In this document: piece by piece, positions 1 to 35,774 of the stretch
Numbering within the stretch: the first letter of the stretch is position 1
Layout: every line of letters starts with the position of its first letter
IMG/VR virus record: IMGVR_UViG_3300035698_000464
Span: 1-35,774 of that record
Length of the DNA: 35,774 bases
Origin: a virus
Direction: 5' to 3' (one strand)
Position numbers and translations under genes: made by a program
The notes under the pieces: model-generated
The model's input: the letters and a program-made list of their open reading frames with translations, nothing else
Databases searched by the model: none
What the model was told of the DNA's origin: nothing

Positions 1-148
1 CTTCCATTAAAACATCAAAAGGTTTTACTTTCCATTTATTGCCAAGAGTGTAAAGTCCACTGTGAAAAAAACTTAAATGTTGTAACTCAATTATTTTAAC
101 TTCTTTACCTTTGTAAAAAGCTTTTATTGTTATTTCGTCTTTAATCAT
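1..148 (-). CDS. Hypothetical protein, 3' end cut by window edge
   Basis: An ATG at 148 opens a frame that stays open for 49 codons to the window edge, so the C-terminus is missing. The visible part begins MIKDEITIKAFYKGKEV and contains two short beta-like stretches plus a FFHSGLY segment. Its start overlaps the stop of the preceding gene as ATGA, the same coupling seen elsewhere in this leftward run, which supports it being real. I do not recognise the family. It is the last visible member of a run of small genes read away from 1242. Confidence 0.55.
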   Translation of the reverse strand, partial: MIKDEITIKAFYKGKEVKIIELQHLSFFHSGLYTLGNKWKVKPFDVLME

Positions 149-327
149 TTGTAATCCTTTTTAAAGTGTTTCATCCATAGCCAATTCCAAAAAGACCAGA
201 ATCTATTATTCCATTTTTTATTCTCAAAGTTATCTACTTCTTCAATCTCATACTCAATAGATAATTTTTTTCTTTCTGCTTCAGGTAAACTCATAAAAAT
301 TTTCCATGCTTTTTTATTGTTTATCAT
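145..327 (-). CDS. Small hypothetical protein, Trp-rich C-terminus
   Basis: A 60-residue basic protein. The N-terminal two thirds is charged (SLPEAERKKLSIEYEIEEV). The last 25 residues hold five tryptophans with aromatic neighbours (KKWNNRFWSFWNWLWMKHF), which could be an amphipathic membrane-surface helix. No signal peptide or known motif is visible. It ends in an ATGA overlap with the next gene and sits in a chain of short leftward genes near a replication module, where phages often carry small host-takeover proteins; that role is only positional inference. Confidence 0.55.
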   Translation of the reverse strand: MINNKKAWKIFMSLPEAERKKLSIEYEIEEVDNFENKKWNNRFWSFWNWLWMKHFKKDYK

Positions 328-371
328 TACTCTTTATCACCTGTTTCATTATAGTAGTCCATGGGTTAAAT

Positions 372-563
372 TCAATTTTTGAGCATCCGTTTAAAACCAT
401 CAGTATCAGTATAAACTTCACCCAATTCCTCTTCATTTACCTTACCCTTTTTACATATTGAACACTTAACAATAACATCTTCTCTAGCAAGTTTATAAGG
501 CACCTTTACTAAGGCAGTGCCCTTACAAACTGGACAATCAATTTTGTTATTCTTTTGATCCAT
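372..563 (-). CDS. Small zinc-ribbon-like protein
   Basis: A 63-residue protein with two CxxC pairs: CPVC at residues 10-13 and CSIC at 34-37, spaced as in a zinc ribbon or DnaJ-type zinc finger. A single structural zinc ion is expected. The C-terminal part (EVYTDTDGFKRMLKN) is acidic then basic. Zinc ribbons of this size in phages often bind nucleic acid or a host transcription protein, but nothing here identifies the partner. The gene overlaps the preceding one by 17 bases, indicating translational coupling. Confidence 0.65.
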   Translation of the reverse strand: MDQKNNKIDCPVCKGTALVKVPYKLAREDVIVKCSICKKGKVNEEELGEVYTDTDGFKRMLKN

Positions 564-747
564 TCAATAATTTTTTTCTCATTGTATCTACAGGTACTTT
601 TTCTTTTTTAGCTAAGAAAGCAACATAGTCATTTACCAACTTACTAATCATTGCACCCGGTGCTCTAAATTTATTTTTGCATAAACCTTTAAGTAAAGAA
701 TAGTCTTCCTTAGCTATTGCAACTGACCTCCATCTATTTATGTCCAT
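547..747 (-). CDS. Ribbon-helix-helix-like small protein
   Basis: A 66-residue protein whose pattern fits an Arc/MetJ-type ribbon-helix-helix fold: a short strand (RWRSVAIAKED, residues 5-15), helix one (YSLLKGLCKNKF) and helix two (APGAMISKLVNDYVAFLAKK). Such proteins dimerise and insert the strand into the DNA major groove as repressors. A GGAG ribosome site lies 7-8 bases before the ATG, inside the end of the upstream gene. This is a fold-level guess from residue pattern; a small nucleoid-like or unrelated helical protein is the alternative. Confidence 0.5.
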   Translation of the reverse strand: MDINRWRSVAIAKEDYSLLKGLCKNKFRAPGAMISKLVNDYVAFLAKKEKVPVDTMRKKLLNGSKE

Positions 748-979
748 TTTTATTCTCCAATATTTTAACTTGTTTAACTAATTCCTTTACACCCTCTTCT
801 AGTTCGGCATTCTTTTGTTTAAATATTTTTAAATTTTTACTAAGAATATCTATAGTTTTAAACAATCCATCTCTAGCTTCTTCTAGTTTACCCATAGGAT
901 CTAAGTTGCCTTCTGGTTGTTGTCCTAATGGTAATACATTATTCAGTCTCGCCATTTCAGCGTTCATCTTTTCTATCAT
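734..979 (-). CDS. Small coiled-coil protein
   Basis: An 81-residue protein with a predicted helical coiled coil in its C-terminal half (about residues 33-77; LFKTIDILSKNLKIFKQKNA followed by ELEEGVKELVKQVKILENKN), with hydrophobic residues at heptad-like spacing. The N-terminal part has a Gly/Pro-containing linker (LPLGQQPEGNLDPMG). It starts in an ATGA overlap with the preceding gene, with GGAG 8 bases upstream. Similar short coiled-coil genes are common in marine phage early regions; the function is unknown. Confidence 0.55.
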   Translation of the reverse strand: MIEKMNAEMARLNNVLPLGQQPEGNLDPMGKLEEARDGLFKTIDILSKNLKIFKQKNAELEEGVKELVKQVKILENKNGHK

Positions 980-1242
980 TTTTCATCTCCGGTTGGTTGA
1001 TTTTTTCGTTCTTGTATTTCGTCTTCTACAAAAATTATGGCTGCTGTTCTACCAAAGGGATAAAATTTTTTCCCTGATATATCATACGCAGAAACCATAG
1101 TGATTGCATCGATGTAACTATCTAAATGCACTGAATCTTCAGTAGCTGTACCATCAGGATCATTACTAGGGATCTTAGATAATTGTTGGTCTAAGTCTTT
1201 CATGATACCCTGGGCTACTGAACTATTACATTTAAATCTCAT
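976..1242 (-). CDS. Hypothetical protein, first gene of left-end leftward run
   Basis: An 88-residue protein with no motif I recognise. The centre (HLDSYIDAITMVSAYDISGKK, shown in part) and GRTAAIIFVEDEI suggest a small alpha/beta fold. It is the first gene of the leftward run to the window edge and is divergent from the rightward gene starting at 1285, so a promoter for this run should lie between or just inside them. The ribosome site is weak (AAGA). Confidence 0.5.
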   Translation of the reverse strand: MRFKCNSSVAQGIMKDLDQQLSKIPSNDPDGTATEDSVHLDSYIDAITMVSAYDISGKKFYPFGRTAAIIFVEDEIQERKNQPTGDEK

Positions 1243-1284
1243 AAATCTTAATTACATGGGATAGATGGGATAGTCAACAAAATT
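1243..1284. promoter_or_regulatory. Divergent intergenic region with tandem 9-bp repeat
   Basis: The 42 bases between divergent genes must serve both directions. They contain a perfect head-to-tail duplication of ATGGGATAG (1256-1264 and 1265-1273). On the minus strand TTGACT (1272-1277) resembles a -35 box, but no good -10 hexamer is found at normal spacing, so I do not assign an exact promoter. The repeat could be a regulator site or a chance duplication. Confidence 0.3.
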
Positions 1285-1503
1285 ATGAAAATACTTTTAA
1301 CCATTATTATTTGTTCTGGAGTATCTGATACTTGTTTACAACCATTTACTTTTGAACCACCTTATAATTCTACATATGAGTGTATGGTTGATGGCTACAC
1401 TAAGGCACTTGAAAAAACTATAGAAATAGGTAAAGAAGATGTTAATGAATATGATATTTATATAAAATTTATGTGTGAGAAAGATAATAAACCCCTAATT
1501 TAG
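1285..1503 (+). CDS. Small Cys-containing protein with exported-type N-terminus
   Basis: A 72-residue protein starting with a short hydrophobic stretch (MKILLTIIICSGVSD), too short for a confident signal peptide but consistent with membrane targeting or export. Four cysteines at 10, 17, 33 and 64 could form disulfides in the periplasm. The Cys order and overall layout match the next gene (C12, C22, C36, C65), suggesting old paralogues. I recall similar small Cys proteins in marine phages, without a known role. A cell-envelope function such as exclusion of other phages is speculation. It is the first gene of a four-gene rightward cluster. Confidence 0.55.
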   Translation: MKILLTIIICSGVSDTCLQPFTFEPPYNSTYECMVDGYTKALEKTIEIGKEDVNEYDIYIKFMCEKDNKPLI

Positions 1504-1504
1504 A

Positions 1505-1765
1505 ATGATTATAAAGTATATATTATTAGCAACAATATGTTACCAAATGCCAAATATGACAGAAAAATGTATTCAACAAGTTAAAAATTCGGTCTCAGAT
1601 CAACAGAGATGCATAGCTATATCAAATCATAGTGGTAAGGCCTTTAAACAAAGAGTGGAAGCTCTAAATGGCTCTGTGACCTCTTATGAGGCATTTTGTT
1701 ATGCTATTGACAATCAAGGGTACAGTGTTGACCATTCATTCAAAATATCTTATAATATCTTATGA
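1505..1765 (+). CDS. Small Cys-containing protein, likely paralogue of preceding gene
   Basis: An 86-residue protein with a hydrophobic N-terminus (MIIKYILLATICYQ) and four cysteines at 12, 22, 36 and 65. The middle is polar and helical-looking (CIQQVKNSVSDQQRC). The ATG lies one base after the upstream stop, and its own stop overlaps the next ATG as ATGA, so the cluster is translationally coupled. The shared Cys spacing with the preceding gene argues for common ancestry although sequence identity is low. Function unknown; an exported or membrane-associated protein is most likely. Confidence 0.5.
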   Translation: MIIKYILLATICYQMPNMTEKCIQQVKNSVSDQQRCIAISNHSGKAFKQRVEALNGSVTSYEAFCYAIDNQGYSVDHSFKISYNIL

Positions 1766-1998
1766 CAGCTTATCGTATCCAAGCTCGTGTGGGAGGAAAG
1801 TATTTAGATACTACTTTAGATGCACCCAGCGATAAAGAGGCTCTCGATAAGTTTGTTCAACTTGCCAGTGAAGGTAAGATAGAAGAAGTTACAACTGATT
1901 TCTATACACTTAAATTCATGGGTATAACTTTGGAGGAAATAAATGTTGAGTCCGGAAAAAGTACAAATGTTAAAAAAGCTTCAACACCTGGAGCATAA
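1762..1998 (+). CDS. Hypothetical protein
   Basis: A 78-residue protein that looks like a small alpha/beta domain: a strand (YRIQARVGGKYLDTTLDAPS), a helix (DKEALDKFVQLASEGK) and a strand (IEEVTTDFYTLKFMGITLEE). It starts in an ATGA overlap with the previous gene. Its last 56 bases overlap the next gene in another frame, so the C-terminal tail (GKSTNVKKASTPGA) may be dispensable. No family recognised. Confidence 0.5.
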   Translation: MTAYRIQARVGGKYLDTTLDAPSDKEALDKFVQLASEGKIEEVTTDFYTLKFMGITLEEINVESGKSTNVKKASTPGA

Positions 1999-2143
1999 GT
2001 GGTCAGCAGGTTTCCTGACACATGGTGGTTGTAATGTCGAGATGTTGCAAATAGAAAGAGAGATTAAGTCTCAAAGAAATACTATTAAGCATCAAGATGT
2101 TCAAGAAAACTTAAGTGCAAGTAGTTTACAACAAAGTGCTTAA
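1943..2143 (+). CDS. Small hypothetical helical protein
   Basis: A 66-residue protein with a strong ribosome site, GGAGG six bases before the ATG, which supports this start even though it overlaps the upstream gene by 56 bases. The sequence is mainly helical and charged (PEKVQMLKKLQHLEHKW, then NVEMLQIEREIKSQRNTI). Its stop overlaps the stop of the convergent endonuclease gene by three bases, with no space for a terminator between them. Function unknown. Confidence 0.5.
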   Translation: MLSPEKVQMLKKLQHLEHKWSAGFLTHGGCNVEMLQIEREIKSQRNTIKHQDVQENLSASSLQQSA

Positions 2144-2529
2144 GACCTAGGTAAAAAACGTTCACTAGTCCTTAGTGTATTTGTCTGCCCAAATTCGTAA
2201 TGATTAATTATAGCTAACAGTTTTGGTTTTTTCTCAATTGTAAAGTTAACAATTTTCTTAGCAGCGATTAAAGCTTTTTGGTGAGAGCATCTCCAACGCC
2301 ATTGATCTTTTCTACTAAAGCCTAAGTTAGCTTTATGAGTAATTGTACCTACACCAATTATTCTTTGAAACTCTGCAATAGGATCTAAGTGGACCATATT
2401 AATTTCCATTGATACTCTCCATTTATACTTATGGCCACCTTTAGGATAATCTTTTTTATATTGAACACATCCCTCTCCATCAAATAAACCACCGCACCAA
2501 GCTTCTGGTTCTAGTCCTCTGATAAACAC
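2140..2529 (-). CDS. LAGLIDADG-family homing endonuclease
   Basis: A 129-residue protein with one LAGLIDADG motif, WCGGLFDGEGCV at residues 11-22, whose acidic residues coordinate the catalytic metal. One motif implies a homodimer cutting a long pseudo-palindromic site. The rest has the expected basic strand region (KYKWRVSMEI, KDQWRWRCSHQKAL). The start is GTG directly after the DNA polymerase TAA and in the same reading frame, so the two ORFs are separated only by that stop. Free-standing endonucleases next to conserved replication genes are typical selfish elements that spread into phages lacking them. The alternative start at residue 42 would delete the catalytic motif. Confidence 0.85.
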   Translation of the reverse strand: MFIRGLEPEAWCGGLFDGEGCVQYKKDYPKGGHKYKWRVSMEINMVHLDPIAEFQRIIGVGTITHKANLGFSRKDQWRWRCSHQKALIAAKKIVNFTIEKKPKLLAIINHYEFGQTNTLRTSERFLPRS

Positions 2530-4413
2530 TTACTTAGCATCTCCCCAAGATTTTCCAATACCATACTCTACAACAAATGGAACTTTAAATTCTATTGTAT
2601 TCTCCATAGTATCTTTAATTCTTTTTATCTGCTCTTCTCCTTTTGCACCACTCTCTATATTAAAACAAAGCTCATCATGTATTTGTAAGATAGGTAGATC
2701 ACCACCTTCTACACAATCTAGCATAGCTTGTTTAGTCTGATCAGCAGCACTACCTTGAATTAATCTATTTAAAGCTTTGTAAGTATAGGCTCTTTTAATA
2801 CCGTCTCTACCATATTTGGCTACAGCATTATCAAATGTTTCCGCCATATGTAAACCGAAGTCTCTTGTTTCCCACTTATCAAACCTACATTTACGGCCTT
2901 TCTTAGTACGAATTACTCCTTTTTCACTAGCAGTTTGCATACATCTATCAGATAACATCTTAACAAAAGGTACCTTCCTATTGTATTTACTAATTAAAAC
3001 ATCAGCTTCTTCCTTAGTTACTCCAAGACTTAAGGCTAACTTATTCTTACCCATGCCATACATTAGACCAAGTCCAATAGTCTTAGCTTGGTTTCTTTCA
3101 ATACCTACTAGATCAGCTACAGTTTGATGAAAGTCTGCATTAGAGTTTTTGTAAGACTCTACTAATTCATTTGATCCTTCATATCCTTCTCCAATACTCG
3201 CTGCATAATGAACCGTCATTCGTGGCTCTTGCTGAGAGTAATCAAAGCTACCCCATCTACACCCTTCTTCTGGAATGAATAGAGCTCTAATCAATGGACC
3301 AAATTCTTTATTCCTTGAAGGTACTTGTTGTAAATTTGGATTAGACATACTCAATCTACCAGACACAGTTCCGCCACTATCAGATCTAAGTTGATTTATT
3401 TCTGCATGGATCCTTGAATCAACCTGGTACTTCATGATAGAAGATAGGAACGTATTATGAAATTTATTAACTTCTCTAGCCTGAACAATCAACTTAGCAA
3501 TTTTGTGCGGACAATTGACCAACCAGTTTTGTGTAAATGATGGTTCATCGGATTTTGCAGTTCTTGGGTATTCTATTTTCAGCTTATCAAAAGCTATGGC
3601 AATCTGGCGTGCTGCCCAAATGTCTATGTCTGTTCCTGATTCTTTTTTTATTGCCGATAGGAGTTCTTTTTCTTGGATCCTCATTTTTGTTCGTAGTTTT
3701 TCAGCTAGTTCCACTTCTACTCTAACACCTCGTTGTCTCATCTTAATTAAGTTAGGTAGCAACTTAGATTCCATTTCCCATACAGTAGTTAAACTTTGTG
3801 ACTGTATCTCTTGTTTAAATCTTTGCCATAATAGAAGCGTGAGTCGTGCATCTTGTTCAGCGTAATAACCAACATGTTCTGCAGGTAACATCCACATCTC
3901 AGCTTTAGGATCGACACCATGGTCTGCTGCTGCTTGTTTCAAATCAGTCTCTGCTTTTAACTCTCCTAAATAATCTCTTGATAAATTATTTAAAGAAAAA
4001 GAATATCTGTTCTCATCTATAAGAGCTGCTGCAATCATAGTATCAACAATCTCTCCTTCAACTTTAATACCTATCTGTTGTAACCAACCTACATCGTACT
4101 GAGCATTATGAAATATTTTAGTACAAGGTAAACTGCATACAGTTTTCATATAAGCTTTCACTTGTTCTGGTATCATGTTACCACCCCCTAAATGACCGAA
4201 TGGGTAATAACCTTGCCAACCTTCTACAGCTACAGCAAAACCAATAATCTCTCCTTTACCTAAAGCCCAGCCAGCACCTAAACCATTATTAATACCTTCA
4301 TCTCTAGTCTCTAAGTCAATAGCTATTTCAGTAGCTCCGGTTAAATCTTTGTACTCTGATGGACAAGACCAAATATGTTTTTTAAAACTCATGTTAAGTT
4401 GTAAGCCACCCAT
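2530..4413 (-). CDS. polA: DNA polymerase I family A with 3'-5' exonuclease
   Basis: A 627-residue replicative polymerase. The N-terminal DnaQ-like proofreading domain shows DLE (33-35), FHNAQYD (101-107) and YYAEQD (183-188). The polymerase domain has SGRLSMSNPNLQQVP (351-365), motif A DYSQQEPR (391-398), motif B RNQAKTIGLGLMYG (440-453) and motif C QIHDE (577-581), so the catalytic aspartates are present. No 5' nuclease domain is present. The residue aligned with E. coli Phe762 is Leu448; this Leu type is common in marine viral PolA and has been linked to slower, more accurate synthesis and possibly temperate-like lifestyles. Motif A is unusual, with Gln and Pro where Ile and Leu are typical. 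The start overlaps the upstream stop as TAATG and has GAGG upstream; an internal ATG at 4392 is less likely. Confidence 0.95.
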   Translation of the reverse strand: MGGLQLNMSFKKHIWSCPSEYKDLTGATEIAIDLETRDEGINNGLGAGWALGKGEIIGFAVAVEGWQGYYPFGHLGGGNMIPEQVKAYMKTVCSLPCTKIFHNAQYDVGWLQQIGIKVEGEIVDTMIAAALIDENRYSFSLNNLSRDYLGELKAETDLKQAAADHGVDPKAEMWMLPAEHVGYYAEQDARLTLLLWQRFKQEIQSQSLTTVWEMESKLLPNLIKMRQRGVRVEVELAEKLRTKMRIQEKELLSAIKKESGTDIDIWAARQIAIAFDKLKIEYPRTAKSDEPSFTQNWLVNCPHKIAKLIVQAREVNKFHNTFLSSIMKYQVDSRIHAEINQLRSDSGGTVSGRLSMSNPNLQQVPSRNKEFGPLIRALFIPEEGCRWGSFDYSQQEPRMTVHYAASIGEGYEGSNELVESYKNSNADFHQTVADLVGIERNQAKTIGLGLMYGMGKNKLALSLGVTKEEADVLISKYNRKVPFVKMLSDRCMQTASEKGVIRTKKGRKCRFDKWETRDFGLHMAETFDNAVAKYGRDGIKRAYTYKALNRLIQGSAADQTKQAMLDCVEGGDLPILQIHDELCFNIESGAKGEEQIKRIKDTMENTIEFKVPFVVEYGIGKSWGDAK

Positions 4414-5066
4414 TATTTTTCATCCTCATCTAAATTTTTAAGATCATAATCATAACTACCTTTTTCATGTTCATCTGTAATCCATTTAGCAGAATTTTCT
4501 ACTGACCATTTTCTAGTACCTACAAGTCTATTGATTGCATTTTCATGTGGGTTAACTCCCATAGAGGGATCATAAATTTTTAATCTATTGTTAGGTTGTA
4601 TAGCATAATTACCATCATCTAATTCTATAACATGACCACACTTATGCTGATCTGGTTTTTCTGAATAACCAAAAGCAAGTTCATTGAAATCGCCCCCACA
4701 CCAATCTATTGTAAAAAGATATTTGCCTTTTCTTTTTACTTTTCTTCTTGATGTATATTGCATAGTACAGCCAGCTATCTCATAAAATGTAGTTACAGAA
4801 ACATTATAACTAAAACTATCCCACATAACTAATTCATCTAATGGTAATTCTTTTACTCCAGGTTCTTTACAAAAAGCAGATATAGGTGCTCTCCACCATA
4901 TACCACCATCCTCCATAAGAAAATGAAACAAAGGTACTTGATTAGGTATAGAGCTAAAACCAAAGATACCTACTTCAAAATATTTATCATGTGAATCTTT
5001 TTGATCTCTTAAAAAGTTTCCTCTTACATAACATTCTATTATGGGTATATTTGCATTTAAATACAT
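4413..5066 (-). CDS. Conserved-looking hypothetical protein between DUF3310 and polA
   Basis: A 217-residue soluble protein I cannot assign. It has no signal peptide. The N-terminus is beta-rich (IIECYVRGNFLRDQ, YFEVGIFGFSSIP). The middle has WCGGDFNELAFGYSEKPDQH, and the C-terminal half carries GNYAIQPNNRLKIYDPSM and ends in an acidic tail (DLKNLDEDEK). It is joined by TAATG overlaps to both neighbours, so it belongs to the replication operon. A role in DNA metabolism is inferred from position only. Confidence 0.6.
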   Translation of the reverse strand: MYLNANIPIIECYVRGNFLRDQKDSHDKYFEVGIFGFSSIPNQVPLFHFLMEDGGIWWRAPISAFCKEPGVKELPLDELVMWDSFSYNVSVTTFYEIAGCTMQYTSRRKVKRKGKYLFTIDWCGGDFNELAFGYSEKPDQHKCGHVIELDDGNYAIQPNNRLKIYDPSMGVNPHENAINRLVGTRKWSVENSAKWITDEHEKGSYDYDLKNLDEDEK

Positions 5067-5305
5067 TATTTTTTATCCTTTAGTTTTTTTATTTCTAGAT
5101 CACAATAATGTTTTATCTTTTCTAAATCTTTTATTTTATCTTTGTTTAAATACCTACAAACATATTTAACAACACACCCTTGAAAGAAAGAGAGATTGTT
5201 TTTTGAAATAAATTCGTAAGGTTGTATGGTAAAGTTTTTATAATGATTACCCCCTATTTGTTTAGTCTCTGGGAAATCGTCTTTAAATATATCACTGTTT
5301 GTCAT
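5066..5305 (-). CDS. DUF3310 family protein (T7 gp1.7-like)
   Basis: A 79-residue protein matching the DUF3310 pattern: GGNHYKNFTIQPYEF, then FFQGCVVKYVCRYLNKDK and DLEKIKHYCDLEIKKL. T7 gp1.7, the best-studied relative, acts on nucleotides as a nucleotide kinase, so a role in dNTP supply is plausible but not shown here. A longer frame starts at 5320, but AGGAG lies five bases before the ATG at 5305, making that the better start; it then overlaps the helicase stop by 14 bases. It ends in TAATG with the next gene. Confidence 0.75.
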   Translation of the reverse strand: MTNSDIFKDDFPETKQIGGNHYKNFTIQPYEFISKNNLSFFQGCVVKYVCRYLNKDKIKDLEKIKHYCDLEIKKLKDKK

Positions 5306-6938
5306 TTTTCTCCTGTACATATATTAAATAGTCTGCACCCAATGGGTAGTTATACTTATAGTCAGTTCTTAATAGATGTAAAGTTTTTCTTGCCCTAGTA
5401 GAACCGGTGTACCAAACCTTTCTTTCATTAATCTTCTCTTCTGCGTTCTTATGTTTAAATGATGATGGGTAGTTGCCTTTACCGTATAAGACTACATTAT
5501 CTTTTTCATCTCCTTTAACTGAGTGTATTGTATCTATAATTATAACAGGATCATTATTAAGTTCTGTTTGGCCATATCGTTTAAGTAATCTAATGAAGTG
5601 TCTTATTTGATTAGGTTTAAAGTTTCTCCTTAAGATCCACCACCATTGTTTACTTTCACATTCATTAGGTAAATCTAAACCACACCATTCTTTTAAATCA
5701 CTAAAAGAATATTCTTTAAAGTCTGGCTCACTAGACCAAAACTTTTCTAATCTAAACTTAGAATCAGTAAGCTCTCTTATATATTGATACATAACTTTAG
5801 CTTGATTCTTATTTAATTTTTTACCATTACTTAAGTGGGTCCAGGCTTTAATAGCTTCCCATTGTTTAATATCAAAACACTTAACATCTTTATTGTCTTT
5901 AAAATATAAGCCGGCATCTTTAGCCAGCATCCTAAGTTCATTGACTGTACTATTTACTCTACCTAAAATAAACCAACTCCCTTTTAATTCTGCAAAAGGT
6001 ATCTCGGTAAAATTTCTATAGCTCTTAACAAATCCATCTTTCTCTGTATGCTCATATTCTTTTTCTTCACTATCTAATATACCTCGTCTTATTATTTGTG
6101 AGAACTTATGAATAGCTGCACCAAATCTTCTAGTCTTTCTTAGTTTTACTTTTCGACCTGGGAAAAAAGTAGTAAAATATTTAGGGTCTGCACCATTCCA
6201 TTTATATATACCTTGGTCATCATCACCAGCTAAGTAAATTCTTTTTACCTTATCTGCCATCTTATATATGACTGACCATTGTAACGGTGTGAAGTCCTGA
6301 GCTTCATCTATAATTAAAACTTTTAATGCTGGGAAATCTATTTCATTTATAGCTCTACCAATCATATCATCAAAGTCTATAAAAGGTTTTTCACCACCAT
6401 ATTTTTTATAATGCTCATAAGTTTTTATCTTTCTAAAAAATACATCTAATGAATCTTTTTTATAAGACTCTTTCTTGTAGGCTTCACTAGGTTCAATACA
6501 TAAGTTACGGGACTTACTATATATTCCTAAAGACCAATCCTTATAGAGAAAGCTATCATCCGCTAATCTTTGATCACTGGTTTTAATAATCTTAGTCTGT
6601 AATGCAAAATCAATTGTACAATCTTTAGGATCAAAAACATCCTCAGAAAAATATCTTCTACAATAAGTATGTAATGTTTTAAATCGATAGAAGTCTTCTG
6701 TAGTATATAATGGAAAAGCTTCTGTTGCTCTAGCTACTGCAGTGTTAACTGCTTTGTTGGTAAAAGATAGGAAGGCCATCTCACTAGGAAGAATACCTTT
6801 TTTTAAATGACCCTTTAATACTTTTTCAATTAAGGTGTGTGTCTTTCCTGTACCTGGTGGTCCAAAAATCTTTATGGTTTTCTTATAAAGACTTTTAAGT
6901 TTTTCAAGTTCTGAATTTCCCTGTGTGGTAGTCATCAT
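5292..6938 (-). CDS. UvrD/PcrA-like superfamily 1 DNA helicase
   Basis: A 548-residue ATP-dependent helicase. Motifs: Walker A GPPGTGKT (26-33), motif Ia FLSFTNKAV, motif II DEAQD (211-215), motif III GDDDQGIYKWNGAD (238-251), motif IV LRKTRRF, motif V DTIHSVKGDEKDNVVL, and motif VI VWYTGSTRARKTLHLL near the C-terminus. It is shorter than cellular UvrD (about 720 residues) with reduced accessory domains. It probably unwinds DNA at the fork or in recombination, since no hexameric helicase is visible in the window. Its ATG lies inside the primase coding end (35-base overlap). Confidence 0.9.
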   Translation of the reverse strand: MMTTTQGNSELEKLKSLYKKTIKIFGPPGTGKTHTLIEKVLKGHLKKGILPSEMAFLSFTNKAVNTAVARATEAFPLYTTEDFYRFKTLHTYCRRYFSEDVFDPKDCTIDFALQTKIIKTSDQRLADDSFLYKDWSLGIYSKSRNLCIEPSEAYKKESYKKDSLDVFFRKIKTYEHYKKYGGEKPFIDFDDMIGRAINEIDFPALKVLIIDEAQDFTPLQWSVIYKMADKVKRIYLAGDDDQGIYKWNGADPKYFTTFFPGRKVKLRKTRRFGAAIHKFSQIIRRGILDSEEKEYEHTEKDGFVKSYRNFTEIPFAELKGSWFILGRVNSTVNELRMLAKDAGLYFKDNKDVKCFDIKQWEAIKAWTHLSNGKKLNKNQAKVMYQYIRELTDSKFRLEKFWSSEPDFKEYSFSDLKEWCGLDLPNECESKQWWWILRRNFKPNQIRHFIRLLKRYGQTELNNDPVIIIDTIHSVKGDEKDNVVLYGKGNYPSSFKHKNAEEKINERKVWYTGSTRARKTLHLLRTDYKYNYPLGADYLIYVQEKNDKQ

Positions 6939-8463
6939 CCATTTCTGTTACATCTTTAGTTTGTTTATCTTGTTTAGATTTTATTTTCATATGCTCCACA
7001 AAATCAGGCATCTGTACTTTCCATACATTCTTAACTCCTTCATGATATTCAAGTCTCTGACAACTTAAAACATCTAAAGCTTCTTTAACACTCTTAAATA
7101 TTTTCTTGTTACCATGGAATCGTTCTAAAGTAATCTTCCTGAAATAACACTCATTTGTTTTACTATCTAGTATAACATAGTTGTCTTTAAGCTTATCAAA
7201 ATCATCTTCTTCAATATGGTTCTCAAAGAAATCTTTTAAGAAAGTATACTTCTCCTCTTCAAGTGTATCTTCATATTTCATTTGAACATTCTCTTGTGCT
7301 CTAACTACTATCTCTCTTAATAATAATTCAAAGGGTGGTGGACCAGACTTAGGTCTAGGTAAACTCATCCAGTAAATTCCATATCTTAATAATCTAGTTC
7401 TCCAGGACTTCTCATCTTTCATATCTTCTGGAGTTACAGAAATCTTATGGCCCTGGTATTCAAATGTAAACTGGATAGACTTAGTATCTCTTACATATTC
7501 TATTTGTTTAAAGTCCTCTATCATGTCTGGTACTTGAGAACCAATACCTAACTTTCTAAACTTGCATAAGTCTTTATTACATATAGGAGTAATAGCATTT
7601 AATTTAGGTGGACACTTATAAGCATAACCTTTTTTACTTAAGGAGCTTACAATAGTATTAGTAATTTCTTTTGGATCCATTGGTTTAACAAAGATCTCTT
7701 TATTTCTTTCTTGCAGTATATCGTCTATTTGTTTTTTAGTTAAAGAGTCATCAGATTTTTTCATCTCTAATACTCCAACATTAAATAGTAAATCGTTTCT
7801 ATGATCCCCTCTCCATTTATCTGTAATCATTTTCTGAACACAAGGAGGATAATCTTTCCAATTACTTTCTGGTTCGTATTCTTTAACTTTAATTTTAAAT
7901 AAGTCTTCTATTGATATTGTTTTCTGTTTAGCTAATTCTAAAAATCTTCCTATAAGTACAGGGCTATTGTTATTATCATATGCATGTTCGGTAGTAGCAT
8001 CCATATTAAAGTATGGCATATTCATACACTTGTTCATTGGAAATACTTCTAAGGATTGAAAAAAATTATTATTCCATTCATTTAATTTTTTTAATAAATC
8101 TTTTACTGGAGCCCAATCTTTTAAGAATAAGAATAGGTGTAGTCCACCAGACTTTGATCTAACTGCTATCAAAGGTAAGTTATTCTCTCTAATAATATCT
8201 ACAATTTTCTTTTCACTAAATCCAGTATAGCTTTGAGGGTCTATATCTATACAGCCCCACTTAACAACATCACCATTCTCAGGTTTTATTCCTATTCTTT
8301 GAACACCTTCTAAGTGATCCTTCCATAGTTTAAGAGTAACAGGTTCGTGAAGCGTGAGCGTTCTAGCAACATGCTTACCCCGTTCATCTACCTCCCCAGT
8401 AAGAGAGGTAGTGATGAACAGTTCAGAGTTACCCTCAAATAAATTTAAGAGTTCCTTTTCCAT
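6904..8463 (-). CDS. Archaeo-eukaryotic-type primase (PrimPol-like)
   Basis: A 519-residue protein with the AEP catalytic pattern: DxD in GCIDIDPQS (Asp73, Asp75), an sxH-type motif in RSKSGGLHLFLF (His109), and a conserved LEVFP segment (138-142) as in PrimPol proteins. After this come a helical region (CVQKMITDKWRGDHRNDLLF) of the kind found C-terminal to such primases and a Cys cluster (C284, C295, C300) that may bind metal. The last about 190 residues are unassigned. It would synthesise primers for the family A polymerase, and no DnaG/T7-type primase-helicase is present. It starts in a TAATG overlap with the upstream gene. Confidence 0.8.
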   Translation of the reverse strand: MEKELLNLFEGNSELFITTSLTGEVDERGKHVARTLTLHEPVTLKLWKDHLEGVQRIGIKPENGDVVKWGCIDIDPQSYTGFSEKKIVDIIRENNLPLIAVRSKSGGLHLFLFLKDWAPVKDLLKKLNEWNNNFFQSLEVFPMNKCMNMPYFNMDATTEHAYDNNNSPVLIGRFLELAKQKTISIEDLFKIKVKEYEPESNWKDYPPCVQKMITDKWRGDHRNDLLFNVGVLEMKKSDDSLTKKQIDDILQERNKEIFVKPMDPKEITNTIVSSLSKKGYAYKCPPKLNAITPICNKDLCKFRKLGIGSQVPDMIEDFKQIEYVRDTKSIQFTFEYQGHKISVTPEDMKDEKSWRTRLLRYGIYWMSLPRPKSGPPPFELLLREIVVRAQENVQMKYEDTLEEEKYTFLKDFFENHIEEDDFDKLKDNYVILDSKTNECYFRKITLERFHGNKKIFKSVKEALDVLSCQRLEYHEGVKNVWKVQMPDFVEHMKIKSKQDKQTKDVTEMDDDYHTGKFRT

Positions 8464-9284
8464 TAGAATGGTACAGGTGCGCTCTTAGTTTCTTTGTTGT
8501 TGAGATCTTCAGAAAAATCTACCTTACCAAAGATATCACTCTTCATTGCAGATTGATAAAAGGCTCTAGTAGTCTCCAATGTTTTACCATTGTTTTCTAC
8601 ATTTAAGTATTTATCAAACTCCACAACCCAACCATACCAAGAATTCTGTGAATTAGATTCCTTAGTGGTGCTTAGTTTATAAGTGGTAGCCCAAGTAGGC
8701 GGTCTATAGAAACCTTTAGCTCCTTGAACTCTTCTTGATTGCATCATAGAGTTCCAGGTCTTAGATTTCTTTTTCTGAGTAGACTTCATAGTAATCAATG
8801 CTTGCTCTATCGGACTATAATTATCATCCAATAAATAAACAAAGTGGTTACCAGTGTCTTCGATATAGTTACCGTTAGGCAATCTATCTTTGTTGTCTGC
8901 TGACCTTGTGGTCTGAGACATGATAGCTGGATCAGTATGAATACCTACTGGTCTTCCTGGACTGTCCCCTTTATCTTTCCATTCATTAAAAGTATTAATG
9001 TAAAGACAAGGTACAACTATCACTCCTGTTTTACCTTTCCATACAGATCCTGATGTCTCACTCCATATGTCACCCTGTCTAGCAGTGTCCACATGTTTAC
9101 CATCACTTTCATCAAGCACTGGTGAGTTAGCATATAGTATCTTTAGGATTGGTAGTTTTTGGTCTCGAGCTGTTACAAACTCTTGACCTTCACCAGAAGC
9201 GGATTCTAAATCCATACTTGCTGGTAAGTTGTCGGCTTTCTTAATAACCTCTTTCACTTGAGGTTTCGTTTGCTCTTGTGGCAT
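8463..9284 (-). CDS. Possible single-stranded DNA-binding protein
   Basis: A 273-residue soluble protein. The N-terminal region has FVTARDQKLPILKILYANSP followed by a beta-rich core (GVIVVPCLYINTFNEW; FVYLLDD; ALITMKSTQKKKSKTWNSMM) with many aromatic and basic residues, then a low-complexity tail ending in phenylalanine (KSAPVPF). A C-terminal Phe after a flexible tail is a common SSB feature, but the tail here is not clearly acidic. Position directly before primase and helicase supports the idea. AAGGAG lies six bases before the ATG. Called on pattern and context, not a firm family match. Confidence 0.5.
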   Translation of the reverse strand: MPQEQTKPQVKEVIKKADNLPASMDLESASGEGQEFVTARDQKLPILKILYANSPVLDESDGKHVDTARQGDIWSETSGSVWKGKTGVIVVPCLYINTFNEWKDKGDSPGRPVGIHTDPAIMSQTTRSADNKDRLPNGNYIEDTGNHFVYLLDDNYSPIEQALITMKSTQKKKSKTWNSMMQSRRVQGAKGFYRPPTWATTYKLSTTKESNSQNSWYGWVVEFDKYLNVENNGKTLETTRAFYQSAMKSDIFGKVDFSEDLNNKETKSAPVPF

Positions 9285-9286
9285 GT

Positions 9287-9829
9287 TTACTCCTTCGTTG
9301 TTAGTTTGGTTTTGTTTGATACATAAGTCCCGAATAAGTCAGCAGGCACATGTTGTCCTCTTTCGATTTGATCCTTAACAAATCCTTTTAGAGTACTAGG
9401 GTGCACTGATTCTTTTTGTTTGACATCGAGACCTTTGTTTTTAAGTTCCTCTACCAAAGCCTTAGCTTCATTATCTTGATTACGAGTAAAACTTAAGGAC
9501 ACATCATTTTTAATTAATGATCCGTGGTTATTATCTCTCAACCAAGTAAATGCTTCATCGGTTTTTGATATAGGTATTCTTGCAGCGTAAAAAGGTTTGA
9601 CCTCAACTTTTGTACCATCGTTGAGTTCAATCTTTTGTACCCCGGTTTTTTGCATCAAGTTTGGAATTGTCTGCTCAGAAAGAACGGTTTCTATTTCTCT
9701 TAGTTTCTTTACTTTTTCTTCAGCCGTTTTTATTTGTTCCTGAGTTTCCAATAACTTGTTGCAAGATTCGGCAATATCGTTGGTATTGCCGGTGTCAATC
9801 GATATGATTGATTCTGCTTCTAAGTCCAT
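9287..9829 (-). CDS. Conserved phage protein, coiled coil plus C-terminal domain
   Basis: A 180-residue protein starting at the ATG at 9829, chosen because GGAGG lies five bases upstream; the frame is open further upstream to 9919 but that would add a hydrophobic stretch across the divergent promoter region. Residues about 25-60 form a coiled coil (ETQEQIKTAEEKVKKLREIE). The rest is a compact domain (VQKIELNDGTKVEVKPFYAA, then DEAFTWLRDNNHGSLI). It is the first gene of the leftward replication operon, next to the candidate SSB. I recall similar proteins in marine phages without a proven function. Confidence 0.65.
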   Translation of the reverse strand: MDLEAESIISIDTGNTNDIAESCNKLLETQEQIKTAEEKVKKLREIETVLSEQTIPNLMQKTGVQKIELNDGTKVEVKPFYAARIPISKTDEAFTWLRDNNHGSLIKNDVSLSFTRNQDNEAKALVEELKNKGLDVKQKESVHPSTLKGFVKDQIERGQHVPADLFGTYVSNKTKLTTKE

Positions 9830-9900
9830 ATGAACCTCCATTTCGGAAAGTAGTATATTAATTAATTGCAATATGCAAACAAATAAAATAAAAAGTTTCT
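9830..9900. promoter_or_regulatory. Divergent promoter/operator region
   Basis: The 71 bases separate the leftward replication operon from the rightward SNF2-like gene. On the minus strand TATACT (9852-9857) is a 5/6 match to a -10 box and would give a leader of about 15 bases ahead of GGAGG and ATG; a -35 is only weak (TTGCAT at 9873-9878 with a 15-base spacer). An inverted repeat TTGCA-ATA-TGCAA (9866-9878) overlaps it, next to the palindrome TTAATTAA (9858-9865), and could be an operator. The 10-mer AGTATATTAA here recurs at 22767-22776 upstream of another leftward gene. Confidence 0.35.
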
Positions 9901-11310
9901 GTGTATAATTATAAAACACAGCCTTATGAACACCAGCGGCAAGCTCTTATTAAAGGAGCCGAAGCTAAGAACTATGCCTATTTTATGGAGATGGGAACCG
10001 GTAAAACTAAGGTTGCAATAGATAATGCTTGTTGGTTGTATCTTCAAAATAAAATAAAACATGTATTTGTTATAGCTCCTAAGACTGTTTATTTAAATTG
10101 GTTAAAAGAAATTGAAACCCATGCATCAGTTGATTATAATATTTGGACCTGGAAAGTTGATTCGGATAAGCTATTTAACTTTGGTGGTATAGATCAATTA
10201 AACTTTGTACTTATGAATGTAGAAGCTCTATCACATAAGAGTGGCCAGAAATGGTTAGAATCTAAATTAGTTAAGTATGGTTTACAATCTATGCTAATCT
10301 TAGATGAGAGTACTACTATTAAAAATAATTCAGCATTAAGAACTAAAGCAATTGTTAAATTAGGAAGCTTTCTAAAATATAAAAGAATACTTACAGGCTC
10401 TCCTATAACTAAATCACCTTTAGATTTATTTACTCAATGTGCTTTTTTAGACAGATCTTTATTAGGGTATGATAGTTATTTTGTATTTAGAAATAGATAT
10501 GCTGTTATGCATCAAGTTGAGATGGGTGGTAAGATTGTAATGTTTCCTAAATATTATACTAACTTAGATGAACTTGAGAATAGATTAAAAACATTTTCAT
10601 ATAGAGTAAGGAAAAAAGATTGTCTAGATCTTCCCGATAAGGTTTATGTTCAAAGATATATAGAGCTTACAGATGAACAGAAACAAATGTATTCTGATTT
10701 AAAACGTAAAGCCATGACTATTATACATGATGAGACCGTATCCTTTAATAATAAGCTTACAGAAGTATTAAGACTACACCAGATTACTTGTGGTTTTCTT
10801 AATACTGATAGTGGTGAAATACATGAATTTAAAAATAATCCTAAGTTAAAAGAGCTTTTTAACATATTGGAGGAGACAGAGGATAAGTGTATTATATGGG
10901 CTAACTATGTTTACAATATTGAGATGATTAAAACTAAATTAAAGGAGCGTTATGGAAAAGAGGCGGTGGTTTCTATATACGGAAAAGATTCAGTGGATGT
11001 TCGTAAGAAAGCTGTTGAACGTTTTCAATCTGATGATAGATGTCGTTTCCTCGTTGGGAACCCTACTACTGGTGGTTATGGTCTTACCCTTACTGCTGCT
11101 AGGAATGTTATTTACTATAGTAACAGTTACAATCTTGAAGTCAGGCTCCAGAGCGAAGATCGTGCTCATAGAATTGGTCAAAGTTCTAAGGTCACATATA
11201 TAGATTTAATTGTAAAAGATTCTATTGATACAATGATACTAGGATCACTTGAAGGTAAAGTTAAAATTAGTGCTAAGACTTTAGGTGAAGAAGTTATGAA
11301 GTGGCTTTAA
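9901..11310 (+). CDS. SNF2-like superfamily 2 helicase/translocase
   Basis: A 469-residue ATPase. The N-terminal Q-type motif is QPYEHQRQAL (7-16), Walker A MGTGKT (31-36), motif Ia VIAPKTVYLNW, DEAD-box equivalent DEST (135-138) and motif III TGSP (165-168). The C-terminal half has GGYGLTLTAARNVIYYS and the arginine-finger motif DRAHRIGQ (420-427), typical of SNF2 proteins. These translocate on duplex DNA, and phage members may support recombination or remodel protein-DNA complexes. The only start that keeps the Q motif is GTG at 9901, since a stop lies in frame just upstream at 9889. It is read opposite to its neighbours and overlaps the convergent nuclease gene by 17 bases. Confidence 0.85.
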   Translation: MYNYKTQPYEHQRQALIKGAEAKNYAYFMEMGTGKTKVAIDNACWLYLQNKIKHVFVIAPKTVYLNWLKEIETHASVDYNIWTWKVDSDKLFNFGGIDQLNFVLMNVEALSHKSGQKWLESKLVKYGLQSMLILDESTTIKNNSALRTKAIVKLGSFLKYKRILTGSPITKSPLDLFTQCAFLDRSLLGYDSYFVFRNRYAVMHQVEMGGKIVMFPKYYTNLDELENRLKTFSYRVRKKDCLDLPDKVYVQRYIELTDEQKQMYSDLKRKAMTIIHDETVSFNNKLTEVLRLHQITCGFLNTDSGEIHEFKNNPKLKELFNILEETEDKCIIWANYVYNIEMIKTKLKERYGKEAVVSIYGKDSVDVRKKAVERFQSDDRCRFLVGNPTTGGYGLTLTAARNVIYYSNSYNLEVRLQSEDRAHRIGQSSKVTYIDLIVKDSIDTMILGSLEGKVKISAKTLGEEVMKWL

Positions 11311-12022
11311 CTGATTTATTAAGATGGTACTTCTCAACTCTTTCTAACCATTTCTCTTCATACTCTTTTAGTTTAGACTCATTCATTTTAAATTCTTGAT
11401 ATAAGCCATCCTTAGTACATACAGATATTACTCCTTGAGTGATAGGGCCATATTGTTTTTTATGAGCTAACGAATAAGCTGCTATTTGATAATAGTAATC
11501 CTCAACATACTCTTCTCTTTTAGGTTTGTTTGATTGTTTAAAGTCAATAATAGTTGGCTGCTCATCATGTAGTCCTACAACATCTGTTGCACCAGCCCAT
11601 CTATCTTCATAGGCAAGACAGACCTCATTGCCCCATACAACTTTTAAAGGTTCTAAATTATTTATTATTTCATGAGCCATCAATCTAGCCTTAGCTCCTT
11701 TTTCAGATAAGTTTAAATAACCTACCCCATTAATATAATTCTCTAATACATAGTGCATCTCAGTACCTCTAGTTGCAGCTTGAATAGTAATGGCTTGAGC
11801 CTCGGCATAACCTATTCGTTCCCGCCACCTATCAAGTGATGCTTTCTTTTCTGGACTTTGAGTAGCAGATAATATGGTTGTAACACTTGGTATTTTTTTG
11901 TTACCTACGTTATAGTGCCGTGAACCGAGGTCGTTGTCTCTGGTATAACTCTTATAGGGATATTTATCTTCTATCTTAAGATCAGTTACAAAGAATTTAG
12001 TTTTTTCTCTAATAAGACGCAC
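11294..12022 (-). CDS. PD-(D/E)XK nuclease (RecB/Cas4-like exonuclease)
   Basis: A 242-residue nuclease. Active-site pattern: His90 in RGTEMHYVLE, Asp147 in RWAGATDVVG, and the Asp160-x-Lys162 core in PTIIDFKQSNK, followed by YYYQIAAYSLA (Gln179), the RecB-family fourth motif. Such phage exonucleases process double-strand ends for recombination or degrade host DNA. A CxxC iron-sulfur cluster as in Cas4 is absent. The start is GTG at 12022; the next in-frame ATG (residue 89) would remove the His motif. It is convergent with the SNF2-like gene, with overlapping 3' ends. Confidence 0.8.
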   Translation of the reverse strand: MRLIREKTKFFVTDLKIEDKYPYKSYTRDNDLGSRHYNVGNKKIPSVTTILSATQSPEKKASLDRWRERIGYAEAQAITIQAATRGTEMHYVLENYINGVGYLNLSEKGAKARLMAHEIINNLEPLKVVWGNEVCLAYEDRWAGATDVVGLHDEQPTIIDFKQSNKPKREEYVEDYYYQIAAYSLAHKKQYGPITQGVISVCTKDGLYQEFKMNESKLKEYEEKWLERVEKYHLNKSVKATS

Positions 12023-12030
12023 AAGGTCTT

Positions 12031-12249
12031 TTAGAATACTTTAAAAAATAAAGCAACAATTATTCCCATCATAGATGTTAATAAAAAACCAGTAGATGCA
12101 ATAACTATTTTTTCTAGTCTATGAATATCATCATGCATATCTTTTATTTTTTTATTTGTTTCTCGTTGCATATATCTACAAAGTTTCTCGTGATCCGTGA
12201 TCCGTTGATGAGCTAATTTATCTGAGTGATTAATTTTTTTTAAAGACAC
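12031..12249 (-). CDS. Small membrane protein, XhlA/holin-like layout
   Basis: A 72-residue protein with a charged, coiled-coil N-terminus (HEKLCRYMQRETNKKIKDMH, HRLEKI) and one C-terminal membrane helix (about residues 49-70, IVIASTGFLLTSMMGIIVAL). This order resembles the XhlA family that works with holins in lysis, but the match is by layout only. It begins with GTG, overlaps the end of the large virion gene by 20 bases and is the last gene of the virion run before the nuclease. The endolysin lies far away at 34.7 kb. A membrane anchor for the ejection apparatus is an alternative. Confidence 0.45.
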   Translation of the reverse strand: MSLKKINHSDKLAHQRITDHEKLCRYMQRETNKKIKDMHDDIHRLEKIVIASTGFLLTSMMGIIVALFFKVF

Positions 12250-14905
12250 TTACTATTCCACCTATCTTCATTCGGCCCATACTATTAGCGGCTAGTGCCC
12301 CATCAATATTACCAGAAGCTAAGGCCATTCTTGCTTGTGGATTAATTCCTGTTGACCCTACATTACCTGGAGTAACGTTAGGTAATTTTGGAGCAGGTCT
12401 CTCTACTACTGTTTCTGTTTCTTCTGTTACAACTTCTTCAGGATCAAAACCTAATGCAGGTGCTTTCTCAGGATTAAATTCTCTTGCTGGAGGCATTGTA
12501 AACTTACCCGTTTCAAAATATGTTTTAAAGTATTCTGCATTACCTTCAAGTTGAGACATAGTTTCTTGAGCTTCTTCGGGACCAATTGCTCCTGCTCCTA
12601 CTAAAGCTGTACTCAACTGTCCTATGTATCTTGTTAGTTTAGCCATACTATCTATTCTTTGTGGACCTATAGATTTTCCACCTAAACCTTCCATTAATAT
12701 TCTAGTTGCTTTAGGTGAAGAAAAAGCTTTAGCTAAACCATAAGGAGCAGCTACAAAGAAAAGAGCTGTACCTGGATCTATTACACCGGTTCCCCCTCCT
12801 AGTACACCAACTACTTGAGCCATTGCACCAGCTTGGTTTAATTGAACAAACATTGCAGGATTAGATCCTGAAGCGCCTGCTGGTTTTAATGTACCTTCAA
12901 CTAATTGAATTTTTTTTGTATATTCTCTAATACCTGTTATTTGAGACGCTGTTAAAAAACCTGGTTTCTTTAACATAAACTCGTGTTGTTTTAAAAATTT
13001 ACTAGCCTTACTATTTAATAGTTTTGGATACTGGCCTGCAGTGTCAACAGAATTTTCTAAAAAGTCTTTAAAGAATTGTCCTCTAAGAGCATCTTTCATT
13101 AACTCTTTATTGCCCCCAAAGATATCGTTTCTAAATGTTTTACCCCCAACTGTATATTTAAATTTTCCTTTATCTATAAGTTTAAAAAAGTCATCGTAAT
13201 AACTTTCTTTACCAGAAGCTATAATTTGTTTATAGATTGCTTCATGACCTCTTTCTTTACCCATCATAGATTTTAAGATGCCCTTTCTAAAAGGTGCTGC
13301 ACCTAAGTTTGTAAACTTAGAAGCCTTATCCCTTAATTGACCTATACCACCAGGAAGTGGAGAATTATTTAACATCACTTGCATTCTAGCTAAAAGATTA
13401 GCTTGAATAGGTGCGCTTGTAGTTGTTTGTATTTCAGCACCAATTGCTGAATACATTCTTTGGAAATTAGCATAATCAGTTCTACCTCCTGTAGACTGTA
13501 TCATTCCTACCATTTTATCTACTACAGGATCTTTAATAGTTCTATTATTAAATGTTGCACTACGCATATAATCTTCTAAATTACTTACTCCTTTTTCTAC
13601 AAAGTCGTCTCCCATTTTAGGTGTTCTAAGAACATCCATTTTTTTAGCTACCCCTGGTCCTCTAAATACAACATCATAAGCTGGATCAAAAGTACCATCA
13701 GCTCTCATTAAATTTTTCTGGATAGCTTCACCAACATCACCGTATAATTTAGATACTGTTTGTAAATACACCTGATTACCTTGTGTAACTTGTTCATTTA
13801 TAAGTTTACCAATAGCTACACCTGCCTCGTCATAACCTACTTGTTTAGGTAATGTACTAAGCGTAGCCTCAACAAAATTTTCAATACCTGCAATTGTTTG
13901 ACGTGCTGCTACACCTTCTGATGTTCTCATTACACCTCCACCAATAATTGAAGCTTGAGCCATACCAGACAGTGTATCTATTGCATTGTTTTCAGTTAAT
14001 TTTCCAGGAGTAATATTAGCTTTCTCCGCTCTTATTATTGAACCCTTACCTACTAAATTTTTAGTTTCATCTAAAAGATCTCCAGCTCTTTCAATAGCTG
14101 CTTTAGATAATTTTGGTGATCTTAATATTAATACTTGTTCATCAGTTATACCGGCTGCAATAACTTTTCCAGCTTCGTCTTTTGTACCAATTTTTAAAAT
14201 ATTAATCTCTTCTTCAGTCATCCCTTTACCATCTTTAATTTTCTTTAGAGCTTTGTTAAATGCAGTATCTCTAGTTAAAGTTGCTACAGATTCTCTAGCT
14301 CCTTTAATTTGTTTAATTGATGAAGTAGTAACCTTATTATAAATTCCAGATAAACCTTTAGCTAAACCAAAACCTAAAACTTCACCACCAGCTCCTTGTG
14401 CTGCTCCTCTAGCAATTTCTCTTACAATACTTTCTCTAGGATCAAAAGTTTGTGCTATTGCTGCACCGGTTCCACCCCCAACTCCAGCTCCTGCTATTGC
14501 ACCAAATAATTTTTGTTTTCCAGCACTAGCATTTAATAAAGGTCTAGCTAGTCTTGCTACTCTTGCTGCCATAAGACCAGTAGCAGCTAAAGAAGCCCCT
14601 CCTGTAAATGGAGCTGCCGCTGCTCCAGCAATACCTCCAGCAATAGATAATCCTACTTCAGTAACTATTCTCATAAAAGTAGGGCTAGCTAAAAAACTTT
14701 CAGTGTCTTTATTATATTTTCCTTTTTGAGTTTCACTTAAAACATCTGCAGGAGTTATCATTAACTCTGCTTCTTGATCAAACTTTAATCCACCATCTGA
14801 TGATTTTTTAGCTGCAAGTACAGAATCAATTGCTATCTGTTCTTGTTGAGTTGGCGCATCGCCTTTAATTTTAAATGTTTCTCCACTTATTATAATTTCA
14901 GCCAT
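12230..14905 (-). CDS. Large internal virion / DNA-ejection protein
   Basis: An 891-residue protein, the largest in the window. It starts with a short domain (MAEIIISGETFKIKGDAPTQ) seen at the front of internal virion proteins I recall from marine podoviruses. It then has two Gly/Ala-rich hydrophobic segments (about 80-125 and 133-152; GAIAGAGVGGGTGAAIAQTF) that could insert in membrane during ejection, a long helical body, another hydrophobic stretch near 700-730, and a Pro-rich linker. The C-terminal signature is ALASGNIDGALAANSMG followed by KIGGIVSVFKKN. No transglycosylase motif was identified. It is the last of five likely ejection-complex genes. AGGAG precedes the ATG. Confidence 0.65.
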   Translation of the reverse strand: MAEIIISGETFKIKGDAPTQQEQIAIDSVLAAKKSSDGGLKFDQEAELMITPADVLSETQKGKYNKDTESFLASPTFMRIVTEVGLSIAGGIAGAAAAPFTGGASLAATGLMAARVARLARPLLNASAGKQKLFGAIAGAGVGGGTGAAIAQTFDPRESIVREIARGAAQGAGGEVLGFGLAKGLSGIYNKVTTSSIKQIKGARESVATLTRDTAFNKALKKIKDGKGMTEEEINILKIGTKDEAGKVIAAGITDEQVLILRSPKLSKAAIERAGDLLDETKNLVGKGSIIRAEKANITPGKLTENNAIDTLSGMAQASIIGGGVMRTSEGVAARQTIAGIENFVEATLSTLPKQVGYDEAGVAIGKLINEQVTQGNQVYLQTVSKLYGDVGEAIQKNLMRADGTFDPAYDVVFRGPGVAKKMDVLRTPKMGDDFVEKGVSNLEDYMRSATFNNRTIKDPVVDKMVGMIQSTGGRTDYANFQRMYSAIGAEIQTTTSAPIQANLLARMQVMLNNSPLPGGIGQLRDKASKFTNLGAAPFRKGILKSMMGKERGHEAIYKQIIASGKESYYDDFFKLIDKGKFKYTVGGKTFRNDIFGGNKELMKDALRGQFFKDFLENSVDTAGQYPKLLNSKASKFLKQHEFMLKKPGFLTASQITGIREYTKKIQLVEGTLKPAGASGSNPAMFVQLNQAGAMAQVVGVLGGGTGVIDPGTALFFVAAPYGLAKAFSSPKATRILMEGLGGKSIGPQRIDSMAKLTRYIGQLSTALVGAGAIGPEEAQETMSQLEGNAEYFKTYFETGKFTMPPAREFNPEKAPALGFDPEEVVTEETETVVERPAPKLPNVTPGNVGSTGINPQARMALASGNIDGALAANSMGRMKIGGIVSVFKKN

Positions 14906-14913
14906 TACTCTCC

Positions 14914-15771
14914 TTAGTTTCCAGTAACATCATAGCCACCATCATATTTTTTAATAGTAACTGGTTCATCAAAATTTAAATATTTTTCTGCTCCTTCTCC
15001 TGATTCTTCCATAAGCTGCATAGCTGTTGTAAAGTCAGCATTGTTATCCTCAGCAATTGCTATAGCGTCTGCGAAGTAACCATCTAGAGCTATCATCTTA
15101 CCTTCAAAGGTAGCTTCCGTATCTCCTATTTGAGGAATTAATCTTTCAATTCTTGCTGCTTCTTCTTCAGATACAGCTGCACCAGAAATTGCTTGTGTTA
15201 CAAATGAAGTGGCAGCTTGTATTCTAGATTTAAAACTACTATATCTTTTAGAGTATTCCGATCCTCCTGCTTTTCCAAGAAAACCTTTTATTCTACCAAC
15301 ATCCATGAAACCAACAGGTTTTCCTAAATCCATATAGTCAGCTTGTATTTTAGATAAAATTGTTCTTACTCTTTTACTACCATCTCTAGATTTCATTTGT
15401 TCTGCAGTAGGTTTATTAACAACATTTACTTTACCGTCTGCACCCATTTGAGCAAATGTACCTTTAGGTAAACCGTAAGATTTTACTTCATCGGCACTCA
15501 TAGTTCTAAAACCTTTTCCAGATCCTTTTTGTTTCTCTACAGCTAATATTGTATTTGGTAATTTTGCTATACCTTCTCCTAAAGAAGATAGTGTATTACC
15601 TATTCCTGATCCTCTACCTTGTAATAAAGGAGCTGCTAATGTTGCAGCATAGATAGCTTTTTCTTTTCTACTTAAAGCTCCTAAGCCGCCTTCATTAAAT
15701 TTTCTAATTTTAGGTTGCTGAGATTCTAAGTATCTTTGTTTAAATAGTTTTCTAGTTAATACTTTTTCCAT
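14914..15771 (-). CDS. Putative internal virion protein
   Basis: A 285-residue protein with an N-terminal FNEGG motif (IRKFNEGGLGAL), a Gly-rich stretch (LLQGRGSGIGNTLSSLGEGI) and a helical C-terminal half (RIQAATSFVTQAISGAAVSE). The FNEGG motif also occurs in the gene at 17066-17953. Its position in a block of Gly/Ala-rich proteins between tail genes and replication genes is where podoviruses keep the proteins ejected with DNA. No enzymatic motif is visible, and confidence in the specific role is moderate. Confidence 0.5.
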   Translation of the reverse strand: MEKVLTRKLFKQRYLESQQPKIRKFNEGGLGALSRKEKAIYAATLAAPLLQGRGSGIGNTLSSLGEGIAKLPNTILAVEKQKGSGKGFRTMSADEVKSYGLPKGTFAQMGADGKVNVVNKPTAEQMKSRDGSKRVRTILSKIQADYMDLGKPVGFMDVGRIKGFLGKAGGSEYSKRYSSFKSRIQAATSFVTQAISGAAVSEEEAARIERLIPQIGDTEATFEGKMIALDGYFADAIAIAEDNNADFTTAMQLMEESGEGAEKYLNFDEPVTIKKYDGGYDVTGN

Positions 15772-15772
15772 A

Positions 15773-16630
15773 TCATTGTTGCTTCGGTTGCATCATGTTG
15801 TAAGCCGAGTAAGCACCTAGACCTGTTCCTAATGCTTGTGATAATGGATTAGCACCGGGAGCCGTGGTTGCTGTAATCGAACTTTGAGTTGTTGGTAAAT
15901 TAGTCATGATACCTTTTAAGAACTCTACTCTTTGATAAGGCTCATAAGCTTTTTGTAATGCTGTTTGTCTTGTAGCTTCTAGTCCTGCTTGGCCTACACC
16001 TCTTTGTAATGCACCTGCTTGCATTTGTTGGTTTATATCTGCTCTAGCCATAGATTGTTGTTGCTGTCCCATTTGACCATATATTTGAGCACCCGCTTGT
16101 TGGATACCTTGTTGTTGACCCGCTAAACCTGCAGCAGCTTGAAAACCTTGCCCTAAAGATGCACCCATCTTATCTAACGTTTGACCTTGTAATTCTGCTT
16201 GTTGAACACCTTCACGTCCTCCACCATAAGCACCAGAGTTAACTGCATTGGCAGATATTTGATTTGACATTATTTGTCCCTGTCTACCAATTTCATTTGT
16301 TACATAAGATTGATAAGGATTTAAAAATTGATTTATATTAGGGCCTGCTAATGAACTTTGTAAAGAAGCTAAACCACTTGTAACAGAAGGTGCTCCCACA
16401 CCCGTTGTTCCTGATTGAGTAATACCCGCTTGTTCTAATGGACTTAAAGGAGCAACTTGAAGACCTGGTAAATTTACAGGGCTTGTTGCTAATTTAGCTG
16501 CTTGATCGTAAAGACTAAGTTTTCTAGCTTCTACTTCAGGAGCCTCTCTTGCAATGTTTGTTTGTGTTCCAGTAGTAGTACTTCCACCACCACCACCACT
16601 AGATCCACCGCCGCCAAATATAAAACTCAT
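15773..16630 (-). CDS. Gly/Gln-rich putative DNA-ejection virion protein
   Basis: A 285-residue protein with a poly-Gly start (MSFIFGGGGSSGGGGGST), then a helical Gln/Ala/Gly-rich body with SGAYGGGREGVQQAELQGQT and repeated QQ pairs. FLNPYQSYVTNEIGRQGQIM is a block I recall from ejection/internal proteins of marine podoviruses. Long amphipathic helices with small residues fit proteins that assemble into a channel, as for P22 ejection proteins. It starts in a TAATG overlap with the upstream gene. Family level only; no activity shown. Confidence 0.6.
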   Translation of the reverse strand: MSFIFGGGGSSGGGGGSTTTGTQTNIAREAPEVEARKLSLYDQAAKLATSPVNLPGLQVAPLSPLEQAGITQSGTTGVGAPSVTSGLASLQSSLAGPNINQFLNPYQSYVTNEIGRQGQIMSNQISANAVNSGAYGGGREGVQQAELQGQTLDKMGASLGQGFQAAAGLAGQQQGIQQAGAQIYGQMGQQQQSMARADINQQMQAGALQRGVGQAGLEATRQTALQKAYEPYQRVEFLKGIMTNLPTTQSSITATTAPGANPLSQALGTGLGAYSAYNMMQPKQQ

Positions 16631-17091
16631 TACTTAATCTCCTTTGTATATAAATATCTTTTAACTTCCCAACCCTTAGTTTTTAAAAAGTTTTTCCAAC
16701 CCGGTCTAGCATGAACTGCAATTTTCTTAGCATCATTTTGAATAGCTAAGTGTTCTATCATTTCTGCAGCTTCATCTTGCCATAAGTGTCTTTTCTCACC
16801 TTTTAATAAAATAACTTCTACTTGTTTATAGTTAGGTAGGGTCGTGATTCGTGTAACAAAAGTACCAAACACTTTATGCTTCTCCCCATCATCTGAACCA
16901 AACATAACAAACAACTGGAGGTGTCCTAAAAGAATACCTTCTTTTAAATCTGTAATAGACATAGGCTCACCATCATACTTTAAACCTTCTCTCAACATAA
17001 ACTCTACTAATGTCCAGTAGTCATTTAATTGTTTAGGCTCGATGTATAATACAGCAACCTCTTTTCTAATTTTTAATTTGCTTTGCGCCAT
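16630..17091 (-). CDS. GNAT-fold-like virion-region protein (T7 gp13-like candidate)
   Basis: A 153-residue alpha/beta protein resembling the acyltransferase (GNAT) fold: KVFGTFVTRITTLP, a strand VEVILLKGEK, a helix (DEAAEMIEHLAIQNDAKKI) and a closing ARPGWKNFLKTKGWEVKR typical of the GNAT C-terminus. The acetyl-CoA loop (Q/RxxGxG/A) is not visible, so it may be non-catalytic. A GNAT-like protein at this place, just before ejection proteins, recalls T7 gp13. It overlaps the upstream gene by 26 bases and ends in TAATG. Confidence 0.5.
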   Translation of the reverse strand: MAQSKLKIRKEVAVLYIEPKQLNDYWTLVEFMLREGLKYDGEPMSITDLKEGILLGHLQLFVMFGSDDGEKHKVFGTFVTRITTLPNYKQVEVILLKGEKRHLWQDEAAEMIEHLAIQNDAKKIAVHARPGWKNFLKTKGWEVKRYLYTKEIK

Positions 17092-17953
17092 CTGTTAACT
17101 CATATATTCTTTTTAGTTGTGATTGTTGATTGTAAAAAAACTTTGCACCTTTTGCTCTCATATCTTTAAAATCGCTAGGGCTTGCTCCAGACATAATACC
17201 AGCACCTAAGATAGCATCTGCTCTAGATACAAACTCTCCATCTGCTAACTGAGCTAACATTGTATCTTTATCTTTATTTCCCATACCAGTTTCATCTTCT
17301 ATATATCCACCAGCTCTTTCGTATAAAGAGTAATCTTTTTCATCTTTAACTATTTTAGAAGGTAGGTATTGAACACCCCCTTCATTAAATTTTTTAATTT
17401 CTGCTATCCCACCCTGTGCTGCATAGAATGTATTAGCATTAGGAAAAGGATTGTAATTTGAATTTTGCTCTGCCGGAACAAAAGCTCCTTCTAATTTTCC
17501 ACTTTCTCTAGCATAAGCATCTTTGTAATCTTGTTCTGAGAACGGAGGTTCTTCTTCTTTTTCATCTGTAAACATAGATTCGATCAAAGGTGCTGCTGTT
17601 GTAACGGTTGCTAATTTTGCAAATGGTGACATACCCATAAATCCAGAACCTTCTACACCTTGTACGGCTGCTGCGGTATCTGTAGCTTCTTTTGCTGCAA
17701 CTGCTTTATTACCCAATAAAGAAGTTAGTCCTTTACCTGCTGTTGTTCCTTCTTTTATACCTGACATAGAAAAAGGTATTTTACCCGCACCACTTCCAAA
17801 ACCACTTATCATTGAGGACCCTGGTAAACTTGACATACTAAATAACTGAGAACCGCCCCCTACTAAGAATGCATCCCTTAATGATCTTTTAGTTGATTTT
17901 CCTCTAAGTTTCTGTACGCCAAATGTGGCTAATGCTAATGTAAATGGATCCAT
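17066..17953 (-). CDS. Virion-associated protein with DGEFV-type C-terminal domain
   Basis: A 295-residue protein. The N-terminal half is Gly/Ser/Ala-rich, with a hydrophobic stretch LATVTTAAPLIESMF. At residues 180-194 lie QGGIAEIKKFNEGGV motifs. The C-terminal part has the pattern DTMLAQLADGEFVSRADAIL (230-249) followed by a basic helix (MRAKGAKFFYNQQSQL); this SD/ADGEFV block recurs in many phage structural proteins. Position at the head of the internal-protein block fits a minor virion or tail-core protein. It has no enzymatic motif. Confidence 0.55.
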   Translation of the reverse strand: MDPFTLALATFGVQKLRGKSTKRSLRDAFLVGGGSQLFSMSSLPGSSMISGFGSGAGKIPFSMSGIKEGTTAGKGLTSLLGNKAVAAKEATDTAAAVQGVEGSGFMGMSPFAKLATVTTAAPLIESMFTDEKEEEPPFSEQDYKDAYARESGKLEGAFVPAEQNSNYNPFPNANTFYAAQGGIAEIKKFNEGGVQYLPSKIVKDEKDYSLYERAGGYIEDETGMGNKDKDTMLAQLADGEFVSRADAILGAGIMSGASPSDFKDMRAKGAKFFYNQQSQLKRIYELTDGAKQIKN

Positions 17954-17988
17954 AATTTAATATATAGTTTATGGCTAATAATACCATT

Positions 17989-18852
17989 TTAGTCTATTCG
18001 TTTCAACTCATCAGCAAATCTTCCTGTATACTGATGCTCTCCTACATGACTTATATAATCCTTAATATATGCGTGACATTTACCGCCTAAAGCTCTCCAT
18101 CTCATACAGAAAGCAAAGTCTTCGCCATGATACGTATGCGTCTCTGGATCAAAATGAGTATCAAAAAAATTATAAACATTAGGAGTTTCAACAGACTTAC
18201 CATTAATTACCGTGTGTTGTTTAATCTTCATATGTGGATATTGTTTAACCATTTTTTCAATAACTGATTTCTTAATAAGCATACACCCAGTAGGAGAATG
18301 AGTTACTTCCATAACACCGTCCACAACTGTAATATCTTCTATATTTTCTAATTTAAGAGGATAGTTATTCATAGACATACTTAAATCTGTTTTATTTTTA
18401 ATAGACCCTTCATTTAATTTATGCATCCCTTTATCCCAATCAAAGCTTTTTAATGGGTAGGGTATTGATATAATATCCTTATCTTTTTCAAGCATATTAT
18501 AAATAGAGTAAGATTCAAAATCTATATCCGAATCGATAAATAACATATGTGTAGCTTCTTTATTATTTAAAAATGCAGCTGTGCATAAATTTCTACCCTG
18601 AGTTACTAAAGATGATTTAATTAAATGAAACATTACTTTTATGTTTTGATAAAAACAAAACTTTTGAAACTCTAATAAGGATTGAGCATAATGAATAGAT
18701 ACATCACTATGAACTGGAGTACATACCACAATACTATATTTAGGTTTTTCTATTGGTGATTCTTTTGTTTCATCTTTCCATATAGGTTTAACAGTTTCAT
18801 TAAAGTCAATGTTTTGACTTATTTTTTTATGCTTAAGTCTTTGGTCGTGCAT
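17989..18852 (-). CDS. GT-A fold glycosyltransferase
   Basis: A 287-residue enzyme. A Rossmann-like start (YSIVVCTPVHSD, 39-50) leads to a DxD metal-binding motif, FIDSDID (Asp107 and Asp109), for nucleotide-sugar binding. SPTGCMLIKKSV and HGEDFAFCMRWRALGGKC follow, the latter containing the acidic catalytic segment seen in processive GT2/Anp1-like families. It lacks transmembrane helices, so it is cytosolic. It is paired with a GT4-like gene upstream (20-base overlap, GAGGAG before the ATG). It likely transfers a sugar to a virion protein or cell-surface precursor; the acceptor is not identifiable. Confidence 0.8.
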   Translation of the reverse strand: MHDQRLKHKKISQNIDFNETVKPIWKDETKESPIEKPKYSIVVCTPVHSDVSIHYAQSLLEFQKFCFYQNIKVMFHLIKSSLVTQGRNLCTAAFLNNKEATHMLFIDSDIDFESYSIYNMLEKDKDIISIPYPLKSFDWDKGMHKLNEGSIKNKTDLSMSMNNYPLKLENIEDITVVDGVMEVTHSPTGCMLIKKSVIEKMVKQYPHMKIKQHTVINGKSVETPNVYNFFDTHFDPETHTYHGEDFAFCMRWRALGGKCHAYIKDYISHVGEHQYTGRFADELKRID

Positions 18853-19768
18853 TTAAAGCTCCTCTCAAAAAGTTTTCCCATTCTTTTCCTTTTTTCTCCC
18901 ATGAGTAAAATCTTTTATAGTAATCTACCTGAGTATCTAAATGATCTTGAATATAATCTTCATGGAGATAATCAGCAGCTGTATCTATAGCATGAGCAAA
19001 AGCAATTGCTAAAGCTGTGTAGTCTTTTGTAAAATTTACATATACAGGCCATTCAGCAAAAGTTTCAAAAAGAGCACCATAGTTTGTAACAATTCCATGT
19101 AGTCCTGCAGCAGCAGTTTCTACTACACCTATGCAAAAAGTTTCTTCCCATATACTTGGATAAACCCACATTTGATAATCCGTCATATGATCTAAAAGAT
19201 ATTGATTAGGCTTGTATCCAATATAATTAACGTTAGGTAATTTTCTAGCTTGTTCATATAAAGGAAGATAAACATCATCATTTCTTTCTTTAAAACTATC
19301 TCCATAAATTTGAGTACTACTATAAACATCTAAAGTTATATTAGGATTTTTAACATATTGCATTGCAGCTAACATTACATTTAAACCTCTCCATGGAGTA
19401 GAGTGATGTAATAATTTTATAGGATCACCTTTTTTATATTTTTTTCTAGTGGGAAAATTATCAGTTGCATTTTTAATAACCATGCATTTGTTTTGTGGTA
19501 CCTCAAACATCATTCTAAATTTTTCATAGTTCCAATGACTATTAAAAACATACCAGTCGTATTCATCATGACGTTCTTTGTTATTAAAAAACTCTTGAAG
19601 GTTAGGTTGATCCCAAGAATTTTTTTGCCAAAGAATATTTAATTTAGTTGGGTGTAAAGGAACTTTACCAGGAATAGAAGTACATATCTGTACTTGATCT
19701 AATAGTTCTTTGGAGCAGTGTTTTTCTAATAATGCAAATTGTAATTCAGTTCCGCCCTGTGGTTCCAT
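18833..19768 (-). CDS. GT-B fold glycosyltransferase, family 4-like
   Basis: A 311-residue enzyme with an N-terminal Gly loop (PQGGTELQ, 3-10), a domain junction with LLHHSTPWRGLNVMLAAMQ, and the EX7E motif of retaining GT4 enzymes: EETFCIGVVE, Glu209 and Glu217. It is slightly short for GT4 (often 350-400), mainly in the N-terminal domain. It is coupled to a GT-A enzyme by a 20-base overlap and to the upstream small gene by TAATG. Two enzymes of different fold side by side suggest a short two-sugar modification. Confidence 0.8.
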   Translation of the reverse strand: MEPQGGTELQFALLEKHCSKELLDQVQICTSIPGKVPLHPTKLNILWQKNSWDQPNLQEFFNNKERHDEYDWYVFNSHWNYEKFRMMFEVPQNKCMVIKNATDNFPTRKKYKKGDPIKLLHHSTPWRGLNVMLAAMQYVKNPNITLDVYSSTQIYGDSFKERNDDVYLPLYEQARKLPNVNYIGYKPNQYLLDHMTDYQMWVYPSIWEETFCIGVVETAAAGLHGIVTNYGALFETFAEWPVYVNFTKDYTALAIAFAHAIDTAADYLHEDYIQDHLDTQVDYYKRFYSWEKKGKEWENFLRGALNARPKT

Positions 19769-19983
19769 TATTTGGTTTTACCAAATATTGACATAGATGC
19801 AACAGTTATTTCAACATGCTGTGAAAAATCTTCATTAGTTGTTGTAGTGTCTGGATTTGATACATCAGCATCAAACTCAGCCTTACTAGCATAAACCTTA
19901 CCAGTTGTTTTATGTTTTACTATTTCTTTTGCTACAGCAGGTATTACTTTTACTTCTTTTCCGTCTATAATTTTAGTTGTCAT
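19768..19983 (-). CDS. Small hypothetical protein
   Basis: A 71-residue protein with a beta-rich N-terminal half (KIIDGKEVKVIPAVAKEIVK, HKTTGKVYASKAEF) and a Thr/Asp-rich linker. A strong site AAGGAAGG precedes its ATG, formed by the end of the 42-residue gene just upstream. It ends in a TAATG overlap with the GT4-like gene. Similar short proteins occur in marine phage tail regions; role unknown. Confidence 0.55.
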   Translation of the reverse strand: MTTKIIDGKEVKVIPAVAKEIVKHKTTGKVYASKAEFDADVSNPDTTTTNEDFSQHVEITVASMSIFGKTK

Positions 19984-19984
19984 A

Positions 19985-20113
19985 TTAATTCCTTCCTTGT
20001 TTATTGTATTTCTTATAACTTCTTTTCTTACTTTTGTTAAGACATTTTGTATGCCTACGGGGTCTTTTCCTAGGCTGGTCTCTCTCTACATATGCTGTAA
20101 ATTTTTTAGCCAT
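19985..20113 (-). CDS. Very basic 42-residue protein
   Basis: A small frame with product MAKKFTAYVERDQPRKRPRR followed by HTKCLNKSKKRSYKKYNKQG and RN. Almost half the residues are Lys or Arg. I recall the YVER-PRKRPRRH-K-NKSKKR pattern as a recurring short protein in marine phage genomes, which argues for a real gene. Its ATG overlaps the upstream stop (ATGGCTAA) and its last codons form the ribosome site of the next gene. Strong positive charge suggests nucleic-acid binding or packaging with DNA; this is inference. Confidence 0.7.
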   Translation of the reverse strand: MAKKFTAYVERDQPRKRPRRHTKCLNKSKKRSYKKYNKQGRN

Positions 20114-20435
20114 TTTGATCTGACCTGTTTATTTCTAATAAACTAATCGTAACATCTGGTCCAGTAATGTCTGATAGCATTTTTAGTATATCGGTTTCTT
20201 CTAAAATCAATATGTTGGTAATAAATTCATGGTGAGCGTCTGCAGCTATAGTTTTTTTACTATAGAAATAAGTAGAGCCTGAAGTAATTTTAATTGTAAC
20301 AACCGCATCTCCTGCACCTTCATTGTAAACATGAATAGATTTAATTAAAGCTCTGCTATTACTTGGTGCTGTATAAACACTTTGTTCCGTACCAGTTATT
20401 AAATCTGTGTTTACTTTTTTATATATATTAGCCAT
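20106..20435 (-). CDS. Small beta-rich virion-region protein
   Basis: A 109-residue protein starting MANIYKKVNTDLITGTEQSV. It is beta-rich (VYTAPSNSRALIKSIHVYNE, AVVTIKITSGSTYFYSKKTI) and resembles a class of small tail/virion proteins with a jelly-roll-like pattern common in marine phages. The frame opens with a TTG at 20447, but the ATG at 20435 matches the usual start and overlaps the previous stop (ATGGCTAA), so I use 20435. It lies just after the tail nozzle-like gene and a 54-residue gene; a tail-tip or decoration role is likely but unproven. Confidence 0.65.
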   Translation of the reverse strand: MANIYKKVNTDLITGTEQSVYTAPSNSRALIKSIHVYNEGAGDAVVTIKITSGSTYFYSKKTIAADAHHEFITNILILEETDILKMLSDITGPDVTISLLEINRSDQNG

Positions 20436-20592
20436 TAAACCACGCAAACCTTTCTGTGTCTTGTTTTATTTCTTCTTGATAAGAAGTGTTTAGCTTATCT
20501 TTAAGAGTTTGTAAAGATTGTGCTACTTGTCTTTGATTGTCTTCAGTATAAACTGGTGTCGGTTCAGGAATTATAATATCTACTCTTGCCAT
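20428..20592 (-). CDS. Small 54-residue hypothetical protein
   Basis: A short frame starting MARVDIIIPEPTPVYTEDNQ and continuing as a helical segment (RQVAQSLQTLKDKLNTSYQE) ending RFAWFNG. It links the tail nozzle-like gene and the 109-residue gene by overlaps on both sides (TAATG at its start, ATGGCTAA at its end), leaving no gap, which supports expression. Helical Gln/Leu periodicity suggests oligomerisation. No family assigned. Confidence 0.6.
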   Translation of the reverse strand: MARVDIIIPEPTPVYTEDNQRQVAQSLQTLKDKLNTSYQEEIKQDTERFAWFNG

Positions 20593-22742
20593 TATCTCAT
20601 TCCATCAGGTTGCACATCAGCTCTAAAAGTTCCATATCTCCAATTTTGGTCTGTAGAAGTATTAGCAACTTTAATACTTGCAAATCTTGATCTTGCTCTA
20701 GTGTCTACTTTATCAGTTGTGCTATTTACTATAAAAGGTCCGAGAGGCGAGGATGTTGCAGTATCAGATGGAAATTTTCTAAGGTTAATAGTTATTTCCG
20801 CATCTCCAGTGATTAATTTAAAATCAGGAATAAATCTTCTAACACTCATAAAAAATTGACCATCTCCTCCTTCGGCTAAATCAAAATCTCCAGATTGAAT
20901 AAAAGCTGGTATAGCTGTTTTTGCTCCAGTAGAATCTACTTCGTTATTACCAACTTCATGAGCATAATAAGTTGATGCTCCGTTTGCATTTGTCACTCCT
21001 TGAATAGTAGGGAATGTTGGTGTACCAGACGCACCATATTCAGTTGCATATGGATTGTCATATAGTGTTGCATCAAACCAAGTAGTCCTTGAAAGTGATC
21101 CAGTTGTCCAAGTTTGTTCTGTGTAATTATAAGTAACAACTCTGTCAATTAAAGATGAACCAGATTTGGGATAGAACCAACTTATTTCTTCATAAAGATG
21201 ATTTAGTCCTACATAAATTTGTTCTCCATTAGCGTAACTCAAACCTAGATTGTCTCCTTTATTTGTAAATACAAAATCTTCAACTAAACATGGTATTGAT
21301 TTAACTGTACCATCGTATACAAAAAATCCTCCAGCTTGACCCATCCACCAAACAGCTCCATTTACATATTTAATAGAGTGTTGACCAATAGCTCCACAAT
21401 TACTTCCAACTTGTCTTATTGAAAATGTAAATGGAGGACCAACAAACTGCATTACATAAGCTGATGTGTCAGTTAAAATTAAAATATAATCTTTACCTCT
21501 TACAGCTCCTACTATTTTTGTACCTGACTCTATTCTAAATGTACCAGCAGTATTAACTGAGGTCGGAGCATAATCAGATATATCTTCTTGATCCGAAAAT
21601 CTTATAAACATTTTATCTTGAGTATTTGAAGTTCCAATTGTAGTTTCTGTTCCAAGTATAACTAAATGTCTATCCCTTTCAGAAACAATAGACATAACAG
21701 ATTTAGTTGGTGCTCCACTAACAACAGTTGCTCGTGTGGTTAATGCAGCAGCGGAATTACTTATAGTATCCCACTCAAATGTTTGACCATCTTTTATTGT
21801 TGCAATTAATTTTGATCCAAAATGATCTAAAGACCATGATGCAGATTCTAAAGTTACTCCACCAGTCAATGATGAAGTTCCCCATCCAAGATAAGCTTCA
21901 ACAGAAGCTCCACTCGCATGGGCTGATCTAGTGCCTGCTACAGCTCTAGTAATTCCAGTTAAATCATTTGTAGAAATTCCAGTGTATGAAATAAACTCTG
22001 CTCCAACTTTTATAGTTCCAGATGTTGGAAAACCAACAACGGAAGATAATGTAATTGAGGTTCCTGAACCACCAGTACCAGCAGTGTCATCTTGTAGTAA
22101 ACCATTTAAAGTTGAGATAACTCCTGCAGACCCACCCCATCCAGAAGTACCATAACCAAAACCAGCAGTTTGATTTAATGGTCCCACTTTAACATAAGGA
22201 TTTATTGTTGCTGCTCCACTTGCTGCAACAGTTGTACCAGCATTAGCCGCCATAGTAATTGTGAATGTATCTTGACTCGGCACTGTCACAATCTCAAAAG
22301 TATTTGTTGTAAAATCTGCAGCTAAGTAACCAGCTCCCACTGGAGGCGTAACAGAGGTAAATCTAATCAAAGCACCTGCTAATAAACCATGAGCAATTTT
22401 ATTTACAGTTACAGTTGGACTAGTGTTGGCTGTTGTAAATGTTGCTCCAGTAATTGCAGTGTCTAATGGTGTGATATCGTAGAATGCATTTTCATAATAA
22501 ATTATTAAAGCCTTATTAGTACCTATAGCTGAGTATCTTCTACCATCTAAATCAGCCCAAACAAGTTGATCTCTTGCTGCACCAACTAGTGTATTTGAAG
22601 TTATTTGTTGCCAACCCCCTATTTTTTCTGGCAGACCATATCTAAACCTAACAAAATCACCATCAGTCCACTGACCTTCTGCTCCAGTTTCTGTGACTTG
22701 CTTATTAAATCCCGGTCTAATCTGTACGTTTGTTAAAGGCAT
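20592..22742 (-). CDS. Tail nozzle / tubular protein (P22 gp10-like)
   Basis: A 716-residue beta-rich structural protein. The N-terminus (MPLTNVQIRPGFNKQVTETG, then WTDGDFVRFRYGLPEKIGGW) is the start I recall for tail nozzle or packaged-DNA-stabilisation proteins of marine podoviruses. The central region is Thr/Gly-rich, with an insertion carrying GTSITLSSVVGFPTSGTIKV. The C-terminal half has propeller-like WMGQAGGFFVYDGTVKSIPC. It likely seals the portal channel below the gp4-like adaptors. It starts with ATG and ends in TAATG. Assignment to the exact T7 or P22 counterpart is by analogy. Confidence 0.7.
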   Translation of the reverse strand: MPLTNVQIRPGFNKQVTETGAEGQWTDGDFVRFRYGLPEKIGGWQQITSNTLVGAARDQLVWADLDGRRYSAIGTNKALIIYYENAFYDITPLDTAITGATFTTANTSPTVTVNKIAHGLLAGALIRFTSVTPPVGAGYLAADFTTNTFEIVTVPSQDTFTITMAANAGTTVAASGAATINPYVKVGPLNQTAGFGYGTSGWGGSAGVISTLNGLLQDDTAGTGGSGTSITLSSVVGFPTSGTIKVGAEFISYTGISTNDLTGITRAVAGTRSAHASGASVEAYLGWGTSSLTGGVTLESASWSLDHFGSKLIATIKDGQTFEWDTISNSAAALTTRATVVSGAPTKSVMSIVSERDRHLVILGTETTIGTSNTQDKMFIRFSDQEDISDYAPTSVNTAGTFRIESGTKIVGAVRGKDYILILTDTSAYVMQFVGPPFTFSIRQVGSNCGAIGQHSIKYVNGAVWWMGQAGGFFVYDGTVKSIPCLVEDFVFTNKGDNLGLSYANGEQIYVGLNHLYEEISWFYPKSGSSLIDRVVTYNYTEQTWTTGSLSRTTWFDATLYDNPYATEYGASGTPTFPTIQGVTNANGASTYYAHEVGNNEVDSTGAKTAIPAFIQSGDFDLAEGGDGQFFMSVRRFIPDFKLITGDAEITINLRKFPSDTATSSPLGPFIVNSTTDKVDTRARSRFASIKVANTSTDQNWRYGTFRADVQPDGMR

Positions 22743-22800
22743 GCAGACATTATATCATTTATTTGAAGTATATTAAATAACTCTACTTAACAACTTTAAA
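22743..22800. promoter_or_regulatory. AT-rich gap upstream of tail nozzle gene, weak promoter-like elements
   Basis: On the minus strand it holds TATAAT (22749-22754), which would give an almost leaderless transcript of the nozzle gene, and TATACT (22767-22772) inside the 10-mer AGTATATTAA shared with 9852-9861. Neither has a convincing -35 at normal spacing. A promoter here would separate expression of the nozzle gene from the oxygenase cassette, but the evidence is weak in such AT-rich DNA. Confidence 0.2.
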
Positions 22801-23469
22801 TTACCTTCTAAACCAATTTGGTAATCCTAAATGAGGACGTTTGTCAAACATATTATCCTTAGATCCTGGAGTTTTTCTGTTGTTATAGTGAAGAAATACT
22901 TGAATACATTCTTTACCTTTAAATTTTTCTCTCCAATGCTCTAGTTCACAACCTGAATAAACTAACATATCGCCTGGTTTTAAATCTATTTTAATACCTT
23001 TTGCTTTGCTAGAGGAAGTAATTCCTTTTTTACCACCTTCTGTTTCAGGTAAACCAACATTTTCGTTTGGACTTAAATATATAGGCCAATCATCCCCACC
23101 TAAATTCATTGTAGTTGATATCTCACAACTAAATCTATCTTTATGTCTTTTTAATTCGTCTTCCTTTTTATATATTCTAGCATATGTATAAGATGGATAT
23201 AATTTAAGACCTGTTACTTTTTCCATTTTTGGTAGACATTTTAACATTAAAGTCTCCATAGCAATATTAGCATATTGAGCATATGTATTTGGTATTTGAC
23301 CACTAGGTTCTTCATATTGACCTATAATATATTCAAATGGAGATATGTATCTAGCATCCTTACAAGTATCATAAACTTGTTTTTGCATAATAAAATAATT
23401 TGCAATAAATGAAGCTAAATCTTTTGATATTGCTTGACGAATGACTGTATATTTTTTTTTTTTAAACAT
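22801..23469 (-). CDS. 2OG-Fe(II) oxygenase 1
   Basis: A 222-residue protein from the ATG at 23469 (the frame is open to 23535, but this ATG overlaps the upstream stop by 8 bases, the local coupling pattern). The double-stranded beta-helix core has the HxD iron motif in LKRHKDRFSCEIS (His109, Asp111) and the distal His178 in CELEHWREKF, preceded by DLKPGDMLVYSG. The expected 2-oxoglutarate-binding Arg is unclear (Arg180 or a following Lys). Such enzymes hydroxylate protein or small substrates using 2-oxoglutarate and O2. Twelve A residues follow the second codon, giving KKKK. It is the last gene of the cassette. Confidence 0.75.
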   Translation of the reverse strand: MFKKKKYTVIRQAISKDLASFIANYFIMQKQVYDTCKDARYISPFEYIIGQYEEPSGQIPNTYAQYANIAMETLMLKCLPKMEKVTGLKLYPSYTYARIYKKEDELKRHKDRFSCEISTTMNLGGDDWPIYLSPNENVGLPETEGGKKGITSSSKAKGIKIDLKPGDMLVYSGCELEHWREKFKGKECIQVFLHYNNRKTPGSKDNMFDKRPHLGLPNWFRR

Positions 23470-24094
23470 CTTTTGCCATCTCTTTCGGTACAGCTTGTAG
23501 GTTCCAATGTATAAATCTAAAAGGTTCTTTACCAAAATCTACTGTAAACTCGTGTTCTAAAAACCCTGGAAATATAACTAGTGTTCCAGGTTTAGGTCTA
23601 ACATAAATTAATTCTGCTGCCGGTAATACACCTTTTATATTTGTTTTCATTTTTAATTTTGTAGCTCTAGCTCCAGTACGTGGCTCGTGAAATACTGGCA
23701 TTGATGTTTTATCACTTGCTTTTAAAAAATAAAATCCTGAAACATGTTGATTCCAATGAACGTGAGCTGAATGATTTCCTCCTCCTTCTTTAGCAAACTC
23801 TTGTACCCACATTTCACTAAATAAAGTTGTGTATTGTGACATATCAAAACCTTGATGATCTAAATACTCCCAAGATTTTTGACCAATGTAATCTCTAAAA
23901 TCTCTAAAATTATTGTCAGCTGTTAATGGTGTTGAATGATATGACGTTCCAAAATCACCATGTTCTTTAATAAATTTTTTTTGTTTATTTTTTGAATCTT
24001 TAATATATTTGTTAGAAGCCCTATTTAAAGATTTTATAAACTCTGGTTTTTGTTCAGACCAAATAGTTGTGCTAAAGTAATTATTTATATACAT
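23462..24094 (-). CDS. 2OG-Fe(II) oxygenase 2 (TIGR02466-like)
   Basis: A 210-residue protein starting at ATG 24094, one base after the previous stop; the longer frame opens with TTG. The core has HSAHVHWNQHVSGFYFLK (His111/His113), FHEPR, KPGTLVIFPGFLEHEF (His181) and PFRFIHWNLQ with Arg193 for 2-oxoglutarate. This H-x-H...SG-YYL...FP...H pattern fits the TIGR02466 group of putative 2OG oxygenases, which is frequent in marine viruses and bacteria with unknown substrates. The sequence differs widely from its neighbours, so the cassette is not a recent duplication. Confidence 0.75.
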   Translation of the reverse strand: MYINNYFSTTIWSEQKPEFIKSLNRASNKYIKDSKNKQKKFIKEHGDFGTSYHSTPLTADNNFRDFRDYIGQKSWEYLDHQGFDMSQYTTLFSEMWVQEFAKEGGGNHSAHVHWNQHVSGFYFLKASDKTSMPVFHEPRTGARATKLKMKTNIKGVLPAAELIYVRPKPGTLVIFPGFLEHEFTVDFGKEPFRFIHWNLQAVPKEMAKDV

Positions 24095-24095
24095 C

Positions 24096-24725
24096 TTATT
24101 TAAATGGGTATCCAAGGTTCCACATCACCAATGAATATCTAGTTCCTTTTGTTACGGGTTTAACTCTATGCCATACAAATGATGGAAATACAATGATACT
24201 TCCTTTAGGTAATATCTCTTTTGCTTTTCTCAAATGTTTAGCTTCTTCTCTCATATGGGGATCATAGTTTCTAAAGTCAAACTCTAATTCACCACCTTCA
24301 TATTCTGAACTATCTGTTAACTGACAAGTCATAGATAGTTTTCGAATTTTACCATTTTCTGGACCTTCTTTTTCATAAGGTTTTTCAAAAGAATCACAAT
24401 GCCAATCATAATATTGGTTGTGTTTGTATTTTGTAAATTGACATGACTCTGATCTATCCCATTCAAAATTCCAACCTGCTGATTTATTAGCTTGATGTAT
24501 ATAAGGATGTAATTCTTTATATATCCATGGGTCATTTAACCAAACTAAATCTGATCTTCTTTTTTTCTGCATATTTTTAATTTGGTCTTTAGTTAATTCT
24601 TTATCACCATATCCACCCGTTCTAGCCATAGTTTCTGATTTTGATAATCCATATTTTATAATGTCATCACATACTTTAGGAGGTATTGCAGAAGTAAAGT
24701 ACCAGTAATAATTAGATATATTCAT
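24096..24725 (-). CDS. 2OG-Fe(II) oxygenase 3 (prolyl 4-hydroxylase-like)
   Basis: A 209-residue protein with a textbook P4H-type active site: YYDWHCDSF (His109, Asp111), RKLSMTCQLTDSSEYEGGEL, then GSIIVFPSFVWHRVKPV (His186) and TRYSLVMW (Arg196 for the 2-oxoglutarate carboxylate). Closest in pattern to PKHD/P4H hydroxylases. All four key residues are present, so it is probably active on a peptidyl or free amino-acid substrate. It overlaps the preceding gene as ATGA. Confidence 0.85.
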   Translation of the reverse strand: MNISNYYWYFTSAIPPKVCDDIIKYGLSKSETMARTGGYGDKELTKDQIKNMQKKRRSDLVWLNDPWIYKELHPYIHQANKSAGWNFEWDRSESCQFTKYKHNQYYDWHCDSFEKPYEKEGPENGKIRKLSMTCQLTDSSEYEGGELEFDFRNYDPHMREEAKHLRKAKEILPKGSIIVFPSFVWHRVKPVTKGTRYSLVMWNLGYPFK

Positions 24726-25267
24726 TTTGAAAAAGTCATGTTTAAAGAAAATCTATAGGCAGGAGCTGTAGAAGTACAAGGTCTGATCAAATGAGGAATA
24801 GTGGCATCAAAAATAACTACTCTATTTGGCTTACACTGAACAGTTTTAATTATATCTTCTTTGTTGTTATTTAAAAATAAAGTGTCTGCACCCCACTCTA
24901 AATCCCATTTCATATTAGCATAATAAATAAAACTCCATTTAGCATTATCAAGAGAATCATCATGAGGATGATATACACCCGCTGAAGTAACAGCATTTAT
25001 TAAACATCGGTTAAGATTATTTAAATTCATTTTAAATTTATTTTTAATGTTAATAGGTAGATGTTCTATTGCACCTAACTTAATTAAATCTTCTTTTGTA
25101 AATATAGCTCCAAACATATCAAAACTTTTATAATCAAAAGATTCACTATCATTTAAATTTAACTTAAAATATGAATTAAGTATAAAAGAATAAAATTTTT
25201 GAGTTACGTGCGATGGATATACATTATCAAAAATATATATTTTATTTAAATTATTAGATATAGTCAT
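24722..25267 (-). CDS. 2OG-Fe(II) oxygenase 4 (P4H-like)
   Basis: A 181-residue protein: GVYHPHDDSLD (His102, Asp104), WSFIYYANMKWDLEWGADTL (the WGGeT-type strand), PNRVVIFDATIPHLIRP (His159) and YRFSLNMTF (Arg172). This is the P4Hc layout of eukaryote-like hydroxylases of about 200 residues. Catalytic residues are intact. The coding sequence is very AT-rich, with many Asn/Lys/Ile codons. It overlaps both neighbours (14 bases upstream, ATGA downstream). Confidence 0.8.
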   Translation of the reverse strand: MTISNNLNKIYIFDNVYPSHVTQKFYSFILNSYFKLNLNDSESFDYKSFDMFGAIFTKEDLIKLGAIEHLPINIKNKFKMNLNNLNRCLINAVTSAGVYHPHDDSLDNAKWSFIYYANMKWDLEWGADTLFLNNNKEDIIKTVQCKPNRVVIFDATIPHLIRPCTSTAPAYRFSLNMTFSK

Positions 25268-25757
25268 AAGTTATTGTTTGCACAAAATTTAAACTATCTT
25301 TCTGATTATTAGTTATATAATACATATTAGTTGAGGGAAACATTATAAACATATTATTTTTAAGTTCTATATCCCAACTTCTTCCCTTACGTCTATTATC
25401 ATCATAATGTATTCTAACATTACAGTCTTTGACTTTTACACCATATAATAATGTAAAATCTGGAGAGTTACGTAAATCCACGGGATCAATATTTAATAAA
25501 GGAATTGTAGTCTCATTAGGTTTATAGTTATTTCCCCATGTGTTTTTATTAATTAACTTATAATTATGTTCAACATTAATATGATCTCTTACATAACTAT
25601 TTAACATATCCCAAGTTCTTGAAAACGGAAAATCTTTTTTTTGAATCACTGATTTTAAAATATCTTCTACTAATTTATCTCGGTCAATGTCCCAATCTTT
25701 AGGCATTGCTATATCTCCATAATATAATGCTTGTTCTGATAAAGTTTTTTTAATCAT
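25254..25757 (-). CDS. DSBH-fold protein, probably inactive oxygenase relative
   Basis: A 167-residue protein from the ATG at 25757, which overlaps the upstream stop as ATGA; the frame opens with TTG at 25769. The C-terminal half has NVRIHYDDNRRKGRSWDIEL (a candidate first iron motif at His117), NNMFIMFPSTNMYYITN and SLNFVQTITYDYI. In real oxygenases the FPS segment is followed by His and then Arg; here the equivalents are Tyr and Asn. I recall close relatives in T4-like cyanophages (SPDFTLLYGVKVKDC block). It may be a non-catalytic partner or use another cofactor. Confidence 0.6.
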   Translation of the reverse strand: MIKKTLSEQALYYGDIAMPKDWDIDRDKLVEDILKSVIQKKDFPFSRTWDMLNSYVRDHINVEHNYKLINKNTWGNNYKPNETTIPLLNIDPVDLRNSPDFTLLYGVKVKDCNVRIHYDDNRRKGRSWDIELKNNMFIMFPSTNMYYITNNQKDSLNFVQTITYDYI

Positions 25758-26269
25758 TCTGTTATCCAATCTATTATTAAATGCACTCTATTAGATTTAC
25801 TATTATTTGCAACTGAGTGTATTTTTTTTGAGTTATTTATTTCCCACATTTCGCCTTTTTTTAAATTTATTTTTTCTTCACCCACATTAAAAATTACTTT
25901 ATTATTTGTAATTATAGGAATATGGATTCTTTTACATATATCTAATGAAAATGAATTATCAATATGATTAGGTATATTTTTTTGAGCTTCTAAATTTACC
26001 AGTAGTGCTCTTATAATATATCCTTTACCAAATTTTTTAGAAAATATATTCTTAAACTTATTCATTTCATTTTTATATATACTATAATTAAAATGATAAG
26101 TAGGATTATGGTTTCTAAAATCTTCATCAAATATCAATGGTATTGTTTTGGTATATTTATGTACATCATATGTTTTTTGTCTAAATATATAATCATCCCA
26201 GGTTTTAATTTTTTTAACTTTAGAAGCTACAGCTGAGACATCTGTTTTACCAATATAATTAAAATTCAT
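25754..26269 (-). CDS. Aspartyl/asparaginyl beta-hydroxylase-like oxygenase
   Basis: A 171-residue protein with the Asp_Arg_Hydrox pattern: NIPNHIDNSF (His102, Asp104), KRIHIPIITNNKVIFNVG (Arg114), KKGEMWEINNSKKIHSVAN (His151) and NRVHLIIDW (Arg161, His163). Relatives hydroxylate Asp/Asn side chains or free amino acids with 2-oxoglutarate. It differs in subfamily from the P4H-like genes beside it. It starts in an ATGA overlap with the gene upstream, and its own stop overlaps the next gene as ATGA. Confidence 0.8.
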   Translation of the reverse strand: MNFNYIGKTDVSAVASKVKKIKTWDDYIFRQKTYDVHKYTKTIPLIFDEDFRNHNPTYHFNYSIYKNEMNKFKNIFSKKFGKGYIIRALLVNLEAQKNIPNHIDNSFSLDICKRIHIPIITNNKVIFNVGEEKINLKKGEMWEINNSKKIHSVANNSKSNRVHLIIDWITE

Positions 26270-26772
26270 AATTTAAAAATACTTTCTACTGATTCATTAC
26301 ATCTTAATTCTAAATTTAATGCAATTCTTGGTTTTGTTTTTGAGACATCTGGTAAATGATCTAAAAAAGATGGGAAAATTAACATATCATTATCTTTTGG
26401 CATTAAATATTTTTGTTCATTTTTATAGTGAAAAGTAATTCCTTTCTTCTGTGTCTTTAAATATAATACACAATTAATACTTGCGGTTAACTTATGGTTA
26501 TGACATTTGCTTTTGTTATATTCTTTATCAGTAATATAAGCCCATGTTTTAAAATTCACATCTTTTAAAGAAAAAATATTTAAATTAATTTTAGATATAT
26601 TATAAAATATATTGTACAAATAGTTAGTATACCTAGAATGTAATTCAAAATTGTAAGAATTTTTTTCATTTAAATCTATTCTTTGATTTAAACATTCTTT
26701 TATTAATGGCTCTTTAATATTTTTTAAATGTTTTTCTATATTGAAACTGTATATTAATTTTTCTAACATCAT
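26266..26772 (-). CDS. 2OG-Fe(II) oxygenase-like protein
   Basis: A 168-residue protein, very rich in Asn, Lys and Ile. The core shows KCHNHKLTASINCVLYLK (His91, His93), GITFHYKNEQ, DNDMLIFPSFLDHLPDV (His139) and KPRIALNLELR (Arg149), similar in layout to the TIGR02466-like gene at 23462. An H-x-H variant replaces HxD, so metal binding is likely but activity is less certain. Its ATG lies two bases after the sulfotransferase stop. Confidence 0.65.
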   Translation of the reverse strand: MMLEKLIYSFNIEKHLKNIKEPLIKECLNQRIDLNEKNSYNFELHSRYTNYLYNIFYNISKINLNIFSLKDVNFKTWAYITDKEYNKSKCHNHKLTASINCVLYLKTQKKGITFHYKNEQKYLMPKDNDMLIFPSFLDHLPDVSKTKPRIALNLELRCNESVESIFKL

Positions 26773-26774
26773 TT

Positions 26775-27575
26775 TTATTCTTTAATAAAATTTTTATATT
26801 TTTCAATTATATAATTAGGAATTTTAATTTGATTGTATATTGTTTTTTTAAGTGCTCCTGTTTTTAAAGTATGCATAGGAGCTTTTAAAATAGTATCATC
26901 ATACTTAATATTATTTATTGAAAATTGTTCTGTAATATTAAAACAATGTTTAAATTTTGGTATTTTTAAAAAGCTATAAATTTTATTTATATTATTTTCA
27001 GGGTTTTTTATTAAATTATTATAATCAATAAAAAGTACATCTTCGTTGTTTTTTATAAAATTATATGCCATACAAGAAAAATCAAATAAACTATTTTTTT
27101 TAGTAATCAATTCTATTTTTTCTTCTATTTCACTTCTATGTAATGCAGTTTTGTCCATTTGATTATATTCCAAGTTAATATAAAAATCTGGATAATTATT
27201 ACATAAATTTAAATAAGAAGTTATTATTTCCACAGGGTTTCTTACAAGAAAAATTAATTTAATTTCATTAGGACAATATTGTTTTAACATATTATAATTA
27301 AAAGGAGTAGCCCACTCTCCTCTATTTATTATATATTTTTGTTTCCATTTTTTATAAAAATTAAAAAGTACATTTTTTTGTATTTCTTTTAAACTATCTT
27401 TTGTTGGAAAGTAATTATACTTATCATCGTATTTAATTGTCTCTAAATTAAAAAATATTTGAGTAGCATAAGAATGCCCAGAAGTTGCAATGTCTTTATT
27501 TTGGTTTAAAATTGTAGATAATAAAGTATTTCCAGATCTTGGAAAACCAGTCAAAAAATAATACTTTTGTTGCAT
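26775..27575 (-). CDS. PAPS-dependent sulfotransferase
   Basis: A 266-residue enzyme with the two PAPS-binding signatures: the 5'-phosphosulfate loop TGFPRSGNTLLSTIL (residues 9-23) and the 3'-phosphate motif LVRNPVEIITSYL (110-122, Arg112 and Ser120). It moves sulfate from PAPS to a hydroxyl group on sugar, peptide or small molecule; the host must supply PAPS. No membrane anchor is seen. It is the first gene of the hydroxylase cassette, with a candidate promoter upstream, and its composition is extremely AT-rich. The acceptor could be a glycan or a hydroxylated residue; this is open. Confidence 0.85.
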   Translation of the reverse strand: MQQKYYFLTGFPRSGNTLLSTILNQNKDIATSGHSYATQIFFNLETIKYDDKYNYFPTKDSLKEIQKNVLFNFYKKWKQKYIINRGEWATPFNYNMLKQYCPNEIKLIFLVRNPVEIITSYLNLCNNYPDFYINLEYNQMDKTALHRSEIEEKIELITKKNSLFDFSCMAYNFIKNNEDVLFIDYNNLIKNPENNINKIYSFLKIPKFKHCFNITEQFSINNIKYDDTILKAPMHTLKTGALKKTIYNQIKIPNYIIEKYKNFIKE

Positions 27576-27617
27576 ACTACAACTATTTATATATTATTTT
27601 TTTAATTTATACAAATA

Positions 27618-27651
27618 AGTATACTTTAATTTATGCTAATTGATCTGTCAA
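27618..27651 (-). promoter_or_regulatory. Candidate promoter for oxygenase/sulfotransferase cassette
   Basis: On the minus strand a perfect -35 TTGACA (27646-27651, inside the end of the upstream gene) is followed after 17 bases by TAAAGT (27623-27628, 4/6 match to a -10). A TATACT lies just downstream at 27618-27623. The 55-base gap between 27575 and 27631 has no gene. A sigma70-type promoter here would drive the cassette separately from the tail fibre. AT-rich DNA makes chance matches common. Confidence 0.35.
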
Positions 27652-28080
27652 ATCCCAAGTTGTATTAGCTTCATTCCAGGCATAATACCAATGATTAGTA
27701 TGTGCTGTATTTTGTGATTCTTGTCCAGCAGTTAATGCTGGTGCATCACCGATTGGTGATTTCCAAGAAGCTGATGCATTATGTTTTACCCAAGATGCAT
27801 AAGGTTTTTTAGGCCAAAAGATTTGATCATCTTCGTCCCAAGTAAAACCTATACCTGCATAATTTCCTCTTAATGGAGTTCCACCTAATTTGTGTTGATT
27901 GCCAGATGTATTGTAGGAAGTTTGAATCCACATTTGTGCTGGCCAATTACCATACTGTTGTAATTTTTGTTGACCTACTGTTTCATCTTCAATGCCATCA
28001 GCGTTTAACATATCATTATTATTTAAAACTACCACTTGGATAACTTTATTACTAGAACCTATTTTTGCAAAATGTGCCAT
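27631..28080 (-). CDS. Marine-phage tail-fibre-associated protein (MAHFAKI family)
   Basis: A 149-residue protein starting MAHFAKIGSSNKVIQVVVLN. It matches a pattern I recall as widespread in cyanophages and other marine phages: MAHFA-I...V..V.VV-N, then KQTSYN or similar, RGNYAGIGFTWDEDDQIFWP, KPYASW and a Trp-rich end (WDLTDQLA). These genes commonly sit next to tail fibres and may help fibre assembly or attach to it; no function is proven. It lies just after the tail-fibre gene. Confidence 0.75.
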   Translation of the reverse strand: MAHFAKIGSSNKVIQVVVLNNNDMLNADGIEDETVGQQKLQQYGNWPAQMWIQTSYNTSGNQHKLGGTPLRGNYAGIGFTWDEDDQIFWPKKPYASWVKHNASASWKSPIGDAPALTAGQESQNTAHTNHWYYAWNEANTTWDLTDQLA

Positions 28081-28089
28081 AATTTTTAC

Positions 28090-29922
28090 CTAATTTTGAA
28101 ATTTATACCTTATAATTACTATACCTGAACCACCTGCTCCACTATTAGGAGAAGATGGTGATTGTCCACCTCCACCTCCGCCAGTATTTGCAGTTCCAGC
28201 TTCAGCTGTACTAGGACTTCCACCATTTCCGCCTCCGCCTAATCCACCTGCTCCGCCAACTCCAGGAGCTGGTGCAGCACCACCGCCACCTCCACCTGAA
28301 AAATATTGAAAACCTCCAGAAGCTTCTCCAGAAGGTCCAAAAACAACAGAAGGTACTCCAGCTCCAACTCCACCAAATCCACCAGGCCCTGTTGGCATTG
28401 GGGGTTGTGCAGCTTGTCCAGCAGCTAATGCTCCGCCACCACCACCTGCTGCGTAAGTAGGTCCAGGAGAAGCTCCACCAGCATTTCCTTGAGGAGGACT
28501 AACAGGAGGTGTATTACCAGCTCCACCAGCTCCACCTCTATGTTGTTTTCCACCACCAGATCCGCCAGCTACTCCGCCAGAGCCACCTCCAGCAGATGTT
28601 AGTGTTCTAAAAACTGTATCCGCTCCACTTGTTTGTCCAGGTGTTCCTGCTCCACCAGCACCTATAACGACAGGGTAAGTATTAATCGCAGCCGGTAAAG
28701 CTGAACAAGCATTTAAAGGTAATGCTGGAGCTCCTGGTTGATCTGCAGCAAGAGCTGAATATCTAAATCCACCTGCACCACCGCCACCACCAGCTATACT
28801 TGAGTTACCTCCGCCACCGCCAGCTGATACTAAATAATCTATTGTATTTGAACCTAATGCACTTCCCTCACAAGTTATTGCAAAATCTCCTGATGCTATA
28901 AATTTTGCTATTTTATAATCTCCACAACTTGAAGTAGTTAAAGTATTACCACATCCTGTAACTGTAGCTACAACATATTGTATAGCTCCTGAAATTTCAC
29001 TTGAATCATCTTGAGTTGCAATCCAACCTTTTGTTCCATCCACGTAAACAAAAACTACAGATTGTCCAGCAGTAGTTAAAGTTGGGTTAACTGAGTTTCC
29101 ACCATTTATAGGACTTGAATTTCTATCAATTGTTAGTGCATTAGAACTAAATGTTTGTGCATAATCTTTTACCGCTACAAAATCTCCTGCTGAAGGACCA
29201 GATGGTAAAGTTAGATTAAAAACTCCACCTGCCGTATTACAAAAATAACCTTCACCTGATACTGCAGTAAAAGTTGCAGTCTTTGGAGTTGTAACCCATG
29301 ATGTTCCACCACTACTAGCATCAGCAAAAGTTGGAGGTGCACCTGCACCTGCTGAAGTTAAAATTTGTCCTGCAGTACCTGTTGCTACTGCAACTGGATT
29401 ACCACTTGCATCATAAGAAATTACATTTCCATCTGTACCTGGGGCCATTTTTGCTAATGTCACAGCGTCATCTGCAATTTGTGCAGTTCCAATAGTACCA
29501 CCTAATGTGTCTAATGATATTTCATTTAAATTTGTTCCGTCAGAATATGCCGCATAAATTTTAGCAGCATCTAAAGCAAAACCAGTTCCAGAAGCTGTTT
29601 TAATTGTAAGGTTTGTAGGATTAGTTAATCCAGTTGCATCAAAAATATAAAATTTTTCTATACTATCTGGAATAGTACAAATTGTACTAGCAGCAATTGA
29701 TGCTGTTGCAAATTTGATTACCATATTTCTTGCGTTAGAAATAGTTTTATCAGTCATTGCTAAAGCTAAAGTTCCACCACTTGAAAGTGTTACTTGCTCA
29801 AAACCAGAAATAGCTTGTTGAATTAAGTTTAAGTTATTATTTGTATTATCTCCCCATGTACCAGCGTTTGCGCCAGTAACCATAAGCTCAAGTTTTAAAT
29901 CTGTTGAGTAACTAGATGTCAT
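28090..29922 (-). CDS. Tail fibre with glycine-rich adhesin-like tip
   Basis: A 610-residue protein. The N-terminal part (YSTDLKLELMVTGANAGTWG, NTNNNLNLIQQAISGFEQVT) is a tail-fibre/baseplate attachment start typical of marine phages. The middle has repeat-like beta segments and a GTAQIADDAVTLAKMAPGTD motif common in fibre shafts. Residues about 366-599 are Gly-rich (GGGGG blocks), interrupted by Pro-containing loops (QPGAPALPLN; PPVSPPQGNAGGASPGP; QPPMPTGPGGFGG), ending GGSGIVIIRYKFQN. This resembles the polyglycine-helix sandwich of the T4-like phage S16 gp38 receptor-binding tip. It is the likely host-recognition protein. AGGAG precedes the start. Confidence 0.8.
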   Translation of the reverse strand: MTSSYSTDLKLELMVTGANAGTWGDNTNNNLNLIQQAISGFEQVTLSSGGTLALAMTDKTISNARNMVIKFATASIAASTICTIPDSIEKFYIFDATGLTNPTNLTIKTASGTGFALDAAKIYAAYSDGTNLNEISLDTLGGTIGTAQIADDAVTLAKMAPGTDGNVISYDASGNPVAVATGTAGQILTSAGAGAPPTFADASSGGTSWVTTPKTATFTAVSGEGYFCNTAGGVFNLTLPSGPSAGDFVAVKDYAQTFSSNALTIDRNSSPINGGNSVNPTLTTAGQSVVFVYVDGTKGWIATQDDSSEISGAIQYVVATVTGCGNTLTTSSCGDYKIAKFIASGDFAITCEGSALGSNTIDYLVSAGGGGGNSSIAGGGGGAGGFRYSALAADQPGAPALPLNACSALPAAINTYPVVIGAGGAGTPGQTSGADTVFRTLTSAGGGSGGVAGGSGGGKQHRGGAGGAGNTPPVSPPQGNAGGASPGPTYAAGGGGGALAAGQAAQPPMPTGPGGFGGVGAGVPSVVFGPSGEASGGFQYFSGGGGGGAAPAPGVGGAGGLGGGGNGGSPSTAEAGTANTGGGGGGQSPSSPNSGAGGSGIVIIRYKFQN

Positions 29923-29959
29923 AAATTTTTATCTCCTAAATATTATAATTTTACCTTAA

Positions 29960-30907
29960 TCAAGCGGCCAAATCAACCTCTGTCCAAGTATTATTTACGT
30001 CTAAATCAACCTCTGACCACGGTGTTACCGCTACATTTCCTACGCTTGTGCTCATCGAAATACCTGTCACAAATATATTAGCTGTTTGTACTGTAGTTGC
30101 TGATCCTATCGATGTAGTTAATGATAAACCTACTAATTCAACTGAAGATACTGCATCTACATTTCCTATAGCACCTTGTAGTAATCCAGCAGTTGTTACC
30201 TCAACAGTTACATCTGTAACTACTATCTCCCCACCTAAAGAAGCTATTAATGATATTCCGGTTACATCTACTACTGAAACCGGATCTACATTTCCTAAAC
30301 TTCCTGTTAGTGAAGTTCCTGTTACATCCGCTAAAGTATTTGCATCTGCAATTGCAGATCCTACTGCAGTCTGTAATAATCCAGCAGTTGTTACAACTGG
30401 ACCTACTGCAATCTCTACTGTTGAGCTACCAATTGAACTTTGTATTGTGTGTTCGGTAACATTGATAGATATACTTCCATCAACTTGAATATCTACAGGA
30501 CCTATTCCCATTGATGCTGCAGTACCTTGTATAGTGATTCCTGCAACGGCTCCGATATTAGCAGATAAAGAAATACCTGTAACATCTACATTTATTCCAA
30601 TACCAATTGCTTCGTTACCTGTAACTGAAGTTAATGATTGTCCTGTAAGAGTAACTATTGTTTCTGCTGCTGATGTAGCTGTACCAATTGAAGAAGATAA
30701 AGAAATACCTGTAATGATTGTAGAGTAAGGCACTCCCCATGCCATACTTCCCCATTCGTTTCTTCCCCAACCTGCGTTTAATTCCGCAACAATTGTTTCG
30801 TTACCAATACTTGGAGTAAGTGCTATTCCGGTTACATTAACGCTAAGACTATTTTGTTCGCCCCATTCGTTTAGTCCCCATGTACTATTACCCCAAGTAT
30901 CAGCCAT
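29960..30907 (-). CDS. Repeat-containing structural protein (12 VTG-type units)
   Basis: A 315-residue protein with WG-rich ends (WGNSTWGLNEWGEQ; WGRNEWGSMAWG) and about twelve degenerate units of roughly 22 residues built on V-T-G-I/T-S-L-x(3)-I/L-G (for example VTGISLSANIGAVAG, VTGTSLTGSLGNVDP). Two units are the variant VTTAGLLQxAIG. The C-terminus repeats W(S/T)EVDL. A beta-solenoid or stacked-strand rod is likely. Position just before the tail fibre suggests a fibre shaft, spike or capsid decoration. Confidence 0.6.
   Translation of the reverse strand: MADTWGNSTWGLNEWGEQNSLSVNVTGIALTPSIGNETIVAELNAGWGRNEWGSMAWGVPYSTIITGISLSSSIGTATSAAETIVTLTGQSLTSVTGNEAIGIGINVDVTGISLSANIGAVAGITIQGTAASMGIGPVDIQVDGSISINVTEHTIQSSIGSSTVEIAVGPVVTTAGLLQTAVGSAIADANTLADVTGTSLTGSLGNVDPVSVVDVTGISLIASLGGEIVVTDVTVEVTTAGLLQGAIGNVDAVSSVELVGLSLTTSIGSATTVQTANIFVTGISMSTSVGNVAVTPWSEVDLDVNNTWTEVDLAA
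30009..30850 (-). repeat. Degenerate in-frame tandem repeat array (about 22 codons per unit)
   Basis: About twelve imperfect repeats coding for V-T-G-x-S-L-x3-I-G-type units. Adjacent units share DNA words such as GATGTAACAGG-type and AGGAATTTC-type stretches on the minus strand, which would favour recombination and copy-number change. Boundaries are approximate. Confidence 0.5.
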
Positions 30908-30924
30908 TTCATTTTTCTATGTTG

Positions 30925-31398
30925 TTACGCAATTCTTAAAATCGCAGCACTTGTAGTAAACGCTGGGAATTGAACTGTAAAAGTTCCAGAAGTTGCTGTC
31001 TTATCTGCACCAAAATCTAATACACAAACAGAGTCAGTAGTTCCTGAACCACCTGATGTAGTTGTATTATAAATTAAAGCACCTCTTGCAGTTAAACTAA
31101 CTGAAGTAAATGATAAGTTATCAAAATCTACAATAGCTGTTGCGCTAGCCATTGATACACTTGGATTAGGTTTAACTAAAGCTAAACCACCAGCTACATA
31201 CGTTCCAGTATTTGCTACTTCAGTATTTGCTCCACCACCTGGATTAGTTGCGTAGTTTGTTGTTGATGCACCTAAAACTGCATTAGAATTATATAATGCT
31301 AATTTAAAAGTACTTCCACTTGTAAATTGGAACTTGTGTGCTCCTTCTAATAATTCTTTTTTAAATGAATTACATATTGCGTTTGTTGTTATTGCCAT
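30925..31398 (-). CDS. Small virion structural protein
   Basis: A 157-residue beta-rich protein. The start MAITTNAICNSFKKELLEGA and the core FKLALYNSNAVLGASTTNY, GLALVKPNPSVSMASATAIV, then DFGADKTATSGTFTVQFPAF match a structural protein I recall in cyanophages and other marine phages. It could be a tail-fibre cap or decoration; the role is not settled. AGGAG lies eight bases before the ATG. Thr/Ser/Gly-rich composition suggests an extracellular virion surface. Confidence 0.65.
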   Translation of the reverse strand: MAITTNAICNSFKKELLEGAHKFQFTSGSTFKLALYNSNAVLGASTTNYATNPGGGANTEVANTGTYVAGGLALVKPNPSVSMASATAIVDFDNLSFTSVSLTARGALIYNTTTSGGSGTTDSVCVLDFGADKTATSGTFTVQFPAFTTSAAILRIA

Positions 31399-31425
31399 AA
31401 TAATTTCTCCTTTTTCTTATTAATA

Positions 31426-32115
31426 TTAGCTTCCTGTTTGATTCGGTGAAGGTGATGGGATTACTATTCTTGGTACTCCGTCATCGTATTCACCTCTTCT
31501 TCTTCTACCCATTTGTTGTAGGGCAAAATTCTGTAGTTCTTCTTTATACTTACTTTCGTATAACTGTAACATATCTTGAGGCCCTTTTAAATATCTGAAG
31601 CATTCTGCTAATACTCCATGTAAAAGCATTCCTTCTTGATATTTAGATAAGTAAGTAGTATTTGAAGATGTAAAATTAGGTGGTGTTTTGATAAAATTTA
31701 TTTGTACTACATAAGCTGCTGCTGGAGTTGGGGCAACAATTACGTTAAACTCATCCCAAGCAGCCCAATAAATTGGAGCTCCTGTAGTGTTAGTTGGATT
31801 ATATTCTGAAATAAAACTAGTATCTCTTTTTTCTAAAAAAGTTCTTGTGGTTGTTGTAGTCGAACCTACAGTGGCAGTAATTAAAGTTTGTAGGGATCGT
31901 ACAATCATACAATCTGCAGGTAAACTTAAAGCTCTATTACCACTTGTAAATGTAGATTGATCATATTTTCTTAAGTCATCATAATCAACCGTACCTGCAA
32001 CATTTAATTCTACAATTCTAATAAATTCTTGAATAATAGAATCTGTTAAAACATTATTATCTACTTCTGTGTAATTTCTTACTTGTGTTAAAAAAGTTGA
32101 GTGTGCAATAGCCAT
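31426..32115 (-). CDS. Head-tail adaptor / tail tubular A-like protein
   Basis: A 229-residue helical protein. The N-terminal part (FLTQVRNYTEVDNNVLTDSI followed by FIRIVELNVAGTVDYDDLRK) and the C-terminal helical part (MLLHGVLAECFRYLKGPQDM, LYESKYKEELQNFALQQMGR) follow the T7 gp11 / adaptor-type pattern. It ends in RRRRGEYDDGVPRIVIPSPS. It probably forms a ring joining portal and nozzle. It shares general layout with the protein at 32555, so one may be the P22 gp4-like and one the T7 gp11-like ring. TAATG overlap with the upstream gene. Confidence 0.6.
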   Translation of the reverse strand: MAIAHSTFLTQVRNYTEVDNNVLTDSIIQEFIRIVELNVAGTVDYDDLRKYDQSTFTSGNRALSLPADCMIVRSLQTLITATVGSTTTTTRTFLEKRDTSFISEYNPTNTTGAPIYWAAWDEFNVIVAPTPAAAYVVQINFIKTPPNFTSSNTTYLSKYQEGMLLHGVLAECFRYLKGPQDMLQLYESKYKEELQNFALQQMGRRRRGEYDDGVPRIVIPSPSPNQTGS

Positions 32116-32555
32116 TATGAAATAACCACCTCTACTACTCCTACTTGAGGAAGTAATTGTCTTCTTCTATTCTGTAATGAAGGATTTGTGGGTACCATTC
32201 CTATTCCAATATTAGAAATATTAGTTGCATAATTATCTCTAGTATCAATAGAGTTTCTAGTATTAAAAGCAAAATTACCAGGTAAAGTTAAATTAGCTAC
32301 GCCTACCATAGTTCCACCAGAATTAGCTGAAACTGCACCTATTTGTTTAGGTTGTTGAAATCTTTGTGATCTAGGATTTTGTAAAGCAACCGCATCTGCT
32401 TTATGATAAGGTGGATCAATCTGAGGAGACTTAGGTTCATATTCTGTAATATGTACTAATGAGCCATTCCATTCCTTAACCATTTCAGTATACGGAAATG
32501 CCATACCCGATCTATCAGAAATTGTTAATGATCTTCTACCTCTTGCCCAAGACAT
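32115..32555 (-). CDS. Conserved virion-region protein, cysteine-free zinc-ribbon relative
   Basis: A 146-residue protein. The start SWARGRRSLTISDRSGMAFP followed by EMVKEWNGSLVHITEYEPK and SPQIDPP matches a marine-phage family whose other members, as I recall, have Cys residues (C-D-R-C-G-F ... C-x2-C) forming a zinc ribbon. Here the cysteines are replaced (ISDRSG, VHITEYE), so no zinc site remains. The C-terminus is Asn/Arg-rich (PSLQNRRRQLLPQV). It lies between the two adaptor-type genes with TAATG overlaps on both sides. Probably a minor neck or tail component. Confidence 0.55.
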   Translation of the reverse strand: MSWARGRRSLTISDRSGMAFPYTEMVKEWNGSLVHITEYEPKSPQIDPPYHKADAVALQNPRSQRFQQPKQIGAVSANSGGTMVGVANLTLPGNFAFNTRNSIDTRDNYATNISNIGIGMVPTNPSLQNRRRQLLPQVGVVEVVIS

Positions 32556-33250
32556 TATACACCATCTCCATAATAAGTTTGTGGTGAAATATAAACTGAA
32601 GTTCTAGAGCCGTCTTCTCTTAATGCTCTAACCATTTCATCTTCGTAAATTCTATTTAACATTTCTGTTCTTGCTGGAGCTCTTTTTTGAGATAAGAAAT
32701 ATGCAAGACCTGAAGCCATGCAGGGTAAGAATCTAAAAGGTAAATTAGGATCATCTGTATAGGACCCCGCATCCTCGATTCTATTAATAGAATAATATTT
32801 TAATGTTGTATAAGTAGAAGCATCTGGAGTTAAATATAAACTAATAGTTGGTGTTATTTGTCTATCTACAAAATATTGTGAAGGCTGACCTGTTTGATAT
32901 TTATTAGGAATAGCTTGATAAGCTGATCTATCAACTTTAGTTAAAGTTACATCTTGAGTATTTGTATTATTTTGTGCTGTCGGTGTTGTAGAAATATAAG
33001 CTTCTAAAACATCTGAAACGTTTGAAGGTACAGAATATGTTGGTGTACCAGCAACTAATGCAACTTCATTTAATTCTACTTTCCAAAGATGAACACCTCT
33101 ATTACCCCATTCAGAAAATAAAATATTTAAACTTCTTCTAGCAGATTTTAAATCATGTCCACTATTAGATTGAATACCAATTCTCTCATACGCTTCTGAG
33201 ATAACGTCATCAATAGTTAAGTTAAAAGATGTAGTTCCTGATGTAGCCAT
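32555..33250 (-). CDS. Head completion / tail accessory protein (P22 gp4-like)
   Basis: A 231-residue helical protein. FNLTIDDVISEAYERIGIQS and LKSARRSLNILFSEWGNRGV followed by HLWKVEL match the P22 gp4-like tail accessory pattern, including the W...G..LW core. The C-terminal helices (FLPCMASGLAYFLSQKRAPA, then RIYEDEMVRALREDGSR) line the ring. In P22 this protein docks below the portal and closes the head. Portal and capsid genes are expected upstream beyond the window. Assignment is strong at fold level. Confidence 0.75.
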   Translation of the reverse strand: MATSGTTSFNLTIDDVISEAYERIGIQSNSGHDLKSARRSLNILFSEWGNRGVHLWKVELNEVALVAGTPTYSVPSNVSDVLEAYISTTPTAQNNTNTQDVTLTKVDRSAYQAIPNKYQTGQPSQYFVDRQITPTISLYLTPDASTYTTLKYYSINRIEDAGSYTDDPNLPFRFLPCMASGLAYFLSQKRAPARTEMLNRIYEDEMVRALREDGSRTSVYISPQTYYGDGV

Positions 33251-33262
33251 AGATACACCTTA

Positions 33263-34075
33263 TTAAATTAAATCTTTGCTATATTCTGAAACAGTAATAA
33301 ATTCACCATCCATAGCCTTAACCATTTTACCTTTTTTGGCTTTAACTTTATCGTAAATTTTTCCAGGTTGTAATGCTTCATTTTCTAAACCCATACCTGA
33401 AGTTCTAGCTGCACCAAAACCTCTAGTAGATGGTTTGTCCATCATCATACCTTTGTTTGCTTTTTTCATATATCCTCCATGTCTTGCTTTTTTTTGTTCT
33501 GTAGCTTTTTCATACATTGAAACAAGTGGTATTCTTCCATTTGAAGCCATGCCAGTAGCGCCCATAGAAGTTGCTTCACTTTTACCTTTAAATAATTTCT
33601 TAACCATTTTTCTTCCTTTTTTAGTAAGCGCTGCCGCTAGTCCTAAAACTGCTTTTTTTGGTTTCATCATTTTAAAATCATTACCTGAAATTTTACCATC
33701 TCCGTCTCTATCTAATTTTACTTGATTACCTTTTAACATACTTGCTCCTCCTTTATTAAATGTTTTACTAAAACTAATTCCTAAATTTTTTGCCTTACCT
33801 GTTTTTGATCCTTCTACACTAAATGAACTATTTTCACCTTCTTTTGTAAATCCTAAACCTATTGTACTATTTATATTTTGTTTACTTTTTTTAAGGTAAG
33901 GTTTTGAAAGACTTATATTAGCTTTTTTATTTTCTTTTCCTAAAGATAAACTTCCACTAGGTACGGTTGCAAATTCATCATCGCCAATATTTACCCCGCC
34001 ACCAACTGTAGTATTTTTTAAAACACCTTTAACTACATTTTTTAAATGTGTGGGTATGTTTGTTTTTTTCCCCAT
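33263..34075 (-). CDS. Basic virion-region protein with EF-hand-like loop and DGEFI tail
   Basis: A 270-residue, Lys/Gly-rich protein (pI clearly basic by eye). The N-terminal 110 residues contain strands with alternating polar residues (ISLSKPYLKKSKQNINSTIG). The stretch KLDRDGDGKISGNDFKMMK has a classic EF-hand/dockerin-type loop (Asp122, Asp124, Asp126, Lys128, Ser130, Asp133, with Gly127 and Ile129). Short GG motifs (FNKGGASML, ARHGGYMKK) and a final MDGEFITVSEYSKDL, similar to the DGEFV block of the gene at 17066, mark it as a virion protein. Calcium may stabilise it; this is an inference from the motif. Confidence 0.6.
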   Translation of the reverse strand: MGKKTNIPTHLKNVVKGVLKNTTVGGGVNIGDDEFATVPSGSLSLGKENKKANISLSKPYLKKSKQNINSTIGLGFTKEGENSSFSVEGSKTGKAKNLGISFSKTFNKGGASMLKGNQVKLDRDGDGKISGNDFKMMKPKKAVLGLAAALTKKGRKMVKKLFKGKSEATSMGATGMASNGRIPLVSMYEKATEQKKARHGGYMKKANKGMMMDKPSTRGFGAARTSGMGLENEALQPGKIYDKVKAKKGKMVKAMDGEFITVSEYSKDLI

Positions 34076-34449
34076 TATATTAATCCTTTATAATAGTTTG
34101 TTGCAAATCCGCCTTTATTAAAATTTAATTTAACTTTGTCTTCTTGTTTGGTTTCATTTATTGCTCTTTGGTATGCTTTTTTTACACCCTCTTCATATGT
34201 TTTAGAATGAAACTGAGAGTCTTTAGACTTAAGAGCTTTTTTAAATCTTGCTTTAGCTTTAGCTCCTAAAAAATCTACATCAACAATATCTTCAACCTTT
34301 TTTTGTTTATTCATTACTTTACCAGTTTTAGCTTTTTCTGGAAATCCTTTTTTCATATTAGAATAGGATGATTTAGATATAGTAGAGTCAGCTTTAGATC
34401 TAGAGATCCCAAGCTTACGTCTACGGTTAATATTTTCGTACAAACTCAT
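34075..34449 (-). CDS. Small basic virion-region protein (MSLYENI-type)
   Basis: A 124-residue protein starting MSLYENINRRRKLGISRSKA, then TISKSSYSNMKKGFPEKAK. I recall this opening as a frequent short protein in marine phages. It is Lys-rich throughout and ends with LNFNKGGFATNYYKGLI, another GG-containing motif like its neighbours. AAGGA precedes the ATG. It links to the downstream gene by TAATG. It may bind DNA or act in head assembly; unknown. Confidence 0.65.
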   Translation of the reverse strand: MSLYENINRRRKLGISRSKADSTISKSSYSNMKKGFPEKAKTGKVMNKQKKVEDIVDVDFLGAKAKARFKKALKSKDSQFHSKTYEEGVKKAYQRAINETKQEDKVKLNFNKGGFATNYYKGLI

Positions 34450-34558
34450 ACAATTCCTTTTTAGTGGCCACTTTGCTTTATCATATGATTAAAATCATAT
34501 TTTTTAGCCTTTGTTGTTATATAACTTATTGGATTGTATCACTTTTGATCGGTAGATT
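34450..34558. promoter_or_regulatory. Intergenic region with AT-rich palindrome
   Basis: About 110 bases without a gene, upstream of the leftward gene starting at 34449. It contains a perfect inverted repeat ATATGATT-AA-AATCATAT (34483-34500), nearly all A/T. On the minus strand it is not followed by a U run, so it is not an intrinsic terminator for the leftward transcript; it might be an operator or promoter element. On the plus strand T5 follows it, but no rightward gene ends here. TATAAC (minus strand, near 34519-34524) is a weak -10 with no -35. Confidence 0.3.
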
Positions 34559-34708
34559 CTATACCTTAACTTTTTTGTTAACAGGTTTATAGACTTTACC
34601 ATGGGTTTTTTCTACTATCTTTTTAAATTTAGCTCTTTCCCATTTACCCCAACCTCTACCTAAGCCGGGCTCTAATTGTTTTGGTATTTGTGCTCTAGTT
34701 ATTGCCAT
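34559..34708 (-). CDS. Small 49-residue basic protein (MAITRAQIPKQL-type)
   Basis: A short frame beginning MAITRAQIPKQLEPGLGRGW and continuing GKWERAKFKKIVEKTHGKVY to end KKVKV. Its ATG directly follows the endolysin stop (TAAATG). I recall openings like MAITRxQIxxQL as recurring micro-proteins in marine phage genomes near structural genes, which supports it. Strongly basic with a Gly-rich hinge; role unknown. Confidence 0.65.
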   Translation of the reverse strand: MAITRAQIPKQLEPGLGRGWGKWERAKFKKIVEKTHGKVYKPVNKKVKV

Positions 34709-35194
34709 TTAATTTGAAACCTTTCCGTCTTTCCATTCCATATCAGGTAAGCCTTCACTATATTTTTTACCATCAAAGGTTAGTACTTGTTTTCTGTTTG
34801 AACCAGATTCGTGATAACTAATATGTATCCACCCCCCTGCCGGATCGTCTTTATCAAAATACTCCATAATCAATTGATCAAAATCCACGTTATTTTGTAG
34901 CCAGTAAGCAGTCTTAATGTTTGGTACCCCAAAAATTTCTAGGTCGCAAGCTTGTCCTAGTGCATGCTGCGATGTTTTTTTGCTACCAATCGCTTCACAC
35001 AACGCCTCTGAACGGTATCCGCTGGTTATCGTAACAGGTTTGTCAAAGTGTGCACGTAAAGGTTCTAAAACTTTATAGCATAAGTCACCTAAATTTTTAA
35101 TCTCTCCAGGTCCTGGAGTATTATCAATTGCCTTACGTTGAGCTACCATGGAAGCGGTCATCTCTTTTAAAGTGAAGTGTTTACTAAGTTGCAT
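34709..35194 (-). CDS. Endolysin, M15-type D-Ala-D-Ala peptidase domain
   Basis: A 161-residue lysis enzyme. Peptidase M15_3 pattern: TITSGYRSEALCEAIGS, then KTSQHALGQACDLEIF (zinc ligands His77 and Asp84) and GGWIHISYHESG (third ligand His124). It cleaves the peptide part of peptidoglycan and has no signal peptide, so it needs a holin or similar. It is followed upstream by the one-helix membrane protein at 35200, a holin candidate. All zinc ligands are intact. Confidence 0.85.
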   Translation of the reverse strand: MQLSKHFTLKEMTASMVAQRKAIDNTPGPGEIKNLGDLCYKVLEPLRAHFDKPVTITSGYRSEALCEAIGSKKTSQHALGQACDLEIFGVPNIKTAYWLQNNVDFDQLIMEYFDKDDPAGGWIHISYHESGSNRKQVLTFDGKKYSEGLPDMEWKDGKVSN

Positions 35195-35199
35195 AATAT

Positions 35200-35388
35200 T
35201 TATTTACCTCTAACAGAATCAATGAAATTGTACACTCTTCCAAATTGTTTATCAATAGACATCAAGTCAGACTGAATCATGGTTACTATTAATTGGAGTT
35301 CAATTAATGTTACAAGTGTCCATGTAGCTAATCCCATTAGGATTGTACCAAGTAATGCAATTAATGCTGTGTTAGTTTTTCTACTCAT
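35200..35388 (-). CDS. Small one-helix membrane protein, holin/spanin candidate
   Basis: A 62-residue protein from the ATG at 35388, overlapping the upstream stop by 8 bases; a longer version starts at 35409 and neither start has a good ribosome site, so the choice is uncertain. One membrane segment (TALIALLGTILMGLATWTLV region, about residues 6-33) is followed by a helical, charged tail (MIQSDLMSIDKQFGRVYNFI). Its place directly before the endolysin suggests a role in lysis. The other small membrane gene at 12031 is an alternative holin-related gene. Confidence 0.55.
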   Translation of the reverse strand: MSRKTNTALIALLGTILMGLATWTLVTLIELQLIVTMIQSDLMSIDKQFGRVYNFIDSVRGK

Positions 35389-35774
35389 TTGTTGGTACCG
35401 GTAATTCATCTGTTAAATATTTAGGTATTTTTAATTTTTTCTTTGTAGGATCTTCTCCCATATAATTACCTGGATTTTTCTCCATATACTCTTTTTTTAA
35501 ATTTTCCCAATGGTTTCCTTCATCTTTTTTATTAAGAGCTTCTTCATTAACTGATACGATACCCTTACATTTTAAGGCCAAGGATCTAAAGTTTTCATTA
35601 TACAGATAGCTAGGATTAGCATTAACTTTATTACAATGTTTTAATAATTCTAATTGTTGTTTTAATCTAAAATTTTCTGTTCTTATTCTATTTTGTGAGT
35701 CACAATTTTTCTTAGACAGACCTAAATTTTTTCTAAATGATAATCTTAGTTCGTGTCTATCATTATCATAATCA
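35381..35774 (-). CDS. Hypothetical protein, 5' end cut by window edge
   Basis: The frame ending at 35381 is open all the way to the right edge, about 130 codons, with no good ATG inside; only a TTG at 35581 could start a short form, so a truncated larger gene is more likely. The visible N-terminal part is helical and charged (FRKNLGLSKKNCDSQNRIRT then ENFRLKQQLELLKHC). The C-terminal part is Lys/Glu/Pro-rich, ending PKYLTDELPVPTNE. I do not recognise it. It overlaps the membrane-protein gene by 8 bases. Confidence 0.6.
   Translation of the reverse strand, partial: DYDNDRHELRLSFRKNLGLSKKNCDSQNRIRTENFRLKQQLELLKHCNKVNANPSYLYNENFRSLALKCKGIVSVNEEALNKKDEGNHWENLKKEYMEKNPGNYMGEDPTKKKLKIPKYLTDELPVPTNE

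Follow-up and report, generated by a model that had tools for sequence, protein, structure and literature searches.

A modular cassette of 2OG oxygenases and other tailoring enzymes in the tail locus of an HTVC023P-type SAR11 phage, with a virion protein as possible target

The closest described counterparts of the locus analyzed here are gp63-gp67 of phage HTVC023P and their equivalents in 023Pt_psg01, which share with it an ordered core of five genes (up-g5-g3-g2-g1) at 71-83% identity and in the same place of the tail locus. The T4-like cyanophages syn9 (gp41-gp54) and S-RIM44 (gp165-gp157) also carry runs of oxygenase-type genes beside their tail-fibre genes, with a g1 homologue at the end; these runs share the families phrog_2954 (g1) and phrog_7084 with our locus, but they are longer, include halogenases and JmjC_2 genes, lack a sulfotransferase, and consist mostly of members distant from the genes described below. 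In the pelagimyoviruses HTVC008M and Mosig, homologues of g1 and g3 occur among 2OG genes adjoining Gly-rich fibre genes, again without a sulfotransferase and with a halogenase elsewhere nearby, and the HTVC008M run is opposite in strand to its neighbours. Phage 2OG genes have been read as auxiliary metabolic genes (Sullivan 2010, PMC3037559; repeated in PMC9146016), and a partnership with ferrochelatase was put forward by Wittmers 2022 (PMC9599517).

The virus studied here is an HTVC023P-type phage of SAR11, an abundant ocean bacterium, and the window, meaning the whole stretch of DNA analyzed, is 35,774 nucleotides long. Eight leftward ORFs lie end to end at 22801-27575, namely a PAPS-type sulfotransferase (ST) followed by seven small ORFs, g7 to g1. 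With ATG starts, the junctions are a 2-nt gap (ST/g7), overlaps of 4 nt (g7/g6), 4 nt (g6/g5), 14 nt (g5/g4) and 4 nt (g4/g3), a 1-nt gap (g3/g2), and an 8-nt overlap (g2/g1). A preliminary description of this DNA had considered such a run unusually long, which does not hold given the longer published runs of syn9 and S-RIM44. It had also proposed searching for the same ordered block elsewhere, and this block was indeed found in many IMG/VR contigs with identical gene order and 67-97% identity, which rules out an assembly chimera. The median dN/dS relative to homologues is 0.12-0.34 across the block genes and 0.14-0.20 for the core genes, indicating that all of them are under purifying selection. 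Judged by these sequence comparisons, the block is neither a product of chance nor a chimera.

Six of the small ORFs (g1, g2, g3, g4, g6, and g7) are predicted 2OG/Fe(II) oxygenases with conserved metal ligands, supported by family profiles from Pfam, NCBIfam, or PHROG for g2, g3, g4, g6, and g7, and by predicted structure for g1. The metal triad in the orthologues reads HxD...H in g1, g3, g4, and g6, and HxH...H in g2 and g7, and a candidate 2OG-anchoring Arg is visible in the oxygenase sequences, g1 lacking it at the usual position. Within the core, g2 (23462..24094, minus strand) is a TIGR02466/PF13759-type enzyme (PF13759, 7e-14; TIGR02466, 4e-16, slightly below the cut-off of the latter), with 77% identity to HTVC023P gp66 and candidate ligands H111/H113/H181 in 44/44 orthologues. 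The neighboring g3 (24096..24725, minus strand), of the P4H/PKHD type, matches PF13640 (5e-17) and PiuC-like PDB entries (2e-5), shows 73% identity to HTVC023P gp65, and has candidate ligands H109/D111/H186 that are invariant in every alignment row with letters. The earlier view that distinct 2OG subfamilies were assembled here rather than recently amplified holds, and the ligands of all six, invariant or nearly so, confirm the plausible active sites first noted in them.

The last core oxygenase, g1 (22801..23469, minus strand), carries the database label 'ferrochelatase' through its match to phrog_2954 (2e-51). The Pfam search of g1 gave no match, and neither Pfam nor NCBIfam returned a ferrochelatase profile for it. 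Its AF2 model (pLDDT 77) has a prolyl-hydroxylase-like fold, for which Foldseek gives P4H and PHD2 as best matches with probability 1.00; prolyl hydroxylases head the list, and ferrochelatase is absent among the 50 best PDB matches. On the predicted model and the fold search we reject the ferrochelatase reading, and the candidate ligands H109/D111/H178 are kept in 46/46 orthologues. This bears on the published proposals, according to which the oxygenases consume or sense 2OG as a measure of nitrogen status, repair DNA, or serve iron or haem metabolism together with the ferrochelatase (PMC3037559, PMC9146016, PMC9599517). As the supposed partner itself has an oxygenase fold in the model, as a single enzyme would do for a bulk effect on 2OG, which leaves no need for six or seven in varying combinations together with a halogenase, a carbamoyltransferase, or a sulfotransferase, and as the tail-locus location is left unexplained, these readings suit the locus less well than a role in the tail, and we consider them improbable here.

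The core protein g5 (25254..25757, minus strand) is the exception among the seven genes for which a DSBH fold had been suggested; the suggestion stands for the other six. It matches neither Pfam nor PHROG, yet it matched more than 590 IMG/VR stretches and is strongly conserved (dN/dS 0.17). Its C-terminal half is beta-rich, but the AlphaFold model is of low confidence (pLDDT 45) without a significant fold match, and profile comparison with 2OG families reaches a probability of about 10% at most, so that an oxygenase fold is unsupported as a proven assignment. In the best, though weak, profile alignment, the invariant Tyr146-Tyr147 stand at the place of the distal His, and in the orthologue alignment H117 is not invariant. 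We conclude that g5, although oxygenase-like in appearance, is probably inactive, and it may be a non-catalytic partner.

The four remaining genes, ST, g7, g6, and g4, are present in the window beyond the HTVC023P-type core, and 023Pt_psg01 carries another oxygenase at the g4 site. ST (26775..27575, minus strand) matches PF00685 (9e-14) and PF13469 (4e-13), and its 5'-PSB-like loop and 3'-PB-like R112/S120 are invariant in 15/15 sequences, in agreement with the sulfotransferase first described at the head of the block; it holds an equal position in about 18 other contigs. For g7 (26266..26772, minus strand), a PF13759/TIGR02466-like enzyme, the Pfam match is weak (0.004) and the PHROG match to the 2OG family phrog_81 is better (3e-10), with candidate ligands H91/H93/H139 in 12/12 orthologues. 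The Asp/Asn beta-hydroxylase-like g6 (25754..26269, minus strand; PF05118, 8e-13) keeps H102/D104/H151 in 11/11 orthologues, and the ST-g7-g6 sub-block recurs in loci L097-L103. Inserted between g5 and g3, g4 (24722..25267, minus strand) matches PF13640 (8e-9) and the FlmC-like 2OG family NF052475 of NCBIfam (2e-20), with H102/D104/H159 in 3/3 orthologues; its PDB sequence search gave no usable match, and a literature search on FlmC found none.

The core, by contrast with these optional genes, is present in most of the close relatives examined as well as in the isolates HTVC023P and 023Pt_psg01 and one SAR11 single-cell genome contig, with its order conserved in most g5 loci. The additions occupy four insertion points, differ from phage to phage, and with few exceptions encode tailoring enzymes, i.e. 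2OG oxygenases, three Trp (flavin) halogenases, a carbamoyltransferase, sulfotransferases, and a JmjC/cupin protein. By gene content, the cassette is therefore a conserved core (g5, g3, g2, g1) with interchangeable enzymes at four junctions, and the retention of the core alongside freely swapped enzymes suggests a mix-and-match decorating kit. The multi-step pathway proposed earlier remains a natural reading, but not as one fixed set. Two other readings also meet this pattern. If the locus were a recombination hotspot gathering unrelated accessory genes, enzymes without joint action would be expected, and the fibre-gene linkage could stem from the hotspot rather than from function; insertions do differ at every junction and include ParB-like small genes, but nearly all belong to one functional class and the core order is kept under low dN/dS, making this very improbable. 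The cassette might instead make or decorate a small molecule or peptide, since hydroxylases, flavin halogenases, carbamoyltransferases, and sulfotransferases are typical of late natural-product tailoring. The halogenase family phrog_2928 is common to the cyanophage runs and HTVC023P-type relatives, and halogenases related to VirX1 of cyanophage Syn10, which reportedly halogenates small molecules in vitro, are among the inserts, although the window has no halogenase. However, neither the window nor its relatives contain a scaffold-forming enzyme or an obvious precursor peptide, and the sole constant small protein, 'up', is not precursor-like on inspection; a phage natural product thus seems quite improbable.

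As first described, the cassette lies inside the tail genes, flanked by a tail-fibre gene and 'stab'. The tail-fibre-like protein (28090..29922, minus strand) has a glycine-rich C-terminal domain (PF21722, 6e-21) with up to 41% Gly per 100 aa, and is a candidate substrate. After it, as the last gene and the constant first neighbor of the cassette, comes 'up' (27631..28080, minus strand), a 149-aa protein of phrog_7759 (4e-31) that precedes g5 in almost every locus with a g5 gene; its homologues occur in further tail-fibre loci, and it has no similarity to the small proteins adjoining the cyanophage and other pelagiphage cassettes. The constant downstream neighbor, 'stab' (20592..22742, minus strand), is a virion structural protein (phrog_3287, 6e-86). 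Two glycosyltransferase-like genes follow at 17989-19768.

We surveyed the IMG/VR loci that extend 6 kb or more upstream of 'stab', and in all 42 of them oxygenase genes separate the last tail-fibre genes from 'stab', which favors, without proving, a virion or tail-fibre substrate, where the preliminary description had held the target unreadable from sequence. These loci show two fibre architectures: the cassette is co-directional in 26/27 long-fibre loci, mostly with a Gly-rich C-terminus, and mainly on the opposite strand in 15/15 loci with short fibres and a collar domain. HTVC027P-type loci keep the oxygenases without Gly-rich fibres, with the cassette on the opposite strand and thus probably not co-transcribed with the fibre genes. 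A strict model with the Gly-rich fibre as substrate, first favored on Gly content, is weakened because many loci hold oxygenases without such a fibre. Of the 131 oxygenase-type genes in 11 T4-like phages, 41 are no more than 8 kb away from a poly-Gly fibre cluster, compared to 14 expected by rotation, although counts across loci and phages are not independent, since the IMG/VR loci and the cyanophages are related; many 2OG genes of large cyanophages are far from tail genes.

The same surroundings are compatible with an action on the infected host's surface, be it lipid, LPS, or a surface protein, which could for instance keep out superinfecting phages or stop progeny from adsorbing again to debris. 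Surface-modifying genes often lie near tail fibres in phage genomes, and lipid hydroxylases are among the members of PF05118; the glycosyltransferase-like pair, and the opposite-strand cassettes of collar-type loci as separately expressed units, also fit. Nevertheless, none of the cassette proteins yielded a signature of known lipid or glycan pathways, g1 is nearest to prolyl hydroxylases by predicted fold, and g3 is PKHD-like, so that we regard this target as unlikely.

We give about an even chance to the explanation that the cassette modifies a virion protein, either a tail fibre or another. Prolyl hydroxylases acting on proteins are the nearest matches to the predicted fold of g1, and cyanophage runs contain JmjC_2 genes, known members of that family being protein hydroxylases. 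No substrate motif for the cassette enzymes was found, and to our knowledge no modified virion protein has been described. Members of these sulfotransferase and oxygenase families are active on lipids, glycans, and small molecules as well. Late in infection, the oxygenases would draw on host 2OG and Fe(II) to hydroxylate side chains of a fibre or other virion protein from the same locus, possibly with g5 as a non-catalytic partner, and the transferases (ST here, a carbamoyltransferase or halogenase in relatives) would then cap or further decorate these sites. If the enzymes act in this sequence, the decoration would diversify the chemistry of the host-contacting surface and might affect adsorption or host range; the evidence suggests host-binding fibres as the most likely target. 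More tentatively, and with somewhat less than an even chance, marine phages could use swappable cassettes of hydroxylases, halogenases, carbamoyltransferases, and sulfotransferases to put varied post-translational chemistry on receptor-binding fibres; g5 would then be a pseudoenzyme partner dedicated to the cassette.

The 2OG genes of such phages have so far been explained only as metabolic helpers (see PMC12753301 on the phages). Decoration of virion proteins, if it occurs, would move a large group of puzzling 'auxiliary metabolic genes' of marine phages into another class and set right the 'ferrochelatase' annotation, and it would become a testable question whether ocean phage fibres are hydroxylated, halogenated, carbamoylated, or sulfated. 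If the fibres are indeed the target, these phages would have a chemical route to host-contact diversity beyond amino-acid sequence change.

The structural genes of this 35,774-base IMG/VR virus record are nearest to those of HTVC023P-type SAR11 podoviruses. Its minus strand carries a packed cassette of eight genes, namely ST, a PAPS-type sulfotransferase (26775-27575), followed by g7, g6, g5, g4, g3, g2, and g1 (22801-26772). A Gly-rich tail-fibre-like gene and up, encoding a 149-aa protein (27631-28080, minus strand), flank it on one side, and the structural gene stab (20592-22742, minus strand; phrog_3287) on the other. For g1, g2, and g5, internal ATGs agreeing with relatives were used instead of the TTG starts of the ORF list. 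Elsewhere, a small LAGLIDADG-like ORF (2140-2529; PF00961, 1e-4) that directly follows the gene for DNA polymerase A is possibly a free-standing homing endonuclease.

The preliminary description assigned a DSBH fold to seven genes, six of them keeping plausible active-site residues; the residues hold for the six oxygenases (for g4, conservation is judged from three distinct sequences), as does the fold, which could not be shown for g5. The 2OG-Fe(II) oxygenase Pfam cut-offs are passed by g2 (PF13759), g3 and g4 (PF13640), and g6 (PF05118), and g7 has a weak Pfam match and a clear PHROG match. The only PHROG matches of g1 are phrog_2954 and phrog_3531, both named "ferrochelatase". Its AlphaFold model (pLDDT 77) matches the P4H enzymes of P. 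putida, algae, and a virus as well as PHD2, all of them prolyl hydroxylases (TM ~0.5, probability 1.00), none of the 50 structure matches listed for it is a ferrochelatase, and a weak profile match links g1 to TET-like and plant 2OG enzymes. In PHROG and GenBank, the labels "ferrochelatase" and "DNA endonuclease V" sit on marine-phage proteins of 2OG-oxygenase type (these two families, phrog_274, g1 and g4 of the window, and inserts in loci L013 and L089 of other contigs). For g5, we found no family match, a poor model (pLDDT 45), and no significant Foldseek match. Its invariant FPS..MYY aligns with oxygenase FPS..MHY in the best profile alignment, at only ~10% probability; if this is right, the distal metal His would be replaced by Tyr.

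At least 597 IMG/VR stretches match g5 and, among the best 80, contigs of sufficient length repeat the order up-g5-g3-g2-g1; L085 and L086, among the ST-bearing loci fetched, have no g2 match. This core also occurs in both isolates, HTVC023P (gp63-gp67) and 023Pt_psg01. Additional genes occupy four junctions (up/g5, g5/g3, g3/g2, g2/g1). In a catalogue of ~85 loci from partly redundant contigs (e.g. L222/L224, L283-L288), they encode further 2OG oxygenases, Trp halogenases (in L020, L023, and L104), a carbamoyltransferase resembling NodU (L105), a JmjC/cupin protein, and, in a few cases, small ParB-like proteins. The ParB_N-like genes lie among cassette oxygenase genes (L012:2603-2872, L057, L046, L105:6786-7106). 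The sub-block ST-g7-g6 is ordered in L097-L103 as in the window, and L093 reads up-ST-g6-g5-g4-g3-g2-x-g1, which excludes the assembly chimera that the preliminary description had considered. All eight genes and up are under purifying selection (median dN/dS 0.12-0.34 by codon comparison). Fourfold-site divergence is lower in the cassette than in stab, which is compatible with, but does not prove, exchange between lineages. Among 84,980 cellular genomes scanned, g5 was found once, in the SAR11 single-cell genome AG-422-I02, on a 59.5-kb contig (QCMS01000007.1) with the same core; this is probably a phage infecting that cell, a direct host link that supports SAR11 as the host.

Cyanophage syn9 has tail-fibre genes, then two halogenases and an oxygenase-type run ending in a g1 homologue; S-RIM44 is similar, and the runs of HTVC008M, Mosig, and HTVC033P are shorter. 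A run of this length is therefore not new. The cyanophage runs share phrog_7084, the g1 family, and halogenase families with one pelagiphage cassette type.

HTVC027P has no poly-Gly-rich fibre ORF next to its cassette; the window, both isolates, HTVC033P, HTVC008M, syn9, and S-RIM44 all have one. Loci anchored on stab (L132-L291), which do not presuppose the cassette, have oxygenase genes between fibre genes and stab in 42 of the 42 with at least 6 kb upstream. These HTVC023P-type phages show two alternative tail-fibre loci: a long fibre, mostly with a Gly-rich C-terminus, then a co-directional cassette (26/42), or a short fibre and a gene with a collar domain (PF07484, checked in one locus, L146), then a mainly opposite-strand cassette (15/42); one is mixed. 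Judged from these loci, the tail-fibre locus is obligatory for the cassette and the Gly-rich fibre is not. In eleven T4-like phages, 41 of 131 oxygenase-type genes lie within 8 kb of poly-Gly clusters, against 14 expected; 2 of 20,000 rotations were as high, not a clean probability given the relatedness of these phages, and the coordinates were entered by hand.

The best-supported explanation, to which we give an even chance, is that the cassette modifies a virion protein, with the tail fibre the most likely candidate substrate. Oxygenases combined with halogenase, carbamoyl-, and sulfotransferase make chemical sense, because hydroxylation would provide acceptor oxygens for sulfation or carbamoylation. 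Two glycosyltransferase-like genes beyond stab (17989-19768, including Glycos_transf_1 at 18833-19768), matched in HTVC023P and HTVC027P, could also glycosylate the cassette's target. Modification of the host surface is the main rival. A metabolic role, in line with the 2OG/nitrogen and DNA-repair roles proposed by Sullivan et al. 2010 (PMC3037559), would explain neither the position in the tail locus nor why halogenase, carbamoyl-, and sulfotransferase occur among the oxygenases.

Wittmers et al. 2022 (PMC9599517) described, for the HTVC023P-type lineage, eight non-orthologous 2OG genes that are "frequently nearby ... (although not adjacent)" and have as partners "ferrochelatases", the label on which the published iron-partner inference rests. 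That survey's text mentions neither sulfotransferase nor halogenase, and the literature found, with most subscription journals outside the search, describes no sulfotransferase in such a run. What is new here is that the 2OG genes are adjacent and ordered, that the "ferrochelatase" g1 is reassigned, and, as a proposal, that they form a modular cassette linked to tail fibres.
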